Of a stretch of 64,000 bases of DNA, positions 1-64,000 are shown one piece after another (position 1 is the first letter of the stretch; each line of letters begins with the position of its first letter). The translations under genes were made by a program, and so were the position numbers. The notes below the pieces were generated by a model. The model was not told where the DNA came from. It worked only from the letters and a program-made list of their open reading frames with translations, and ran no database searches. The stretch comes from Streptomyces sp. NBC_01689 (GTDB taxonomy: Bacteria; Actinomycetota; Actinomycetes; Streptomycetales; Streptomycetaceae), in assembly GCF_036250675.1 (NCBI RefSeq), contig NZ_CP109592.1, positions 682,001 to 746,000 on the forward strand. Reading direction: 5' to 3'.

Positions 1-564
1 CGCGGAGCCGTACTCCGTCTTCAGTTTCTCCTCCTGGCCGCATATCTCCTGGCGCTGAGCGGCGGCGCCGAGGGTGCGGAGGTTCGGATGCGTCAGGGTG
101 TGGTTCTGAACGCTGTTGCCGAGGCTCTGCAGCTGCTTGAAGTAGCCGTAGTCGCTGCGGATGGCGGAGTCCGTGAGGAACATCGTGAAGGGGATCCTCA
201 ACTCCCGCATCATCTTCACGAACTCCGGATCCTTCTCGGCGCCGTCGTCGAACGTCAGGAAGACGATCTTCTGGTCCGTGGGTATCTCACTGATCACCGG
301 CACCCCGCCGTCAGCGGCCCGCCGGCCCGCGGGCTTCCTCGACGGCGGGGCGGGCGGCGGCGCCGGCGGCTCCAGACCCCACGTGCGGAAGGCCGCCGCG
401 GTGGCCGCCCGCGCGTCGGCACGGCCGTCGGAGGGCTTCGCGGCGGGCGCGTGCGGGCGCACGGAAGCAGCGTGCGAACGGGTGGCTCCGGGCGAGCATC
501 CCACTCCCGAGCCCATCACCAGAAGAAGGCAGCCCAGGGCCGCCCTCATGATCCGCCTGTCCAC
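1..564 (-). CDS. polysaccharide deacetylase, lipoprotein (3' end outside window)
   Basis: This is a carbohydrate esterase 4 (NodB fold) protein that would remove acetyl groups from cell-wall or other surface polysaccharide outside the membrane. The metal-binding motif TFDDG is at residues 104-108 and the second motif HTLTH at 155-159; the C-terminal half runs off the window. The GTG at 564 is preferred because AGAGGTGG lies six bases upstream; an ATG at 549 is the alternative. The N-terminus carries MDRR, a short hydrophobic stretch and a cysteine at 23 in GVGC, a weak lipobox. A Pro/Ala-rich linker (about 40-85) precedes the catalytic domain. Confidence 0.85.
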   Translation of the reverse strand, partial: MDRRIMRAALGCLLLVMGSGVGCSPGATRSHAASVRPHAPAAKPSDGRADARAATAAAFRTWGLEPPAPPPAPPSRKPAGRRAADGGVPVISEIPTDQKIVFLTFDDGAEKDPEFVKMMRELRIPFTMFLTDSAIRSDYGYFKQLQSLGNSVQNHTLTHPNLRTLGAAAQRQEICGQEEKLKTEYGSA

Positions 565-792
565 CGCGTGCCACCTCTTGTCGTCCGTGACCTGAGTCCG
601 TTCCCCCTGCTTGATGGCGAACAGATGTCCGAGGTTCCATCCTTGATCGGGTTCCTCGTGGTTCCGGGACCGGGGGCGCGCCCGTGGGGCGCGAAAGCAA
701 TCGGCGCCGCAGGGCCCCGGTCTCGCGAGGCACTGCGGGGGCCCGCTCCGCCGTACGGACGCCGGGCGGGACCATTCCCGCTCCGCCGAGCG

Positions 793-828
793 GAAGGCCG
801 GGGCGGGATCACTCCCGCCCCGGCCTTC
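793..828 (-). terminator. intrinsic terminator hairpin after the amidase gene
   Basis: A perfect 16-bp stem (GAAGGCCGGGGCGGGA and its complement) closes on a TCAC loop, 30 bases past the amidase stop. There is no T-run, as is usual in streptomycetes. Confidence 0.8.
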
Positions 829-857
829 GCACCGTCATGTCTGGACCACCGCCCGCG

Positions 858-2792
858 TCAGCCGGCGGAGCCGTCCTCCCAGTGCTTGGTCACGGGAGTC
901 GCGGTGACGTCGCCCGAATACACCAGCGCGACGCGGTGGTTGTACTGGATCGTGTACTGCGTCCTCGCACCGGTGACGACCGTTCCGCTGGACTTGAAGT
1001 AGTCCACCGTCGCGTTCGGCGCCTGGGTGGCGACGTACGCCTGGCCGGCGGGGAGGCTGTACCCGCTGATCGGCGCCTGCGTCGAGGCGCCCAGGCCGGC
1101 CGGGTACTCCGACGCGTCCGGGTAGCTGGACCCGTAGACGGCCACCGGGGTGCTGCCCGCGGCGGAGATGGTCTTCACGCCGTAGGCCTGCTTGGTGTTC
1201 TGGCCGCCCGGGTTGTAGAACCACACCTTCGCGCCGCTGAACCAGATCGCGGTCCACTCGCCCTGCTGGTCGGCGACGACGAACTGCTGGCCGGTCTGGG
1301 CGGTGCTGCCCCAGTCACTGATCTCGTCCGTGCCCGCGGCCGTCCCGTGGATCAACTGGTCGCCGAAGAGCGGCGCGGACGCGTCGGGCGCGGTGTGCAG
1401 GAAGACGAAGTTCGACGCCTGCTCCCGGTCCGTGCATGCGGGCGTCGCACCGGTCGGATCGTCGATCGGGCACACCTGGACGGTCTGCAGGTTGGTGTCG
1501 AAGACCGGATCGATGGTCACGACCGAGCCCACGGGCGCGGTGCCGCGCAGTCCGCTGAGCGGAGCTCCGAGCAGACGCATGAAGTGGTCCCAGTCCCAGC
1601 TCGGTCCCGGGTCCCAGTGCTGCCCTCGGACGCCGGACGCGCTCGCCCCGGCGACGTCGTCGTGGCCCAGGATGTGCTGGCGGTCCAGCGGTATCCCGAA
1701 CCGGTGGGCCAGGTACTGCACGAGGTAGGCCGTGGACTGGTACTGCGCCTCGGTGTACCAGGTGGCGCCCTGCGCGGCGAAGCCCTCGTGCTCGATGCCG
1801 ACGGAGTGCAGGTTCGACGAGTAGTTGCCCGCGTGGAACGCGATGTCCTTCGTGGCCACCATCTGCGTCACCGCGCCGTCCGAGGACCGCATGACGTAGT
1901 TGGTCGACACGCCGTTGGACGGGTTGGCGAGACCGGCCACCCCGGAGTCGTACGTGCCCTCCAGGTCGTGGATGACGATGGTGTCGATCTTGATGCCGTT
2001 GGCGGGGCGGTTCGACACCTGCATACCGGCCGGGGAACCGGGCACGAAGGTGCACGGTACGGCCGGCGGGCACTCGGTGTCGGTGGCCGCCGCGGCCTTC
2101 AGGTGCAGCCGGTCCACCTGACCGGTGGCGGGGCGCACCGCGGGGGCGGCGTCGAGCCGGACCCGCTGGCCGTCCTTGGTGGTGACACCGGCGCCGCCGC
2201 GGACGGTGGCGAAGACACGGTCCGCGAAGGCCGCCGCCTCCCGCTTCTGCGTCGACTGGCTGTAGCGGGCGACCGCGCCGTACCACTGGGCCGCGTCCGA
2301 CGGCACGCCGCCGGCGACCTGCTTCTCGTAGGAGGCCAGCAGGGCCGCGCCACCTCGGATGTTCGTCGCGGGGTCCTCGCGCAGCGCGTCCTCGGACAGG
2401 CCGGTCAGTTTCGCGGCCGCCTGCAGGGTGTGCAGCGCGGGGTTCGCGGCCATCGACTTCAGATCGCTGCGCCCGACGGCGCCCGCGCCGCCGGAGGCCA
2501 TCATGGCCGGGGTCACGTCGGTGAGGTGCATGGGTCCGTAGCCGCCGTCGGCGCTGGCCTGCGCGCCGTGCGACTCCCAGGCCGACTCCTGGTACGCCAG
2601 GCCGAGCAGCACGTTCTCGGGTATGTGGTATTCCGCGGCCGCCGCGGCGAAGTCCTGCTGGCGCGAGGTCTGTGTGTCGCTCGTGGTGTCCGCTTGGGCG
2701 GTGACCGGCAGGACCGCGAGGGATCCCGCGGCCAGCGCGCCCACGGCAGCCGCGAGCGACAGGTGTCGCCGCGGCATTTTCCTCTTGTGCAA
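858..2792 (-). CDS. secreted N-acetylmuramoyl-L-alanine amidase with N-terminal lysozyme-like domain
   Basis: This is a two-domain peptidoglycan hydrolase of 644 residues. A Sec signal peptide ends near AQA-DT (33-34). Residues about 45-195 look like a lysozyme/transglycosylase fold with a candidate catalytic Glu in YQESAW (Glu69). Residues about 265-405 are an Amidase_2 domain with zinc ligands His275 (IVIHD), His377 (GHDD) and Asp394 (HWDPGP). The rest (about 430-644) is a beta-rich, probably wall-binding region. The start is TTG at 2792 with AAAGGA eight bases upstream; an ATG five codons later is possible. It stands alone between a terminator and a long upstream gap. Confidence 0.9.
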   Translation of the reverse strand: MHKRKMPRRHLSLAAAVGALAAGSLAVLPVTAQADTTSDTQTSRQQDFAAAAAEYHIPENVLLGLAYQESAWESHGAQASADGGYGPMHLTDVTPAMMASGGAGAVGRSDLKSMAANPALHTLQAAAKLTGLSEDALREDPATNIRGGAALLASYEKQVAGGVPSDAAQWYGAVARYSQSTQKREAAAFADRVFATVRGGAGVTTKDGQRVRLDAAPAVRPATGQVDRLHLKAAAATDTECPPAVPCTFVPGSPAGMQVSNRPANGIKIDTIVIHDLEGTYDSGVAGLANPSNGVSTNYVMRSSDGAVTQMVATKDIAFHAGNYSSNLHSVGIEHEGFAAQGATWYTEAQYQSTAYLVQYLAHRFGIPLDRQHILGHDDVAGASASGVRGQHWDPGPSWDWDHFMRLLGAPLSGLRGTAPVGSVVTIDPVFDTNLQTVQVCPIDDPTGATPACTDREQASNFVFLHTAPDASAPLFGDQLIHGTAAGTDEISDWGSTAQTGQQFVVADQQGEWTAIWFSGAKVWFYNPGGQNTKQAYGVKTISAAGSTPVAVYGSSYPDASEYPAGLGASTQAPISGYSLPAGQAYVATQAPNATVDYFKSSGTVVTGARTQYTIQYNHRVALVYSGDVTATPVTKHWEDGSAG

Positions 2793-3401
2793 GATGCTGA
2801 TCCTTTACGGAAGTCGAGAGGTGGGATCGTCAAGCGTTCCGGAGCCGGGAGTCATCGGACGGCCACCCGGGACACGGATGCCCTGACCGGCCGTCATGCC
2901 GCACGACCGGCCACGTGTGTCCGGGACCGGCACACGAAGCGCGTACCGGCCCCCGTGGCCTCCCGCGGGAGGCGGGAGGACGATGTTCGCCGGACAAGTC
3001 CGTCGGCCTCGGCGGCAGTCCACCTCACGGCGCGAACAACCGGCCCGCGGCGAGCCGGGTTCGGCACACACCGCACCCGTCTGCTTGACGCAGCAAGTAT
3101 GTTACGCGTCGGACGCCGATCGCAAACTCGGGGGTGGTCGAGCCCGACCCGCCCCTGAACCGGTGCGGCTCAGCAACGTATCGACACCCCCTCGCGGGCA
3201 TTCGCCGCACGCGGCACGACACCTGACACACGCATCACATGTGCCGATCAGGACACCGGACACCCGATCGGGCTCCGGCCGTCACACGGTCCGGCCCGCG
3301 AGACGTCGGTCGCGACCGCGACGGGGGCGCCCCGACCACGACCCTCGTACCTACGACGCGCGCGACGACCGGATGCCACGACGCGAGACATCAGCCACCC
3401 A
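2793..3401. other. intergenic region, long leader of the amidase gene
   Basis: No convincing gene is visible. On the minus strand a candidate -10 (CATACT) lies near 3105, which would give the amidase transcript a leader of about 300 bases. That is unusually long and could hold a regulatory RNA. I could not match it to a known riboswitch by eye. Confidence 0.4.
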
Positions 3402-3430
3402 ACTTGACGGGTCAAGTATCTGATGCTTGA
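3402..3430. promoter_or_regulatory. two overlapping palindromes upstream of the P450 gene
   Basis: A perfect inverted repeat ACTTGAC-GG-GTCAAGT occupies 3402-3417. It overlaps a second near-perfect one (TCAAG, ATC, GAT, CTTGA) at 3412-3430. They sit about 200 bases before the P450 start and have the form of adjacent repressor dimers' operators. No cognate regulator gene is next to them. Confidence 0.55.
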
Positions 3431-3625
3431 GTCGAGCGGGATCTCGCGCGGGTCGACGGCTGCCTGACGAGGGTGGCCGACGCGACGGCCGGCCACATCC
3501 GCACGGGCGGGGGGCAGCCGCATCCGGAAAACCGTCGATTCGCGTGCGACCACGGAGCCGTTGATCCGGCTCGCCCCCTCGCCACGGCAACCACCGCCTT
3601 CCGGAGCCAACTTGAGGACTGGATC

Positions 3626-4822
3626 ATGACCGAACGCCTGACGCGCGGATTCGCCGTGACGGACCGTGAGCCACGCTGCCCGTTCGACCCGTCGGCCCGC
3701 CTCGCCGCGATGGCCGGTGAAGAGGAACCGACGCGGGTCCCCATGTATGAGCCGCGGTTCGGCGACGCGGACGTACTTCTCGTGTCCCGCTACGCGGACG
3801 TCCGTGCCGCGCTGGGCGACACGCGCCTGCGCTACAGCCGCCTGCCCCTCGCCGACGGCGGCCCCCGGACGTACCTGCCGGGCTTCCTTCCCGATTTCGA
3901 CGGTGCGGAACACACGCGACTGCGACGCATGGTCTCCGGGATCTTCACGCCCAAGCGGGTGCAGGCCCTCCGGCCGATGATCGAGCGGATCGTGGCCGAG
4001 CGCCTGGACGCGCTGGAGGAGGCCGGACCGGGCACCGACCTCGTCGAGGCGTTCGCCCTCACGATTCCCTCCGACGTGATCGGCGAGATTCTCGGCGTGC
4101 CGACCGCACTGCGCGGCGACTTCCACCGCCTCAGCGCCGGGATCGTCAATTTCGCCAACTCCCCTGCGGTGTACTTCTCCCACCTCGCCACGTTCGGTGC
4201 CTACGTGACGAACATGGTCGACGAGATCCGCCGGAATCCCGGCGAGGGTCTGATCAGCTCCCTGCTGGCGCAGGGCGACGAGAAGATCACCGACGCGGAG
4301 ATCATCGGTCTGACCAGCGCTCTGGTCGTGGCGGGACACGAGACGACCGCGTCGATGCTGGGGGTGAGCGCGCTGGCGCTCATCCAGCGGCCCGATCAGC
4401 GGGCACTGCTCCTCGACGACGCCGTCCCCACGAAGAACGCGGTGGAGGAACTCCTCCGGTACATGAGCGTCTCCGGCGTCTTCCCCCGCGCCGCGACCGA
4501 GGACGTGACCATCGGTTCTTGGCAGGTGAAGGCCGGCGAACGGGTCCTGGTCTCGCTGCTGAACGCCAACCGTGACCCCGAACTGGTGCCTGAGCCGGAC
4601 CGGCTGGACCTCTCCCGCGAACCGGCCGCGCACCTGGCGTTCGGATTCGGACCCCACCAGTGCCCGGGACAGCATCTGGCACGCCTGGAGCTCCAGTTGG
4701 CCCTGCCAGCCCTGTTCCGCCGATTCCCCGGTCTCGAACTGGCCGTCCCGGCGGACGAGTTGGTCTTCCACCAGGACGGGGCGAACGTCTACGGCCTGGA
4801 GGCCCTGCCCGTCACCTGGTGA
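3626..4822 (+). CDS. cytochrome P450
   Basis: This is a bacterial class I P450 of 398 residues that would hydroxylate a small hydrophobic substrate using electrons from a ferredoxin. The I-helix oxygen-activating motif AGHETT is at 236-241, the ExxR pair at Glu275/Arg278, and the heme loop FGFGPHQCPG has the thiolate ligand Cys346. The family resembles CYP105/CYP107-type streptomycete enzymes, but the substrate cannot be read from sequence. No ferredoxin or reductase gene adjoins it, so electron partners must come from elsewhere. The ATG at 3626 gives a normal-length N-terminus; longer in-frame ORF sequence upstream lacks P450 character. Confidence 0.93.
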   Translation: MTERLTRGFAVTDREPRCPFDPSARLAAMAGEEEPTRVPMYEPRFGDADVLLVSRYADVRAALGDTRLRYSRLPLADGGPRTYLPGFLPDFDGAEHTRLRRMVSGIFTPKRVQALRPMIERIVAERLDALEEAGPGTDLVEAFALTIPSDVIGEILGVPTALRGDFHRLSAGIVNFANSPAVYFSHLATFGAYVTNMVDEIRRNPGEGLISSLLAQGDEKITDAEIIGLTSALVVAGHETTASMLGVSALALIQRPDQRALLLDDAVPTKNAVEELLRYMSVSGVFPRAATEDVTIGSWQVKAGERVLVSLLNANRDPELVPEPDRLDLSREPAAHLAFGFGPHQCPGQHLARLELQLALPALFRRFPGLELAVPADELVFHQDGANVYGLEALPVTW

Positions 4823-4844
4823 CGACGGCGGCCGCCGTCACCAG
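4816..4844 (+). terminator. probable terminator overlapping the P450 stop codon
   Basis: CTGGTGAC pairs with GTCACCAG, with an inner GGCGG/CCGCC stem and a small bulge. The hairpin begins inside the last codons of the P450 gene. Confidence 0.5.
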
Positions 4845-4978
4845 CTGACGACGGGGTCCCTGCACCGGGCCCGTACGCCTCCGGCCGGATGAGCCCGCTT
4901 CCGACGCCCGGGCCCTGACCGAACGGTGGGAACACCGCGGTCGGGGCAGGGCCGACTCGGACGTGACGCGGGCCGGGC

Positions 4979-5626
4979 TCAGCCGAAATCGGGACCGCCG
5001 GTGCGCGTGCGCTTCAGCTCGAAGAAGTTCGGCGAGGACGCGACGGCGAGCACACCGTCCCACAGCCGGGCGGCCGCCTCGCCCTTGGGAGTCGGATTCA
5101 CCACGGGCCCGAAGAAGGCCACGGGCGCGCTTCCCTCGCCCTCACCCGGAACGGAGATGACGGGGCTACCGACGTCCTCGCCGACCAGGGTGATCCCCCG
5201 GCGGTGGGACGCCCGCAGTTCCTCGTCGTACCGGTCCGTGTCACCGGCGTCGGCCAGGTCCACGGGGAGCCCGGTCTCCCGGAGGGCGGCTTCCAGGGTG
5301 GCCCGGTCCTTGGGCCGCTGCTCCAGGTGGTACCGGGTGCCGAGGGCCGTGTAGAGAGGTGCGACCGTCTCCGGGCCGTGCAGAAGGCGTGCCGCGGTCA
5401 GGACACGTACCGGCGCCCACGCCTGCCCCATCAGGACCCGTATGCGCTCGGGCAGTTCGTCCAGCCTGTTCTCGTTCAGGACCGACAGGCTCATGACGTG
5501 CCAGGACACCTCGACGGGCCGGTGCTCCCGGACCTCGAGCAACCAGCGGGAGGTCAGCCAGGTCCAGGGACACACGGGGTCGATCCAGATGTCGACGGAT
5601 GTCGCGGGGGAGGTCGATGTATGCAC
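4979..5626 (-). CDS. DsbA-family (thioredoxin-fold) protein with CPWT motif
   Basis: This is a 215-residue thioredoxin-fold protein like the mycothiol-dependent nitroreductase group (Rv2466c type). The active-site segment is WIDPVCPWTW, so Cys19 is present but the resolving position holds Thr22: CPWT instead of CPWC. It should work by a monothiol, probably mycothiol-dependent, mechanism in the cytosol, as no signal peptide is visible. Its promoter region carries an operator almost identical to the ones before the wrbA-like gene, which places it in the redox regulon proposed here. The physiological substrate is unknown. Confidence 0.85.
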   Translation of the reverse strand: MHTSTSPATSVDIWIDPVCPWTWLTSRWLLEVREHRPVEVSWHVMSLSVLNENRLDELPERIRVLMGQAWAPVRVLTAARLLHGPETVAPLYTALGTRYHLEQRPKDRATLEAALRETGLPVDLADAGDTDRYDEELRASHRRGITLVGEDVGSPVISVPGEGEGSAPVAFFGPVVNPTPKGEAAARLWDGVLAVASSPNFFELKRTRTGGPDFG

Positions 5627-6132
5627 GGGAGACTCCGATTGACGCTGTGTGGGTTGCGCGGCCCGACGGGCCCGGTCGGCGGATGCCGGATCGGCGGGTC
5701 GGGGAATCCGCCTCCGTCCGGCAGGGGTCCCGTGCCCCGCCTCACGGCAACCCGCCGTCCGTTGCAGGACGGGGCGTGGGACCCGGGGAAAGAAATATAA
5801 CCGACCGGTCGACTATCAAGATAGGCCGCTCGATGGGCACGTGTCAAAGATCGGCCCGTCCGGTCGTCGTACCCGTTCGCGGGTGTCCTCCGTGCGACGG
5901 AACCGCTCTCGCCCTGATGCGCCGGGAGCCACGAGACACGGGCCCGTACACGCCGGACGACGGCCCGACGCACGCCGGGCCGCCCGCGTGACGCCGCGCG
6001 ACGGTCGGCCCAGACCTCTCACCGGTCCAGACTCCTCACCGGTCCGGAACCCGGGTCGCTTCCCGCCGGCCCCCGGGCCGGGTCGGCGGGACCGTATTCC
6101 TCACCGTGGCGGCGAACCGGCTCGGCGTCCGC
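5627..6132. other. intergenic region with operator A
   Basis: No supported gene is present. The stretch contains the promoter and operator of the DsbA-like gene near 5800. A weaker half-site resemblance (CCGGTCGTCG) lies near 5869-5878. Confidence 0.5.
5797..5816 (-). promoter_or_regulatory. TetR-type operator A (before DsbA-like gene)
   Basis: The halves are ATAACCGACC and GGTCGACTAT. The site differs from operator C1 at 13882 in a single base out of 20. A minus-strand -10 (TATATT, 5794-5799) immediately follows it, so the palindrome fills the promoter spacer. Confidence 0.75.
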
Positions 6133-6828
6133 TCATCCGAGGATCTCCAGCAGCCGGGTCCCGAGGACCGCGGCCGAGTGCGGATTCTGCCCGGTGACGA
6201 GGTTGCGGTCCTCGACCATGTACGGCTCCCAGATCGGACCCCGGCTGAAGTCCACCCCGACCTTCTCCTTCAGTTCGGTCTCCAACAGCCACGTCGCCAT
6301 GGGCGCCAGCCCCACGGCCTCCTCCTCCTCGTTGGTGAAGCCCGTGACCCGGTAGCCCCTGAACGGTGACTCACCGTGGATCCTCGTGGCCAGCATCGAA
6401 GCCGGGGCGTGGCACACGATCGCCAGCGGCTTCCCCGAGGCGAGCTGTGCCGTGAGCAACCGGCCGACGTCGGCGTCGAACGCCAGGTCCGCCATCGGCC
6501 CGTGGCCGCCGGGGAGATACACGGCGTCGTAGTCCTCCAGGCGCACGTCCGACAGCTTGAGCGGACGCCGCATCACCTCGGCGGAACGGATGATGTTCTC
6601 CAGTTCCAGCGCGCCGTCCTCGCCTCCGGCCATGGAGGGACGCAGGCTCATCATGTCGACGTTCGGGACGACGCCGCCGGGAGTCGCGACCACCACGGTG
6701 TGACCGGCCTCCGTGACCTGCTTGTAGGGCATCGCGAACTCCTCCGCCCAATAGCCCGTCGCGTGCCTGGTGCCGTCCTTGAGGACCCAGTAGGTGGCCC
6801 CCGTCACGATGAAAAGTACGTTCGCCAT
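6133..6828 (-). CDS. DJ-1/PfpI family protein (Hsp31-like)
   Basis: This is a 231-residue protein of the type 1 glutamine amidotransferase-like fold. The nucleophile elbow AIVCHAPAS has Cys139 followed by His140, and a conserved acidic residue lies in YWAEEF (Glu29/Glu30). Larger DJ-1 members of this size include Hsp31-type glyoxalase III and chaperone proteins that act on methylglyoxal. The assignment to that activity is inference. It lies between operators A and B of the redox regulon but has a different palindrome of its own upstream (6860-6876). Confidence 0.88.
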   Translation of the reverse strand: MANVLFIVTGATYWVLKDGTRHATGYWAEEFAMPYKQVTEAGHTVVVATPGGVVPNVDMMSLRPSMAGGEDGALELENIIRSAEVMRRPLKLSDVRLEDYDAVYLPGGHGPMADLAFDADVGRLLTAQLASGKPLAIVCHAPASMLATRIHGESPFRGYRVTGFTNEEEEAVGLAPMATWLLETELKEKVGVDFSRGPIWEPYMVEDRNLVTGQNPHSAAVLGTRLLEILG

Positions 6829-6859
6829 GTCGCTCCGTCTCCTTCACTGCCGCGTGGCC

Positions 6860-6876
6860 CGGTCGGCCACCGACCG
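6860..6876 (-). promoter_or_regulatory. palindrome upstream of the DJ-1 gene
   Basis: CGGTCGG and CCGACCG are separated by CCA, 31 bases before the ATG. It is operator-like, but its spacing differs from the A-D operator family. Confidence 0.4.
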
Positions 6877-7485
6877 AGGTGGACACCGGCTCGAACGAAC
6901 CCGCCGGCTCCTCACCGCGCCCTCCAGACAGGGCGGCGTCCCGACGACCACGAGCGGACCGGAAGCCTCGATGTCCCGCGCCGCGGCGAGCAGTTCGGCC
7001 ACCGGCGTGGAGAGGACGAGGTCGCTGCCTCGGGAGGGAAGCCACGGATCGCCGGCAGACACGTCAAGGGCCGTGGCAGGTGCTGAGATCGCCAAGGTCT
7101 CGGGGGATCGTCGGACACATCAGCTCCGGACAGCGCCGAAGGGTGACTCCGGGCTCGCCGGAACGGGGGCGCATCATGGGGTCCCGACTCCTTCCGGAGG
7201 AGATCGGTCCCGCGCGGGGTCCTCGGCACTCGACGGTTTCCACGGCACGTGGCTTCGTGATGCGCAGCGGCGCCTCCTCGTCCCCCATGGCCATGTCGGG
7301 CGTGCGGAACGCCTTCCAGCGTAGAGAGCACTCCGGCCGGGCGCATGCGGACCAGGGAGCGGGCGCTCCGGCGACGTCCGCGAGCGGGTGCGCGGCTCGG
7401 GGCCGTACGGTCGGCGTGAGAAGGGTCTGTGGCCGTCCCGGCACCGTGGGCGCAGTACGTCGCGAGACTCCCCCGGTCGATGCGG

Positions 7486-7527
7486 GTGGGGACCCGGCGC
7501 GACTCCGTTGACGAGCCGGGTCCCCAC
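7486..7527. terminator. strong hairpin in intergenic DNA
   Basis: A perfect 13-bp stem (GTGGGGACCCGGC with its complement) closes a 16-base loop. It could end transcripts from the MFS gene on the minus strand, though it lies about 270 bases past that gene. Confidence 0.45.
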
Positions 7528-7798
7528 TCCTGTGCTCCCCGACCGGCCGAGAATCCCGGGCGGGAGCCGACGGGCTTCTTATGGAGCGAGCCGCGTGAGC
7601 GACCGTCGATCCTGCCCCACCACACCGTGCCACCGATCTCCTCGGTGGGGAGCCCGTCACGTCCATCACGTTCTTCGCCTCCCCGAAGGTTCACACCTTC
7701 GCGCCGGACGTATCTCATGGTGCGTGACGCATGTGTGGCGCCGCCGGGTCTCGCGGACGCCGGGACGCCCCCTTGAGGTGCCCGATCACGGTGCGGCG

Positions 7799-9103
7799 CT
7801 AGGCCCCGGCCGGATCGCGGTCGGCCTGGTTCCCGGCGCCGAGCGGGGTGTCCGGTGCCGGAAGGGTGTGCGGGAATCCGAAGCGGAGTACGAAGGCCGT
7901 CACCGCGGAAGCCATCACGACGGCCGCCGCCAGGAGCAGGGCCTGGTGGTAGCCGTGACGCAGGAGAGGAGTGGCCGCGAGCGGTCCGAGGATCTGGCCG
8001 ACCGAGTATCCGGCGGTCAGCAGGGCCACGGCGCGCGGGAACCGCAGATGCGTGCCCGTCGCCAGGGCCAGCGTGCTCACGCCGATGAAGGTGGAGCCGA
8101 ACAGCACCGCGGAGATCAGAGCGGCCGCGACTCCACCGACCAGCGCGGGCAGCGCGATGCCCACGGCCTGGACGGCGAGCGCGGCCAGCAGCAGGTCCGG
8201 CCGTGACCAACGGCGCCCGAGCCCCGCCCACATCGCGGACGAGGGAATGGCCGCCAGGCCCACGACCACCCACGCGCCGCTGCCGATCCACCCCGGGGAC
8301 GTCTGGTTGATCGCCGCCACCAGGAACGTGCCCGCGATGATGTAGCCGATCCCCTCCAGCGTGTAGGACGCGAAGAGGGCGCTGAACCACCGATGGGTGC
8401 GTGGGCCTCCGGCACGCACTCCCGGAGCACCGGCCGCGGGGACCTTCCGCGCGGCCGGCTCCGGACGCAGCCCCCAGGCCGCGCAGGTCAGAGCCGCCGC
8501 GAGGGCGGCGGAGGCCCACCACGCGGCCTGCCAGTCGCCGACCGAACGCAGCACCAGGACGAGCAGACCCGACAGCGCGATACCGGCTCCCACGCCCCCG
8601 AACGCCCAGCCGGGCAGATGGGACGGGTGGTCGCGCAGATGGCTGAGGAGCGAGCTCGCGGCGATCACGAAGATCATCGCGCTGAAGACTCCGGCGCCGG
8701 ACCGCAGCAGCAGCCAGACCGTGGAACTGTGGGTCAGCGGCATGCCGGCGAGGGTGGCCACCAGCGCGACCAGACAGCCCCGCAGGACGGCCGAGGAGCG
8801 CACCAGCCGCGGGACGAGGGTGCCGGCCAGCGCGCCGACCAGGTACCCCACGTAGTTGGCGGTGGCGAGGTGCGCGCCGACTCCGGCCGACAGACCCGCC
8901 TGGGCGTGCATCAACGGGAGGATCGGGGTGTAGACGAACCGTCCGACGCCCATCCCGGCGGCGAGCGCGGCGGCGGCCCGGAGGACGTGCCCCCATGGTG
9001 AGCTCCGCGCGTATTCCGCTCCCGCGAGCCGGTCCGCCCGACGCACGGTGACCGGCTCCCCGCCAGGGGGAGCCACCGACAAGATGTTTCGCCTGCTGAC
9101 CAT
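7799..9103 (-). CDS. MFS transporter, YbfB/YjiJ family
   Basis: This is a proton-coupled efflux-type permease of about 434 residues with twelve predicted membrane segments. The first is AAALAAGMGVGRFVYTPILP, and the GxGRF..PxLP pattern after the first helix is typical of YbfB/YjiJ members. The gene is divergent from the tetR gene at 9343, and operator B lies between them. This suggests export of the compound that the repressor senses. The ATG at 9103 is taken as the start; the frame stays open to 9310, and a GTG at 9046 with GGGGAG upstream is another option. Confidence 0.85.
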   Translation of the reverse strand: MVSRRNILSVAPPGGEPVTVRRADRLAGAEYARSSPWGHVLRAAAALAAGMGVGRFVYTPILPLMHAQAGLSAGVGAHLATANYVGYLVGALAGTLVPRLVRSSAVLRGCLVALVATLAGMPLTHSSTVWLLLRSGAGVFSAMIFVIAASSLLSHLRDHPSHLPGWAFGGVGAGIALSGLLVLVLRSVGDWQAAWWASAALAAALTCAAWGLRPEPAARKVPAAGAPGVRAGGPRTHRWFSALFASYTLEGIGYIIAGTFLVAAINQTSPGWIGSGAWVVVGLAAIPSSAMWAGLGRRWSRPDLLLAALAVQAVGIALPALVGGVAAALISAVLFGSTFIGVSTLALATGTHLRFPRAVALLTAGYSVGQILGPLAATPLLRHGYHQALLLAAAVVMASAVTAFVLRFGFPHTLPAPDTPLGAGNQADRDPAGA

Positions 9104-9315
9104 ACGGAAAGGCTGCGCCCGCCACCACGGCGAAATCCACGACCGGCTTCCTCCCTGCTGGGAACCTCTGCCTTCCAGCACCCCGATGCCGGGTCCGGGC
9201 CCCGGCGGCAGCGCTCTCGGAGGCGTTCGTCCTCTCGCAGGCCGGGGGTCCGGAGGCGCGGAGGTCGTGGTGTCGCCGGGCACGGTGGACCGACGAACGG
9301 ACGGCGGCACCCGGA

Positions 9316-9335
9316 CTAGACGATCGGTCGTATAC
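9316..9335. promoter_or_regulatory. TetR-type operator B in the tetR/MFS divergent promoter region
   Basis: The halves are CTAGACGATC and GGTCGTATAC. The right half overlaps the tetR -10 box TATACT (9331-9336). With the tetR ATG at 9343 this leaves almost no leader, so the site would autoregulate tetR and could also repress the MFS gene on the other strand. Confidence 0.75.
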
Positions 9336-9342
9336 TTCCGCC

Positions 9343-9960
9343 ATGGGACGGACGAGCGATGCCGAGAGCAAGATCCTTACCGCTGCTCATTCCCTCTTCG
9401 AGCAGCGGGGGTACTCGGCCCTGGGCGTCGCCGAGATCTGCAAGGCGGCGGGCGTCCCCAGGGGGAGTTTCTACTACTTCTTCGACTCCAAGGAATCCCT
9501 CGCGCTCGCCGTGATCGACCAGCACTGGGCGACCGAGCGGAGCGAGTGGGCACGGATCCTGGGCGGCGACGCCGATCCCCTGCGGCGGCTGCGGCACCTG
9601 TGCGAGGCGACGGAAGCGGAGCAGCGGGCCGGTCAGGACCACTGCGGAACGGTCCTGGGGTGCATGTTCGGCAACCTCTCCCTGGAGATGAGCAATCAGG
9701 CCGCCGCCCTCCGCGAGCGACTGCAGGAGATCTTCGAGGCCCAGGTGGACATGGTCGAGGCAGTCGTCACCGAGGCGCACGACCGTGGTGACGCGACGAC
9801 GCCCGACGCTCGCGACACGGCCCGCTCGATGGTGGCGCAGATGGAGGGTCTGGTGCTCTTCGCCAAGCTGTACAACGATCCCTCCCGGCTGAGCACACTC
9901 TGGCCGAGTTGCCGGGCACTGCTGGCCGACCCCGCCTTCCAGGAGTCCCTGGCCGCCTGA
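9343..9960 (+). CDS. TetR family repressor, NemR/LmrA-YxaF-like, proposed regulator of the thiol/quinone regulon
   Basis: This 205-residue regulator has an N-terminal TetR DNA-binding domain; the recognition region LGVAEICKAAGVPRG is at 27-41, followed by SFYYFF. The C-terminal domain has DHCGTVLGCMFGNLSLE (99-115), the pattern seen in NemR/LmrA-type repressors. Cys101 and Cys107 lie near the position of the reactive cysteine of Escherichia coli NemR, which senses electrophiles and quinones. Its own promoter carries operator B, and related sites precede three other units in this window. The mRNA looks leaderless, with TATACT ending seven bases before the ATG. Sensing chemistry is inferred, not shown. 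Confidence 0.88.
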   Translation: MGRTSDAESKILTAAHSLFEQRGYSALGVAEICKAAGVPRGSFYYFFDSKESLALAVIDQHWATERSEWARILGGDADPLRRLRHLCEATEAEQRAGQDHCGTVLGCMFGNLSLEMSNQAAALRERLQEIFEAQVDMVEAVVTEAHDRGDATTPDARDTARSMVAQMEGLVLFAKLYNDPSRLSTLWPSCRALLADPAFQESLAA

Positions 9961-10062
9961 CGCGGAGGGCACGGCGGCCGAGTGCCCGCGCGCCGCTCCG
10001 GCGACGACCCGCCCGGGACCTTACGGCGCCGGTACGGGACGCCCCGCCACGCGGCCGATCGT

Positions 10063-10908
10063 TCAGCCGGAGCGTTCGCTCAGCCGGTGGGTGTGGGCCG
10101 GGTACACGCCGAGGACGCGCACCTCGGACGAGAAGAAACGCAGTTCCTGGAGGGCGAGTTCGACGCGGGGCTCGTCCGGGTGCCCCTCGATCTCAGCGTA
10201 GAAGCCGCTCGCGTTCAGTCCGGCGCCCATCTGGTAGCTCTCGATCTTGGTGAGGTTGACGGCGCTGCTCGCGAAGCCGCCGAGCGCCTTGTACAGGGCG
10301 CTCGGGATGTTCCGTACGCAGAAGAACAGGCTGGTCATCGTCGGCCCGCCCGCGTGCGGCGGCGTCGTGCTCTCGCGCGAGAGCACGACGAACCGCGTGG
10401 TGTTGTCGGGATCGTCCTCGACCTCGGCCCGGAGCACGTCCAGGCCGAACAGGCCGGCGGCGGCCGGCGGGGCCAGAGCGGCGTGCCGCGGGTCGCCCAG
10501 TTCCGCCACCTCGCGAGCGGCTCCCGCCGTGTCGTCGCTGACCAGGGTGCGCCAGCCGCCCTCCCGCAGCAGCTTCCGGCACTGGCCCAGGGCGTGCACG
10601 TGGCTGCGTACGCACTCCACCTGGTCGAGCGTCGCACCGGGCACGGCCATCAGGTCGAAGCGGATGGGCAGGAAGTACTCGGCGACGATGAACAGGCCCG
10701 ACTCCGGCAGCAGATGGTGCACATCGGCCACGCGTCCGGCCGCGGAGTTGTCCACCGGGATCACCGCGACGTCGGCGGCCCCCAGCGTGACGGCGTCGAG
10801 AGCCTGTTCGAAGCTCGTGAAGGGCAGCTCTTCGCCCGCCGGATACAGCGTCCGGGAGACGGTCGAGGAGTTCGAGCCGGGTTCGCCCTGATAAGCGACG
10901 GTCGTCAC
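10063..10908 (-). CDS. pheA: prephenate dehydratase
   Basis: This 281-residue enzyme converts prephenate to phenylpyruvate in phenylalanine synthesis. The catalytic domain begins VAYQGEPGSNS and contains the TRF motif at 171-173. A C-terminal ACT regulatory domain follows from about 195 with LTKIESYQ. The GTG at 10908 gives the normal family N-terminus; sequence upstream in the frame is not homologous. The ESYQ form of the phenylalanine-binding motif is more usual in proteobacterial enzymes than the ESRP of most actinobacterial PheA proteins, so this may be an additional, acquired copy. It is convergent with the tetR gene. Confidence 0.92.
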   Translation of the reverse strand: MTTVAYQGEPGSNSSTVSRTLYPAGEELPFTSFEQALDAVTLGAADVAVIPVDNSAAGRVADVHHLLPESGLFIVAEYFLPIRFDLMAVPGATLDQVECVRSHVHALGQCRKLLREGGWRTLVSDDTAGAAREVAELGDPRHAALAPPAAAGLFGLDVLRAEVEDDPDNTTRFVVLSRESTTPPHAGGPTMTSLFFCVRNIPSALYKALGGFASSAVNLTKIESYQMGAGLNASGFYAEIEGHPDEPRVELALQELRFFSSEVRVLGVYPAHTHRLSERSG

Positions 10909-11466
10909 CGTTGTGAGCCTTTCACGTAAGGGCCTCGCTGGAGTACGGCGGGGTTCCACCGGCGAAGCGCATGCAGTGAAGTATGGCTCCGACTGCCGCG
11001 ACCGAGCACATCGTTCCCGGTCCCATGGCCGCGTCACGGTCGCGGGACCGGTGTTCCCCGCACCGGGCAGCACTCACGGCCGCGTCCGCTCCACAACGGC
11101 GAGGACGGCCCGGCCCTCGCCTCCGAGGCCCACCCTCCTCCGCCACAGGCCGGGCGCGCCCTCTGCCGCGGGCCGGATCGACCCATTCGTGGCACGCGCC
11201 CGCCCGCTCAGGCCCTCCCGCCGTCGGCCGACACACCCGTCCACAGGCGGGCGGACCGGCGAGCGCGGACGGCGAGCCGACCGCCACCACCCCCTCCCGG
11301 GCATGACGACGCCCGGCGGAGCGGCCCCTGGCTCGTCACCTGTTTGACTGGTGACGCAAGCTGTGGAACAGTCTCGCTCACCGGCTTCCCGGTCGCACGA
11401 GATACGTTTCTCGTAGCCGTGTCCGACCGACACATGTCTTCACACCCGCACGACGGAGGGGTTCTC
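10909..11466. other. intergenic region with promoter elements for the Tat hydrolase
   Basis: No gene is supported. A TTGACT box lies at 11344-11349 on the plus strand. A palindrome ACGAGA-N6-TCTCGT lies at 11397-11414, about 53 bases before the hydrolase start, and could be an operator. Confidence 0.4.
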
Positions 11467-12567
11467 ATGATCGACAGGCGTACCTTCAACAAGGCCGTCG
11501 GCATCGGCACGGGCGCGGCGGCGGTCGCGGCGGTCGGCTTGCAGAACAGCGCGACGGCGATGTCCGCACCTGGCGCCAGGGCCGGTACGTCCGCACCGAC
11601 GGTGCCCGCGGTGGTTCCGGGTACGCACACGTCCTTCGCCCGGCTCAAGCAGGTCCGCGCCGGCGTCCTGGACATCGGTTACGCGGAGGACGGCCCCGCA
11701 CACGGACCCGTCGTCATCTGCCTGCACGGCTGGCCCTACGACATCCACAGCTACGCCGATGTCGCCCCCCTCCTCGCCGCCCAGGGCTACCGCGTGATCG
11801 TCCCCTACCTCCGCGGACACGGCACGACCACGTTCCTGTCCTCCAGGACCGAGCGCAACGCCCAGCAGTCCGCCGTCGCCCTCGACATCATCGCCCTCAT
11901 GGACGCCCTCAAAATCGACAAGGCGCTCCTCGCCGGCTTCGACTGGGGCTCCCGCACCGCCGACATCATCGCCGCCCTCTGGCCCCACCGCGTCACCGGC
12001 CTCGTCTCCGTCAGCGGCTACCTCATCACCAACGTCGAGGCCCAGAAGAAGCCCTTGGCGCCCGCGGCCGAGCACACCTGGTGGTACCAGTACTACTTCG
12101 CCACCGAACGCGGCCGCCTCGCCATGCAGGACAAGACCGACCGTCACGACCTCTGCCGCCTCGTCTGGGACACCGTCTCCCCCACCTGGCACTTCGACGA
12201 CGCCACCTTCGAACGCACCGCCACCGCCTTCGACAACCCCGACTACCCCGCCATCGTCATCCACAACTACCGCTGGCGCCTGGGCCTCGCGGACGGCGAA
12301 CGCCGCTACGACCGCTACGAGAAACAACTCGCCACCCGCCCCCTCATCACCGTCCCCACCATCACCCTCGACCCCGGACGCGACCCCTTCACCGCACCCG
12401 GCGACGGCAGCACCTACCGCGACCGCTTCACCGGCCCCTACAGCCACCGCACCCTCACCGACATCGGCCACAACCTCCCCCAGGAAGCGCCGACCGCCTT
12501 CGCCCAGGCCGTCGTCGACGTCGACCACTTCGAGAGCCCGCCCAAGTCACGGGGGTCTCGTCCCTGA
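11467..12567 (+). CDS. Tat-exported alpha/beta hydrolase, epoxide-hydrolase/haloalkane-dehalogenase type
   Basis: This 366-residue protein starts MIDRRTFNKAVG, a twin-arginine signal (Arg4-Arg5) followed by a hydrophobic Ala/Gly stretch, so it should be exported folded. The oxyanion motif HGWP is at 87-90. The nucleophile elbow GFDWGSR has Asp159 instead of Ser, as in epoxide hydrolases and dehalogenases. A catalytic His is likely in DIGHNLPQEAP near the C-terminus. The substrate is unknown. The ATG at 11467 has GGAGGGG upstream. The gene ends in a hairpin that overlaps its stop codon. Confidence 0.88.
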   Translation: MIDRRTFNKAVGIGTGAAAVAAVGLQNSATAMSAPGARAGTSAPTVPAVVPGTHTSFARLKQVRAGVLDIGYAEDGPAHGPVVICLHGWPYDIHSYADVAPLLAAQGYRVIVPYLRGHGTTTFLSSRTERNAQQSAVALDIIALMDALKIDKALLAGFDWGSRTADIIAALWPHRVTGLVSVSGYLITNVEAQKKPLAPAAEHTWWYQYYFATERGRLAMQDKTDRHDLCRLVWDTVSPTWHFDDATFERTATAFDNPDYPAIVIHNYRWRLGLADGERRYDRYEKQLATRPLITVPTITLDPGRDPFTAPGDGSTYRDRFTGPYSHRTLTDIGHNLPQEAPTAFAQAVVDVDHFESPPKSRGSRP

Positions 12568-12584
12568 GGCCGCGAGACCCCCGT
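12549..12584 (+). terminator. terminator overlapping the hydrolase stop
   Basis: ACGGGGGTCTCG pairs perfectly with CGAGACCCCCGT across a 12-base loop that contains the TGA. Confidence 0.75.
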
Positions 12585-12754
12585 CGTCGTCCTCCTTCCC
12601 GGGAGAGGGTGTCATCTGCCGCCCTGTAGACGGTCACTTACGGGAGCACGGCCCCAACCTCGCCCGGGGAACCGATACTTCTCCATGTCCCTGGCGAGCG
12701 AGGGGAACCGGGGGCACCGCCGCGCCGCCTTCGCGAGATCGGCAGGCGGGTCGT

Positions 12755-13048
12755 TCAGCCGGTCCGCCCCGGATCGTTGGGGTGCGACTGCAGAGGGGTG
12801 ACCACCGCGGTCATCCAGGGCCACAGGGGAAGGCTCCCGAGGACCTCCTCACGCAGCTCCGTCTCGTCCTCGGCCCGCCAGATCCCGATGCTGCGAAGCT
12901 CGCCCACCGGACGCCAGAGCCGGAACAGCCGTCCTTGGGCGGCGAGTTCCCGAGCCCGTGCGGATTCCGCGGCACGGCGTCCGTCGACCTCCGTCTGTTC
13001 GGTGCCCTCGGGCACCGTCGTGGTGAGCTCGACCAGGTATTCCTTCAT
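12755..13048 (-). CDS. muconolactone delta-isomerase-like protein
   Basis: This is a 97-residue single-domain protein of the MIase (dimeric alpha-beta barrel) family, starting MKEYLVELTTTVPEGT. The family isomerises muconolactone, but many members outside catechol pathways have unknown roles, and no other catechol gene is here. It follows the wrbA-like gene on the same strand after 186 bases. GAGGAAGAG precedes the ATG. A very strong hairpin at 13067-13108 sits 18 bases before the start, so the gene is either uncoupled from wrbA or controlled by that structure. Confidence 0.8.
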   Translation of the reverse strand: MKEYLVELTTTVPEGTEQTEVDGRRAAESARARELAAQGRLFRLWRPVGELRSIGIWRAEDETELREEVLGSLPLWPWMTAVVTPLQSHPNDPGRTG

Positions 13049-13066
13049 GATCTCTTCCTCTCCGGC

Positions 13067-13108
13067 CTGCCCGGTGGACGACGGCCTCGGCCGTCGTCCA
13101 CCGGGCAG
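13067..13108 (-). terminator. 20-bp perfect hairpin between wrbA-like and MIase-like genes
   Basis: CTGCCCGGTGGACGACGGCC pairs completely with its complement across a two-base loop. It would terminate the wrbA transcript, but it ends only 18 bases before the next start codon. Confidence 0.75.
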
Positions 13109-13234
13109 CACCCGTATCGGTCCGACACCGCCAAAACCCGCGCTCTCACGGCTGGGTGTTCATGTCGGGCGCTGCGCGCCCTCACCCCGCCGCGGGCCGG
13201 ACGGGACCCGGCCGGCGATCGGCGCCGCGAACCG

Positions 13235-13849
13235 TCAGGCGGCGGCCTTGAGCGCACCGGCGATCCTGACGGCCCGCTCGACCTGGATCCGGGCGGCGGT
13301 ACGCGTGATGTCGTCGACGGGGTTGGCACCCTGGCCGTCCACGTGCGAGGTGCCGTAGGGGTTGCCGTCCACGAACTTGTTCGGGTCGGTGAAACCGGGA
13401 GTGATGGTGATTCCGCCGAAGTGGTGGACCGAGGCGTACAGGGCGAGGAGGGTCGCCTCCTGACCGGCGTGCGCCGTGGCGGTGGAGACGAAGCCGCTGT
13501 AGACCTTGTCCACGAGCTTGCCCTCGGCCCACAGGCCGCCCAGGGTGTCGATGAACTGCTTGAGCTGCGCGGAGACGTTGCCGAAGCGGGTCGGCGTGCC
13601 GAAGAGCACGGCGTCGGCCCACTCCACGTCGGCGGGGGTGGCCTCGGGGATGCCCGCGGTCGCGGCGTGGTTGGCGGCCCACGCGGGGTTGGAGTCGATG
13701 GCCGACTGCGGAGCCAGCTCGGCGACCCTGAGGAGGCGGACTTCGGCGCCGGCCTTCAGCCCCGCGTCGTGAAGCTCCTTGGCGATCTCTGCGATCGTGC
13801 CGGTGGACGAGTAGTAGATGACGGCGAGCTTGACGGGAGTCGTGGTCAT
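13235..13849 (-). CDS. wrbA: NAD(P)H:quinone oxidoreductase, WrbA type (flavodoxin-like)
   Basis: This 204-residue FMN protein belongs to the WrbA family, which reduces quinones by two electrons and so avoids semiquinone radicals. The phosphate-binding loop YYSSTGTIAEIA is at 12-23, and the GTPTRFGNV segment (about 84-92) and a C-terminal family-typical DDI-containing helix are present. Two operators of the proposed TetR regulon (C1 and C2) lie in its promoter, with C2 exactly between the -35 and -10 boxes. This makes it the most clearly controlled target in the set. Confidence 0.9.
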   Translation of the reverse strand: MTTTPVKLAVIYYSSTGTIAEIAKELHDAGLKAGAEVRLLRVAELAPQSAIDSNPAWAANHAATAGIPEATPADVEWADAVLFGTPTRFGNVSAQLKQFIDTLGGLWAEGKLVDKVYSGFVSTATAHAGQEATLLALYASVHHFGGITITPGFTDPNKFVDGNPYGTSHVDGQGANPVDDITRTAARIQVERAVRIAGALKAAA

Positions 13850-13881
13850 GGAAGTGCTCCGTTCAATGGGGGTTGCGATCG

Positions 13882-13901
13882 ATAACCGACCGGTCGTCTA
13901 T
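13882..13901 (-). promoter_or_regulatory. TetR-type operator C1 (wrbA promoter, at +1)
   Basis: The halves are ATAACCGACC and GGTCGTCTAT. It lies directly downstream of the predicted transcription start, 33 bases before the wrbA ATG. Confidence 0.8.
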
Positions 13902-13909
13902 CGATGTTC

Positions 13910-13938
13910 AAGCTAGACGACCGGTCTACTTCCGTCAA
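13910..13938 (-). promoter_or_regulatory. wrbA promoter with operator C2 inside
   Basis: On the minus strand TTGACG (13938-13933) and TAGCTT (13915-13910) are 17 bases apart. Operator C2 (13913-13932, halves CTAGACGACC and GGTCTACTTC) covers the spacer. Confidence 0.78.
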
Positions 13939-14300
13939 ACCCTCACTCCCGACAGGCAGTCGGAACGATGTCCTGTCGCACCGGACCGACCGGCCGGGCC
14001 CTGGAGACGTCGGAATACGTGTGAGCCTCCCGCCGGGACGGGTGAGAGCACGCGAGGACCCTCGGCGGTCGGTCGGCCCGGCTGCGTCCTGATCAGCGGG
14101 GACGCGCGGCCACCGCGCACCCCCCCATCACGTCACACGGGACCGCACCTCAGAAACCCCCTCCCCCCTGCCACCCCTCGCATCCACCCGGTACCCCTGT
14201 CATCAGCCGCATGACCGATCCGTCGTGACGCTGAACCACCCACCGGCGCACCGGCCTGGGTAGCATGCCCAGCGTCATTGATGAGAGGGAGTGAACGGTT

Positions 14301-14897
14301 GTGACCAGCCAGTCAGCCGCCACGCTCCGATCGCGGTACGTGGAGCAGGCCGCGTCGGACCTGGAGGAAAATCGCCGTCGGCAGAAGGAACTGAGCGAGA
14401 AAATCGCGATGTTGAAGCAGGAGGAGGCCCTGCTGATCGACATCATGACCCTCGCCGAGCGGTACCGGGGCTTGTCCGATCCGTCACACCTGCCCGAACA
14501 GGCACACGCCGAACCCGCGCTCGGCCCGGAGCGGGGGGGCACCTCGTCCTCGTCCGGAGTGTCACCCTCGCGGGTGACGTCGCCCACCTCCCGGTCCCCA
14601 CGTGCCGGAAGGCCGACAGCGGGCACGAAGGGAAGTTCGCGTGCGCCCCTGCTCGGAGAGGTCCTGATGGACCTGCTGCGGGCGGGCGACGAACCTCGCC
14701 TCGCCAAGGAGCTGCGGGACGAGCTCCTGGAGAAGCACCCGGACAGGACGCCGACGCCTCAGGTCGTCCGCAACACCCTGGAGTCCCTGGTCGCCAAGGG
14801 ACGTGTCCAGCGTCATCGCCAGCAGCGGTCGGTGATGTACACCGTGCGCCGGCCCGTCGTTCCGGACCCCTCCACAGCCGGGACGGACACCGACTGA
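14301..14897 (+). CDS. winged-helix-like regulatory protein with N-terminal coiled coil
   Basis: This 198-residue protein of unknown function starts with GTG. Residues about 10-55 are charged and heptad-like (LEENRRRQKELSEKIAML), predicting a coiled coil. A Ser/Pro-rich linker (about 75-115) follows. The C-terminal 80 residues (LLGEVLMDLL...VRNTLESLVAKGRVQRHRQQ) read as a winged helix with the wing at RSVMYTV. It is probably a dimeric DNA-binding protein. I do not recognise a named family, and its target is unknown. Confidence 0.75.
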   Translation: MTSQSAATLRSRYVEQAASDLEENRRRQKELSEKIAMLKQEEALLIDIMTLAERYRGLSDPSHLPEQAHAEPALGPERGGTSSSSGVSPSRVTSPTSRSPRAGRPTAGTKGSSRAPLLGEVLMDLLRAGDEPRLAKELRDELLEKHPDRTPTPQVVRNTLESLVAKGRVQRHRQQRSVMYTVRRPVVPDPSTAGTDTD

Positions 14898-14973
14898 CCT
14901 CCGTCGTCGCGACCCACCGGGGTGGCATCGGGGCCGGACCGGACCTGCGCGGACGGGCAGCCGGTGGTCCGGG

Positions 14974-15783
14974 TCACCGCGCAGGACCGCACACCTCCGG
15001 GTCGAGGACGAACTCACGGACCGCGTGCGCGAATCCTTCGGGCTCCTGGACGTGTCCCATGCATCCGTCGTGTTCGAGGACGGACAGCCGCGCTCCGGGG
15101 ATCACCTCGTGAAGTCCCCCTCCTCGCGCGGGCCCGCGAACAGGGTCGTCCCGGCCCGAGATCACCAGCGTCCGGACATCCACCCGCGCCAGGTCCGCCC
15201 GGTCCACCCCGGTGGTCCGGCACAGGTTCTCGTCCAGCCCCGAGATGTACGCGGCTCGGTGGTGGACGCCCGCCGTGGCCGACGACCACCCGCCGCCGTC
15301 GACGTCGCTGTCACCGGCCGGCGGGGCCGGCGCCCGGTCCGCCCGCCCGGAGGACGGCTCGGCGTCGTACAGAATCACCCCGGCCAGGCTCTCCGAGCGG
15401 TGCAGCGCGTGATGGGCCGCGACGAGGGCGCCGTGCGCGTGGCCGAGCAGGTACACGCGGGAGCACCGCAAACGGTTGATCAGCACCTGGAGAAAGTGGC
15501 TGTAGCGGTCCCGGGTGTACCCGTGCGGATGAGAGGGGAGGCACCCCGACTCCCCCGTTCCGATGGGTTCGACGTAGACCATGGTCAGGTGCGTCTCCAG
15601 GGCCGGCACGCGGAGGTAGTCCCAGAAGAGTCCCGGGCCCCCGGGGTGCGCCACACAGACCGGGCCGCTGCCGTGCACGTGGTACCGCTGGACGATCCCT
15701 CCGAGCCGGAAGGAGTGTGTGCCCGGCGAGAGCGGCTCGTCATCGGGTGGGCGGGCGACCGGGCAGACGGTCGGGGTGTCCAT
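14974..15783 (-). CDS. alpha/beta-hydrolase-fold protein lacking the nucleophile serine
   Basis: This 269-residue protein looks like a proline iminopeptidase-type hydrolase: HPGGPG at 46-51 forms the oxyanion loop, ISGRDDPV carries the acid and GCMGHVQEP the base histidine. The nucleophile elbow reads LLGHAHGAL, so the expected Ser is Ala116. I checked the codon (GCG) in the nucleotide sequence. Unless another residue substitutes, it is catalytically dead and may bind a ligand instead. GGAGGT precedes the ATG at 15783; upstream in-frame codons are not family-like. Confidence 0.82.
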   Translation of the reverse strand: MDTPTVCPVARPPDDEPLSPGTHSFRLGGIVQRYHVHGSGPVCVAHPGGPGLFWDYLRVPALETHLTMVYVEPIGTGESGCLPSHPHGYTRDRYSHFLQVLINRLRCSRVYLLGHAHGALVAAHHALHRSESLAGVILYDAEPSSGRADRAPAPPAGDSDVDGGGWSSATAGVHHRAAYISGLDENLCRTTGVDRADLARVDVRTLVISGRDDPVRGPARGGGLHEVIPGARLSVLEHDGCMGHVQEPEGFAHAVREFVLDPEVCGPAR

Positions 15784-16064
15784 GGGACCTCCGTGGCGTG
15801 TGGTCCTGCTTCCGACATCAACACGGAGTTGCGGGGGCCCCAAGGTTCTGCGCCGGCCTGTGACATGCGTCATGGACCGCCGGAGGCAGTGCGGAACCCG
15901 ACCGGGCGGAGCCTGTCCGTTCGTTCCGGGCGAGCTTCTCCTGACGCTGTTCCACCCGCCGCGCCGAGAACGGCCCGGCTCATATGACTGCCCTTGCCTC
16001 CGGCGCGAGACTCCCCCTCACACGTGTGAGGCCTGCCCCCAGAGTGTTTCCCGGGGTGCGGTCG

Positions 16065-16709
16065 TCATGCCGCCGGGCGGTCCGCCCAGGCCTGCTCGAG
16101 TGCCCGGGTGAACGTCTCGGCGGACTGGCCACCGCTCACTCCGTAGCGCCTGTCCAGCACGAAGAAGGGCACGCCGCCGGCACCCAGTTCGGCCGCCAGT
16201 CGCTCGTCGGCCCGCACCTCCTCGGCGAACGCCCGCGGGTCGTCGAGCACTTCGCGTGCCTCCGCCTCGTCCAGCCCGGCCTCGACGGCGATGGCCAGCT
16301 GGGTCTCCCGGTCGTAGACCGAGCGCTCGTCCGCGAAGTTCACCCGGAAGGCGAGGTCCATCAACTCGGCCTGTCGGCCACGCGCCTTGGCGAACTGGAG
16401 CAGCCGATGCACGTCGAAGGTGTTCCCGAAGACGCGTCCTCCGATGCGGAAGTCCAGCCCCACCGACCTCGCCATGGCCGCGGCCTGCTCCTCCCTCGCG
16501 ACCTGCTGGTCACGGGTGCGTCCGTACTGCGCGGCGACGGCATCGATGATCGGTACGGATCCCTGCTCCGCCTGCGGATTGAGTTCGTACGACCGGTGCA
16601 CCACCTCCACCTGGTCGCGATGCGCGAAGGCGGCCAGGCCACGGTCGAAGCCCGCCCTCCCCACGTAGCACCACGGGCAGGCGATGTCCGTCCATATTTC
16701 GACACGCAT
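16065..16709 (-). CDS. DsbA-family oxidoreductase, FrnE-like
   Basis: This 214-residue cytosolic thioredoxin-fold protein has the intact active site ACPWCYVG (Cys11/Cys14). The FrnE family (named from the frenolicin cluster) acts as disulfide isomerase or polyketide-associated oxidoreductase; members often respond to oxidative stress. The ATG at 16709 (MRVEIWTDIA) matches family N-termini. Operator D lies about 93 bases upstream in the promoter spacer, which links it to the TetR regulon with the CPWT protein and WrbA. Confidence 0.9.
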   Translation of the reverse strand: MRVEIWTDIACPWCYVGRAGFDRGLAAFAHRDQVEVVHRSYELNPQAEQGSVPIIDAVAAQYGRTRDQQVAREEQAAAMARSVGLDFRIGGRVFGNTFDVHRLLQFAKARGRQAELMDLAFRVNFADERSVYDRETQLAIAVEAGLDEAEAREVLDDPRAFAEEVRADERLAAELGAGGVPFFVLDRRYGVSGGQSAETFTRALEQAWADRPAA

Positions 16710-17028
16710 GTAGAGAATCTCCCTGTCGGGCTTGCTCGGGGGCCGGTCCATGAACACCTGCGACCACTGCGATCGGCACGGACCGGATGGGTCCCGTAAA
16801 TATAGACGACCGGACGTCTACTAGCGAGCGCCCGTGGATGTGATGTGTTTCCCGGCACGACCGGCCCGGTCGGTCACCTCCGGAACGCCGGGGGTCCCGG
16901 CGCTGTCCCGAGCTCCCGGCTCCCTCTGACCGCGGAGCGGCCGGGAGCGACGCCGTCGACACGTGTGACGGTACGACCGTCACCGGCCCAGGGCGTCCCA
17001 CGGTCGGCGCGGAGGCCGAGATCCGGCC
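16710..17028. other. intergenic region with operator D
   Basis: It contains the frnE-like promoter and operator. The remainder (16830-17028) has no supported gene and lies beyond the end of the lysR remnant. Confidence 0.45.
16799..16821 (-). promoter_or_regulatory. TetR-type operator D with -10 box (frnE-like gene)
   Basis: The halves are ATAGACGACC and GGACGTCTAC (16802-16821). The minus-strand -10 TATATT is at 16804-16799, so the operator fills the spacer. The -35 (TCGCTA) is weak. Confidence 0.75.
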
Positions 17029-17896
17029 TCAGGTGTGTGCGAACGCCCGGAGCGCGCGGCTGGTCACCGCGCCCTCCGGCACTGAGATCGTGCATGACGT
17101 CCACCTGTCCGGGTCGGGGAGCGAGGGGCATGCCCCGGAAAGATCGGGGCGGCCTACTTCTCCGCCGCTTCCTCGCGAGGGCTTCCTCGCGCGGGCGCGG
17201 CGGGCGACCACAGGTGACCACCGCGGCCTCTCCCGGATAGGTGCGCAGGGGCACCTCGTGCGCCTGGAAGAGCTGTGTGGTGAAGGTGGTCGGTCCGCAG
17301 GTGTCCGGCACGAGGATGAACCGCTCCTTGCCGGCTTGTTCGAGTTCGAGCGGAGCGCCCTCCCCCGCGTCCGGGCTGACGACGACGATCGGCTCGACAT
17401 CGTTGACCCGGTGCTCGAAGCGCGGCATCGCGGTCACCGCCGGGATGAGGATGATGTCCAGCTCCCCCGCCAGCAGCGATGCCCGCAGGTCCTGCATGTT
17501 CGCCTCGCGCAGCACGAGGTCGCGGGCGACGGGCAGGTCACGGACCTCGCCGAACGTCCGGCGATCAGGTGGGTGCCGATCAGCGGGGACACACCCGTGC
17601 GGATCGTCCGCTCACCGGGTTCGGTCAGCCGCCTGGCCTCCGCCGCGACGGCGTCGAGCGCTATCAGGGCACGGTCGATCAGAGGCAGGATCCGGGCACC
17701 GAAGGCCGTCTGGGTCACGCCACGCGGCGGCCGGTCGAAGAGCCGGCCGCCCAGGCGCTCCTCCAGCTTGGCGACGCCGTTGGAGAGGGCCGGCTGTGTG
17801 ACGCCGTACGCGCGCGGCCGCACTGAAGGACTTGGTCTCGGCGACCGCCCGCGCGTACCGGAGCCCTTCGGGATTCAGGCGATCGGTCAGGCCCAT
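17029..17896 (-). pseudogene. LysR-family regulator, frameshifted and 3'-degenerate
   Basis: Reading starts at ATG 17896 (MGLTDRLNPEGLRYARAV). After SAAAR near 17822 the frame must shift by two bases (a lost GC in a GC run) to continue AYGVTQPALSNGVAKLEERL. Near 17560 a further single-base loss after THLIA is needed to reach FGEVRDLPVARDLVLREANM and the effector domain. After TYPGEAA (about 17225) similarity fades. It cannot give a full regulator as it stands. Sequencing error in GC-rich DNA is an alternative for the two shifts, but not for the lost C-terminus. Confidence 0.7.
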
Positions 17897-18020
17897 GCCT
17901 CGTCGCTCCGTTCCCTCCCGCCCTCCGCCGGGCCGTATCCCCTCCGCGTGGAAGGGCGGCCCTGCTGATCGACCATAACCGGAAGCGATACGGATCGTGG
18001 CGGAGAGACCGATGACGTCA

Positions 18021-18063
18021 TGCCGGAGGCCCGGACCGCTCCCCACGGTCCGGGCCTCCGGCA
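18021..18063 (-). terminator. terminator after the duplicated small-protein gene
   Basis: There is a perfect 18-bp stem (TGCCGGAGGCCCGGACCG) with a seven-base loop, 31 bases past the stop. Confidence 0.8.
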
Positions 18064-18093
18064 GGCGCGACGGTGTTCACCGCCGGGACGACA

Positions 18094-18366
18094 TCAGACG
18101 GTGGGGACTCCGCCGGAGTTCCGCACCTCGGACAGCGCCCGCTTGATGGTGACCTTCGCGAAGTAGCCGGCACCGAAGAAGATGCACTGGACCACGTACC
18201 AGAACTTCTCCGCGCCGGTCATCTCGACCAGTCCGTACTCGCTCAGCGCCTTCTTCACCGGGACCTTCTGGAAGTAGGCCGCGCCGAAGTAGATACAACC
18301 CAGGACGTACCAGAACTTCTCCCAGGACGTGTTGGTGCCCTGACCGAGGTACTGCCGTTCCGCCAT
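18094..18366 (-). CDS. small protein with two tandem aromatic repeats
   Basis: This 90-residue protein starts MAERQYLGQG and then contains the same 33-residue unit twice: EKFWYVLGCIYFGAAYF.KV..KKALSE (about 15-45) and EKFWYVVQCIFFGAGYF.KV..KRALSE (about 51-81). Each unit has an aromatic, Cys-containing hydrophobic stretch of about 17 residues followed by a basic helix, suggesting membrane-associated hairpins. I recognise no function. The internal duplication is clear at protein level. The gene has its own terminator and sits next to an integrase remnant. Confidence 0.75.
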   Translation of the reverse strand: MAERQYLGQGTNTSWEKFWYVLGCIYFGAAYFQKVPVKKALSEYGLVEMTGAEKFWYVVQCIFFGAGYFAKVTIKRALSEVRNSGGVPTV

Positions 18367-18765
18367 GACGTTCTCTGCCTTCCGATAACCATGTGGATCC
18401 GGGGAATCACCCCGACCCCCGGCCCCTTGCGGGCAGGCTCGGACCACGGCCATGCGCAGGCGTGGAAGCCTGACGGCATGCCGGAGCTCGAGTCGAGATG
18501 GCGTGGGTGATGCGCACTTGTCACAGTGTCGGTCGCCAAAAGACGACCAGCCCCCCCGGGCGTGTGCAAGCCGTATCTTAGGACACCGGAGCCTCAACAT
18601 CACCATGGGATACGCCTTGGCCAGGAGTGAAGCTCCCCACTTCGGTCGGTGGGCGGCGCCGGAGCCCTTCAGGCCGTCAAGTCCGCGTCGGTCCTTGGCC
18701 CCTGACCCGGGCTCCGGACACCCGTCCCCCGATGGGCTCGAACCGCCCCTCGAAGAAAGGGGTGT
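18367..18765. other. intergenic region with mobile-element traces
   Basis: This holds the upstream region of the duplicated small protein (minus strand), a tyrosine-recombinase tail fragment and a short hairpin-like segment GAAGCTCCCCAC near 18629-18640. No intact gene is present. Confidence 0.45.
18572..18643 (+). pseudogene. C-terminal remnant of a tyrosine recombinase (integrase)
   Basis: The frame reads RILGHRSLNITMGYALARS, matching the LGHxSxxxTxxYA box that holds the last catalytic His and the nucleophile Tyr of phage-type integrases. Upstream sequence in the frame is not integrase-like, so only the tail survives. The fragment is short, so the call is tentative. It contains a TTA leucine codon, rare in streptomycetes. 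Confidence 0.4.
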
Positions 18766-19410
18766 TCACTCGGGCCGCGCTCCGGTCGGACGACGGTAGG
18801 CGCCGTGCCACCAGATCAGGGCGAGTTCACGGGCGAAGGCGGCGTCGCCGCCACCGTCGTCGACCTGGATGTGGTGGGCGATCGCCTGGGCGCCGCCCCA
18901 GACGATGATCCGGCTGGCGGCAACGGCGTCGACGTCGGCCCCCGTGGAGCCGGCGGCCTGCTCGGAAAGCACGGTCCGCAGCGTCGCCTCCTCGAAACTC
19001 TCCAGGTCGGCGGTGTAGAAGTCGCCGACCGCCGAGTCGTAGGACGCGGCTTCCCTGACCGCCGTGAGCACACTCTGGTGGGCACGGTGGATGGCCATCA
19101 CTTCCTCGAAGAACCGGGTGAGCCGGTCGGGCCCGCCCTCTCCCGGGGCCGGGTCCCACTGCCGTGCCAGCGCCAGCAGTGCTTCCCGCAGATCGTCGGT
19201 GAGCCGTACCAGGACGTCCGACTTTCCCTGGAAGTGCGCGTAGAAGGTGGCCCGGGACACCCCCGCCTCCTCAAGGATCTGCTGGACGCTGATCTCCGAG
19301 AAGGCCTCGCCCGAATCGAGCAGGCGCTCCAGTGTGGACATCACCTGCGCCCGGGTCGCGGCCGAACGCGCTGAGTGATGTCCGGCCTGGCGTCGGGTCA
19401 CGGGTCTCAT
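18766..19410 (-). CDS. TetR family regulator (EthR-like C-terminal domain)
   Basis: This 214-residue repressor has a helix-turn-helix at about 40-60 (ISVQQILEEAGVSRATFYAHF) and an all-helical effector domain like that of EthR-type proteins. It is preceded by a basic N-terminal arm (MRPVTRRQAGHHSARSAAT). The SDR gene at 19631 lies 220 bases upstream on the same strand and could be a target, but no shared palindrome was seen. Ligand and target are unknown. Confidence 0.85.
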   Translation of the reverse strand: MRPVTRRQAGHHSARSAATRAQVMSTLERLLDSGEAFSEISVQQILEEAGVSRATFYAHFQGKSDVLVRLTDDLREALLALARQWDPAPGEGGPDRLTRFFEEVMAIHRAHQSVLTAVREAASYDSAVGDFYTADLESFEEATLRTVLSEQAAGSTGADVDAVAASRIIVWGGAQAIAHHIQVDDGGGDAAFARELALIWWHGAYRRPTGARPE

Positions 19411-19630
19411 GGGGCACCTTCCAGTCTGTTCCTGTGCTCGGACCGACCCGTTCCCGGCGGGGGCATCCCGGTCACGGCATCGGTCGGTCCCGGCCGCGTC
19501 CCTCCTCCGCGAAACTCCGGCAATCCCCAGTCCCGCTCAGGGAGAGACGGCCACGTACACGACAGGGGGCACGGCTACGGCTCCGTACGGAGGTCGGACC
19601 GGCCCCCCGGCACGTACGGAGAGCTCTGAG

Positions 19631-20566
19631 TCAGCGCACCACCGGAAGGGCATGGTCCCACAGCCGGTCGGCGGCACCGGGATCGACGGACCACTTCGCC
19701 ACGCCCGCCGGCACGTCGGGACCGCCGTCGACGACCTCCGATTCCTGGTTGTCCTCGAAGTACCGCCCGCTCACGCCGTCGAGGAGCGGCGACGCGGCCA
19801 GCAGCACCGAAGTGGCCGCCCCTTGGGCCGGATTCTTGAAGTAGTCGGGCGTGACGAGGTTGCCGTCCGCGTCCAGAGCGCCGAGCGCCTGCAGAGTCTC
19901 CCGGTCGAGGTGACGTGCCAGATTGGTGTGGATCCACCCCGGCGCGCAGGCGTTGGCGGTGATGCCGTGTTCGGCCCACCGGCGGCTGATGCCGACGGCG
20001 AGCAGCACGTCGGCGGTCTTCGACTGCGCGTAGGCGACGAACGGATCGTAGGGACGGCGCTCGAACTGCGGGTCGTCGAAGTCGAAGCCCGCCCGCAACT
20101 GGGCACCTGAACTCACCACGACCACACGCGGCTTCTCGGTCTGCCGCAGCGCGTCCTCCAGGCCTACCGCCAGCGCGAAGTGACCCAGATAGTTGGTGGC
20201 GAGCTGCATCTCCCAGCCCTGTGCGTTGACTTGGCGGGTCGGGAGCATCATCACGCCGGCGTTGGCGACCAGGCCGTCCAGGGGCCCGCTCCACGCGTCG
20301 CAGAACGAACGGACGGAGGCCAGGTCGCCGAGGTCCAGGGCGACAGCCTCCGTTCCCGGGAGCTCCTTGACCAGCGGCTCCGCGGCGGCGGGATCGCGGG
20401 TGGCGACGGTCACCCGCGCTCCCGCCCCGGCGAGGGCCCGCACCGTCTCGACGCCCAGCCCGGAGGAGCCTCCGGTGACGATCATCCGGCGCCCGCTCAG
20501 ATCGACACCGTCGAGCACCTCCGCGGCGGTGGCGCGCTTCCCGAACGGTGTGGTTGTCAGTGTCAT
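19631..20566 (-). CDS. short-chain dehydrogenase/reductase
   Basis: This 311-residue NAD(P)-dependent oxidoreductase is similar in layout to retinol-dehydrogenase/protochlorophyllide-type SDRs. The cofactor loop TGGSSGLG is at 31-38, NAG at 102-104, a catalytic Ser at 152/153 and YAQSK with Tyr179 and Lys183. The ATG at 20566 has AAGGG at good distance; the ATG six bases earlier is too close to it. It is divergent from a broken hxlR gene, a common regulator-target pairing, so expression may now be unregulated. Confidence 0.9.
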   Translation of the reverse strand: MTLTTTPFGKRATAAEVLDGVDLSGRRMIVTGGSSGLGVETVRALAGAGARVTVATRDPAAAEPLVKELPGTEAVALDLGDLASVRSFCDAWSGPLDGLVANAGVMMLPTRQVNAQGWEMQLATNYLGHFALAVGLEDALRQTEKPRVVVVSSGAQLRAGFDFDDPQFERRPYDPFVAYAQSKTADVLLAVGISRRWAEHGITANACAPGWIHTNLARHLDRETLQALGALDADGNLVTPDYFKNPAQGAATSVLLAASPLLDGVSGRYFEDNQESEVVDGGPDVPAGVAKWSVDPGAADRLWDHALPVVR

Positions 20567-20947
20567 GGCCATGCCCTTCAGAGGGAGTGGTGCGTCATGT
20601 GGCCGGCGAGGTCCCTCACATCCCCTCAGCCACGACATCGAACGAGAAAAACCATACAGCATGTTCAGACATCAGTTCTGCGTGCGGCCGCGAGGCCCGG
20701 AGGACGAGGTGGACGCCCGTCCGGGCCACGCTTCCGAGGCCGCGTCCGGCCGCGGGACCGGGCCCCCTGGAGGTGCCCTGTCAGGCCTTCCCGGCCGGGG
20801 TGTCGCTGCCGTGCTCCAGTTCCTCGGCGAGGGACGACCGGGTGGACTTCCCACCGAGTTCCGAGCGGGCTCTGTACCCGGTGGCGGATTGACTGCGCAG
20901 CAGTCCCTCCGCGGGCTCACCCCGCCGCCGGACGGTCTCCTCCGAGG
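20567..20947. other. SDR/hxlR divergent region
   Basis: No intact gene is visible. The region where the hxlR start should lie reads out of frame, so the 5' end of that gene is lost or shifted. Confidence 0.4.
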
Positions 20948-21258
20948 GCCCTCGGCATCCTGGGGAACAAGTGGATGATGCTGGTCATCTTCGCTCCGGG
21001 CCCGGGCGTGCACCGCTTCTCCGAACTGCGTGACCGGATCGCGGTCATCACCCGGAAGGTCCTCACCCTCCGCGCACTGGAGCGGGACGGCCTGGCGGAG
21101 CGGACGGTCTATCCGGTGGTCCCGCCCGAGGTGGAGTACCGCTTCACGGAGCTCGGCCGGAGCCTGCTGGAATCCCTCACGGCGGTACGGGAGTGGGCGA
21201 GGCGCACGCCGACGAGGTGCTGAAGGCCCGCGACCGTGCCGAACTCGCGCGGGGCTGA
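20948..21258 (+). pseudogene. HxlR-family regulator, 5'-truncated and frameshifted
   Basis: The frame ALGILGNKWMMLVIF...HRFSELRDRI...VYPVVPPEVEYRFTELGRSLLE is a clear HxlR winged helix. It has no start codon or N-terminal cysteine segment in frame. Near 21200 the frame must shift once more to reach EAHADEVLKARDRAELARG and the natural stop at 21258. With two lesions it is unlikely to make protein. Confidence 0.65.
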
Positions 21259-21377
21259 GCCCGCCGCGACACCGTCGTGGCCCCGGGCGGACGGGCGCCG
21301 GAGCCACGTCCTGTCCTGCGAAGCAGGTGGGCGGCCGCTCCCAGGGGCCTGGTGGACGGCCGCCCCACCCCGCGTCC

Positions 21378-21422
21378 TCCGTGATGAGGGATGACGCGGG
21401 GCCCCGCACCCCTCATCACGGA
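21378..21422. terminator. bidirectional terminator between hxlR remnant and epimerase
   Basis: TCCGTGATGAGGG pairs perfectly with CCCTCATCACGGA. The 19-base loop itself contains GCGGGG/CCCCGC. Confidence 0.75.
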
Positions 21423-21429
21423 ACGGAAC

Positions 21430-21457
21430 CGGTCCGGGGTTCACGGTCCGGGGTTCA
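21430..21457. repeat. two tandem copies of a 14-base repeat
   Basis: CGGTCCGGGGTTCA occurs twice without a gap, just beyond the terminator and 22 bases past the epimerase stop. Confidence 0.7.
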
Positions 21458-21478
21458 CTCCGGCTCCGCGCTCCCCGG

Positions 21479-22333
21479 TCACAGCAACCCCGCCTCCTGC
21501 GCCGTCCACACCGACGGGACCAGCGGACGGTAGCCCAGTTCGCGACGGATGCGGGCCGTCGACATCACGCTGTGCCAGGGATCCGCCGCCTCCTTGTCGT
21601 ACGCCTCCCGCGGCACCGGCAGGCCATGGACCGTGAAGAGGTCGACCGTGGTCACCGGAGCGTCGTCGGCGATGTTGTAGACGCCGTGCGCCCCGGGCGA
21701 GTACAGCAGCCGCCGCAGGCCCTGCGCCACATCCACGTGATGGCCCATGTGCAGGCGCTGCAGGGCGGGCCAGTTCGGCGCCCACTCCATCACGTCGGTC
21801 AGGTGCGGATCCCCGTCGCCGTACACGAACGGCAGCCGTCCGATACGGAGGTCGTCCAGCCCGTCCAGCTCCCCGAGCGCGCGCTCCGCCTCCCCCTTGG
21901 ACTCGGGGTAGGCGCCCCACAGGTGCGTGCCCGGAACCGTCTCGTCGCTCTCCAGCAGCGCCCGGCCTCGCCCCGCGCCGTACACGAGTCCGGTGCTGAC
22001 CTGCACGAACCGCCGTACGCCGGAGGCCACGGCGGCCCGCCCCAGCTCGACGGCCGCGTCCCGGTTGACCGCCCGTGCCTCCTCGTCCGTCACCCCGCGG
22101 AACGCGGCGGCCACGTTCACCACCGCGTCCGCACCGGCCGTCGCCTTGCCGAGCACCTCCACGTCCCGCAGATCACCCACCACCACCTGGGCGCCGAGCC
22201 CGGCGAACGGTTCACCGCGCTCCGCGTCCCGCACCAGGACCCGCACCTCGTCACCGGGCGCCGCACTCCGCAGCAGCCTCGGTACGAACCGCCGGCCGAC
22301 CTGGCCCGTCGCACCTGTCACCAATGTCAGCAT
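21479..22333 (-). CDS. NAD-dependent epimerase/dehydratase family protein
   Basis: This 284-residue extended SDR has the nucleotide loop TGATGQVG at 6-13 and the catalytic pair Tyr142/Lys146 in AYPESK. The last third carries a substrate domain that includes GVYNIADDAPVTTVDLF. It probably acts on a nucleotide sugar or a small carbonyl compound; the substrate is not evident. It is divergent from an XRE regulator with a palindrome between them, which suggests direct control. Confidence 0.87.
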   Translation of the reverse strand: MLTLVTGATGQVGRRFVPRLLRSAAPGDEVRVLVRDAERGEPFAGLGAQVVVGDLRDVEVLGKATAGADAVVNVAAAFRGVTDEEARAVNRDAAVELGRAAVASGVRRFVQVSTGLVYGAGRGRALLESDETVPGTHLWGAYPESKGEAERALGELDGLDDLRIGRLPFVYGDGDPHLTDVMEWAPNWPALQRLHMGHHVDVAQGLRRLLYSPGAHGVYNIADDAPVTTVDLFTVHGLPVPREAYDKEAADPWHSVMSTARIRRELGYRPLVPSVWTAQEAGLL

Positions 22334-22403
22334 GGCCGCCTCCTCGTCGTCGTAGCCATGTCCGCAGCGTGCGCGGGCGACGGCGGGGACGGGAGAGACG
22401 CGG

Positions 22404-22432
22404 TTGTCCAGGGACCGGCTCTCCCTGGATAC
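22404..22432. promoter_or_regulatory. palindrome and promoter between epimerase and XRE genes
   Basis: TCCAGGGA and TCCCTGGA are separated by seven bases (22407-22429). A plus-strand promoter TTGTCC-17-GGATAC overlaps it. The likely binder is the XRE protein at 22461. Confidence 0.65.
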
Positions 22433-22460
22433 GTGTCGGGTCCCGGGGGATCCTTGGTCC

Positions 22461-23291
22461 ATGGACCGCACCGGACTGGCCGACTACCTGCGCCGCGCCC
22501 GCGCCCGCCTCACCCCCGGCGACGTGGGCCTGAACGCGGGCCCGCGACGCCGTACACCCGGCCTGCGCCGCGAGGAGGTGGCGCAGCTCGCCGGGATGTC
22601 CACGGACTACTACGCGCGCCTGGAACAGCGCCGCGGCTCGCACCCGTCGCGGCAGATGCTCACCGCGCTGGCCCGCGCCCTGCGGCTCACGGACGCCGAA
22701 CGCGACCACCTGTTCCGTCTGGCGGGTGAGGAACCGCCCCGGCCCGGGGGCTCCTCGGACCACGTACGCCCGGGACTGCTGCTGATCCTGGACCGACTGC
22801 ACGATCTTCCGGCCTCCGTGCTGAGCGACTGGGGCGAGATGCTCGCGCAGAACACGATGTCGGTGGCCCTGACCGGAGATCACACGGGGTCGAACATCAT
22901 CCGCCGGTGGTTCCTCGTGCCGGGCGCGCGGAACCTCGCTCCGCCGGAGAACCACGAGCAGCACGGCCGCGCGCACGTGGCGAGTCTGCGGACGGTCACC
23001 ACGGCCCGCCCCGACGACCCCGGGCCGACCACCCTCGTCCGCGAACTCCGTTCCAGATCACGGGAGTTCGAGGCCCTGTGGGCGGAGCATGATGTCGTGG
23101 TGCGCCGCCCGTCGCCGAAGCGGTTCCTGCACCCCGTCGTCGGCGCACTCGACCTCGACTGCGAGGTACTGCTCAGCGACGGGCACAGCCAGCAGCTCAT
23201 CGTGCACTCCGCGCGGCCCGGCACACCGACGTACGAACGGCTGGAGTTGCTCCGCGTCGTCGGTCTGCAGAACCTGACGCCCAGTCTGTAG
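22461..23291 (+). CDS. XRE family regulator with MmyB-type ligand-binding domain
   Basis: This 276-residue protein has an N-terminal Cro/CI-type helix-turn-helix (PGLRREEVAQLAGMSTDYYARLEQ) and a C-terminal PAS-like MmyB domain (about 105-270). In streptomycetes, members of this group typically sit divergent from one oxidoreductase gene and control it, probably binding a fatty acid or similar lipid. Here the divergent gene is the epimerase. The palindrome at 22407-22429 is the best operator candidate. Confidence 0.9.
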   Translation: MDRTGLADYLRRARARLTPGDVGLNAGPRRRTPGLRREEVAQLAGMSTDYYARLEQRRGSHPSRQMLTALARALRLTDAERDHLFRLAGEEPPRPGGSSDHVRPGLLLILDRLHDLPASVLSDWGEMLAQNTMSVALTGDHTGSNIIRRWFLVPGARNLAPPENHEQHGRAHVASLRTVTTARPDDPGPTTLVRELRSRSREFEALWAEHDVVVRRPSPKRFLHPVVGALDLDCEVLLSDGHSQQLIVHSARPGTPTYERLELLRVVGLQNLTPSL

Positions 23292-23663
23292 AGCGACCAA
23301 GTGGACGGCAGGACAAGGCGGTTCGCGGACAGTCCACGGGAACCCCCGGCCCCCGGACGGACACCTGGGCCGACGAGGTCAGCCCTGGCCCTGCGAAGCG
23401 TTCCGGATCGGCGTGACGGCCCGTGAGGCCTCACCCGTACGGCGTCGGGGGTGCCGGACCGGTGAACGGGCCGGGACGGACCTCACCACGCCGTCGCACC
23501 GAAGCGACCGCCTCGGCCGCCGGAGCGGTCGGCCCGGCGGGCTCCCGGTGGCTCGTCGCGCCCTCGGCTCACCCCGGTGCGCCCACGTCGAGGACCCCGG
23601 GTGTCGCGGACGTATCGAAAATCGCATACGCCCCCGCGACGGCCGCCGGTCTCCAATAGGGGC
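23292..23663. other. intergenic region, nothing recognised
   Basis: No gene or clear terminator is seen apart from a short self-complementary GTGAGGCCTCAC near 23423-23434. Confidence 0.4.
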
Positions 23664-24374
23664 ATGAACCACAACGCGTCCCCGTCGGCACTGCCCCACC
23701 GCACACGCGGGATCGTGCTGCTCACCCTGGCGGTCCTCGGTCTGGCAGGTGCGGGATTCGTCCTGCGACGGCCGCTCACCATGTCGGCTCCGATGTGCGC
23801 GGCCGGGCGGTGGCACGGATGCTTCGACACGTTCAACGGCGTGGTGCTCATGACGTTGGCCGCCGTTCCACCGGCCCTGCTGGTGGTGTGGGCGCTGGCC
23901 CATCGCCGGCGGGCCGCAGGCGCCCCGTCGGCGTGGCGGACCTCGCTGGCCGAGGTGGGCTTGGTCCTCGGGACGGCGCCGTTCCTGTGGATGACCATGA
24001 TGCCGGGCGCCGGGGCGGGCGTCGTCCCCGAACGGGTCAGTCTGGTTCCGCTGCGCGACCTGGTCACCATGGGGACCGGCGGGATCGTCGGCAACCTGCT
24101 GGTCTTCGCGTCGCTGGGGTTCTTCGCCCCGATGCGGTTCGCGGCGCTGGCGTCGGTGCCACGGATCCTGCTGCTCGGCACCGGCTGCTCGGCCCTGGTC
24201 GAGACGGCCCAGTACGTGCTGCGGCTGGACCGGGTGTCCTCCGTGGACGACGTACTGGTCAACGCCGTCGGTGCCGTACTGGCCGCTCTGGCGTCGCGTC
24301 GCTGGTGGCGCTCCACGACGCATTCTCCCTCGGCCCACGGGCGTCCGGCATCGACGACGGCATCGGGGGGCTGA
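23664..24374 (+). CDS. VanZ family membrane protein
   Basis: This 236-residue integral membrane protein has about five hydrophobic segments. The VanZ core is RVSLVPLRDLV, GNLLVFASLGFFAP and the Glu in ALVETAQYVL, followed by RVSSVDDVLVNAVGAV. VanZ proteins are linked to teicoplanin-type glycopeptide tolerance, but most genomic copies have no proven role. It is followed after 82 bases by a two-component system on the same strand, so the three may act together in envelope stress. Confidence 0.87.
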   Translation: MNHNASPSALPHRTRGIVLLTLAVLGLAGAGFVLRRPLTMSAPMCAAGRWHGCFDTFNGVVLMTLAAVPPALLVVWALAHRRRAAGAPSAWRTSLAEVGLVLGTAPFLWMTMMPGAGAGVVPERVSLVPLRDLVTMGTGGIVGNLLVFASLGFFAPMRFAALASVPRILLLGTGCSALVETAQYVLRLDRVSSVDDVLVNAVGAVLAALASRRWWRSTTHSPSAHGRPASTTASGG

Positions 24375-24456
24375 GCCGCGTGCCGGGGGCCCGCCCGCGT
24401 CACGTCCTGTGGCCTTGCATACGTCGGCGATATGTCGTGATGCCTAGGCTTCCGGC

Positions 24457-25152
24457 ATGCGTGTACTGATCGTGGAGGACGAGCCCTACCTCGCCGAGGC
24501 CGTCCGTGACGGTCTGCGGCTGGAGGCGATCGCCGCCGACATCGCGGGCGACGGCGACTCCGCCCTGGAACTGCTCGGCGTCAACTCCTACGACCTCGCG
24601 GTCCTCGACCGGGACATCCCCGGCCCCTCCGGCGACGAGGTCGCCCGCAGCATCGTCTCCTCCGGCAGTGGCATCCCGATCCTCATGCTCACCGCCGCCG
24701 ACCGGATCGACGACAAGGCCTCCGGGTTCGAGCTGGGCGCCGACGACTATCTGACCAAGCCGTTCGAACTGCGCGAGCTCGTCCTGCGGCTGAGGGCGCT
24801 CGACCGCAGGCGCGCGTACGCCCGCCCTCCGGTCCGCGAGCTGGCGGGTCTGCGCCTCGACCCCTTCCGCCGTGAGGTGTTCCGCGACGGACGCTACGTC
24901 GCGCTCACCCGCAAGCAGTTCGCCGTGCTGGAGGTCCTCGTCGCCGCCGAAGGCGGTGTCGTCAGCGCCGAGGACCTGCTGGAACGGGCCTGGGACGAGA
25001 ACGCCCACCCCTTCACCAACGCCGTCCGCATCACCGTCTCCGCACTGCGCAAACGGCTCGGCGAACCATGGATCATCGCCACCGTGGCGGGGGTCGGCTA
25101 CCGCATCGACGCCACCCCCGGCACCACCGGCCCGGGACGTGCGCGTGCGTAG
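24457..25152 (+). CDS. OmpR-family response regulator
   Basis: This 231-residue regulator has a receiver domain (1-115) with acidic pocket Glu7/Asp8 and phospho-acceptor Asp51 in VLDRDIPG, then a winged-helix effector domain (about 125-222; TRKQFAVLEVL, NAVRITVSALRKRL, GVGYRID). Its stop overlaps the sensor kinase start by a few bases, so translation is coupled. A TAGGCT box ends six bases before the ATG, suggesting a leaderless transcript. Confidence 0.93.
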   Translation: MRVLIVEDEPYLAEAVRDGLRLEAIAADIAGDGDSALELLGVNSYDLAVLDRDIPGPSGDEVARSIVSSGSGIPILMLTAADRIDDKASGFELGADDYLTKPFELRELVLRLRALDRRRAYARPPVRELAGLRLDPFRREVFRDGRYVALTRKQFAVLEVLVAAEGGVVSAEDLLERAWDENAHPFTNAVRITVSALRKRLGEPWIIATVAGVGYRIDATPGTTGPGRARA

Positions 25153-26224
25153 ACCGCCAGGGCTCAGCGCCCGGATGAAACTCGCCCTCAGCTACGCCGG
25201 GTTCCTCGCCGTCGCCGGGGCCCTGCTGCTCGCCGTGGTCTGGGTCTACCTGCTGCGTTACGTGCCCAACACGTCCAGGGGTCTCCTCGGGATCTCGCCC
25301 AACCGCTACCTCCTCGTGCACACCTTCGCTCCCGCTGCGGCCGTGGCGATGGCCTTCCTGCTCGTGTTCGGCCTCGTCGGGGGATGGCTCCTCGCCGGCC
25401 GGATGCTCGCACCGCTCACACGTATCACGGCCGCGGCGCGCAGGGCCGGGACCGGATCGCTGTCCCACCGGATCGGCATGGAAGGCCGCCGGGACGAGTT
25501 CCGCGAGCTCTCCGACGCGTTCGACACGATGCTGGAACGACTCGAGTCGCACGTCGCCGAGCAGCGGAGGTTCGCCGCGAACGCCTCCCACGAGCTGCGC
25601 ACTCCGCTGGCCATCTCGCAGACGCTGCTCGACGTCGCCCGCGAGGATCCGACGCGGGACCGGGACGAAGTCCTCGCACGGCTGCGGGTCGTCAACACCC
25701 GGGCGATCGGCCTCACCGAGGCTCTCCTGCTGCTCAGCCGCAGCGACCGCGGAACCTTCGGCCGCGAGGACGTCGACCTCTCCCTCGTCGCCGAGGACGC
25801 CGCCGAGACTCTGCTGCACCTCGCCGAACGGCGCGGGATCAAGCTCGACGTCACCGGCGGAACGGCACGCACCAGGGGCTCCGCGGAGCTCCTGCTGCGG
25901 ATGGTGACGAACCTCGTCCAGAACGCCATCGTCCACAACCTGCCCGTCGGCGGCACCGTGACGGTCCACACCGAAGCCCGGGGCGACGCGAGCGTCGTAC
26001 GGGTGGAGAACACGGGACAGCCGCTCCCACCCGAGCTGGTACCGACCCTCGTCGAACCCTTCCGGCGCGGAGCGGAACGCGCGCGCACCGACGAGCACGC
26101 CGGTGTCGGCCTCGGCCTCGCCATCGTGCACAGCGTCGTCCGCGCCCACGACGGGACGCTCGACCTCGTCGCCCGCCCCGCGGGCGGTCTCCTCGTCACG
26201 GTGCGGCTTCCCGGTCTGCCGTAG
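25145..26224 (+). CDS. two-component sensor histidine kinase
   Basis: This 359-residue kinase has two membrane helices (about 13-37 and 64-84) around a short 25-residue outer loop, a HAMP region (85-135), the phospho-acceptor His149 in NASHELRTPL, and an ATPase domain with NLVQNAIVHN and GVGLGLAIVHSV. The small external loop suggests it senses a membrane or envelope state and not a soluble ligand. The GTG at 25145 (or the one at 25139) overlaps the regulator's stop. Confidence 0.92.
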   Translation: MRRPPGLSARMKLALSYAGFLAVAGALLLAVVWVYLLRYVPNTSRGLLGISPNRYLLVHTFAPAAAVAMAFLLVFGLVGGWLLAGRMLAPLTRITAAARRAGTGSLSHRIGMEGRRDEFRELSDAFDTMLERLESHVAEQRRFAANASHELRTPLAISQTLLDVAREDPTRDRDEVLARLRVVNTRAIGLTEALLLLSRSDRGTFGREDVDLSLVAEDAAETLLHLAERRGIKLDVTGGTARTRGSAELLLRMVTNLVQNAIVHNLPVGGTVTVHTEARGDASVVRVENTGQPLPPELVPTLVEPFRRGAERARTDEHAGVGLGLAIVHSVVRAHDGTLDLVARPAGGLLVTVRLPGLP

Positions 26225-26269
26225 GCGCGCGCTCCGGGCGGAGGCGGGCGTCCCTCCCGTCCGGACGGG

Positions 26270-27337
26270 TCAACTCACCAGCCAGGAGAAGCCGAAGGGG
26301 GTGTTCAGACGGCTCCAGAGCTGATGGTCGTCCAAGGCGTGCAGGGTGCCCGCGACGGCGGACAGGTCGTCCTTCGTCCGCCAGGAGGTCACCGAGAGCC
26401 GGACCAGGACCCCGTCCCGGCGCTCCGCGTACCCGGTGAAGCCGCGACCGCTCAGCGTCCACCGATGCGGGCCGGCCGGGGCGCAAGCGGCGACCGGCAG
26501 GGTGATGATCCGTCCGTCCGCCATGAGGTCGTCATCAGGAACGCTCTGATAGTTGGCGACGACCCCGATGCCACCGCACGGGTCCGTACCGGACCCGGAC
26601 ACCGTGACGACACCTTCCGCGAAACCGTCGGTGCCGGTGTCCGCGAAGTACACATCGGCCCGGACGCCATCGCTGCCCGCCACGAAGGTGCCCTGCCGGC
26701 CGCCCGGCCAGTCGACCGCCTGAAGCAGGAGGGGATCGATACCGGAGTGGTGGTCGCGCCAGGCGTCGGCCGCCAGGTGTTCCTGCGCCGCGCGCAGCGG
26801 GGTCACGCTTCCCGCCATCGCGACGACGAGCACCGCCACCACGAGGCCGACGCGGCGGCTGCGGGTGGCGATCACCACGAAGACCAGGGGATACGGGAGG
26901 CAGAGCAGCAGGAGCGAGAGCGGGCCGAACGGACGGAGGAGCCCGGGTCCCGAGCACAGCACCGTGTTGAGGGCGATCATGGCCGCGCCGGCCAGGGCCA
27001 GGACGACCACCGCCGTACGCAACGGCCGGGCGTCGGCTGGCCGGGCCCGGCGGACGGACCGGCGCAGCAGAACGGCGGCGGCCGGCTGGCAGCAGGAGCC
27101 GAACCCGAGCGCGATGAGGACGACGATGCCCGCGGGACCGCCGCCGTCCGGGTCCAGATTCCCGAACGCGGCCCGAACGGCACCGATGCCCGCGGCCGAC
27201 ACCAGGCCGGTCAGCCACACCCACGCGAGGAGCCGGGCCGTCATCGCCCGGGACTCGGGCGGCGCCGTTCCCGCCACCCGCGGTGGTACCGGGACCCACC
27301 CCGCTCGCGCCCTCAGGTTCCTGCCGGTCACGGACAT
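26270..27337 (-). CDS. membrane protein of unknown function with outer C-terminal domain
   Basis: This 355-residue protein has five predicted membrane helices in residues about 33-185 and then a soluble part (about 190-355) with six-residue polar/aromatic strands and two Cys (GTDPCGG, AACAPAG), probably outside the cell. No family is recognised. GAGAGGA precedes the ATG at 27337. The promoter about 150 bases upstream has two TTGAAC-type operators, and a 37-codon ORF overlaps the start, so expression looks tightly controlled. Confidence 0.7.
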   Translation of the reverse strand: MSVTGRNLRARAGWVPVPPRVAGTAPPESRAMTARLLAWVWLTGLVSAAGIGAVRAAFGNLDPDGGGPAGIVVLIALGFGSCCQPAAAVLLRRSVRRARPADARPLRTAVVVLALAGAAMIALNTVLCSGPGLLRPFGPLSLLLLCLPYPLVFVVIATRSRRVGLVVAVLVVAMAGSVTPLRAAQEHLAADAWRDHHSGIDPLLLQAVDWPGGRQGTFVAGSDGVRADVYFADTGTDGFAEGVVTVSGSGTDPCGGIGVVANYQSVPDDDLMADGRIITLPVAACAPAGPHRWTLSGRGFTGYAERRDGVLVRLSVTSWRTKDDLSAVAGTLHALDDHQLWSRLNTPFGFSWLVS

Positions 27338-27441
27338 CCACCGGTCCTCTCACCAGGAGCCGAGGGCCGGCATCGCGCGGTCCGCCCGACGTCCACCGCC
27401 GGGCGACGCGGTCCGGTACCAGTGGGCCACAGTCGGCGCAT
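27328..27441 (-). CDS. possible 37-codon leader ORF overlapping the membrane-protein start
   Basis: The ATG at 27441 has GGGGGGAGT upstream. The ORF (MRRLWPTGTG...) ends in a TGA that overlaps the next start by ten bases, a layout that permits translational coupling. Composition is Arg/Pro-rich, so chance is possible. Confidence 0.3.
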   Translation of the reverse strand: MRRLWPTGTGPRRPAVDVGRTARCRPSAPGERTGGCP

Positions 27442-27460
27442 GCCACTCCCCCCCAGAGAG

Positions 27461-27520
27461 TTCGAACGTGTTCAAACCTGCCTTCGCCGTGACTCTAGGC
27501 AGGTTTTTGAACAGGTTCAA
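27461..27520 (-). promoter_or_regulatory. promoter with two TTGAAC-N2-GTTCAA-type operators
   Basis: Site 1 is TTCGAAC-GT-GTTCAAA (27461-27476) and site 2 is TTGAAC-AG-GTTCAA (27507-27520). On the minus strand TTGAAC (27520-27515) is followed after 17 bases by TAGAGT, an excellent promoter whose -35 lies in site 2 and whose early transcript runs through site 1. Confidence 0.7.
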
Positions 27521-27758
27521 GTACGGTCCCGAACCGTGGCCGCGGTCGAGGCCGGACGCCCTCACGGAGGGCCGACCGTGCCGCGCGGGACCCGTGGACG
27601 ACGCGGGCGACACGGAGGGCGAGCCGGTCCGGATGCCGCCGCGCGGACGAACCGTCCACCCCGGGCCGGCCGGGGTGGACGGTTCGCTTCTCGGTGTTCA
27701 GAGATCCGAGTCGGCTGCGGCGACGTAAGCGCCCTGGGCCACTGGACGACACCGGACG

Positions 27759-27841
27759 GGCCGGCGACGGGATTCGAACCCGCGTTGCTCTCTTGACAGG
27801 AGAAGTAGCCGCGACCTGCGCACCTGAACGGCTCCACCGTA
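27759..27841 (-). tRNA. tRNA-like sequence with GUC anticodon, probably a relic
   Basis: On the minus strand there is an intact T arm (GCGGG-TTCGAAT-CCCGT), an anticodon arm TTCTC-CTGTCAA-GAGAG with anticodon GUC (Asp) and a 3' acceptor strand CGCCGGC. The D region folds as AGCCG/CGGCT but has a 17-base loop, far too long. The 5' acceptor strand (TACGGTG) pairs at only five of seven positions, and no CCA is encoded. It looks like a damaged or unusual tRNA. Confidence 0.45.
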
Positions 27842-27949
27842 GGGGCCCGTCGCCCGCCGGGCACCCCGATTTACGCGTGGCCGCACGGGACGGAGGTCAG
27901 GCCACTCGCCGCTCGACGCTCGCCGGCCACCCGCGGCGTACTCCGCGCT

Positions 27950-28705
27950 TCAGGCGGTGGAGGCCCGGTTGTCCTCGGAGCCCTCCGCCGTCCGTCGCTC
28001 CCGCGGGGCCGTCGGCACGGGGAGTCCGCGTATCTCGCCCAGCAGGCTCGCTATCGCGGCCATGATGTCGTCCGTCGCCTCCCGGCAGACCTCCGGAGTC
28101 GGCCGCCTTCCCTCGAAACGGGAGAGGTCCACGGGCGGTCCGACCAGCACGCGGTGGGTCCTTCGGGGAAACACCCTGCCCATTTTCCCGTACGGCGGCA
28201 TCAGCAGGTTGGCGCCCCACTGCGCGACCGGAATCACCGGGCAGCCGGTCTCCAGCGCGACCCGCGCGACTCCCGTCCTGCCCCTCATCGGCCACATCTC
28301 CGGATCACGGGTGAGCGTGCCCTCCGGATAAAAAACCACACCCTCCCCCGCCCGGACCGCGGTCGCCGCCGACGCCAGGGCCGCCAGGGCACCGGCCCCG
28401 CCACGGGCGACGGGAATGTGTTTCATGGCGCGCATCAGCCGCCCGAAGACACCGGTGAACAGCCCCTGCTTCGCGAAGAAGCGGGGTGGCCGTCCCATGG
28501 CGTACTGGAAATACCCGTAGGCCAACGGATCGACGTACGAATTGTGGTTGACGGCCGCTATGAAGCCTCCGTCGGCGGGGATGTGCTCGACGCCCACCCA
28601 GTCCCGCCTGAACAGCAGCCGCACGACGGGCCGCGCGATCGCGGCCATCACCCGATAGGTCATCCCGACCTCACGGCGCGGCACACTTCTCCTCGTGTAA
28701 GGCAT
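27950..28705 (-). CDS. 1-acyl-sn-glycerol-3-phosphate acyltransferase family (PlsC-like)
   Basis: This 251-residue membrane-associated acyltransferase has the catalytic HX4D motif NHNSYVD (His54/Asp59), the substrate motif FYPEGT (125-130) and a later conserved VIPVAQWGA segment. It would transfer a fatty acyl group to lysophosphatidate or a related alcohol in phospholipid synthesis. Streptomycetes carry several paralogues, so its exact acceptor is unclear. The N-terminal basic stretch and the hydrophobic segment at 15-32 fit membrane attachment. Confidence 0.9.
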   Translation of the reverse strand: MPYTRRSVPRREVGMTYRVMAAIARPVVRLLFRRDWVGVEHIPADGGFIAAVNHNSYVDPLAYGYFQYAMGRPPRFFAKQGLFTGVFGRLMRAMKHIPVARGGAGALAALASAATAVRAGEGVVFYPEGTLTRDPEMWPMRGRTGVARVALETGCPVIPVAQWGANLLMPPYGKMGRVFPRRTHRVLVGPPVDLSRFEGRRPTPEVCREATDDIMAAIASLLGEIRGLPVPTAPRERRTAEGSEDNRASTA

Positions 28706-29159
28706 GTACGGTCACCCCCGGAAGCATGTGATCCCGAGCGAACTCCGGGGCACCTTTCCTCACACCTGTTCCCGCTCGGAAATACGGCATCGCATATACA
28801 TCGCTAACCGGCCGACCCCTGTGGTTCCGCCTGCCGGTCGGCGTCACGGGCACACTAGGCACAAGTGATTGCACAGTCAAACAAGTCTTGTGTGGCGGAC
28901 GCATGGGACGCGCGGTGGCCCACCGACAACCGCCGCCCGCTGCGAGCAGGGCGCCCGCGCCCGTTCTCACGCGCCGCCGTCCACCCCCGGGGACCCGATC
29001 AGGATCGCCCTGTCATGTCCCCATGTCCCCATGCACCCGTGTCCCCGTGTCCCCGGGCGATGGGGACGCGAAGGGGCCGCGGGGAAGCATGCCGTGCCAT
29101 CGGCCGCTCCACCGCCAGACGGGGCTGACTGCCGCCGGCTCGGCCCGTCCGTGGCGCGC
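28706..29159. other. intergenic region with short tandem repeats
   Basis: No gene is visible. At 29016-29054 there are five imperfect copies of a TGTCCCC-like heptamer. The lacI remnant fades into this region. Confidence 0.45.
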
Positions 29160-29775
29160 CGGGCGGTCGGCCCGGCGAGGAGACCGATCTTCCGGTGGCC
29201 CAGGTCGTGCAGGTGTCCCACAGCCAGCTGGGCGGCGCGCCAGTCGTCGGTGGAGACGACCGGGGCGTCCGACTCGGGGAATCCGCCGTTGATGCTGACG
29301 TACGGGATGCCCCGCGACTCGACGAACTGCACCACCCGGTGGTCCTCGTCCCGGAGGGTGTTGCTCGACGACAGGAAGGCGATCGCCGCGACGCCCGCGT
29401 CGACGAGCGACTCGACGTAGTCCCGCTCGCGCGGCGTGCCCGGGTACACGGGGCAGATGATCGACGTCAGCCCGTACGGGTTCAGTTCGTTCTCGACGCG
29501 CTCGGCCTGCTGGGCGAAGATCGGGTTCTTCAGGTTGGGGGTGAGCATGAGGACGAGCCGGTTGTCGAGGGGGCGCTCGTATCCGACCTGCTTGAGCGCC
29601 TCCTCCACCGCCTGCCGGGTGGCCGGGGAAACCCCCTATTTGCGGTTGATGACCCGGCTGACGGTGGCTTCGCTCACGTCCGCGGCCTGCGCGACCTGCG
29701 CGAGTGTCGTCGTACCGACGGGCGTACGAGGTCCCCTCCGCCGCTTCGGCGGTTCGAGCCTTTCGGTGTCGTCAT
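29160..29775 (-). pseudogene. LacI-family regulator with internal stop and lost C-terminus
   Basis: The helix-turn-helix frame TLAQVAQAADVSEATVSRVINRK is followed by a TAG codon and then GVSPATRQAVEEAL in the same frame. The core domain continues (LTPNLKNPIFAQQAERVE...) to LGHRKIGLLAG near 29175, where similarity ends. The ATG at 29775 is also out of frame with the helix-turn-helix. It lies 67 bases after an ABC permease fragment on the same strand, the usual order in a sugar-uptake operon. Confidence 0.75.
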
Positions 29776-29842
29776 CTCCAGCCTTTCGCTCGCCACTCCG
29801 TGCGAGATCCTCCGCCGTTCCGAGCGCTGTGCCGCCGGGTGT

Positions 29843-30388
29843 TCACTGTTTCACGGAGCCGGCGAGAAGCCCTGCCACGAAGTACCGCTGCAGGAACAAG
29901 AACAGCACGAGGACGAGCACGATCGAGATGAGGGTGCCGGTGCGCAACTGCCCATAATCCGTGGACTGCACACCGTGCAGGGTCCCGAGCGAGACGGGCA
30001 ACGTGTAGGCCTCCGGCGTACGTTGGACGATCAGCGGGTAGACGAAGTCGTTCCACTGACCGAGGAACAGGAAGATGGCGAGGGCCGCCAGTGCCGGCCG
30101 CATCGCGGGCATGACGATCTGGAAGAACGTGCGGATCTCGCCGGCGCCGTCGACCCGCGCCGCCTGGATCAGTTCGTCGGGCACGGACTGCATCGCCTGA
30201 CGCATGAGGAAGATCCCGAACGGCAGTGCGAGATTCGGAAGGATGAGCCCCTGGTGGGAGTTGAGCCAGCCGAGGGCCACCATCATCTTGAACAGCGGCA
30301 CGAGCGTCACCTGGCCGGGCAGGGCGAGCGAGGCGATGATCACGGTGAACATGGCGTCGCGGCCCCGGAACCGGAACTTGGCGAAGAC
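29843..30388 (-). pseudogene. carbohydrate ABC transporter permease, N-terminally truncated
   Basis: About 180 residues of a MalG/UgpE-type inner-membrane permease remain, from FAKFRFRGRDAMF to the natural stop, including the EAA loop (ELIQAARVDGAGEIRTFFQIVMP). The first two or so helices and the start codon are missing. At 30386-30389 the sequence switches directly to the tail of a glycosidase on the opposite strand, so this is a deletion scar. Confidence 0.8.
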
Positions 30389-30802
30389 TTCATGCCCCTG
30401 GTCCTCGGTGACCGCCTGCCGCTCTCGACGCGGGAGGCCACCGTGCGCCGGCTCCTCGACGGCGGCTATCTCACCCCCCACGGCCCCGCCACCGAGCCAC
30501 CGGACAGCCCGCATTACGAGCCGGACGGCTACTGGCGCGGTCCGATCTGGGCCCCGTCGACGCTGCTGCTCGTCGACGGACTCCGCCGCAGTGGCCGGCC
30601 CGCGCTCGCCGACGACATCGCGGACCGGTTCCTGGCGACCTGCGGCGGGGCGGGGATGGCCGAGAACTTCGACGCGCTGACCGGGGCCGGCCTCCGCGAC
30701 CGCAGCATGACCTGGACGGCCTCCGTGTATTTCTCCTTGGTCTCCGAGCGCGCCGGGCACGCCTCCCACGCCGAAGGCCGCCTCCGCGCACAGGCGTCAT
30801 GA
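30386..30802 (+). pseudogene. glycoside hydrolase fragment (C-terminal, amylo-1,6-glucosidase/GH63-like)
   Basis: The remaining 138 codons read FMPLVLGDRLP..., YEPDGYWRGPIWAPSTLLLVDGL and AENFDALTGAGLRDRSMTWTASVY, the C-terminal part of an alpha/alpha-barrel glucosidase-type enzyme. The catalytic N-terminal portion is missing. The intact enzyme presumably processed the sugar imported by the neighbouring, also truncated, ABC system. Confidence 0.75.
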
Positions 30803-30878
30803 GCCGGTGCGCGGCCGGACGCGGACACCAGCCCTGTTGCGCTGGAGGGTTGTCCGGCGGCGACCTGGCCGGGGACGG

Positions 30879-33086
30879 TCACAGCAGGGCGTCGAGCGTG
30901 ATCGGCAGATCACGCAGGCGCCTTCCCGTGGCGTGGTGAACGGCGTTGGAGATCGCCGCCGCGATGCCGACCAGGCCGACCTCTCCGACGCCCTTGGTGC
31001 CCGTGGGGGTACCGCGGTCGGGCTCGCCGACGAAGACCACGTCCAGGTCCGGGACGTCGGCGTTCACGGCGACGAGGTAGTCGCCGAAGGTGCCGTTGGT
31101 GATACGGCCGGTGTGCGGGTCGGTGGCGGTGTCCTCGTACAGGGCCATGCCGATGCCGCCGACCGTACCGCCGATGATCTGGCTCCGGGCCGTCTTGGCG
31201 TTCAGGATGCGGCCGCCGTCGATCACGGAGACCACCCGTGCGACCCGGATGAGCCCGAGATCCGCGTCCACCCGGACCTCGACGAACTTCGCGCCGTACG
31301 CGCCCGCCGGGGACATGCCGATCTCGGTGGGGACCGGTGGGGTGCTGTGCCCGTACGCGGTGAGTTCGGACATCCCGTGCCGGGCGAGGATGTCGACGTA
31401 CGACTCCCCGAGGTCCGGCCGGCCGGCCACGTGGATCCCGCCCCCGGCGCACTCCACGTCGTCGGGGGACACTCCCCGCAGCGGCGACCCGCCGTCACCG
31501 CGGGCGAGTTCGGCGAAGGAGCCCACCAGCCGTCGGCAGGCGTCGTGCACGGCGTTGCCCAGCGCGCCGGTCAGACCGGAGCCGCCCGCCATCATCGAGT
31601 TGGGCATGTCGGAGTCGCCCAGGTCGAATCGGACCTGGTCCAGAGGCAGACCCACTTCCTCCGCGGCGAGTTGGGCCATGACGGTGTACGTCCCGGTGCC
31701 GATGTCCGTGGCCGCGCTGCGCACCAGCGCGCTGCCGTCGCTGTTGAGCGTGGCCTGCGCCGAGCAGGGCTGCGCGAAGTAGGGGAACATCGCGCTGGCC
31801 ATCCCGTAGCCGACCAGCCAGTTCCCGTCGCGCATCGAGCGCGGCTCGGGGTTGCGGTCGTACCAGCCGAAGCGCCGTGCGCCGACCTCGTAGCACTCCA
31901 GGATCGCCTTGCCGGTCCAGGGCAGTCCGTTGCGCGGGTCGACGTCGGTGTGGTTGCGCACCCGTAGGTCCACCGGATCCATGCCGATGGTGCAGGCCAG
32001 TTCGTCGAGCGCCGACTCCAGCGCGAAGTTGCCCTGCGCCTCGGCGGGGGCGCGCATGGAGGTCGGCACGGCGATGTTGATCCGCGCCTGCCGGTCCCGT
32101 GTGATCACGTTCGGACACCGGTAGGCGAAGGCGGTCCCCGACGAGAACGGCTCGAAGTCGGTGTCCTCGATGCTCAGGGAGCTGAGGCTGCGGTGGTCGA
32201 GGGCGACCAGTTCACCGTCGCGGGTGGCTCCGACACTCAGCCACTGCACCCCGTGGGGGCGGTGCCCGACGGAGGTGAACATCTGCGGACGGGTCAGCAC
32301 CAGCTTCACCGGGCGCTTGAGCATCCTGGCCGCGAGGGCGGTCAGGATCACATGCGGCCACGCGCGCAGTCCGGCGCCGAAGCCTCCGCCGACGTACGGC
32401 GCCAGGACCCGTACGGAGCTTTCCGGGATACCGAAGACCATGGCCAGGGTGGTACGCACCATCGACGGCCACTGACTGGTGTCGTGGACGGTGAGGGTGT
32501 TGCCCTCCCACACGGCGACCGTCGCGAACAGTCCGAGCGGGTTGTTGGTGTTGTCGGCCGTCCGGTACGTGTTCCGGAGGATCACCTCGGCGGACTCGAG
32601 CGCCGCGTCGGAGTCGCCGCGCGCGGTGTCCATCTCCCAAGGATCGACGACCTGTTGGGCCCGCGGGTCCTGGAGGTCGAGGAGCGGCTCCTCCACCTCG
32701 TAGTCCACCCGTACCAACCGCGCCGCCGCCGCGGCCTGTTCGGGGGTCTCGGCCACCACGAAGGCGATGTGCTGGCCGTGGTGCAGGATCCGGTCGTTCC
32801 TGAGCGGTGGTGGGGATGACGGTCCGAGCGCGGTCATCGGGCCGGTGCCGACCGAGGGGATGTTCTCATGGGTGATCACGGCCAGGACGCCGGGAGCGCC
32901 TTCGGCGGCCCGTGTGTGCATCCGTACGATGCGGCCCGCGGCGACGGTCGACTGCACCACGGTGCCGTAGGCCTGTCCGGGGATGCCGAAGTCCATGGGG
33001 TACGGGGCGGTTCCGGTGACCTTGCGCGGGCCGTCGACCCTGCTGACGCCCGCGCCGACCAGCGGCCTGCTCTCGACGGTGCTCAT
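30879..33086 (-). CDS. aldehyde oxidoreductase molybdenum-binding subunit (PaoC-like)
   Basis: This 735-residue large subunit of the xanthine oxidase family binds the molybdenum cofactor and oxidises aldehydes or N-heterocycles by hydroxylation. Family segments include GGGFGAGLRAWPH, the substrate-channel region and, near the C-terminus, TKGVGEVGLVG with the catalytic base Glu. It is the last gene of a three-gene operon: its ATG overlaps the stop of the FAD subunit by four bases. No cofactor-insertion chaperone (XdhC type) is present nearby. Confidence 0.93.
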   Translation of the reverse strand: MSTVESRPLVGAGVSRVDGPRKVTGTAPYPMDFGIPGQAYGTVVQSTVAAGRIVRMHTRAAEGAPGVLAVITHENIPSVGTGPMTALGPSSPPPLRNDRILHHGQHIAFVVAETPEQAAAAARLVRVDYEVEEPLLDLQDPRAQQVVDPWEMDTARGDSDAALESAEVILRNTYRTADNTNNPLGLFATVAVWEGNTLTVHDTSQWPSMVRTTLAMVFGIPESSVRVLAPYVGGGFGAGLRAWPHVILTALAARMLKRPVKLVLTRPQMFTSVGHRPHGVQWLSVGATRDGELVALDHRSLSSLSIEDTDFEPFSSGTAFAYRCPNVITRDRQARINIAVPTSMRAPAEAQGNFALESALDELACTIGMDPVDLRVRNHTDVDPRNGLPWTGKAILECYEVGARRFGWYDRNPEPRSMRDGNWLVGYGMASAMFPYFAQPCSAQATLNSDGSALVRSAATDIGTGTYTVMAQLAAEEVGLPLDQVRFDLGDSDMPNSMMAGGSGLTGALGNAVHDACRRLVGSFAELARGDGGSPLRGVSPDDVECAGGGIHVAGRPDLGESYVDILARHGMSELTAYGHSTPPVPTEIGMSPAGAYGAKFVEVRVDADLGLIRVARVVSVIDGGRILNAKTARSQIIGGTVGGIGMALYEDTATDPHTGRITNGTFGDYLVAVNADVPDLDVVFVGEPDRGTPTGTKGVGEVGLVGIAAAISNAVHHATGRRLRDLPITLDALL

Positions 33087-34072
33087 GCGGCGACTCCTGA
33101 GACTGTCTGCAGCTCGCGCACCAGCGTGCGACGGGCCAGTGGCACCTTGAACGCCGTGCCGGGGACGGTGAACGCATCACGCATCGTCGCCTCGGCCGCG
33201 TCCGTGAACGTGGCGGTCGTGACCGGCGCGCCCGTCAGCACGTGCTCGGCCTCGTAGGCCCGCCAGGGCTTCGTCCCCACCCCGCCGAGACCGACCCGGG
33301 CGCGCCGGATCTCGCCCCCCTCCATGAGGAGCAGCACAGCGGCGGAGGTGAGGGCGAACTCGTACGACGCGCGGTCGCGCACCTTGAGGTAGCCCGACCG
33401 CGCGGCCGCCGGGGGAAGCGGGATCTCGACCTCGGTGATCAACTCGGCGTGTTCCAGGACGTTCTCGCGCTGCGGGCTCTCGTCCGCCGTCAGGTAGAAC
33501 TCCGTCAGGGGCACGGTGCGCCGCTCCGACAGTCCCTGGATGTGCACGAGCGCGTCCAGCGCCACGAGGGCGACGGCCAGGTCGGAGGCGTGCAGCGCGA
33601 TGCACCGTTCGCTCGCCCCGAGCACGGCGTGCATACGGGCCACGCCCTCGACAGCGGAGCAACCGGAGCCCGGGGCCCGCTTGTTGCACGCCTGCACCGT
33701 CGGGTCGCGGAAGTAGCGGCAGCGGGTGCGCTGCAGCAGGTTGCCCGCGATGGTCGCCATGTTCCGCAGCTGCACCGAGGCGCCGAGCAGCAGCGCCTCG
33801 CGCACCATCGGCAGCCGTTCGGTCACGGTGGGGTCGGCGGCCAGTTCCTCCATGGTCACCAGCGCCCCCACGTGGAGGGATTCGCCCCGCCGCTCGATGC
33901 CGTGGAGCGGGAGACGGGTGATGTCGATCAGCGTCGGCGGCTCCAGGACCCCGTCCTTCATCAGGTCCAGTTGTGTGGTGCCGCCCGCCAGGCAGGACGC
34001 GTCCGGGTCGTCCGCCAGCAGTCGCACCGCTTCCCGGGTGTCGACGGCCCGCACGTAGTCAAAGGTCCGCAT
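33083..34072 (-). CDS. aldehyde oxidoreductase FAD and [4Fe-4S] subunit (PaoB-like)
   Basis: This subunit of about 329 residues passes electrons from the iron-sulfur clusters to FAD. The FAD-binding segment [14 protein letters not shown] lies near the N-terminus. It carries the PaoB-type insertion with four cysteines (Cys118, Cys129, Cys138, Cys157; TRCRYF, QACNKR, GSGCSA, SERCIA), which in Escherichia coli PaoB binds an extra [4Fe-4S] cluster. The ATG at 34072 has GGAGGAGG upstream and is preferred over one eight codons earlier. It overlaps the 2Fe-2S gene by 14 bases. Confidence 0.92.
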
Positions 34073-34589
34073 TGCGGCCTCCTCCGGACGCCGCATCGCG
34101 TACGGCGGCCACGATGTTGGGGTAGGCGCCGCAGCGGCACAGGTTGCCGCTCATGTACTCCCGGATCTCCTCGTCGGAGCCTGCCCGGCCCTCGGCCAGC
34201 AGGGCCACCGCGGACATGATCTGCCCGGGTGTGCAGAAGCCGCACTGCAAGCCGTCGTGCTCCATGAACGCCCGCTGCACCGGATGCGGCCCGTCGGGCC
34301 CGGAGACGCCCTCGACGGTGGTGATCGCCCGGCCCTCGGCCTGTGCCGCCAGGGTCAGACAGGACAGCACTCTCCGGCCGTCCACGTGAACCGTGCACGC
34401 GCCGCAGGCTCCCTGGTCACAGCCCTTCTTCGTGCCGACGAGACCCAGCCGGTCACGCAGGGCGTCCAGCAGGGTGACCCGGGTGTCCAGGCGGAGCGTG
34501 TAGGGGCGGCCGTTCACGTCGAGTGTCACGACCCGTTCGATGATCGCGGGACGTCCGTCCACGTCCCGCCTGCTCGCCACGTCCGTCAT
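34059..34589 (-). CDS. aldehyde oxidoreductase 2Fe-2S subunit (PaoA-like)
   Basis: This 176-residue small subunit has two clusters: the plant-ferredoxin-type one at Cys57, Cys62, Cys65, Cys77 ([10 protein letters not shown]...SC) and the helical one at Cys116, Cys119, Cys151, Cys153 (QCGFC, LCRC). Unlike PaoA of enterobacteria there is no Tat signal, so the complex should be cytosolic. It is the first gene of the operon, and the order matches yagTSR. Confidence 0.93.
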
Positions 34590-34743
34590 AGCGTCCTCCT
34601 CCGGACGAGCCGCGAACGACTCGAGCCCCTCGTGGGGCGGGCCCGGTGGGTTGGTTCGACTGATATGCGCTACTTGATGAACTTTTCCTACGATATAGGC
34701 CGAACAGGTGATTCCGCGCGGCAGCGCTCCCCGGGCCGCCCCG

Positions 34744-35163
34744 TCAGGCGCGAGGCCGGCGGGAGAACGCGCACCACCGGTTGTCGTCGGGGTCGCCGAG
34801 ATCCGTGCGCAGGTCTGTCGCGTTCCCCTCGCGGACGTAGTCCAGCGAGTAGAACTCGTTGCCGATCTTCAGATCGAACGTCTGCGGGGACACTCCCTCG
34901 ACGCCCGCGAAGAGGTACCAGGTCCCGTGGCCGGCCGCCGGCCGCTTCACGGCGCCGGACGCCAGGGCGTGGTCGACCGGGAAGTCCCGGACGGTGAAGG
35001 TGCGGTCGGGTGCGACCGTGAGCGTGGATCCGCAATCGCTCGTCCAGTCGCCCACCACGTCCGCCGCTGTCATGTGCGGCAGCGCCTTCGGGGCGCCACC
35101 GCAGGCGCCGGCCGACAGGACCACGGTCACGGCCCACAGGAGAGTTTGAGTACGGCCTCTCAC
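34744..35163 (-). CDS. small lipoprotein of unknown function
   Basis: This 139-residue protein starts with GTG at 35163 (AGGAAG upstream) and carries RGRTQTLLWAVTVVLSAGACGG, a signal peptide ending at a likely lipobox cysteine. The mature part has the pattern VVGDWTSDCGSTLTV...GTWYLF, which recalls small beta-barrel lipoproteins of streptomycetes. It probably faces the outside. No function is evident. Confidence 0.75.
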   Translation of the reverse strand: MRGRTQTLLWAVTVVLSAGACGGAPKALPHMTAADVVGDWTSDCGSTLTVAPDRTFTVRDFPVDHALASGAVKRPAAGHGTWYLFAGVEGVSPQTFDLKIGNEFYSLDYVREGNATDLRTDLGDPDDNRWCAFSRRPRA

Positions 35164-35368
35164 CACATCTCGCTTCCTGTACCGGCCCGGCTCCCCGGGG
35201 CACCGCCGCCGCGGCCACCGCACCCTATCCGGACGCTCGGGCGCCGCCGACGGATGCCCCGGTGTCAGCGGTCACGGCCGCTCCCCTTCCGCCCGCGCCC
35301 CGCGCGTCGCGGCTGTCGGCTCATCGCCGGAACATGTCCGGGTCCGGGGTACGGAGAGCGTCCGGCCC

Positions 35369-36170
35369 TCACCAAGGCGCCAGAGCGTTCCACCCGGCGA
35401 GGATCGGCAGCACCCGGGCGGTGGGCGAGTCGGGCTCGGTCGTATAGACGACAAGCCGCTGGTCGGGGTCGTGCGGGGCGCCGACGATCTCGATGTCGAA
35501 GGCCATCGGTCCGGCGACGGGGTGGTCGACGCGCTTGGCGACCGAGGCGTAGTCGCGGACGGTGTGGTCGTCCCGCCATCGCGCCACGTCGTCGTCGCTC
35601 GCGCGCAGTTCGTCGACGAGGGCGGTCAGGCGCTTGTCGTGAGGACGGCGGGCCGTCTCCCGGCGCATCGTGGCGACGGTGGCCGAGGCGAAGTCGGCCC
35701 AGTTCACGATGCGCTCGCGGGCCACCGGGTCCTGGAACATGAAGCGCGCGAACGACGTCCCCGGTTCCAGTGGGCGGCCCAGCACCTCCGTCAGCAGGAG
35801 ATTGCGGGCCAGCACTTCGCCGCGACGGCCCAGCAGCAGTACCGGGACGTGGTCGAGCGTACGCATGATCCGCAGCAGCCCGGGGTCCGGGCGCTGGGCC
35901 ACCTGCGGCTGCGCGGCGCGGTGCGGTGCCGCGGGTGCGGCGAGGTCGTGGAGATGCGCGTGTTCGACCTCGTCGAGACGTCGTGCGCGGGCCAGCGCGT
36001 CGAGCACCTCGGTGGAGATGTTGGCCTGGCGTCCCTGTTCGACGCGGCTGTAGTAGTCCGGGCTCAGTCCGGCCAGCACGGCCAGTTCCTCCCGCCGCAG
36101 TCCCGGTACCCGCCGGGCCCCGGGGAAGGCCTCGATGCCCGCCCGGGAGGGGGTGAGGGCGCGCAGGTGA
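35369..36170 (-). pseudogene. XRE/MmyB-type regulator, start and first helix missing
   Basis: The helix-turn-helix RRVPGLRREELAVLAGLSPDYYSRVEQ and the full MmyB ligand domain to the natural stop are present. The reading frame enters from inside the neighbouring SDR fragment: no start codon or ribosome site precedes LTPSRAGIEAFPGA. About 15-20 N-terminal residues and the promoter are gone. It is head-to-head with the SDR fragment, the usual partner of such regulators. Confidence 0.75.
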
Positions 36171-36829
36171 TCGTCAGCGGGCGGCAGGAGAGCCGTGGCC
36201 TGCGGATCGTCGAGGAGATCGAGCGGGCCGGCGGGCGCGCCGACTTCGTTCCGGCGGACCTGTCCGGCGGCTACGAGGAGTTGCGCGCGTTCGCCGCCCA
36301 GGTCACGGAGGTGCTCGGCGGCCGGGTCGACATCCTCGTGAACAACGCGGGCGTCTACCCCGCGACGTCGACCGAGGACCTGGCGGACTCCGACCTCGAC
36401 ACCATGCTCGCGGTCAACATCCGCGCGCCGCACGTCCTGGTCGCCGCGCTGGCTCCGGCCATGGCCGAGCGCGGCGGTGGTGCCATCGTCACCATCGGCT
36501 CCTGGATGGCCCGTCTCGGCACCTCCTACGCGGCGATGTACAGCGCGACCAAGGCCGCCGACGAGCAGCTCACCCGCAGCTGGGCCGCGGAGTACGGACC
36601 GCGCGGGGTGCGGGTCAACGCCGTCGCGCCCGGAGCCACGCTCACGCCCGGCAACGAGCAGGCCCGCGCCGAGCTCGACGCGATGACCGCCACCACCCCG
36701 GCGGGTGTCGTCGTCCGGCCGGACGACATCGCCAAGGGCGTCCTGTACCTCGCCGGGGACGACGCGGCCATGGTCCACGGCATCACGCTGTACGTCGACG
36801 GCGGCATGACCGCCACGCGCGCCGCCTGA
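36155..36829 (+). pseudogene. SDR-family oxidoreductase, N-terminal Rossmann motif missing
   Basis: The fragment begins EGAQVIVSGRQESRG, which corresponds to about residue 30 of a classical SDR, so the TGxxxGIG cofactor loop is absent. The remainder is intact: NNAGVYP, the catalytic region SYAAMYSATKAA and the C-terminal VDGGM. Without the cofactor loop it should be inactive. An internal start cannot restore the function. Confidence 0.75.
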
Positions 36830-36907
36830 ACCGCCCCCACGCCCGCGGACGGGATCGCGGGGCCACCGGTCCCCGATCCCCGATCCCCGGTCCCGGTTCC
36901 CGGAGCG

Positions 36908-37522
36908 TCAGAGGACGTCGTACGTGAAGTGCGTCGCGTTCGTTGTGGCGGTCACGCTCCGCCGGACCAGTCTCAGTGGCACCTTGCCGGTGAACAGCGG
37001 CGTGCCGGCGGCCAGGACGACGGGCGCGAGGTGCAGGGACAGCGTGTCGACCAGTCCGGCGTCGAGTGCCGAGCCGACCGTCGCACCACCGCCCATGAGG
37101 ACCACGTCGAGGTCCTGGCCACGGGCCGACGCCGCCGCCTCGGCCCGTTCGCGTGCGACGGTGACGGCGTCGGGCAGGCCGGTGGTGACGAACGTCCAGT
37201 CGAGCCCGGTCAGCCGCACCGACCTCGGTGGACGGCTCGTCACGACGACGAACGCGGGTCTGCCGACCTCGCGGGCTCCGTATCCGGTCTCGTCGTCCCA
37301 GCCGCCCGGCGCGTCGACCATGTCGAAGAGCCTGCGGCCGAGGACGACGGCGCCGGAGCGGGCGGTCGCCTCGCGCAGGAACCGGCGCTCGTCCGGGTCG
37401 TCGGAGAACGCCCAGGTGTGCAGGGCCTCGCCACCGGTACCCAGCCCGCTGCCGGGGCCGGGGTCCGGGCCGGTGACGAACCCGTCGAGGGAGATCGAGA
37501 TGTCGGCGATGATGCGCGTCAT
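36908..37522 (-). CDS. dihydrofolate reductase family protein (RibD C-terminal domain)
   Basis: This 204-residue protein with a DHFR-like fold is related to the reductase domain of RibD: N-terminal MTRIIADISISLDGFVTGP, the VVLGRRLFDMVD segment and LMGGGATVGSALDAGLVDTLSLHL. Such stand-alone proteins use NADPH, but their substrates are mostly unknown. It is divergent from the helicase gene. Confidence 0.88.
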   Translation of the reverse strand: MTRIIADISISLDGFVTGPDPGPGSGLGTGGEALHTWAFSDDPDERRFLREATARSGAVVLGRRLFDMVDAPGGWDDETGYGAREVGRPAFVVVTSRPPRSVRLTGLDWTFVTTGLPDAVTVARERAEAAASARGQDLDVVLMGGGATVGSALDAGLVDTLSLHLAPVVLAAGTPLFTGKVPLRLVRRSVTATTNATHFTYDVL

Positions 37523-37604
37523 ACCAGGGAAGACCGGATCCGACGCCCGGACTCATCGGACCGGGACCTGTCCCTGGTGCGGCGGGCGGCCGGTCCCCCG
37601 CTGC

Positions 37605-37610
37605 TAAAAT
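37605..37610 (+). promoter_or_regulatory. candidate -10 box of the helicase gene
   Basis: TAAAAT stands out in GC-rich DNA, 88 bases before the helicase ATG; no good -35 is seen. The predicted transcript would begin just before the leader hairpin. Confidence 0.5.
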
Positions 37611-37628
37611 AGGAGCACGCTTTGACGT

Positions 37629-37665
37629 CGCCGGGGCCCGTACCGATGGGGTACGGGCCCCGGCG
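37629..37665 (+). terminator. leader hairpin (attenuator-like) of the helicase gene
   Basis: A perfect 16-bp stem (CGCCGGGGCCCGTACC) with a five-base loop is followed by CGTTT. The upstream gene is divergent, so the hairpin can only belong to the helicase leader. Confidence 0.7.
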
Positions 37666-37697
37666 CGTTTCCGGCGTCACCCTCAGGAAGGTTCCCC

Positions 37698-39113
37698 ATG
37701 AACGCGAAGCCGCCGGTTTCCGGACTCTCCCCCGCCGGCGAGCACCCGTCGGCGACGCCGCCGCAGGACGGGCTCCCCGCCCCTCGGGCGGTCTCCGCCG
37801 GACTGCCGCCCGCCGCGTCCTTCGACGCGCTCGGGCTGCCCGCGGAGCTGCTGGGAACGATGAGCGGCCTCGGGGTGACGGAGCCCTTCCCGATCCAGGC
37901 GGCGACCCTGCCCAACGCGCTGGCCGGCCGGGACGTCCTGGGCCGGGCCCGGACCGGTTCCGGCAAGACGCTGGCCTTCGGGCTCGCGCTGCTGGTCCGG
38001 ACGGCGGGGCTGCGCGCGGAGCCGAAGCGGCCGCTCGCGCTGGTCCTGGTGCCGACCCGGGAGCTCGCGCAGCAGGTGAGCGACGCGCTGGCACCGTACG
38101 CGCGGACGTTGAACGTGCGTCTCGCGACGGTGGTCGGTGGACTGTCGATCAACCGGCAGACGGCGCAGCTGCGCACCGGCGCCGAGGTCGTCGTCGCGAC
38201 GCCGGGACGGCTGGCCGACCTGGTCTCGCGGCGGGACTGCCACCTGGGTCAGGTGCGGATCACCGTGCTGGACGAGGCGGACCAGATGTGCGACCTGGGG
38301 TTCCTGCCCCAGGTGTCGGAGATCGTGGCCCAGGTGCGCGGCGACGGCCAGCGGCTGCTCTTCTCCGCCACGCTGGACCGGAACGTCGACCAGCTGGTAC
38401 GGGAACACCTGCACGATCCGGTCGTCGTCTCGGTGGACCAGGTGGCCGGCTCGGTCGCCACGATGGAACACCATCTGCTGAACGTGCACGGCGCCGACAA
38501 GTACGCGACGGCGACCGAGATCGCCGCGCGGGACGGCCGGGTGCTGATGTTCCTCGACACCAAGGCGGCCGTGGACCAGTTCACCCGCCATCTGCGGGCC
38601 AGCGGGGTCCGGGCCGCCGCCCTGCACAGCGGGAAGTCGCAGCCGCAGCGGACGCACACGCTGGCCCAGTTCAAGGCCGGTGAGGTCACCGTGCTGGTGG
38701 CCACCAACGTCGCCGCACGCGGCATTCACATCGACGCGCTCGACCTGGTGGTCAACGTCGATCCGCCCGCCGACGCCAAGGACTACCTGCACCGTGGCGG
38801 ACGCACGGCGCGCGCCGGGGAGTCCGGGAAGGTGGTCACCCTGGTCACCCACGGCGAGCGGCGCGAGGTGAACCGTCTGATGTCCGAGGCCGGTATCCGG
38901 CCGACCGTCACACAGGTGCGATCGGGCGAGCAGTCACTGACGGCCATCACCGGGGCGAAGCGGCCGCCGGCCGGCGCGAAGGGCGGCGGCCATGTCCCCT
39001 TCGGCGGCCTCGGTACCCGTGCGGGCCGGCCGGCCAGGGAGTCCCGCAAGGCCACCGAGGCCCGCAAGGTCGCGGAGGCCCGCGCGGCGGCCCGGGTACG
39101 CAAGGGCCGCTGA
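37698..39113 (+). CDS. DEAD-box RNA helicase
   Basis: This 471-residue ATP-dependent RNA helicase carries the Q motif PFPIQ (63-67), Walker A ARTGSGKT (84-91), PTRELAQ, the DEAD box at 192-195, the SAT motif in LLFSATLD and HRGGRTARAG near the end of the core. The C-terminal 50 residues are basic (RKATEARKVAEARAAARVRKGR), fitting RNA binding. Such enzymes are commonly cold-induced and unwind structured mRNA or rRNA. The attenuator-like leader hairpin suggests self-adjusting expression. Confidence 0.94.
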   Translation: MNAKPPVSGLSPAGEHPSATPPQDGLPAPRAVSAGLPPAASFDALGLPAELLGTMSGLGVTEPFPIQAATLPNALAGRDVLGRARTGSGKTLAFGLALLVRTAGLRAEPKRPLALVLVPTRELAQQVSDALAPYARTLNVRLATVVGGLSINRQTAQLRTGAEVVVATPGRLADLVSRRDCHLGQVRITVLDEADQMCDLGFLPQVSEIVAQVRGDGQRLLFSATLDRNVDQLVREHLHDPVVVSVDQVAGSVATMEHHLLNVHGADKYATATEIAARDGRVLMFLDTKAAVDQFTRHLRASGVRAAALHSGKSQPQRTHTLAQFKAGEVTVLVATNVAARGIHIDALDLVVNVDPPADAKDYLHRGGRTARAGESGKVVTLVTHGERREVNRLMSEAGIRPTVTQVRSGEQSLTAITGAKRPPAGAKGGGHVPFGGLGTRAGRPARESRKATEARKVAEARAAARVRKGR

Positions 39114-39281
39114 CACTGGAGTCCCGCGGAGCCCTGCCCGGGAGCTCCGCCGGACCAGGACCACGACCGGGAACGCGGCCGACCGACCCGCGACCACGCC
39201 CGCCCGGCACGCAGTCGACGGCCGCGCACCGCACACGAGGGTCACCCGGCACCCGTGCCGCGGGACCCTGACACGCCGGCC

Positions 39282-39764
39282 CTACCCCTCCGGCGTGCTC
39301 AGCCAGGTACTGACGCGTTGCAGCGCCTCCGGGCCGGAGTCGGCGCCCACGTTGCGGGCGAGGTCGGCCACGGAGACGGATCTCAGGGCGTCGCGCCAGG
39401 CGGTCTCGGCATGGGCCATGGCTCGGCTGACGGCGCAGGGAGCGGGGCAGGACTCCGGCGGGGCGGCCAGCGGACCGCGCTGGCGGATCTCGGTACAGAC
39501 GAAGGCCGGGCCGGGTCCGTCGACGGCCTCGACGACGTCGAGGACGGTGATCTCCGCGGGGGAACGGGTGAGGACGTAGCCGCCCGCCTTTCCCTGGACC
39601 GACCGGACGAGGTCGGCGCGCGAGAGGGCCTGGAGCTGTTTGGCGAGGTAGCTCGGCGAGACGTCGTGCAGCTCGGCCAGCCGCGCGGCAGGTACCGGGT
39701 CCTCCACCGAGGTGAGCACGACACAGCAGTGCAGCGCCCACTCGACCCCACCAGACATCTTCAC
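39282..39764 (-). CDS. rsrR: redox-sensitive Rrf2-family regulator RsrR
   Basis: This 160-residue Rrf2 protein begins MKMSGGVEWALHCC, with Glu8 and His12 at the positions described as non-cysteine ligands of the [2Fe-2S] cluster of Streptomyces venezuelae RsrR. Its cysteines in the ligand region are Cys90, Cys106 and Cys110 (AFVCTEI, ESCPAPC). The wing/helix region is SPSYLAKQLQALSRADLV. It is divergent from an NmrA-like gene, exactly as described for rsrR. The intergenic DNA has half-sites GTCCGAGT like the reported RsrR sites. Confidence 0.85.
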   Translation of the reverse strand: MKMSGGVEWALHCCVVLTSVEDPVPAARLAELHDVSPSYLAKQLQALSRADLVRSVQGKAGGYVLTRSPAEITVLDVVEAVDGPGPAFVCTEIRQRGPLAAPPESCPAPCAVSRAMAHAETAWRDALRSVSVADLARNVGADSGPEALQRVSTWLSTPEG

Positions 39765-39789
39765 GGGGTCACTCTAATCCACCCTCCGC

Positions 39790-39842
39790 TTGACTCAGAC
39801 ATCATTCGTCCGAGTAATATCCCGGATATCAAGTGTCCGAGT
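39790..39842. promoter_or_regulatory. RsrR operator region: inverted pair plus a third half-site
   Basis: ACTCAGAC (39793-39800) faces GTCCGAGT (39808-39815), and a further GTCCGAGT is at 39835-39842. The plus-strand TTGACT (39790-39795) overlaps the first. ATATCC-C-GGATAT lies between. Confidence 0.7.
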
Positions 39843-39932
39843 AAGGGGCCGGACTCCATGCGCGCCTCTTTGGCTGTACACCTCTTTGGTTATATAGCGG
39901 ACATAAGCCATTCAAGAAGGGCAGGACGTGAC

Positions 39933-40664
39933 ATGAAGATCGCAGTCATCGGCGGGACCGGACTCATCGGCTCGCAGGTCGTACGGGATCTGAACGCGGC
40001 CGGACACGAGGCGGTCCCGCACTCGCTGTCCACCGGCGTCGACATCCTCACCGGCAAGGGACTGGACGAGGCGCTGAACGGGGCCGACGTGGTCGTCAAC
40101 CTGACCAACTCCCCGACCTTCGACGACGCGTCCCCCGCGTTCTTCCAGATCTCGATGGACAACCTCCTGGCCGCGTCCGAGCGGGCGGGCGCCGGGCACT
40201 TCGTCGTCCTGTCCATCGTGGGCGTCGACCAGGTCCCGGAGCTCGACTACTACCGCGCCAAGACGCTCCAGGAGGACCTGCTGAAGGCCGGGCCGATCCC
40301 CTACTCCATCGTGCGCGCCACCCAGTTCATGGAGTTCATGGACGCCACCCTGTCCTGGACCGCCGACGAGGAGACCGTCCGCCTGCCCCGCACCCTGATC
40401 CAGCCCGTCGCCGCCGCCGAGGTCGCGGCCACCGTCGCCGAGGTCGCCGCCGGAACCCCGCTCGAGGGCACTCTCGAACTGGGCGGACCCGACACCTACC
40501 CGCTCGACGAGATCGGCCGGATCACCCTGGCCGCCAAGGGCGACAAGCGTACGGTCACCGTCGACGACTCAGCCGGCATGTTCGCGGTCCCCCAGGGTGA
40601 CGTCCTGACCACCAGCGAAGGCGCCCGCATCGCCCCCACCCGCTACGTCGACTGGCTCAAGTAG
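39933..40664 (+). CDS. NmrA-like NAD(P)-binding protein, RsrR target
   Basis: This 243-residue atypical SDR has the dinucleotide loop GGTGLIG at 8-14 but no standard Tyr-Lys catalytic pair in the usual spacing; it resembles NmrA-type redox sensors that bind NAD(P) without clear catalysis. It is divergent from rsrR and is expected to be repressed by it. The gene starts at ATG 39933 with GGACGTGAC upstream. It probably reads or adjusts the NAD(P)H pool; this is inference. Confidence 0.88.
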   Translation: MKIAVIGGTGLIGSQVVRDLNAAGHEAVPHSLSTGVDILTGKGLDEALNGADVVVNLTNSPTFDDASPAFFQISMDNLLAASERAGAGHFVVLSIVGVDQVPELDYYRAKTLQEDLLKAGPIPYSIVRATQFMEFMDATLSWTADEETVRLPRTLIQPVAAAEVAATVAEVAAGTPLEGTLELGGPDTYPLDEIGRITLAAKGDKRTVTVDDSAGMFAVPQGDVLTTSEGARIAPTRYVDWLK

Positions 40665-40815
40665 GCACGCGGCACAGGCCGCCCGGTCCCGCCCGCCCGC
40701 TCCCGCGGGAGCCTTCCGGGGCACCCCCGCCCCGCGGTACTCCGCGGGACACCCGGCCGAGCGCCCCGGAGAAAACGGCGCGCGCGGACCGGTCCCCGGG
40801 CGGTACGGTCCCGAA

Positions 40816-41556
40816 ATGCTCGATGACGACGGCTACTTCGGAGAATCCATCGCGGCCGGCTACGACGAGTCGGCCGCGGACATGTTCCGGCCGGACACGG
40901 TCGATCCAGCGGTCGATCTGCTGGCCGAACTCGCCGCCGGCGGGCGGGCTCTCGAATTCGGCATCGGTACCGGCCGGATCGCGCTCCCCCTGGCCCGCCG
41001 CGGAGTCCCGGTGCACGGGATCGACATGTCCCGGGCCATGGTCGCCCGGCTGCGCGCGAAACCGGGCGGCGACGCCGTCGGGGTGACCATCGGCGACTTC
41101 GCGACGTCGAAGGTACCGGGTACCTTCGCGGTGGCGTACCTCGTCTTCAACACGATCAACAACCTCACGACGCAGGACGCCCAGGTGGCCTGCTTCCGCA
41201 ACGCCGCCGCCCACCTGGACCCCGGGGGCCGTTTCGTGGTCGAGGTCGGCGTGCCGGACCTGCGCCGGCTGCCGCCGGGACAGAACGCCGTGCCGTTCCA
41301 CATCAGTTCGACACGCTGGGCGTTCGACACGTTCGACGTCGCGACCCAGGCGATGAGTTCGCACTACGTGACGATCGTCGACGGCCGGGCCGAGCACCAG
41401 TCGCTCCCGTTCCGGTACGTATGGCCGTCCGAACTGGACCTGATGGCCCGGCTCGCCGGACTGCGGCTGAGCGCCCGGTGGGAGGGGTGGACACGGACCC
41501 CGTTCACGGGCGAGAGCACCCGGCACGTCTCGGTCTGGGAAAAACCCTCCTACTGA
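40816..41556 (+). CDS. class I SAM-dependent methyltransferase
   Basis: This 246-residue methyltransferase has SAM motif I ALEFGIGTGRIALPLA (about 47-62), an acidic ribose-binding end at VHGIDMS and motif IV VAYLVFNTINNL. The C-terminal part is typical of small-molecule methyltransferases that accept an unknown O- or N-nucleophile. It is isolated from other biosynthetic genes. Confidence 0.9.
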   Translation: MLDDDGYFGESIAAGYDESAADMFRPDTVDPAVDLLAELAAGGRALEFGIGTGRIALPLARRGVPVHGIDMSRAMVARLRAKPGGDAVGVTIGDFATSKVPGTFAVAYLVFNTINNLTTQDAQVACFRNAAAHLDPGGRFVVEVGVPDLRRLPPGQNAVPFHISSTRWAFDTFDVATQAMSSHYVTIVDGRAEHQSLPFRYVWPSELDLMARLAGLRLSARWEGWTRTPFTGESTRHVSVWEKPSY

Positions 41557-41623
41557 ACCCGCCGACCCCGGGCACTGGCGTGCGACGCGGCACCGCGCCG
41601 CACGCCGTACCGGGCGGTCGCCG

Positions 41624-41869
41624 TCAGGCGGCCAGCGTCTCGTCGGCCTGCGTGGCGTCCCCGCAGCCCGCGCCGTACTCCTCCAGCATTGTGTCCGCCG
41701 CGAGGAGCGCCTCCTCGACCGTCCGGGCCCCGGTCATCACGCACAGCGTGTACGTCACGTCGTCCAGCTCACGGCTGGTACGGCCGGTGGGGCGGACGTC
41801 GTGCTCGATACGGGTGTCCGCGAACCGGGCCAGTACCGCGCGCAGTTCCCTCTCCGCCGGAAGGATCAT
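41624..41869 (-). CDS. DUF5133 family protein
   Basis: This 81-residue streptomycete-specific protein starts MILPAERELRAVLARF and has the family core DDVTYTLCVMTGARTVEEALLAA. Function is unknown; related proteins occur in several copies per genome. GAGGAAC precedes the ATG at 41869. Confidence 0.8.
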   Translation of the reverse strand: MILPAERELRAVLARFADTRIEHDVRPTGRTSRELDDVTYTLCVMTGARTVEEALLAADTMLEEYGAGCGDATQADETLAA

Positions 41870-42035
41870 GATCGTTCCTCTCCCCAGAAACACAGCTCGC
41901 GTGACAGCTGACCGGCACCGCGAGAAACAGGTCGCACACATGGCATCCGCCGCCGCACTCAGCACCGAGCCGACGTCAGGCAGGTCTTCGTGTGCCCCGG
42001 GTCGGGAGTCCTATGCCACCGACCGCCGGAAGCGG

Positions 42036-42686
42036 TCAGATTCCTTCCGGCCGGGAGACGGAGCGGCGCAGCAGCCACTGTCCCAAGGTCCGTCGCGGGG
42101 GCCGCACCACCACGCGGCCGTACGCCTTCTGCCCCGTCAGCTCCACGCGCAGGGTGAGCGATGCGTCCGAACGCACCGGTGACCGCGCGTACTTGACCCT
42201 GCTGTGCACCAGCTGCAGCCCGTCGGTGTCGACCACGACACCCGGCCTCGCGATCAGGGTCAGGGTCTTCCCCGTCATCGCCAGGTCGATCCGCAGGGTG
42301 TCGTGGGTGATGACCGCGTCGGTGAAGTCGAGCGTCGCGTCGCAGAAGGTCAGCGCGAGTTCCATCCTGCGCGGCACCACCCAGCGCCCCACCCGTTCGA
42401 CCGCCCCGCTGTAGACCTGCGTGATCCGTACCGTGTCCTTGACCTCAGCTCCGGCCGTGCCCGGTCCGGGCGGCAGGTCGGCGGTCAGGACCGCCAGTTC
42501 ACCGAGCGTCCGAGCCGACAGGGCGGCTTCCAGACGCTCGTCCAGCTCGTCCGCGGTCAGCCTGCCGTCCCCCGCCGCGATACGCAGCACGTCCACCGCC
42601 CGGTCCCGGTCCGCGTGAGAGGCGCGCAGCCCGGGCGACGAGCCGGGGCCGGAACTCCTCCCGGTGGGTGAGATCTCTCCCGACAT
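42036..42686 (-). CDS. DUF1707 domain protein with cell-wall-active-antibiotic-response-like tail
   Basis: The protein has 216 residues. Residues about 20-75 are a DUF1707 (SHOCT-like) segment: LRASHADRDRAVDVLRIAAGDGRLTADELDERL. The rest is a beta-helix-like region (MELALTFCDATLDFTDAV) similar to LiaF-type C-terminal domains. No membrane helix is obvious. It is probably an envelope-stress or membrane-bound regulator in streptomycetes; its role is unproven. Confidence 0.82.
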   Translation of the reverse strand: MSGEISPTGRSSGPGSSPGLRASHADRDRAVDVLRIAAGDGRLTADELDERLEAALSARTLGELAVLTADLPPGPGTAGAEVKDTVRITQVYSGAVERVGRWVVPRRMELALTFCDATLDFTDAVITHDTLRIDLAMTGKTLTLIARPGVVVDTDGLQLVHSRVKYARSPVRSDASLTLRVELTGQKAYGRVVVRPPRRTLGQWLLRRSVSRPEGI

Positions 42687-42794
42687 GCTTCCGTCCTGGG
42701 TCCGTGGCGAAGGCGTCCGCGCGACACGGCAGCGGCGCGCGTGCCGGGCCAACGCTATATCGCGACATGGTTTCCGGCCAGGCCTCGTCTTCGC

Positions 42795-42840
42795 GTGGGG
42801 GAGGTGCCCGTACGGGGGTTCGTACGGGCACCTCCCCCAC
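42795..42840 (-). terminator. very strong hairpin after the LAXTG protein gene
   Basis: A perfect 20-bp stem (GTGGGGGAGGTGCCCGTACG) with a six-base loop lies 117 bases past the stop and just upstream of the DUF1707 gene. Confidence 0.8.
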
Positions 42841-42956
42841 CGGGGCACCTCGTGACGGTTCCCTGGCGTGACGGTTCCCCGGCCATGTTCGGCGCTGGGC
42901 GTGTGGCGCGGGCCGAGGCCCCACCGAGGGGCCTTGCGGCAGAGGACGCGCTCGTG

Positions 42957-44189
42957 TCAGCGCGTCCCGGAAGCGCGGCGCCGTCGGGCGAGCAGCACGA
43001 GGGAGCCGCCGGCGGCGAGCGTCGCCGCGGCCGAACCGGCCCATATCGCGGTGCCGTTGCTGCCCGTGGCGGCGAGACCGCCCTGCGGGACCGGGGTGGA
43101 CGTGTCGCCGGTGCCGCCGTCGGTGGCCGCGACGGGCGTCGACCCCGTCATGGGGTGGGAGCCGCCGGTCGAGGGGCTCTCGCCGCCGTGGCCGCCGCTG
43201 GTGCCCTGACCGCCGGTCCCTGCCCCGCCACCGGACGTGGACCCGCCCGAGCCGCCCGTTCCCGTGCCGTCGTCATCGGTCACGTCGACCTGGAGATACG
43301 CCGTGTCGTTCGCCGCGTTCTTGTCGTAGTCCTGATGAATGCCGTAGACGGAACTCGCCTTGACCTCGCCCTTGGTGTCGTGCGCCTTGCTGCCGATCTT
43401 CAGGACGAAGGCGTAGGTGAGGGTCTGGCCGACCTCGATGAGGTTGTCGTCGTGCCAGCAGACGTAGACGGGGTGTCCGGGCTCGGACGGGCCGGTCGGC
43501 GCGTCGATGCCGAACGGTGCGCACTCCTTCGGGACCTGGACGGCGGTGGTGCCGGCCGGTATGTGGACCATCAGGCCCGGCTGGTCGTCGCTCTCCGTGT
43601 TGTGGATCCAGCCGGGTCCGTCGTTGCGCAGGGTCGCCGTGACGGTGACGTTCTGCCCGCGGCTCCCCTTCGCCCGGTCCCCTGTCGCCACGAGGTCGGC
43701 CGTGCTGTCGGCGGTGAACGCCGTACGGTGATAGCTGTCGTCGTACCCCTCCCCGGCCGGGGCCTCCCCCGTGGGCCCGGTGCCGTATTCGACGGACTCC
43801 ATGAGCGCCTTGGCGAGCACCTTGAAGCGCACGGGCACGGTGACGGAGGCTCCCGGCTCGACGACGGTGTCGAATCTGCAGTCCGCCTGGCCCACCTGGT
43901 CGGCGTCGGTCGAGTAGGTGCACCCTTCGGCGGTGCCGGGGAAACCGAGTCCGCGCGTCAGCCGGGTCCGGAAGACGAAGCCGTGCGCGGCCTCCGTACC
44001 CGTGTTGGTGACGGTGACGCTCTTGTCGTACGTCTCTCCGGGCTCGGGAGCGGGGGCCCGGAGCGTCGAGACCACCAGATGCGCACCGGCGTCGTCGGCG
44101 TGTGCGACGGATACGGACAGCGCCGGGGCGGTCATGCCGAGCACGGCGGTGGCCAGGGTCGCCGTTCGGCGGAATCGTGCGCGCACCAC
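42957..44189 (-). CDS. sortase-anchored surface protein (LAXTG type)
   Basis: This 410-residue secreted protein has a signal peptide ending near VAHA-DD (about 31), two DUF11/CARDB-like beta domains (LVVSTLRAPAPEPGETYDKSVTVTN and the second from about 165), a Gly/Ser/Thr-rich wall-spanning linker (about 315-375) and the sortase signal LAATG followed by a membrane helix and RRRR. It should be linked to peptidoglycan by a class E sortase, none of which is encoded here. The GTG at 44189 has AAGGAG upstream. Confidence 0.9.
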   Translation of the reverse strand: MVRARFRRTATLATAVLGMTAPALSVSVAHADDAGAHLVVSTLRAPAPEPGETYDKSVTVTNTGTEAAHGFVFRTRLTRGLGFPGTAEGCTYSTDADQVGQADCRFDTVVEPGASVTVPVRFKVLAKALMESVEYGTGPTGEAPAGEGYDDSYHRTAFTADSTADLVATGDRAKGSRGQNVTVTATLRNDGPGWIHNTESDDQPGLMVHIPAGTTAVQVPKECAPFGIDAPTGPSEPGHPVYVCWHDDNLIEVGQTLTYAFVLKIGSKAHDTKGEVKASSVYGIHQDYDKNAANDTAYLQVDVTDDDGTGTGGSGGSTSGGGAGTGGQGTSGGHGGESPSTGGSHPMTGSTPVAATDGGTGDTSTPVPQGGLAATGSNGTAIWAGSAAATLAAGGSLVLLARRRRASGTR

Positions 44190-44490
44190 TGGATCTCCTT
44201 GAAGGACGGGACGACGGTGGCTCCTCCGGGGAGCCGGTTCACTCTCTGGACACCTTCAGGACCACTGAAGTTGTACCGCCCAGGCGTTTTTGACCTTCTC
44301 ATGGGACCGGCGGGGAGCAGAGGGGGTATCCGGCGCCCGCGCCCACGTTGGTGTGACAGGCGGTCGCATGGACGCGATGCGCGCACCTGCCGCGCCCCGC
44401 GGCTAGGTAGCGTGACCACCGAGCGGCATGGAGTGACCATGCGCCGGCAGAACCGCACGGCGACATCCGGCGGAGAAGGACGAGGCTGCA
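44190..44490. other. divergent promoter region, LAXTG protein and FKBP
   Basis: No gene is seen. It must hold promoters for both flanking genes; no striking operator was found. Confidence 0.4.
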
Positions 44491-44865
44491 ATGAGCGAAC
44501 TGGCGAAGCCCGAGATCGACTTCCCCGGGGGCGAGGCTCCCGCCGACCTGCAGATCAAGGACATCCGCGTCGGGGACGGGGCCGAGGCGAAAGCCGGTGC
44601 CGTCGTCGAGGTGCACTACGTCGGGGTGACCTTCGCGACCGGAGAGGAGTTCGACGCCTCCTGGAACCGAGGCCAGACCTTCCGGTTCCCCCTGGGAGCC
44701 GGCCGGGTCATCAAGGGCTGGGACCAGGGCGTCGAGGGCATGCGGGTCGGTGGTCGCCGCGAGATCACCATTCCGCCGCACCTCGCCTACGGTGACCAGT
44801 CACCGTCCCCGCTGATTCCGGCGGGCTCGACGCTGATCTTCGTGGTGGACCTGCTCGGCGTGTGA
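44491..44865 (+). CDS. FKBP-type peptidyl-prolyl cis-trans isomerase
   Basis: This 124-residue single-domain FKBP catalyses Pro isomerisation during folding. Conserved positions include VEVHYVGVTFATGEEFDASW, FPLGAGRVIKGWDQGVEGMRVGG and IPPHLAYGD. No signal peptide is present, so it is cytosolic. AGAAGGACGAGG precedes the ATG. Confidence 0.95.
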   Translation: MSELAKPEIDFPGGEAPADLQIKDIRVGDGAEAKAGAVVEVHYVGVTFATGEEFDASWNRGQTFRFPLGAGRVIKGWDQGVEGMRVGGRREITIPPHLAYGDQSPSPLIPAGSTLIFVVDLLGV

Positions 44866-45236
44866 GGTGGTCCTCCTGCTGCCCGGCCCGCCCGTCGGGG
44901 CGTCGGCCGGGCGGTCCCTCCCGCGGTCCCGCCCCGTTTCCCGCCGCGCCTCCGCCCGGAGCGCAGCACCCCCCCTCCCGCACGAGGCCCGCCTTCTCCA
45001 GGGCGCGTTGCTCGGCCCGGTTGCCGTGATCCGTCCCCGACCGGCGCCGTTCGGCCCGGGCGCGGCCGAAGAGGTACCCGGGGACGGGCTCCCGTGGTCG
45101 GCATCGGTTCTCGCGAGCCCAGCGGCGGTCCGGCCGGCTCCCGTTCCGGGTGAGACGGCCCGGCGCTGACCCGTCCGGCCCTGTCGGCGGCACTCCTCCC
45201 GTACGGACGAACCGGAAGTACGGTAGGAAAACACCT
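44866..45236. other. intergenic region, nothing recognised
   Basis: It is very GC-rich without a credible gene; the open frames here are shadows of one another. Confidence 0.4.
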
Positions 45237-45956
45237 GTGAATGATCTGCTCACCGAGGTCGTCGAGGCTCATGGCGGGATCGACCGCTGGCGCGAACTGA
45301 CCCGGGCGCGCGCCACCCTGGTCAGCGGTGGCGACCTGTTCGCGCTCAAGGGTCTGCCGCAGGACGCCACGCCCCGCGTGATGACCGTCAGCCTGCACGA
45401 GGAGCACGCGTCGGTACACCCCTTCGGCGCACGCGACCAGAGGACCGACTTCACGCCGGGACGGGTCGGCATCGAGAAGGTGGACGGACGCGTGGTCGCC
45501 GAACGCGCGAACCCTCGGGCGTCCTTCTCCGGACACACGCTCGAAACGCCCTGGGACCCGCTGGACCGCGCCTACTTCAACGGCTACGCGTTGTGGACGT
45601 ACCTCACCACGCCCTTCCTGCTGGCCATGCCCGGCTTCAGCGTCGCCGACATCGAGCCGTGGCGGGAGGGTGACGAGGTCTGGCCGGGGCTGCGGGCCGC
45701 CTTCCCGCCCGGGATCGCGAGCCACAGCACCCTCCAGGACTTCTATTTCGGCCCCGACCGGCTCCTTCGGCGCCACGACTACCACGTCGACGTGGCCGGT
45801 GGGTTCGCCGCCGCCCAGTACGTCCACGACCACACCGAAGCGGACGGCATCACGCTCCCCACCAGACGTCGGGCCTACCGCCGCGGCACCGACGGCCGCC
45901 CCCTCCTGGAGCAGGTGATGGTCTCCATCGACCTCAGCGACATCCACTTCACCTGA
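45237..45956 (+). CDS. conserved protein of unknown function, possible LolA-like fold
   Basis: This 239-residue protein starts with GTG (TAGGAAAACACCT upstream). It opens with LLTEVVEAHGGIDRWRELTRARATL, a pattern found in proteins with a LolA-like beta fold, and has many alternating beta segments and aromatic residues. No signal peptide is seen. It stands alone; function is unknown. Confidence 0.72.
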   Translation: MNDLLTEVVEAHGGIDRWRELTRARATLVSGGDLFALKGLPQDATPRVMTVSLHEEHASVHPFGARDQRTDFTPGRVGIEKVDGRVVAERANPRASFSGHTLETPWDPLDRAYFNGYALWTYLTTPFLLAMPGFSVADIEPWREGDEVWPGLRAAFPPGIASHSTLQDFYFGPDRLLRRHDYHVDVAGGFAAAQYVHDHTEADGITLPTRRRAYRRGTDGRPLLEQVMVSIDLSDIHFT

Positions 45957-46119
45957 CAGGGGCCGGTGCCCCTGTCCCCGACGCCCCGGGAATACTCCCG
46001 TGGACCACGCTTCGTCGCCGTCGTGCGCGCGTGAACAGGCACGACGGGGAAATTCACTCGCCGCCCGGCTCGCGTACGAGGAGAATGCGGGGCCGACAGC
46101 GACCCGGAGGAACCCTGCC

Positions 46120-47055
46120 ATGACCGGCCCGCAGTACGCCCGTGACAGCCTTGACGGCCTGGTGATGGGCGACGCCTTCGGAGACAGTTGGTTCACGCGT
46201 TCCGATGAGGACGCGGAGCACCTGTGGGCGGCACGGCGGTTGCGTCCGGCGCCGTGGCCGTGGACGGACGACTCCGCCATGGCTTTCGTCCTGATCGCCC
46301 ATCTCGTGGCCCACGGTGAGGTCCGACCGGGCGAGCTGGCCGAGGAGTTCGCGGCCGAGTACGACCGGGACCCCGGACGCAAGTACGGCCCGTCGATGCA
46401 CGGGGTGCTGCGGCGGATCGGCGCGGGCGAGGACTGGCAGTCCGTCACCACGACGCAGTTCGGCGGGCAGGGCTCCCACGGCAACGGCGCCGCGATGCGC
46501 GTCGCTCCGCTCGGAGCCTGGTTCCGGGACGACTTGGCCGTCGTCCGTGAGCAGGCACGGCTGTCCGCCTTGGCCACCCATTCCCACCCTGAGGCCGTCG
46601 CGGGAGCGATCGCCGTGGCGGTCGCCGCGGCACTGGCGTCCGCCGAGGGGGACCGGGGCACCGCGTCACGGTCGGGGTTCCTTCGCGAGACCGCCTCGCA
46701 CGTTCCGGACAGCGCCGTCCGCTCGGGACTGCTGGTGGCCGCGGGCTTCTCGCCGCGCACGTCGGTGCGTCACGCGGCGTCCGTACTGGGCTCGGGGACC
46801 CTCATCTCGGCTCCGGACACGGTGCCGTACGCCCTGTGGTCCGCCGCGGGCCATCTGGACGATCTCGCCGAGGCGTTGTGGCAGACCGTCGCCGGATGGG
46901 GGGACCGCGACACCACCTGCGCCATCGCCGGTGGCGTGGTGGGGGCGCGCACCGGCACGGGTGCGCTGCCCGCGGCCTGGCTGCGAGCCCGGGAGGAGTC
47001 ACCGTCCTGGTCCCGGCTGGAATCCCCCGAGGCAGGCCCTCAGCGGCGCCGATAA
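46120..47055 (+). CDS. ADP-ribosylglycohydrolase family protein
   Basis: This 311-residue DraG/ARH-type hydrolase would remove ADP-ribose from a protein or small molecule. Metal-binding segments are GLVMGDAFGDSWF (12-24), WTDDSAMA near residue 50 and GDRDTTCAIAGGVVGARTG near the end, which supply the acidic cluster for two metal ions. CGGAGGAA precedes the ATG at 46120. No ADP-ribosyltransferase gene is adjacent. Confidence 0.9.
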   Translation: MTGPQYARDSLDGLVMGDAFGDSWFTRSDEDAEHLWAARRLRPAPWPWTDDSAMAFVLIAHLVAHGEVRPGELAEEFAAEYDRDPGRKYGPSMHGVLRRIGAGEDWQSVTTTQFGGQGSHGNGAAMRVAPLGAWFRDDLAVVREQARLSALATHSHPEAVAGAIAVAVAAALASAEGDRGTASRSGFLRETASHVPDSAVRSGLLVAAGFSPRTSVRHAASVLGSGTLISAPDTVPYALWSAAGHLDDLAEALWQTVAGWGDRDTTCAIAGGVVGARTGTGALPAAWLRAREESPSWSRLESPEAGPQRRR

Positions 47056-47097
47056 GCTCGTGGGCACCACGGACGGGGAACTGATCAAAGGAGCACC

Positions 47098-47784
47098 ATG
47101 GAGGCCGAGGGCGGGACGGACCGGGTCCAGGACGTGCGGTCGTGGCTGCGGGGACTGGAGGTGTTCGCCGGGCCGTCGGCGGACTTCGATCCGGACGCCG
47201 CCCCGGCCGACCCGGTCGAACTCTTCCTGGACTGGCTGCGGGCGGCGGTCGCGGCGGGGGTGCCCGACGCGCACGCGATGACGGTGTCGACCGTCGCGGA
47301 GGACGGCAACCCCGACGCACGGGTCCTCATTCTCAAGAACGTCGACCGCACCGGATGGCAGTTCGCCGCGCACGCCGGCAGCCCCAAGGGCCGCCAGCTG
47401 TCCGGCCACCCCCGTGCCGCCCTCACCTTCTACTGGCCCCTCCAGGGCCGTCAGGTGCGACTGCGCGGTGCCGTCGAGCCCGCCTCCGCCGAGCAGAGCG
47501 CCGCGGACCTGCTGGCCCGCTCCGAGTCGGCCCGCGCCGAGGTGCTGCTCGGCCGCCAGAGCGGCCACCTGGAAAGCGCCGAGGAGCGCGAGCGCGCCTT
47601 CCAGGACGCGCTGGCCCGCGTCGAGTCCGACCCCCGGCTGGTCAGTCCCGAGTGGACGCTCTACACCCTGGTCCCGGTCCACGTCGAGTTCTGGCAGGCG
47701 GACAAGGGCCGTCTGCACAACCGGCTGCGCTACGAGCGCCCCGATCCCACGAGCGCTTGGCGACGCCACTTGCTGTGGCCGTGA
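47098..47784 (+). CDS. pyridoxine/pyridoxamine 5'-phosphate oxidase family protein
   Basis: This 228-residue FMN-binding split-barrel protein is organised like PdxH: AMTVSTVAEDGNPDARVLILKNVD, the FMN segment SPKGRQLSGHPRAALTFYW, and the C-terminal dimer motif VEFWQADKGRLHNRLRYER. It would oxidise pyridoxamine or pyridoxine phosphate to pyridoxal phosphate. It follows the ADP-ribosylglycohydrolase gene by 42 bases on the same strand and may share its transcript. Confidence 0.88.
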   Translation: MEAEGGTDRVQDVRSWLRGLEVFAGPSADFDPDAAPADPVELFLDWLRAAVAAGVPDAHAMTVSTVAEDGNPDARVLILKNVDRTGWQFAAHAGSPKGRQLSGHPRAALTFYWPLQGRQVRLRGAVEPASAEQSAADLLARSESARAEVLLGRQSGHLESAEERERAFQDALARVESDPRLVSPEWTLYTLVPVHVEFWQADKGRLHNRLRYERPDPTSAWRRHLLWP

Positions 47785-47938
47785 CTTCCCCGCCCGCAAG
47801 GACATGACAGGGCCGGCGCCGCCCGGCACCCGGTGCGCCCGGGAGCCGATGCACGGCCGTCGCGCTGCCGGATGTCGGTGCCGTCCGCGTCCGCGGCTCA
47901 GGCATGGTCCCTGCCTCCGGGCGCGGCCTTCGCGCGGG

Positions 47939-48838
47939 TCAACTCTGCTTCTGGAGGAAGGCGATCTCCGCTTCCACGGCCTCCTCGTGCGCCTCGAGGA
48001 AGGGCGCGTAATGGCGGCCCGCCAGGTGCAACACCTCGGCGTCCGGGGCGTGGTGGGCCGCTTCGACGGCGGGCCCGGGCAGCGCGCTCAGGTCCTGGTC
48101 GCAGACGACCACGAGCAGGGGCCACCTGATCCGGGGGGCGTGGAGGCCCGGCCGGTATCCGCCGAGCCGCAGGACGATCCGGGCGGCGACCGTCCGCTCC
48201 CAGTCCGGGTGACGACGGTCCGGATCCAGGGCCCGCTCGCCGTCCATCGCGTCGGGAGTGGTGAGGGAGGCGACGGCACCCCGTACTCCCGCGGTGGGGA
48301 CCAGCAACGGCGGACGTCCGAGGAGACCGCCGACCGCGTCCGCGACGCCGCGGCCGAGGAGCCGGAGCAGCGCGAGGGGTGTCATGGCGCGCAGCGCGTC
48401 GGTGGCCACCGCCCGACCGTCCACGAGCGGTGACTGCGCGATCACGGACGCCGGCCGCGGATTGTCGGCGGCGACGCGGAAGACGTGGCCGCCCGCGAGC
48501 GAGAAACCCCAGAGCGAGATCCCGTCGGGGTCGACGTCGGGCAGTCCGGCCGCGAAGTCGATCGCGGCCTGCCAGTCGGCGAGTTGGTCGTCGAGACGGA
48601 CGACCTGGCGCGGCTCGCCCCCGCTCTCCCCGAACCGCCGGTGGTCGAAGGCGAGTACGGCGAATCCGGCGTCGTTGAACCGCGGTCCGAAGAGATCCGA
48701 GGCAGGCTCCTTCGTCACCGCAATCCCTCCGGCCATGATCACGCAGCCGCCGTTGGTGCCCGGATAGTGCCAGGCGGAGCACGTGGTGTCGCCGCTGAAG
48801 AAACGTACTTTCTCTCGGTGTCGGCCGGGCAGGGACAT
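47939..48838 (-). CDS. alpha/beta hydrolase (dienelactone-hydrolase/acyltransferase-like)
   Basis: This 299-residue hydrolase has the nucleophile Ser113 in GFSLAGG, an acid probably in VVVCDQDLSALPG and the base His in LAGRHYAPFLE. The DHRRFGESGGEPRQ segment is typical of the YbhC/UCP031982-like hydrolases. The substrate is unknown. It is divergent from a two-module Lrp-type regulator, which may control it. Confidence 0.85.
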   Translation of the reverse strand: MSLPGRHREKVRFFSGDTTCSAWHYPGTNGGCVIMAGGIAVTKEPASDLFGPRFNDAGFAVLAFDHRRFGESGGEPRQVVRLDDQLADWQAAIDFAAGLPDVDPDGISLWGFSLAGGHVFRVAADNPRPASVIAQSPLVDGRAVATDALRAMTPLALLRLLGRGVADAVGGLLGRPPLLVPTAGVRGAVASLTTPDAMDGERALDPDRRHPDWERTVAARIVLRLGGYRPGLHAPRIRWPLLVVVCDQDLSALPGPAVEAAHHAPDAEVLHLAGRHYAPFLEAHEEAVEAEIAFLQKQS

Positions 48839-49218
48839 GGGGTCCTCCGTCGGTGGTGAGGGGATCGGCGCCCGCTGTCGGGCTCGCTCGGTTCCAGGAC
48901 TCGCGCTCGGTGCGCGGGCACGCTCGGCTCTCGCGCCCGGCCGGCTCGCCGACTTGACGCTCGCGCCGGGACCGACCGGCACGCGGGACCGCTGTCGGTA
49001 CGGGCCCGGTGAGCCCCGGCGATCGCCGGCCGTCAGCCGTTCCGGACCGGCATCCGGCCACGCGAGGCCCCGCGATCACCCGCTCCTTCCGTGTCCCGGG
49101 GCCGCCGACGCGGCTCGGGGACGGCGAGGAGTGCGTGACGCCCGCGTGACATCCATGGTCGGGGCACGGTCCGCGGGACGGCCCGCGCCAGGCGCCGGAA
49201 TGAGCGAAACTTGCCGTC
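48839..49218. other. divergent region, hydrolase and Lrp regulator
   Basis: No gene is supported; promoters of both flanking genes must lie here. No clear palindrome was found by eye. Confidence 0.4.
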
Positions 49219-50319
49219 ATGGCCATGGTGTCGGCGGATTCCGTACTGAGCCTCACCGATCAGCGGCTGGTGGCCGCTCTGCAGTGCGACGGCCGTCTCA
49301 CCGCGGAACGGGCGGCCCGGGTGCTTGACCTCAGCCCCGCCACCGTGCGCCGCCGTCTGCGAGCGCTCGGCGCCGACGGGACCGTGCGCGTGGTGATCTC
49401 ACCCGTCGCGCGACCCCGCGACGGGGGTTCGGCGGGGGCGCTCTTCCTGCGCATCCGGGTGTTGCGGGGAAAGCTCGACACCCTCGTGGCCGCGCTCGCG
49501 GCACGCGAGGACATCCCGTTCATCGACGTCACCACCTCCGGGGACGAGATCTTCGCGGTGGCCCGTACGGAGCCGGGTTCGCGCGACCCGCTCGTCTTCC
49601 GCCAACTGCCCTCCACACAGGCGGTCACGTCCCTGGAGAGCGCCACCGTCCTGCATGTCTTCCGGGTCACCTCGGAGTGGCGTCACGCCGTCCTGACGCC
49701 GGACGAACGCGCGGCCCTGAGCCCGGCCGCACCGGAGCCCGGTCCGGCGCCTGTCGGGCGAACCGCCGCGGAATCCGAGCCGGTGCCCTCCGGGTCGGCG
49801 GGCCCGTACGGCGTCGACACCGACCCCTTGGAACAGTCACTCATCGACGCCCTGGCCCCCGACGCACGTCTCTCCGCCGCGGCGCTGGCCGCGCACACCG
49901 GTCACCCGGAGACGACGGTCCGCCGTCGGATCGCCCGAATCGCCGCCCAGGGACGGCTGGTGACCCAGGTCCTGGTGGACCCCCGCAGGATCGGACTGCC
50001 CATCGAGGCCAAGCTCCTGCTGCGGGTGGCCCCCGATCATCTGGCCGCAGCGGGGCGGGCGTTGGCCGACCATCCCGCGGTGCACGGCGCGTTCGCCACC
50101 TCGGGTCCATCGAACCTGCACGCGGCTGCGTACTTCCCCGGTCTGCCCGCCCTCTACGGCTTCCTCTCCCGCGACCTGGTCGGCCTGGGGATCACCCGGG
50201 TCGAGACGGCCGTCGTCGGCCGCACCGCCAAACGCACGCCCCCGTCGGGCCCGGATCGGCCGTCTCCGGCCGCCGCACGACGCCGGCCACCGGCCCACGC
50301 ACGGCCGGGCACGGGCTGA
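49219..50319 (+). CDS. two-module Lrp/AsnC family regulator
   Basis: This 366-residue protein is built of two Lrp units. The first has a winged helix (LVAALQCDGRLTAERAARVLDLSPATVRRRL) at about 14-50 and a RAM-like domain. The second repeats the plan from about 210 (LIDALAPDARLSAAALAAHTGHPETTVRRRI). Such fused regulators probably act as pseudo-dimers. The divergent hydrolase is the obvious candidate target. Confidence 0.87.
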   Translation: MAMVSADSVLSLTDQRLVAALQCDGRLTAERAARVLDLSPATVRRRLRALGADGTVRVVISPVARPRDGGSAGALFLRIRVLRGKLDTLVAALAAREDIPFIDVTTSGDEIFAVARTEPGSRDPLVFRQLPSTQAVTSLESATVLHVFRVTSEWRHAVLTPDERAALSPAAPEPGPAPVGRTAAESEPVPSGSAGPYGVDTDPLEQSLIDALAPDARLSAAALAAHTGHPETTVRRRIARIAAQGRLVTQVLVDPRRIGLPIEAKLLLRVAPDHLAAAGRALADHPAVHGAFATSGPSNLHAAAYFPGLPALYGFLSRDLVGLGITRVETAVVGRTAKRTPPSGPDRPSPAAARRRPPAHARPGTG

Positions 50320-50395
50320 GGACGGACCGGCACGGGGTGATGACGTACCGGGCAGGGGGGTGATGACTGGCTCAAGCACGGTCGCGGTACGGGAT

Positions 50396-51331
50396 TCAGC
50401 GCGGGAGCACCCAGTCCGGCCTCCACGTCCCGGCGGCGTCGTGGCCGGCCGTCGTGGTGGCGAGGTGGGCGCGCAGAGTGGCCAGCGCCGGGTGCGGGTT
50501 GTCGCGGTGCCAGAGCAGCGAGTGCGGGTAGACGGGCTTCGGGTCGGTCACCGGGATGCGGCGCAGGCCGTGCCCGGCGGGCCAGACGAGACGGGTCTGC
50601 CCGCCCATGAAGGTGGCCAGGGCCGGGGTGTCGGCGATGGTGTCGAGCAGTGCGTCGGAGCCGAAGTTGGGGCCGGTCGCCTCGATGGTGAGGCCGAACT
50701 GGGCGACGAGGTCGTCGTAGTAGGCGGCCCACTCGGTACCCGGGACGATGCCGGGCATCCAGATCCGGTGTCCGACGAGCTGGGGGACGGTCACCGAGCG
50801 GGCGCCCGCCAGTGCGTGGGCGGGGCCGGTGAGAAGCTCGAGCGGCTCATCGCTCACTCGTACGGACTCGATGTCCGGGGGAAGCGGCCGGCCGGGCACG
50901 GCGACGGCGCGGAAGGACGCGTCGATCGTCCCGGAGCGGATGGCGGTGACGGCCGTCTCGATGTCGAACAGCATCACCACGTCGAGATCGATCTCGGGGT
51001 GGGCTCGGTGGAAGCCGCGCAGCAGGCCCGCCGCCGCGCCGCGTGAGGCGATCACGTCGACGCGCAGTGGACGGCGGCCCGTGTGCACGGAGGCGACCGC
51101 GCGCTCGGCGACGCGTAGCAGGTCCCGGGCGTGCGGCAGGAACGCCTGCCCGTCGATGGTGAGCTCGGCGCCGCGCGCGGTGCGCGTGAACAGCCGCACG
51201 CCCAGGGTGCGCTCCAGCGCGGCGATGCGCTTGGAGACCGCCTGCTGGGTGACCGCCAGCTCGGTGGCGGCCTCCTGGAACTGCCCCGCGTCAGCGGCGA
51301 CGACGAAGGTCCGGACGGTGTCGAGGTCCAT
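50396..51331 (-). CDS. LysR family transcriptional regulator
   Basis: This intact 311-residue LysR has the helix-turn-helix FQEAATELAVTQQAVSKRIAALER (18-41) and a periplasmic-binding-like effector domain. It is divergent from an MFS exporter gene. The perfect palindrome CACAACC-AAT-GGTTGTG, 17 bases upstream of its start, is the likely binding site, so autoregulation and activation of the exporter are expected. Confidence 0.92.
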   Translation of the reverse strand: MDLDTVRTFVVAADAGQFQEAATELAVTQQAVSKRIAALERTLGVRLFTRTARGAELTIDGQAFLPHARDLLRVAERAVASVHTGRRPLRVDVIASRGAAAGLLRGFHRAHPEIDLDVVMLFDIETAVTAIRSGTIDASFRAVAVPGRPLPPDIESVRVSDEPLELLTGPAHALAGARSVTVPQLVGHRIWMPGIVPGTEWAAYYDDLVAQFGLTIEATGPNFGSDALLDTIADTPALATFMGGQTRLVWPAGHGLRRIPVTDPKPVYPHSLLWHRDNPHPALATLRAHLATTTAGHDAAGTWRPDWVLPR

Positions 51332-51347
51332 GGCGACACTCTAGGGT

Positions 51348-51364
51348 CACAACCAATGGTTGTG
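51348..51364. promoter_or_regulatory. LysR-type operator between regulator and MFS gene
   Basis: CACAACC and GGTTGTG flank AAT; further GGTTGT copies occur at 51380 and 51432. Confidence 0.65.
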
Positions 51365-51465
51365 GCCGGACGGCCTCACGGTTGTTTGACCCCTGCACAG
51401 GGCTCTCGCTTTGATGCTCTCGGTCACGGATCGGTTGTGCGGGCGGGAGCGAAGGGGCGGCGGGC

Positions 51466-52788
51466 ATGGAAGGCGGGCAGCGGTCGAGGCGTCCGCGAGG
51501 ACAGCGGCTGGGACGGCGGTTCGGCTGGTTCTGGGGAGCGTACGGAACCAGCGCGCTCGGCACATGGCTCGCCTTCGGCGCGTTCCCGCTGATCGCCGTC
51601 CAGGTGCTGCACGCCGGGCCGGCCCAGGTGGCCGCGCTCTCCTCCGTGGGGGCGGCGGTGGGCGCGGCCGTGGCGGTGCCGCTCGGTCCATGGGTGGAGT
51701 TCCGCCGCAAGCGGTCGGTGCTGATCGGGACGGACCTGGCGCGGTGCGCGGCGCTGCTGACCGTACCGGCCGCGTACGCGCTCGGCGCGCTCACCTTCGT
51801 CCAGCTCCTGCTGGTCTCCGTCGTCGTCGCGTCGGCCGACATCACCTTCCGGGCCGCCTCCGGGGCGTATCTGAAGACGCTGCTGCCGGCCGAGGACCTG
51901 CTCACCGCCAACGCCAGGTTCGAGTCGACGGCCTGGACGACCACGATCGTCGGGCCACCGCTGGGCGGCGCCATGACCGGGCTCCTCGGTCCGGTGGCCA
52001 CGGTGATGGCCGACGCGGTCAGCTACCTGCTCTCGGCCCTCGGCATCCGCGCGGCGGGCGGGTCCGAGCCGCCGCCCGCACACCGGGAGGCGCCCCGGAC
52101 AAGGGCCCGGGACCTGCTCGACGGCTGGCGCTTCATCCTCGCCGACGCGACCCTGCGTCCGCTCTTCCTCAACACCGCGTTGTTCAACGGGCTGGTGATG
52201 GCGACCCAGCCCCTGCTGGCCGTCCTGATGCTCGGCCCGCTCGGGTTCGCCCCGTGGCAGTACGGCCTCGCCTTCGCCGCACCCTCGATCGGCGGTCTGC
52301 TCGGTTCGCGACTGGCCCGCCCGCTCGTGAACCGGTTCGGACAGCATCAGGTCCTGGTCGTGGCCGGCACGCTCCGCGCGCTGTGGCCCGTCGGTCTGGC
52401 GTTCCTCGGGCGGGGCACCGGCGGCCTCCTGCTGGTGATGGGCGTCGAACTGGGGCTCATCTTCAGCTGCGGGGTCTTCAACCCCGTCTACGCCACCTAT
52501 CGGCTCGAGCGCACCCCGACCGACCGGGTCACCCGGACGCTGTCCGCCTGGGCCGTGACGACCAAGGCCTCGACCGCGCTCCTGACGGCCGTCTGGGGCG
52601 TACTCGGGTCACTGATCGACCCACGTACGGCCATCGGCCTGGCCGGCGTGCTCCTGCTGACGACCCCGCTGCTGCTCCCCCGCCGCACCACGGGACTCGA
52701 CGCCGGACCGGACCCGTCACCGGACGCCGCGCCCGAGGACCCACCGTCGCCCCCGACGAGCCTCACACGCCGCACGGGCCGGAACTGA
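51466..52788 (+). CDS. MFS transporter (enterobactin-exporter-like)
   Basis: This 440-residue permease has twelve predicted helices and resembles MFS_3 (EntS-type) drug or siderophore exporters: GWFWGAYGTSALGTW, the basic loop EFRRKRSVLIGTDLARC and AEDLLTANARFESTAW. The substrate is probably the LysR effector. The start at ATG 51466 has AAGGGGCGG upstream. Confidence 0.9.
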   Translation: MEGGQRSRRPRGQRLGRRFGWFWGAYGTSALGTWLAFGAFPLIAVQVLHAGPAQVAALSSVGAAVGAAVAVPLGPWVEFRRKRSVLIGTDLARCAALLTVPAAYALGALTFVQLLLVSVVVASADITFRAASGAYLKTLLPAEDLLTANARFESTAWTTTIVGPPLGGAMTGLLGPVATVMADAVSYLLSALGIRAAGGSEPPPAHREAPRTRARDLLDGWRFILADATLRPLFLNTALFNGLVMATQPLLAVLMLGPLGFAPWQYGLAFAAPSIGGLLGSRLARPLVNRFGQHQVLVVAGTLRALWPVGLAFLGRGTGGLLLVMGVELGLIFSCGVFNPVYATYRLERTPTDRVTRTLSAWAVTTKASTALLTAVWGVLGSLIDPRTAIGLAGVLLLTTPLLLPRRTTGLDAGPDPSPDAAPEDPPSPPTSLTRRTGRN

Positions 52789-53030
52789 CCACCCCGCCGA
52801 CGACTCTCGCGGGAGGACCGGGCCCGCGGGACGACCAGACCTACCGGACGACGCTCGTGACCGCCGGCGTACCGGTGGCGGCGAGCGCCCGGGATGCGAG
52901 GCGCCCCTGCCGCGCCGCCTGCTCCAAAGGCCCACGTCGGAGCAGCCGGCTGCCCGGAGCTGGTACGCCGACCAGGCATGCCGGCCCCGTACAGGCACCG
53001 GGTGGACATCACCTCATTACGTGACGACTC

Positions 53031-53597
53031 TCAGCGGATCTCGTACGTCCCGTCGAGCCGGGCACGACCGCGGACATGGCCCGCCATGGCGGCGGTCACG
53101 TCGGCGAGGGTGAAGCCGTCCGGCAGTTCCGGTGCCCGGTCGAGGGCGAACAACTGGAAGACGTACGCGTGGGGGCCGTGCGACCGGATCGGCATGGGTC
53201 CGGCCCAGCCGCGTCGGCCGAGCGCGCCCTTCCCGTGCCGGATGCCGAGAGTCGGGCTGGGGTGGGCGAGGGCGTTCTCCGGGATACCGTCCAGCGTGGG
53301 GTCGATGCCCAGCGTGAGCGCGTGGGTGGCCGGTTTGCCGAGAGGGACGTCGGGGTCCTGCACGACGAGCGCGAACGCGACGGTGCCGGCCGGCGGGCGC
53401 GACCAGCCGAGGGCGGGAGAGATGTTCGCGCCGAACAGCCTCCCACGGAACTTCTCCGGTATGGGTGCCCCGTGATCGAAGGCGGGGCTGGTCAGGGCGA
53501 AGTTCTCCGCGGCCTGCAGCTCGGGGCGGGCCCAGACGAGGGTGTGGTGACCGGCACGCCGGTTGCGCAGAGCGACGCCGAGGGGATGTGCGGGCAT
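53031..53597 (-). CDS. YbhB/YbcL family Raf-kinase-inhibitor-like protein (PEBP)
   Basis: This 188-residue PEBP-fold protein shows NISPALGWSRPPAGTVAFALVVQDPDVPLG, the ligand-binding core with the conserved DPD, and later GPHAYVFQLFALD. No signal peptide is present. Bacterial PEBP proteins bind phosphate-bearing ligands, with unclear roles. It is divergent from a MarR regulator, probably its repressor. Confidence 0.9.
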   Translation of the reverse strand: MPAHPLGVALRNRRAGHHTLVWARPELQAAENFALTSPAFDHGAPIPEKFRGRLFGANISPALGWSRPPAGTVAFALVVQDPDVPLGKPATHALTLGIDPTLDGIPENALAHPSPTLGIRHGKGALGRRGWAGPMPIRSHGPHAYVFQLFALDRAPELPDGFTLADVTAAMAGHVRGRARLDGTYEIR

Positions 53598-53677
53598 GAC
53601 TTCGACTCCTCCTGGAGGGAACCCGGCTGCGGTGGGCCCGGGTGACGGTCCCGTTGCGCTTCCCGGAGCCATTGATT

Positions 53678-53707
53678 AGGTACAAGAAAGATCTTTTTAG
53701 GTATACT
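53678..53707. promoter_or_regulatory. PEBP/MarR intergenic operator and leaderless promoter
   Basis: The perfect palindrome AAAGATCTTT (53687-53696) is flanked by two direct TTAGGTA-like copies. A plus-strand -10 TATACT (53702-53707) lies eight bases before the marR ATG. Confidence 0.6.
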
Positions 53708-53715
53708 AACGAGCC

Positions 53716-54171
53716 ATGCAGAAGCGTGCAACCGACGAGCACTCCGGCAAGGGCGACGAGGCCGACCTCGGCGGGCAGGTGCGATCCGCCGTCGGACGCC
53801 TCTACCGCCGCTTCCGCAGCGAGCGTCCCGAAGGCGGCCTGGGCGACGTGGCACTGGAGGTGCTCACCCGCCTCCACAAGCACGGACCGCAGACCCTCAC
53901 CGAGCTCAGCGAGCACGACCGGGTCTCCCCCGCCTCCATGAGCCAGACCGTGAACCGCCTCACCTCGGGCGGCTACGCCGTACGCGGCCGCGACCCGGAC
54001 GACCGGCGCAAAGTGCTCTTCAGCGCCACCGCCGAGGGCGACGCGCTCGCCGGTGCCGCCCGGGCACAGCGCAACGCCTGGCTCGACGAACGGCTCCGCT
54101 CGCTCAGTCCCGAGGACCGCGCGATGATCGCCCGTGCCGCGGCGCTGCTCAGCGACATCGCCGACTCCTGA
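53716..54171 (+). CDS. MarR family transcriptional regulator
   Basis: This 151-residue MarR protein has the winged helix LTELSEHDRVSPASMSQTVNRL and wing RGRDPDDRRKVLFSAT. The dimerisation helices are at both ends. It should repress itself and the divergent PEBP gene through the palindrome between them. The transcript looks leaderless. Confidence 0.92.
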   Translation: MQKRATDEHSGKGDEADLGGQVRSAVGRLYRRFRSERPEGGLGDVALEVLTRLHKHGPQTLTELSEHDRVSPASMSQTVNRLTSGGYAVRGRDPDDRRKVLFSATAEGDALAGAARAQRNAWLDERLRSLSPEDRAMIARAAALLSDIADS

Positions 54172-54188
54172 CAGATGCCCCGGTCCCG

Positions 54189-54710
54189 GTGCGCCGCCCA
54201 CCGGCAGGACGGGCGCCCGACCCGACGCGACCCATCGGGATCGTGTCCGCGCCGTCCCGCGGCCCCGGCCGGCCGCGGGACACGAGAGCCACGGCCGCAC
54301 GGCCACGACTCGACGACCCGGAGGCCAATCCGCGGGACGTCCGGCTCCGGATCACCTCCGGAGCCGTCAGGAGGAGGCAGACCGTGGCCGCATCGGTGCA
54401 CGCGCGGGTCCTCGCGCTGGCGGGCGACCGGAGATGGATCGTGGTGGCCGGACTCATGCCCCGTCCCGTCGCACCCTGTCTCCACGATCTGCTTCGGGCG
54501 CGGTGCGGGCCGAGTTCCGTGGTGTTCGTGGATCTGCGGCATGCGCGGCTCCCCGTCGGTGAGCGCTCAGGGGGCCTGTTTCTGCCCGACGGCCCGCGAG
54601 CCTTCCATGTCCTGGCCGACGAGGCATTCCACTCGCTTCTCGCGACCGACCGCCGGGTGACTCCTCATCCCAGCGTCGAACAGGCCTGGCGGGCCTGGTG
54701 TTCCGCTTGA
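54189..54710 (+). CDS. hypothetical protein with STAS-like C-terminal part
   Basis: The N-terminal third is Arg/Pro-rich and may be untranslated; a start at the GTG near 54336 is equally possible. The remaining about 110 residues (ARVLALAGDRRWIVVAG...SVVFVDLRHARLP) recall the beta-alpha pattern of STAS anti-anti-sigma domains, but the phospho-acceptor Ser region is not clear. It could be a decayed member. The stop is at 54710. Confidence 0.4.
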   Translation: MRRPPAGRAPDPTRPIGIVSAPSRGPGRPRDTRATAARPRLDDPEANPRDVRLRITSGAVRRRQTVAASVHARVLALAGDRRWIVVAGLMPRPVAPCLHDLLRARCGPSSVVFVDLRHARLPVGERSGGLFLPDGPRAFHVLADEAFHSLLATDRRVTPHPSVEQAWRAWCSA

Positions 54711-54933
54711 CCACGGCACCGCTTTGACCCCTCGCCGGCCCGCGCACACCCCGCGCCGGCGAGCGACATCCGGCGTCGCGCCGTCGCAGGCAGGGCAGTT
54801 GTGCAACAACTCGGCGCAGGGGCAGGACCGTTCAGCCGTCGTACGGGCTCCCGGACTGGTGGCGCCGGTCAGCGGTCGGTCGTCCGCGGCCGGTGGTTCG
54901 GGACCGGCGCACGGAATCGACGTGCCCCGCACC

Positions 54934-55800
54934 TCACTTGGTGCTCACGCGCAGGTGCGTTCCGACGAGGGAGAGTTCACCGCCCGACTGTGTGAACCGG
55001 CTGACGGTCGCGCTCGTGAGAGTGACCGTGCGCGTCGGGGTCGAGGAATGGGCCAGCCAGTCGGGGACCGCGTCAGGAGTGAGGGCGAGGGTGTGGTCCG
55101 CGGGAAGCGGAGCGCCCCCGAGGGAGGAGAGCCTGCCGGACAGCTCGCGGAGACGGAAGGTCATCGCGGGTGCGCCGCCGACGCCCTTGCGCAGGGACGT
55201 GGACGCGGCCCTGGCACGGAGCCGCATCGTCGTCGCGCCCTGCACGACGGTCACGTCGAGGCCGACGGCGTCGGCCGATCGTGCGGTGAACTCCAGAACC
55301 CGGGTGTCACCCGCCGCGGTGTGCACGGTGACCACGCCGTGGAATCGGAGGCCCCGCAGCACGAGCCGTTCCGCACGGAGGGTCGACGAGACCTCACCGC
55401 CCGGCTCGGACGACGGCACAGATGCCCGGGCGGAGCCCGACGGGGCGCTCGTGGCCGTCGGTACGGCGTCGGCGGGTCTGGCCCGGGGAGGAGGCAGGAC
55501 CGGCATCCGGCCGGCCGTACGCGAACCGGTACCGGACGTCGCCTCGCCCCTGTCCGGGGACGGCGCGGGAATGCTCGTACTCTCCGTGCGGCTCTGCGCC
55601 CGGTCGGGGGTGAGGAGGGAGGACACCGGCCGGGGTGCCGGGAACTGCAGGACGAGGGGCACGGTCGCCACGGCCAGCGCGCGGGCGAGAGGCTGCGGGC
55701 TCCGGCCCGGGACGAGGCGCGCTCCGCGCGTGCGGATCGGCCCTCGCGGCCCGGACCGTACGGGGATCGTGTCCCCGTACGGCGCCTCCTCAGTCGCCAT
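54934..55800 (-). CDS. membrane-anchored protein of the DUF6230-DUF6114 operon
   Basis: This 288-residue protein has a Pro/Arg-rich head, one hydrophobic segment at about 38-55, a Ser/Thr/Pro-rich linker (60-130) and a beta-rich domain from about 135 (LRAERLVLRGLRFHGVVTVHTAAGDTRVLEF) that probably lies outside. Its ATG overlaps the end of the DUF6114 gene by 11 bases, so it is the third gene of that operon. No function is known. Confidence 0.78.
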   Translation of the reverse strand: MATEEAPYGDTIPVRSGPRGPIRTRGARLVPGRSPQPLARALAVATVPLVLQFPAPRPVSSLLTPDRAQSRTESTSIPAPSPDRGEATSGTGSRTAGRMPVLPPPRARPADAVPTATSAPSGSARASVPSSEPGGEVSSTLRAERLVLRGLRFHGVVTVHTAAGDTRVLEFTARSADAVGLDVTVVQGATTMRLRARAASTSLRKGVGGAPAMTFRLRELSGRLSSLGGAPLPADHTLALTPDAVPDWLAHSSTPTRTVTLTSATVSRFTQSGGELSLVGTHLRVSTK

Positions 55801-56266
55801 GCGCGCCCTCACCCACCGCGACGGCGGTGGGCGCGGGCTCCTCCGCCGTCCGTTCCGGCGCGGCGGTCGGCGGTACCCAGGAGCAGGCCAGGCAGCCGCC
55901 CACCAGGGCGCAGGCCAGGCCGACGAAGAGCCCGCCGAAGTTCGCGACCGGCAGGGAGATGAGCCCGAGGAGCAGGGTGGCGATCCCGGACGACACACGG
56001 AGGTGCGGGCGCCACCAGAGGGTGAACCCCAGGGTGAGGAGGAGTACCCCGATGACGAGCGACCCGGCACCGGAGGTGGTCGACAGGGCCAGCGGGATGC
56101 CCGCGGGATCCAGGTGGGCGTAGGGCAGGTACAGGATCGGCACGGCGGCGTGGGAGGTGAAGTAGCCCGCCCAGAAGGGGCGTTCGCCGCGCCAGATCCT
56201 GAATCGGCGCCAGAGGCCCGCCGCGGTGGTGCCCGGGGGCACGAGCCTGCCGAAGGGACGGGGCAT
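55790..56266 (-). CDS. DUF6114 family membrane protein
   Basis: This 158-residue protein has four predicted membrane helices (for example SLVIGVLLLTLGFTLWW, ISLPVANFGGLFVGLACALVG). The N-terminus WRRFRIWRGERPFWAGYF is the family signature. It is always found next to a DUF6230 protein in streptomycetes, as here, so the two probably form a complex. Function is unknown. Confidence 0.85.
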   Translation of the reverse strand: MPRPFGRLVPPGTTAAGLWRRFRIWRGERPFWAGYFTSHAAVPILYLPYAHLDPAGIPLALSTTSGAGSLVIGVLLLTLGFTLWWRPHLRVSSGIATLLLGLISLPVANFGGLFVGLACALVGGCLACSWVPPTAAPERTAEEPAPTAVAVGEGAHGD

Positions 56267-56351
56267 CACGTGCGGTCCTGGTCGGGAACGCGGTGGGAGC
56301 GCGGGTCGTCGGTGGGCTGGGGCGGGAGCACGCGGTCCGCGCCCGGAGTGG

Positions 56352-56975
56352 TCAGGGGCATTCGTGCGAGCCTTTCTCGACCGCCAGACGCAGGCCGGGG
56401 ATGTCGAAGGTGGCGGCGGAGACCGCGACCACGGTGACGCTGAGGTCGTTGACGGTGAGGGACGAGGCCTGTTGTCCGAAGCCACTGGGGTCGAAGAACT
56501 GCGAGTTGCGGTCCCCTGGGTCGACCGGTCCCTTGGTGATGGTCCCTTGGGCGATGCCGATGTCGATGTCCCGGAAATTCGCCTGGCCGGCGGTCTCCAG
56601 GGTCGCGTCGAGGAACAGGTTGGTGGCTTCCGCGGGGCGTCCTTCACCGCCGGTGAGCCTGAGTGTGTACGTCCCCAGGACCGGGACGTCGACGGCGACG
56701 GACTGGCACAGCCCGCGGATGGTGGCGTGCCGGAGCCCGGTCACCACGACGGGCACCGGTTCGTGGTTCTTGGTCAGGTCGACCATGCTGTAGATGCTGA
56801 CGCCACGGGCGGTGAGCGTGTCCGCGGTGACCGTGAAGCGCTGGCCGGAGATGAGGAACGAGGCGGCGAGCGCTCCCTGCGCCATGGCGATGCCGAGGGC
56901 GGTACAGGCCGCGACGCTGGGGACCAGGACTGCCGCGAAGCGCCGCCAACTGGTTCCGCCGACGCGATGCGACAT
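56352..56975 (-). CDS. DUF6230 family protein
   Basis: This 207-residue protein has one N-terminal membrane helix (RRFAAVLVPSVAACTALGIAMAQGALA region) and an outer domain rich in beta strands (SFLISGQRFTVTADTLTARGVSIYSMVDL). It is the first gene of the DUF6230-DUF6114 operon. The family has been annotated as cholesterol esterase in older records, without a visible hydrolase motif here. Confidence 0.85.
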   Translation of the reverse strand: MSHRVGGTSWRRFAAVLVPSVAACTALGIAMAQGALAASFLISGQRFTVTADTLTARGVSIYSMVDLTKNHEPVPVVVTGLRHATIRGLCQSVAVDVPVLGTYTLRLTGGEGRPAEATNLFLDATLETAGQANFRDIDIGIAQGTITKGPVDPGDRNSQFFDPSGFGQQASSLTVNDLSVTVVAVSAATFDIPGLRLAVEKGSHECP

Positions 56976-57340
56976 CCCGTCTCCTTCGCTGGTGGGCCTG
57001 GTCCCGCCCTGGCCGGGGCAGGGCGGACGTCGCGCGCATGTTCCGGTGTCGGATCCTAGGCTCGCGGGGTCGCCGTCGCGCTGCACGTCGGGCCTGCCGT
57101 ACGGGTGACAGTGACTTCGGCTGATCTCTTCGGGTGACGGCGCCGCGCCGCCCTCGGACCGGCCGGGAGGCGGGCCCTGGTCGGTCGCCGGGCGGGGTGT
57201 CGTCGTGCGGGTCGGGCCCGCCCAGGCCCTGCGGGTCGGGAACGGGGGCGGCGCTCAGCGTCGGGTGGGGAAGGGCCTGGGCCGTGCGCGGCACAGCGGC
57301 CCTCAGGAGCGGACCGTCGGCCGTGGGGACACACGAAGAA

Positions 57341-57374
57341 GGGCCGGTGAGGAAGTCGCCTTCCTCACCGGCCC
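57341..57374 (-). terminator. terminator hairpin downstream of the 59-residue ORF
   Basis: A perfect 15-bp stem (GGGCCGGTGAGGAAG) with loop TCGC lies 26 bases after the ORF stop on the minus strand. Confidence 0.7.
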
Positions 57375-57399
57375 GTCGCACCGTTCCCGGAACGAGGGT

Positions 57400-57579
57400 T
57401 CAGTCCTCACCTCTGACGATGTTCCCCTCGGGGCTGTCCGCCTGGTCCCGCCGCGCGACGGAAGCGGTGGCCGTGGCAGGAACGCAGGTACGTACACCGC
57501 TCCCGTGCCGACGACGCGCTTCCGCCCAGCCGGTCTCCGGCCGACGCGTGACGATCTTCCTGCTGACCTCAGTGCTCAC
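57400..57579 (-). CDS. possible small protein of 59 residues
   Basis: It starts at GTG 57579 and encodes MSTEVSRKIVTRRPETGW...NIVRGED, a soluble, Arg-rich small protein. Support comes from the strong terminator just past its stop and a plausible AGGAAG/ATGAAG region upstream. A six-codon ORF (MKCREH) overlaps its start. No family is recognised. Confidence 0.42.
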   Translation of the reverse strand: MSTEVSRKIVTRRPETGWAEARRRHGSGVRTCVPATATASVARRDQADSPEGNIVRGED

Positions 57580-57881
57580 GACACTTCATCTTCTTCCTGC
57601 GCCCAGCCCGGTCGGGCCCGGCTCTCATACCGTCGTCCTTCGGATACCCGACATGTCTCGGATACCTGAGCCGGGTGCCCGTCCCCGGCGGCGAGCAAAC
57701 GCGCATGAGACGCGGCTCTCGGCCTCCGGGCACAGAACCGGCAATGGGAACATCATCCGCCAGAGCGGCACGGCGCGCATGTCGTGGTGTGCGACCGGTC
57801 GCACACCACCGGTGCGCGGGAGGCCGCGAAGGTGCCTACTCCGGGTCTGGAAGATCCACCACAGCGAAATCGGAGGACTCC

Positions 57882-58037
57882 ATGATCGTCCTCGGCGTTG
57901 TCCTGCTCGTCATCGGCTTCGTCGCCGGCATCAGCATCCTGTGGACCCTGGGAGTCGTCCTCCTGGTCGTCGGTGCGGTTCTGTGGGTCGCGGGCTCTCC
58001 GGGCCACGGCGTCGGCGGACGCAAGAACTATCGGTAG
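57882..58037 (+). CDS. DUF6131 family small membrane protein
   Basis: This 51-residue protein of two hydrophobic segments (MIVLGVVLLVIGFVAG and LGVVLLVVGAVLWVAG) ends in a basic tail GGRKNYR. It matches the DUF6131 pattern common in actinobacteria. CGGAGGA precedes the ATG. Function is unknown. Confidence 0.85.
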   Translation: MIVLGVVLLVIGFVAGISILWTLGVVLLVVGAVLWVAGSPGHGVGGRKNYR

Positions 58038-58131
58038 AGGCCCTCCGCTCGCAGACACGTGCGCGCGCGGAGACACTTGGCCGCGCGGACACCTGGCACC
58101 TCGCACCTCGCACGGTGGGGTCCGCCTTCCG

Positions 58132-58350
58132 TCAGCCTCCCCGTGACCACACCTCGGGGCCGCCGCCGTGCCACTCGATGACCGGCGAGTCGGCGACGTC
58201 GATCTCGTCCACGTCCGTCCATCCGGCCCGTCGCATGATCTCGGCCAGGCCACGCAGGCTGAAGGCCGCCCCCATGTCCTCGCCGTCCACGCACACCTGG
58301 CGCCCCTCCCCCTTGACGAGTTCTCTCACGACTACGGAACGCTCGGTCAT
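58132..58350 (-). CDS. small conserved protein of unknown function
   Basis: This 72-residue acidic protein (MTERSVVVRELVKGEG...ADSPVIEWHGGGPEVW) has a regular beta-alpha pattern. It lies between the DUF6131 gene and the monooxygenase gene and has a proper ATG. No family is recognised by eye. Confidence 0.65.
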   Translation of the reverse strand: MTERSVVVRELVKGEGRQVCVDGEDMGAAFSLRGLAEIMRRAGWTDVDEIDVADSPVIEWHGGGPEVWSRGG

Positions 58351-58433
58351 GCGGCAAGCATCGCGCGCGCCCCGACCCCTCGCATCCGGACGTACCGAGG
58401 CGTCCGCGCCCGGCCGCGAGGACGCGCCCGCGG

Positions 58434-59702
58434 TCAGATGCGCAGCGATGTCCTCATCTCGCCGTCCTGGCGCCCGGCTGACCTGCGTCGGCCGAGCGCG
58501 GGCAGCGGAGCCTCGCCTCGCCGACAGGTGAGATACCAGCGCCTGCCGGTGTCGTAGGCCTTTCGTGCCCTGCGGATCGCGGCGATCTGGGTGGCGAGGT
58601 GCATCTGGTAGCGCCAGGGGGTCTGGTTGCCCTGGCGCACGGCCATGGCGTACGCGAAGGACACCGGGTCGCGGTCGAGGTAGTCGTCGAGCTGCTCGAA
58701 CCAGGCCATGCTGGTGCGGGCGCCCGCCTGTACCGAGTGCAGTTCGGCGCGCCGGTGCTGGTCGTACTCGCGCAGTGCCACGTCCCTGTCCGGGTACTGT
58801 GCGAGGCTGTGGGCGAGGACGATCGCGTCGATCATCGCCAGCCGGGTCCCGGACCCGAGCGTGAAATGGGTGGTGTGCGCGGCGTCGCCCATCAGGACCG
58901 TGTCGTCCAGGAACCACGTCCGGTTGCTGATGTGGGGAAAGCGCTGCCAACTCGCCGGTTCGCCACGTGACTTGCTGATCAACGAGTGGCCGCCGAGGGC
59001 CTTCCGGAAGATCTCCTCCAGCAGGGGCACGCTCTCCTCGGCACCGAGGGAGTCGAGCCCCAGGCCGTACCAGGTCCGGGGGGAGCACTCCACGATGCAG
59101 GTACTGATTCCCTTGACCGACGGGTAGGCGTGGAACCAGATCCAGCCGGCTGGGGTCTGCTCGAAACAGAAGACGAAGGTGTCGAACTCCTTGTCCGTGC
59201 CGAGCCAGATGTAGGGATTGCGACCGACCTCCACCCGGGGTGCGAAGTGCGCCGAGTGGGCCTGCCGGATCCGGCTGTGGGAACCGTCCGCGGCCACCAC
59301 GAGGTCGGCTTCCGGGAGTTGGGCGGAGTCCGTGGCCTGCTGCCCGTACTGGACGTCCACCCCGAGGTTCGACGCCCGCCGGGTCAGCACGTCCAGCAGG
59401 GCGGCACGGCCCATGCTGTAGCCGTAACCGCCGAAGTAGGCCGATCCGTCGTGGCGGTCACCGTGCAGGAGGATCTCCTGGCCCTGCCACAGAACGGATC
59501 TCGCGCCGATCTGCCGTGCGCTCTCCGGGTCGTTGTGGTGCAGGATGTCCAGCAGGTCGTTCCAGTAGACGACGCCCCAGCCGTAGGTGGCCGAGGGCGG
59601 ATCACGTTCGAGAACGGTGATTTCGTGTCCGGCGTCGCGGAGCTTCGCCGAGATGGCGAAGTAGAGTCCCGCCGGGCCGCCACCCACGCAGACGATCTTC
59701 AT
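58434..59702 (-). CDS. FAD-dependent aromatic monooxygenase
   Basis: This 422-residue flavoprotein has the FAD loop GGGPAGLY at 7-14, a DG-type middle segment (VVAADGSHSRIR) and the second FAD motif LMGDAAHTTHFTLGSG. The layout resembles the monooxygenase part of anthraniloyl-CoA or salicylyl-CoA hydroxylases, including WGVVYW near residue 45. It may hydroxylate a CoA-bound aromatic acid. It has a clean ATG and a terminator of the upstream gene 56 bases before it. Confidence 0.88.
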   Translation of the reverse strand: MKIVCVGGGPAGLYFAISAKLRDAGHEITVLERDPPSATYGWGVVYWNDLLDILHHNDPESARQIGARSVLWQGQEILLHGDRHDGSAYFGGYGYSMGRAALLDVLTRRASNLGVDVQYGQQATDSAQLPEADLVVAADGSHSRIRQAHSAHFAPRVEVGRNPYIWLGTDKEFDTFVFCFEQTPAGWIWFHAYPSVKGISTCIVECSPRTWYGLGLDSLGAEESVPLLEEIFRKALGGHSLISKSRGEPASWQRFPHISNRTWFLDDTVLMGDAAHTTHFTLGSGTRLAMIDAIVLAHSLAQYPDRDVALREYDQHRRAELHSVQAGARTSMAWFEQLDDYLDRDPVSFAYAMAVRQGNQTPWRYQMHLATQIAAIRRARKAYDTGRRWYLTCRRGEAPLPALGRRRSAGRQDGEMRTSLRI

Positions 59703-59757
59703 CCCGCCTCACAGCCTCCACACCTTCGCGGCGCACGTGCTCCGCTCCGTGTACGGC

Positions 59758-59798
59758 ATGGATCCGGGCGTCCCGCGGGCTCGGACGCCCGGATCCAT
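59758..59798 (-). terminator. terminator of the Gly-Trp repeat protein gene
   Basis: A perfect 16-bp stem (ATGGATCCGGGCGTCC) with a nine-base loop lies 43 bases past the stop. Confidence 0.8.
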
Positions 59799-59840
59799 CA
59801 GTCGATGCCGGTCATACGGATGGCCGTAGCGGATGGCTGG

Positions 59841-60176
59841 TCACCAGCCCCAACCGCCGCCACCCCAACCGCCGCCGCCCCAGCCGCCGCCGCCCCAGCC
59901 GCCCCCACCCCAGCCGCCCCCACCCCAGCCGCCGCCCCAGCCGCCCCCACCCCAGCCGCCGCCCCAACGCCAGCCGCTGTCGTTGCCCCAGCCCCAGCCG
60001 CCGCCGTGACCGTGGCCACCACCCCAGCCGTCTTCGTGGACGGAGGAGGTTGCCGCAGGGGCTGATGCCGGAGCGCTGGCCGCGCTGGCCGCTCCGACTC
60101 CGGCCGCGATGGCGATGATGGGCGCCGTGCAGACGGCAAGGGCCACTCGCCTGATGCGTGAGGTGTTCGCTCGCAT
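59841..60176 (-). CDS. secreted Gly-Trp repeat protein
   Basis: This 111-residue protein has a signal peptide ending about SAASA (about 33) and a mature part that consists almost wholly of WGGGG/WGGG units: about ten regular WGGG(G) repeats, with a few His, Asp and Arg near the start (HEDGWGGGHGHGG). It is expected to lie in the wall or outside, as an adhesive or structural peptide. The ATG at 60176 has AGGAGAGGGG upstream. The repeats are also visible as a DNA repeat (59841-60010). Confidence 0.8.
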   Translation of the reverse strand: MRANTSRIRRVALAVCTAPIIAIAAGVGAASAASAPASAPAATSSVHEDGWGGGHGHGGGWGWGNDSGWRWGGGWGGGGWGGGWGGGGWGGGGWGGGGWGGGGWGGGGWGW

Positions 60177-60355
60177 GATGATCCCCTCTCCTGAGGGTTG
60201 ATGTCGCTGCCGGGCGCGGAAGCGAGCGCCCATGCACACCCGGGCCGACGCACAGCCCGTGTGCGGGGTCCGCCGCCGGGAATTCTTACCTTCCGGGGCG
60301 CGGATGCCAGACCGTATTTTTTGCTCACAAACAGGACAAATAACCTGTACGTACC

Positions 60356-60384
60356 AACCTAGGAGGACAGCCCGGGGAAGTCAA
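60356..60384 (-). promoter_or_regulatory. promoter of the Gly-Trp repeat protein gene
   Basis: On the minus strand TTGACT and TAGGTT are separated by exactly 17 bases. Confidence 0.65.
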
Positions 60385-60615
60385 AGAAATACCGGTAAAA
60401 AGTGACAGCAACCGCCATCTGATCGCCTGCCCGTCCACCGGCACCACCGGGCACTCCACGGACGGTGGCGGGGTCGACGGGACTCCGGCGCGGTTCGTGC
60501 CGCGACGACCTCACCGAGGTGGTCGCGCCGGGAGGGTCCGTTCGTCACCCTGCGCTCGACGGCCGCGCACGAGGAGGCACGGCCACGGCCGGCGCCGCGC
60601 GGGCGCGCGGTGGAA

Positions 60616-60656
60616 CGCCCGCGGGCCGGAGGTGGTCGCTCTCCGGCCCGCGGGCG
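60616..60656 (-). terminator. terminator of the GH92 gene
   Basis: A perfect 16-bp stem (CGCCCGCGGGCCGGAG) with a nine-base loop lies five bases past the stop. Confidence 0.85.
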
Positions 60657-60660
60657 GGGT

Positions 60661-63600
60661 TCAGCCGAGACCCAGCGCGAAGAGGTGCAGGTCCCCCTCC
60701 TTCGGCAGGGTCACGAACTTGATCTGCTTGCCCTCCGGCACCTCGTACGGCCGGGTGGCGAAGACGAACACCGGGTCGCCCTTGCCGTTCGGGGTGTTGC
60801 GGTACCCCGTCCTCGCCACCACGGAGTTGCCGAAGACAGGTTCGGTGCCGCCGCCCGGCCGGGTCCAGTCGCCGAAGGACAGATCCGCCGGTGCGGTGCT
60901 GCCGTCGGTGAAGGTGACCGTCGCACTCGCCCTGCGGTCCCCGTTCGTCGCCGAGCCGACGAAGACCAGCCGGTCGGCGCCCTGGCTGCCGCCGGCGAGG
61001 TCGAGCCGCTGGCCGTCCGCCGTGACGCTGTCCGGGCGGCCCGCGGGAGCGCCGGGCCAGACGAACCTCGTTCCGGAGACCTCCACGCTCGCACCGCCCT
61101 CGAGGCCGGCCGCGGCCAGCGCCTGCCGCGAGTAGCTGTTGCCCGCGCCGTCGAAGTCGGCCTCGACCGGTGTCCCGTCGCTCGACACACCCACGGTCGT
61201 GAACGCGTCGCCGAGGGCCGCGGTGACGCCTCCCTCCTCGGCCACCAGGACGATCGCCGTGCGGTGCACGGTGTCGCCCCCGCGGCCACGGACCGTGAAC
61301 GGGACCTGGTAGTAACCCGGTGCGGTCGCGGCCGCGGCCCTCACCGTCAGCTCGGCACTGCCGGAACCCGTGTGCGGATCCAGGTTCATCCTGCCCCCGG
61401 TGACGGTAAGGCCCGCCGGAGCGTCCGCGGCGACCGTCAGGGCGCGGTCGTGTCCGGCCAGTCGCTGCCCGTGCACTGTGAGCTTCGTACCGGCACCGCC
61501 CGGCTCCGCGGTCACCTGGTTCCGGGCCGGGTACGCCAGGAAGTCCTGCTCACCGTCGCGGTAGGAGGGCGGCGCCGCCTTCGCGGAGGTGGCCCAGGTC
61601 CTGTCCGGTACGGCGGACAGGTCGAAGTCCAGTCGGCCGCCCCGCGTCACCACCGACTCCGGCAGATACGTGAACTCGTGGTCGCGGCCGTCCAGGCGCA
61701 GCCCGTGCACGTAGAGCGTGTTCGCCGCCGCGCGGGGCGCGCGGATGTCCAAGTCCCTTCCGCGGCCCGGCAGATCGATGACCACGCGCGGGAAGAGCGG
61801 GCTGTGCACCGACAGGTCGGCGGTGCCCGGTGTGGCCGGGTAGAGGCCGACGGCGGCCCAGACGTACCAGGAGGACTGGGCTCCCAGGTCGTCGTTGCCC
61901 GGCTCGCCGTCAGGGGTCGGGCTGAAGAGGCCTGTCGCGATCGACCGGACCTCCTCCTGCGTCCGCCACGGCCGGCCCAGGTGGTTGTAGACCCACGGCA
62001 CCCCGAAGTCGACCTCGTTCCCGGCCCACATGTAGGGCTCGTTGGGCCCGGCGTTGAGCTTTCCGAAGAAGGCGTCGAGCCGCTTTGCCGTGGCCTCGCG
62101 GCCGCCCATCGCCTGAATCAGACCGGCGGTGTTCTGCGGGACCAGCCAGTTGTACTGCGCGGCGTTGCCCTCGTCGAACCCGTCCTGACCGAACCGGCCC
62201 GGTGGCGGGGGCTGATAACCGGGCCCGTCCGGGAAGAGGCCGTCCTCTCCGCGCGGAGACAGGTAGCCGGTCGCCGGGTTGAGGATGTTCTGCCAGTTCT
62301 GGCCGCGACGGGTGAAGGTGCGGGCCGTGTCGTGGTCACCGGCGGCGTGCGCCAGTCGCGCGATGGCGAAGTCGTCGATCGCCCATTCGAGGGTGACCGA
62401 GGCGCCCACGCGGGCGTGGTCCCCGCGTACGGTGCTGTTGTTCGCGTAGCCGCGCTCCATGTAGTCCTCGACGCCCGGCCGCTCCTGATAGGCGCCCGGC
62501 GTGTGGTCCACCGAGGTGGCGCCCTTGACGAGGTGGGCCAGCGCGCTCTTGAGGTCGAAGTCGCGTGCGCCGTAGGCGTACAGGTTCGCGATCAGCGGGA
62601 CGGAGTTGTCGCCGGTCATCTGGCCCGTGTAGTCGTTCGCGAGCGGCCACCGGGGCCACCACCCGCCCTGTTCGGCGTCGTGGACGAGCGACTGCGCCAT
62701 GTCACTGGCCTGTTCCGGGAACAGCATCGCCTGCAACGGGGCGAGCGAGCGGTAGGTGTCCCAGTCGGAGAAGTTGGCGTACTGCGTGCGTCCCTCGGGC
62801 AGCGTGCGGACCTTGTCGTCGAAACCGATGTAGCGGCCGTCGGCGTCGTCGAAGGTGTTCGGGTGCATCAGCGAGTGGTAGAGGAACGTGTAGAACATCT
62901 TCCTCTCGCCGGTCTCGCCGCCCCCGACACGTATCTTGCGCAGGGCCTGCTTCCACTGGTCCCGGGTCCGCGCGCGCACGTCGTCCAGGCTCCAGCCCGG
63001 TACCTCCGCGGCCATGTTGGCACGGGCACCGGCGACCGACACGTACGACATGGAGACCTTCGCGCGGACCGTGCGGTCCGCACCGGCGTCGAAGGTCAGA
63101 TAGGCGCCCGCCCTGGGAGCGTCCACCGAGTCGCCGCCCTCGGTCACCGCCTTGCCGTCCCAGGTGCCGTGGGCGACGAAGGGACGGTCGAAGGTGATCG
63201 CGTAGTGCACGGTGTACTCGTTGCCCTTGCCGCAGAAGTTCCCCGTGGTCGCGGATCCGGTGAGTTCCCGGTCGCCCGAGATCGTCAGATCGGCCTTCTT
63301 GTCGCCGGCCAGGCTGCCGCCGCCCTTGACCAGGACCTGCGCCTTCCTCCCGGTGTCGGCGGGGAAGGTGAACGAGGCGAGGCCGGTGCGGGTGGTGGCC
63401 GTGAGCTCGGTACGGACCTTCGCGTCGTCGCCGGTGGTGACGGCGTAGTAGCCGGCCTCGGCCTTCTCGTCCAGGTGCGTGAACGGCTCCGTGCGGTCCC
63501 ACGGTGCGCCGCCCACGTCGCCGGCGACCGGCAGCAGCGGCACGTCGCCGAACGCGGTGCAGCCGACCGACGCGTGGTCGAGGCTGAATCCCTTGATCCT

Positions 63601-63897
63601 GCTGCTGTGGTACTGGTAACCGGCGTACGAGCCCTCGGTGTCGGGCGAGAACTGCATCATGCCGAACGGGGTGGACGGGCCGGGGAAGTTGTTGATCTCC
63701 CCGACGGACGCCCCGCCGTTGCCGGTTCCGATGAGCGGATCGACGAACTCGGTCGGGTCGTCGACCAGTTGGGCGCTTTCCGGCGTGGACAACGTTGTCT
63801 TAGCGGCCGCGGCCGCGGCTCCCGATCCGTCGGCCAGTGCGGCCAGTGCGGCCATGACCGTTGCGACGACGGCGACTTGTGTTCTGAAACGTCTCAC
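60661..63897 (-). CDS. secreted GH92 family alpha-mannosidase
   Basis: This 1078-residue exo-alpha-mannosidase starts with a signal peptide (RRFRTQVAVVATVMAALAAL, cut about 30). The GH92 N-terminal beta domain (TGNGGASVGEINNFPGPSTPFGMMQFSP, then GFSLDHASVGC) and catalytic barrel (YNWLVPQN, EVDFGVPWVYNHLGRPWRTQ, GNDDLGAQSSWYVW) follow to about 750. The final about 300 residues are beta-rich extra domains: an NEW3-type segment and a carbohydrate-binding tail. It would trim mannose residues from yeast or fungal glycans. Confidence 0.95.
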   Translation of the reverse strand: MRRFRTQVAVVATVMAALAALADGSGAAAAAAKTTLSTPESAQLVDDPTEFVDPLIGTGNGGASVGEINNFPGPSTPFGMMQFSPDTEGSYAGYQYHSSRIKGFSLDHASVGCTAFGDVPLLPVAGDVGGAPWDRTEPFTHLDEKAEAGYYAVTTGDDAKVRTELTATTRTGLASFTFPADTGRKAQVLVKGGGSLAGDKKADLTISGDRELTGSATTGNFCGKGNEYTVHYAITFDRPFVAHGTWDGKAVTEGGDSVDAPRAGAYLTFDAGADRTVRAKVSMSYVSVAGARANMAAEVPGWSLDDVRARTRDQWKQALRKIRVGGGETGERKMFYTFLYHSLMHPNTFDDADGRYIGFDDKVRTLPEGRTQYANFSDWDTYRSLAPLQAMLFPEQASDMAQSLVHDAEQGGWWPRWPLANDYTGQMTGDNSVPLIANLYAYGARDFDLKSALAHLVKGATSVDHTPGAYQERPGVEDYMERGYANNSTVRGDHARVGASVTLEWAIDDFAIARLAHAAGDHDTARTFTRRGQNWQNILNPATGYLSPRGEDGLFPDGPGYQPPPPGRFGQDGFDEGNAAQYNWLVPQNTAGLIQAMGGREATAKRLDAFFGKLNAGPNEPYMWAGNEVDFGVPWVYNHLGRPWRTQEEVRSIATGLFSPTPDGEPGNDDLGAQSSWYVWAAVGLYPATPGTADLSVHSPLFPRVVIDLPGRGRDLDIRAPRAAANTLYVHGLRLDGRDHEFTYLPESVVTRGGRLDFDLSAVPDRTWATSAKAAPPSYRDGEQDFLAYPARNQVTAEPGGAGTKLTVHGQRLAGHDRALTVAADAPAGLTVTGGRMNLDPHTGSGSAELTVRAAAATAPGYYQVPFTVRGRGGDTVHRTAIVLVAEEGGVTAALGDAFTTVGVSSDGTPVEADFDGAGNSYSRQALAAAGLEGGASVEVSGTRFVWPGAPAGRPDSVTADGQRLDLAGGSQGADRLVFVGSATNGDRRASATVTFTDGSTAPADLSFGDWTRPGGGTEPVFGNSVVARTGYRNTPNGKGDPVFVFATRPYEVPEGKQIKFVTLPKEGDLHLFALGLG

Positions 63898-64000
63898 ATG
63901 CGGCTCCTGTGCGATGGCGTCCCGGCCACCACACCCTCGGGCATGCCCACGCCAAGGTCAAGAGGCCGTCGACACCGCCGGCCGACGCGTCGCCCTTCCG

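Follow-up and report, generated by a model that had tools for sequence, protein, structure and literature searches.

The window analysed here, the whole 64,000-nucleotide stretch of Streptomyces DNA, contains five similar palindromes scattered in front of genes for reductases, thiol oxidoreductases and a TetR-family protein, and this raises the question of whether they are the operators of one repressor, which repressor reads them, and to what signal it answers. The whole analysis rests on sequence and predicted structure, and gene starts are those of a simple in-house gene finder except where an annotation is cited. All five 20-mers proposed in the initial annotation were located, and those at 5797 (A) and 13882 (C1) do differ from one another by one base in 20. 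The sites, promoters and genes are as follows (operators carry no strand).

4979..5626, minus strand: Rv2466c-like DsbA-fold protein (CPWT), putative mycothiol-dependent nitroreductase; Pfam PF22234, E=3e-74
5797..5816: candidate operator A, ATAACCGACCGGTCGACTAT; matrix score 25.4; 1 nt downstream of the -10 of the Rv2466c-like gene
5818..5847, minus strand: HrdB-like promoter of the Rv2466c-like gene, TTGACA-18-TATCTT; consensus match only
6133..6828, minus strand: DJ-1/PfpI (HchA-like) protein; no operator in the window; 86-91% homologues in 2 of 15 locus groups
7799..9046, minus strand: MFS_4 (YbfB-type) transporter, divergent from tetR; Pfam PF06779, E=6e-65
9316..9335: candidate operator T, CTAGACGATCGGTCGTATAC; matrix score 30.0; overlaps the tetR -10 and ends 7 nt before the ATG
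9343..9960, plus strand: TetR1, NemR-like repressor with C33, C107 and K175; TetR_N and TetR_C_13-type domains, NemR-like fold
11467..12567, plus strand: alpha/beta hydrolase with a TAT-like leader (by eye); no operator in the window; 80-82% homologues in 4 of 15 locus groups
12755..13111, minus strand: muconolactone isomerase-like protein, encoded in the same orientation as wrbA and downstream of it; recurring in 10 of 15 locus groups
13235..13849, minus strand: WrbA-type NAD(P)H:quinone oxidoreductase; NCBIfam NF002999 at cut-off, TIGR01755 above
13882..13901: candidate operator C1, ATAACCGACCGGTCGTCTAT; matrix score 26.5; 8 nt downstream of the wrbA -10
13910..13938, minus strand: HrdB-like promoter of wrbA, TTGACG-17-TAGCTT; consensus match only
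13913..13932: candidate operator C2, CTAGACGACCGGTCTACTTC; matrix score 19.3, the weakest of the five; fills the wrbA -35/-10 spacer
16065..16757, minus strand: FrnE-type DsbA-family oxidoreductase (CPWC); Pfam PF01323, E=3e-30
16802..16821: candidate operator F, ATAGACGACCGGACGTCTAC; matrix score 26.1; in the frnE -35/-10 spacer, overlapping the -10

The sites in the window and in its relatives are of the type TAG-N2-GACCGGTC-N2-CTA. With up to three mismatches, the consensus 20-mer occurs three times in the window against 0.00 expected, and at four places in the 9.96-Mb genome, where reversed-pattern controls gave none. A score matrix built solely from tetR promoters of other species recovers exactly the five sites from the window (scores 19.3-30.0; next best 11.9), and in the intervening genes, described earlier as free of the motif, nothing reaches a score of 10. 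Simulated sequence (3 Mb) yielded one site with a score of at least 18 and none of at least 20, and 200 runs with column-permuted matrices gave a mean of 0.13 window matches at a score of at least 15 (largest, 2). These rates, together with the conservation in other species given below, refute the notion of chance palindromes in GC-rich DNA and leave it a negligible probability, although isolated matches can look accidental. One such match, at 6,457,960 (matrix score 25.4), before a membrane-protein gene near proline-biosynthesis genes, was treated as chance because the corresponding loci of 18 relatives contain no match of at least 14 (one reaches 9.8). At the two-mismatch level the genome pattern search gave 27 forward and 28 reverse matches, and since the controls were also numerous (12 and 9) only places with zero or one mismatch were followed up. 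A two-mismatch site at 9,331,660 was dropped with a matrix score below 12, as was a first pattern, ATAGAC-N5-GTCTAT, which gave four matches against 4.11 expected and has a spacing unlike that of the sites.

Each site had been placed in a core promoter. An HrdB-like -10 element is overlapped by 9316, 13913 and 16802; 5797 begins 1 nt away from such an element, and 13882 is 8 nt downstream of one. The C1 and C2 centres are 31 bp apart. The tetR -10 is TATACT (9331-9336) in a predicted leaderless-type promoter, and the frnE -35 is a poor consensus match (3/6). Site 5797 is a promoter site, about 170 nt from the start of the CPWT gene, whose product, previously called DsbA-like, belongs to the Rv2466c family (PF22234). 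The tetR-MFS gap holds a single site; its distance is 7 nt to the tetR start and 270 bp to the start predicted for the MFS gene, and control of the MFS_4 gene by operator T is uncertain.

For each of the 34 closest TetR homologues among those fetched, the palindrome immediately precedes the start of the gene itself. Across 33 of these loci (L036 overlaps L035 on the same contig and is omitted) the sites away from tetR are at gene starts in 32 of 32 cases; nine of the 33 have the tetR site and no further one, which counts against the wider co-control proposed below. Among 199 congeneric genomes searched, the perfect motif is present in 18, 17 of them with the TetR (Fisher p=5.6e-15, where the loci are mutually related and neither the counts nor the p value represent independent events). 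The TetR is found in 32 of the 199; 15 of these 32 lack a perfect motif under the strict pattern, again a count against a shared regulon, and one of the 167 genomes without the TetR has it. Loci L255-L271, found through the motif itself, serve as examples outside the 33-locus count. In a wider survey of 112 sites (some counted twice, since L049 and L286 seem to come from one contig) two are not at a gene start, both at the L051 tetR, misplaced by the gene finder. An actinobacterial relative outside the 34, from Miltoncostaea, shows a related palindrome (GTTGACCGGTCGGTCAAG) 8 nt upstream of its start. These comparisons support the prediction that the five palindromes are one operator family tied to the TetR_C_13/NemR-like repressor TetR1.

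It is very improbable that the TetR link is incidental and that another regulator, such as a LysR or MarR neighbour, reads the palindrome, or that the genes answer to SigR. The SigR promoter consensus, GGAAY-N18/19-GTT, is absent from the 330 bp that precede each of the four genes, and all 34 closest loci have the site at their tetR, while its perfect form is rare where the TetR is absent. LysR genes do adjoin many SDR sites, and Rv2466c is named in a SigH regulon paper (PMC4803200).

TetR1 is 25% identical to NemR, the repressor of nemRA-gloA in E. coli. Its C-terminal domain fits PF16925 (TetR_C_13, E=6.5e-15) best; PF21993 (TetR_C_13_2) is above its cut-off and weaker, and a match to the ScbR family is weak and below cut-off. 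In a 63-row alignment (58 different rows, without L230 and L243 of the 29 loci L226-L254) C33 and C107 are invariant (63/63 each) and K175 is present in 62 of 63. C107 and K175 align with chain positions 108 and 177 of 4yze, which we take to be NemR Cys106 and Lys175, assuming that the 201-aa chain begins with two additional residues, and by this alignment they occupy the positions of the NemR Cys106/Lys175 switch. A cysteine and a lysine stand at the same positions in 3bru and PA2196, and the conservation may be structural rather than that of a switch; the cysteines of the TetR-family stress regulator CssR are reported, in the part of PMC8176726 available, not to be redox-active. As in NemR, an operator is predicted in the repressor gene's own core promoter, and this holds for the 34 closest loci as well as for the window. 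No OYE- or GloA-type protein (NemA, GloA) was found among the 15 window proteins scanned, and no such gene directly behind the other genomic sites examined, which counts against the reading preferred below; for this reason we describe TetR1, from its sequence, as NemR-like and not as NemR proper. Proteins of the osmC, trx, ahpD, oye and kefC types, known from the alt clusters discussed below, are likewise absent among the window proteins scanned.

The initial annotation regarded TetR1 as the only regulator with its own copy of the site, and this holds within the window but not in the genome. TetR2, 67% identical to TetR1 and encoded 2 Mb away at 2,740,517, has the same operator (score 30.1), ending 7 nt before the tetR2 start, and its recognition-helix stretch is nearly identical to that of TetR1. 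An SDR gene at this place is also preceded by the motif, and the site at 1,981,400 (score 15.7) precedes an aldo-keto reductase (AKR) gene. The latter site was kept because an AKR gene in another genome, 85% identical, carries a strong one (24.7) at the corresponding position; in a further genome two less similar copies have none, so that AKR sites are found at two of four places. To judge from these matches, the predicted regulon extends beyond the window. One possibility, which we hold to be rather doubtful, is that TetR2, or TetR1 and TetR2 with split duties, controls the window sites and that TetR1 acts chiefly on its own gene and perhaps on the MFS gene, an arrangement compatible with much of the explanation given below. 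The equally good operator and near-identical recognition helix of TetR2 favor it, and wrbA operators are about equally frequent whether or not a genome has a TetR1-clade protein, but operators before frnE (five genomes) and the Rv2466c-like gene (three genomes) were found only in genomes with such a protein.

Homologues of the window genes were searched in 30 genomes each, with one copy per genome. WrbA has a promoter site at 7 of the 30 loci examined, and three copies at 76-77% identity lack one, though close homologues. FrnE has a promoter site in G027, G061 and L038, and in G111 the site precedes a wrbA-frnE pair. Rv2466c-like homologues with a promoter site are 81% (G061) and 77% (G027, a plasmid of S. 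tendae) identical, and an 81% copy in G020 has no counted site, a weak one (14.7) lying more than 750 bp from its start. FrnE of G020 has no site in 527 upstream bases; immediately upstream the contig ends in part of a WrbA-like frame, and the promoter may be cut off. The Rv2466c-like and AKR targets rest on three and two genomes, which weighs against their inclusion in the proposed regulon. Among the loci examined, the operator marks close homologues of the window WrbA, FrnE and Rv2466c-like proteins and is missing from more distant, common copies, so the gain and keeping of operators by genes can be followed. The S. tendae plasmid carries the set, and there and in related species the same motif stands before the same kinds of gene. 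The regulon looks like one that travels. We could almost as readily accept as doubt the broader proposal of a transferable actinobacterial electrophile-defence regulon, in which two paralogous NemR-like cysteine-switch repressors would share one operator placed before varied detoxification genes in several parts of the chromosome and on a large plasmid, gene copies would travel between species with the operator, and resident copies of the same enzymes would stay outside its control.

We consider it likely that the scattered sites of the window and genome are operators through which the NemR/AltR-like TetR1 would co-control detoxification genes on electrophile or thiol stress. The five palindromes would be bound by TetR1 and probably also by TetR2. 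In the unstressed cell, repressor dimers would occupy the tetR1, frnE, Rv2466c-like and wrbA core promoters, with two sites at wrbA, and elsewhere in the chromosome would be bound at tetR2, the SDR gene and the AKR gene. Electrophiles and thiol oxidants (quinones, aldehydes, thiosulfinate- or hypochlorite-type compounds) would modify the invariant Cys107, probably with Lys175; the modified repressor would leave the DNA, and two-electron quinone, carbonyl and nitro reductases and thiol-disulfide enzymes, as we infer from family membership, would be made. The defence against quinones and electrophiles suggested in the initial annotation suits the genes behind the sites, which match families of reductases and thiol oxidoreductases.

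With the same operators and repressor, the signal could be a specific non-covalent ligand (an aromatic or phenolic compound, a polyketide intermediate or an antibiotic), and the regulon would serve catabolism or self-protection rather than general electrophile stress. Ligand binding is common among TetR proteins, and the sub-threshold ScbR match points the same way. The loci also repeatedly encode SDRs, hydrolases, flavin reductases and proteins of the muconolactone isomerase-like and SnoaL-like kinds, and in one of them a prephenate dehydratase recurs. We nevertheless judge this unlikely, given the conservation of C33, C107 and K175 and the DsbA-fold and Rv2466c-type enzymes behind the operators; no complete catabolic pathway was recognised among the window proteins scanned. 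A role in catabolism or biosynthesis would also suit the prephenate dehydratase neighbour and those of the muconolactone isomerase-like and SnoaL-like kinds, which counts against the electrophile-stress explanation.

By sequence comparison the nearest analogues of the proposed TetR1 regulon are NemR and the AltR/allicin-tolerance clusters. It differs from NemR, beyond the low identity, in being scattered over several places with two paralogues, and its Streptomyces host presumably uses mycothiol. The NemR operator was not found in the available text of PMC3739934. AltR of Pantoea ananatis is described as a TetR protein related to NemR that regulates its own gene, in which the cysteine C100 is essential and whose inverted repeat covers the -10; thiosulfinates induce it and NEM and diamide do not (PMC13178969, available part), so inducer ranges can be narrow. 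In Pseudomonas PfAR-1, sdr, tetR, dsbA/frnE-like and kefF genes lie together, with copies on three genomic islands (PMC7119367, available part). Partners of similar kinds (SDR, TetR, FrnE, flavin quinone reductase) appear in the predicted TetR1 regulon, FrnE and WrbA lying behind window operators and an SDR at the TetR2 place. The Rv2466c-like and MFS_4 genes set the window apart from these clusters, and the alt operator, CAATCTAC-N6-GTAGATTG, differs from that found here (compared by eye). DitR-mfsBC of Stenotrophomonas maltophilia likewise combines a TetR repressor, 15.9% identical to NemR, with MFS genes and several core-promoter boxes, and needs two cysteines for its diamide response; its Box I is unlike our operator, and one DitR operon is described in the available text (PMC9342713). 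For LmrA/YxaF of Bacillus, which respond to flavonoids, PF21993 would be the best C-terminal domain; TetR1 matches it above cut-off but fits PF16925 better. The SigR/SigH regulons share the theme of thiol-oxidative stress and work through sigma-factor promoters, of which none was found at the four window genes; SigR governs thiol stress in Streptomyces coelicolor (PMC4921905, available part). If real, a dispersed regulon under a NemR-like repressor would add a second, cysteine-based layer beside SigR. Many streptomycetes make quinones and other electrophiles, and the regulon may therefore bear on self-protection. The earlier statement that no regulon with this set is described extends as far as the open-licence literature, in which we found no account of one. 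The alt cluster was not recognised in three distant plasmid relatives (29-35% identity), from Duffyella, Rahnella and Thiothrix; the TetR relative on the Duffyella plasmid adjoins genes for an alkene reductase, an SDR and an alcohol dehydrogenase.

Sequence comparison strongly supports the interpretation that the five operators of the window belong to one predicted regulon, which we assign to its TetR (TetR1, 9343..9960, forward strand), a putative NemR-like repressor likely to sense electrophiles. The operators lie before the following genes:

5797, site A, Rv2466c-like gene (CPWT DsbA-fold protein)
9316, site T, tetR1
13882 and 13913, sites C1 and C2, wrbA
16802, site F, frnE (FrnE-type DsbA protein)

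The initial annotation placed all five palindromes exactly, and its claim that A and C1 differ by a single base is correct; the five-site family that it described is confirmed by positions, chance rates, and an independent matrix. At up to three mismatches the consensus matches three times in the 64-kb window (0.00 expected) and just four times across the 9.96-Mb genome, with no matches for reversed-pattern controls; the window spans bases 682,001–746,000 of the 9.9-Mb contig. When no more than one mismatch is allowed, the shorter pattern TANNCGAYCGGTCGNNTA occurs at eight places genome-wide: four of the five window sites together with 1,981,400, 2,740,491, 2,743,740 and 6,457,960. Two mismatches give 27 and 28 matches against 12 and 9 in controls, a level uninformative by itself because the controls also match often. 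A first pattern with different spacing showed no excess over chance and was dropped.

For the matrix, 80 loci with TetR relatives were fetched from named genomes. The closest 34 (47–76% identity) are all actinobacterial, and for each the best match to the typed consensus within 120 bp before tetR was taken; these have 1–6 mismatches in 20 and lie 7–9 nt (29 loci) or 17–18 nt (5 loci) before the tetR start. A symmetric matrix trained on those 34 sites alone, with the window sites excluded, recovered all five sites in the window, where no other position scored higher than 11.9; in 3 Mb simulated with matching dinucleotide content, one site reaches 18. The 11.9 score belongs to a perfect palindrome, GTGTGCGACCGGTCGCACAC (57787–57806), which is perhaps the operator of another regulator.

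With one overlapping locus omitted, the remaining 33 loci contain 40 sites at tetR. Another 32 sites are spread over 24 of these loci, and all 32 lie no more than 45 nt inside a predicted gene or 250 nt ahead of its start; 50 permuted matrices averaged 0.7 matches over these 600 kb, with a maximum of 5. SDR genes are the most frequent target (20 loci), followed by WrbA (3), with alcohol dehydrogenase and FrnE at one locus each; one locus has two sites, the first between DJ-1-like and unclassified genes and the second upstream of an unclassified gene, and an additional site precedes tetR. A broader set includes regions chosen for target genes as well as the training sites, and counts one stretch twice; in it, 110 of 112 sites lie upstream of a start by no more than 300 bp, compared with 27% of random positions.

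In a set of 199 congeneric genomes, the TetR (E≤1e-40) is present in 32 and one or more perfect copies of TANNCGACCGGTCGNNTA in 18; 17 genomes have both (Fisher p=5.6e-15). The absence of a perfect match from the other 15 TetR-bearing genomes is expected, as TANNCGACCGGTCGNNTA is strict and excludes tetR sites such as CGATCGGTCG, that of the window.

By consensus match only, the operator of the Rv2466c-like gene lies one base past the -10 of the promoter TTGACA-18-TATCTT, the wrbA promoter is TTGACG-17-TAGCTT, the frnE operator lies in the spacer and overlaps TATATT (poor -35), and the tetR -10, TATACT, overlaps the operator (poor -35). One wrbA operator is in the spacer and the other starts 8 nt downstream of the -10, with centres 31 bp apart. 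TATACT ends 6 nt before the ATG, so the tetR message is probably leaderless. No SigR-type element was found at the Rv2466c-like, wrbA, frnE or tetR promoters. Operator T is 270 bp from the predicted start of the divergent MFS gene, which at this distance is only a possible target.

Within the window TetR1 is, as the initial annotation has it, the only regulator with its own copy of the motif; this does not extend to the genome, which encodes a paralogue that also has one:

2740517-2741101 of the 9.9-Mb contig, G000:C1 (10518-11135 of fetched locus L131), TetR2, 67% identical to TetR1

Its operator ends 7 nt before the start at 2,740,517, and about 3 kb beyond is a site before an SDR gene, with a SnoaL-like gene next. 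At a third place, 1,981,400, an aldo-keto reductase gene has a weaker site some 50 bp ahead of it. Its 85%-identical counterpart in genome G084, which is flanked by muconolactone isomerase- and DJ-1-like genes, has a strong site, and two copies in a further genome, G040, have none. Predicted regulators and targets (TetR2, SDR, aldo-keto reductase) are more numerous than the initial annotation included. TetR1 and TetR2 fall in different groups of a quick tree (14 rows, support 95; 11 rows, support 92, the latter group drawn open). They differ at one residue in stretch 39–47 (R40/K40), and are therefore likely to share operators. Every genome in which frnE or the Rv2466c-like gene was seen with an operator has a TetR1-clade protein; wrbA operators are split about evenly between genomes with and without one, and those of SDR genes are mostly in loci of non-TetR1 clades.

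The 199 genomes were searched for homologues of the three window targets, and for each target 30 loci, one per genome, were examined. Promoter sites, window included, are present in 7 of 30 WrbA loci (77–100% identity), 4 of 30 FrnE loci (one via an upstream wrbA) and 3 of 30 Rv2466c-like loci; three WrbA copies at 76–77% identity lack one, and the more distant copies examined in each set have none. At the cut-offs used, homologues occur in 68 (WrbA), 197 (Rv2466c family) and 170 (FrnE) of the 199 genomes, and resident copies are therefore common. A prephenate dehydratase gene (10063–10908) lies within the window's stress-gene neighbourhood, and in genome G061 (locus L276) an 83%-identical one follows an operator-preceded SDR gene on the same strand. 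Locus L281 has a truncated TetR copy (13681–14049; G111:C36:82758–83126) that retains a strong operator (29.1), and an adjoining WrbA-FrnE gene pair has two more sites.

Functionally, NemR and the allicin-tolerance (alt) clusters come closest. The alt cluster is reported to be controlled by a TetR that is related to NemR, regulates itself and depends on an essential cysteine (PMC13178969), and genomic islands are described that combine sdr, tetR, dsbA/frnE-like and kefF (PMC7119367). Operators and several genes differ from those of the window, and we therefore call the system NemR-like, a member of neither. No published account of this regulon was found in searches of an open-licence library. 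The other 46 TetR homologues (L055–L100; 30–38% identity) are mostly from Verrucomicrobia, and many, uncounted, have GTTGAC-N6-GTCAAC-like palindromes near the start, which suggests an old operator family. In distant homologues, verrucomicrobial and others, the palindrome often directly precedes a start reading ATGGG.

Contig 2 of G027, which matches the Streptomyces tendae 139 plasmid NZ_CP043960.1 in length (408,250) and coordinates, carries two TetRs, two WrbAs, an Rv2466c-like gene, FrnE and an SDR, with a site at each and a gene order different from the window's. TetR matches occur in 444 plasmid records, five at 60–80% identity; two of the five measure 5.7 and 11.9 Mb, and the larger is surely of chromosome size. 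Towards the two ends of the 9.9-Mb contig, TetR-like genes of equal score mirror each other in pairs (G000:C1 214199 and 325198 versus 9694998 and 9584336), which suggests terminal inverted repeats longer than 300 kb.
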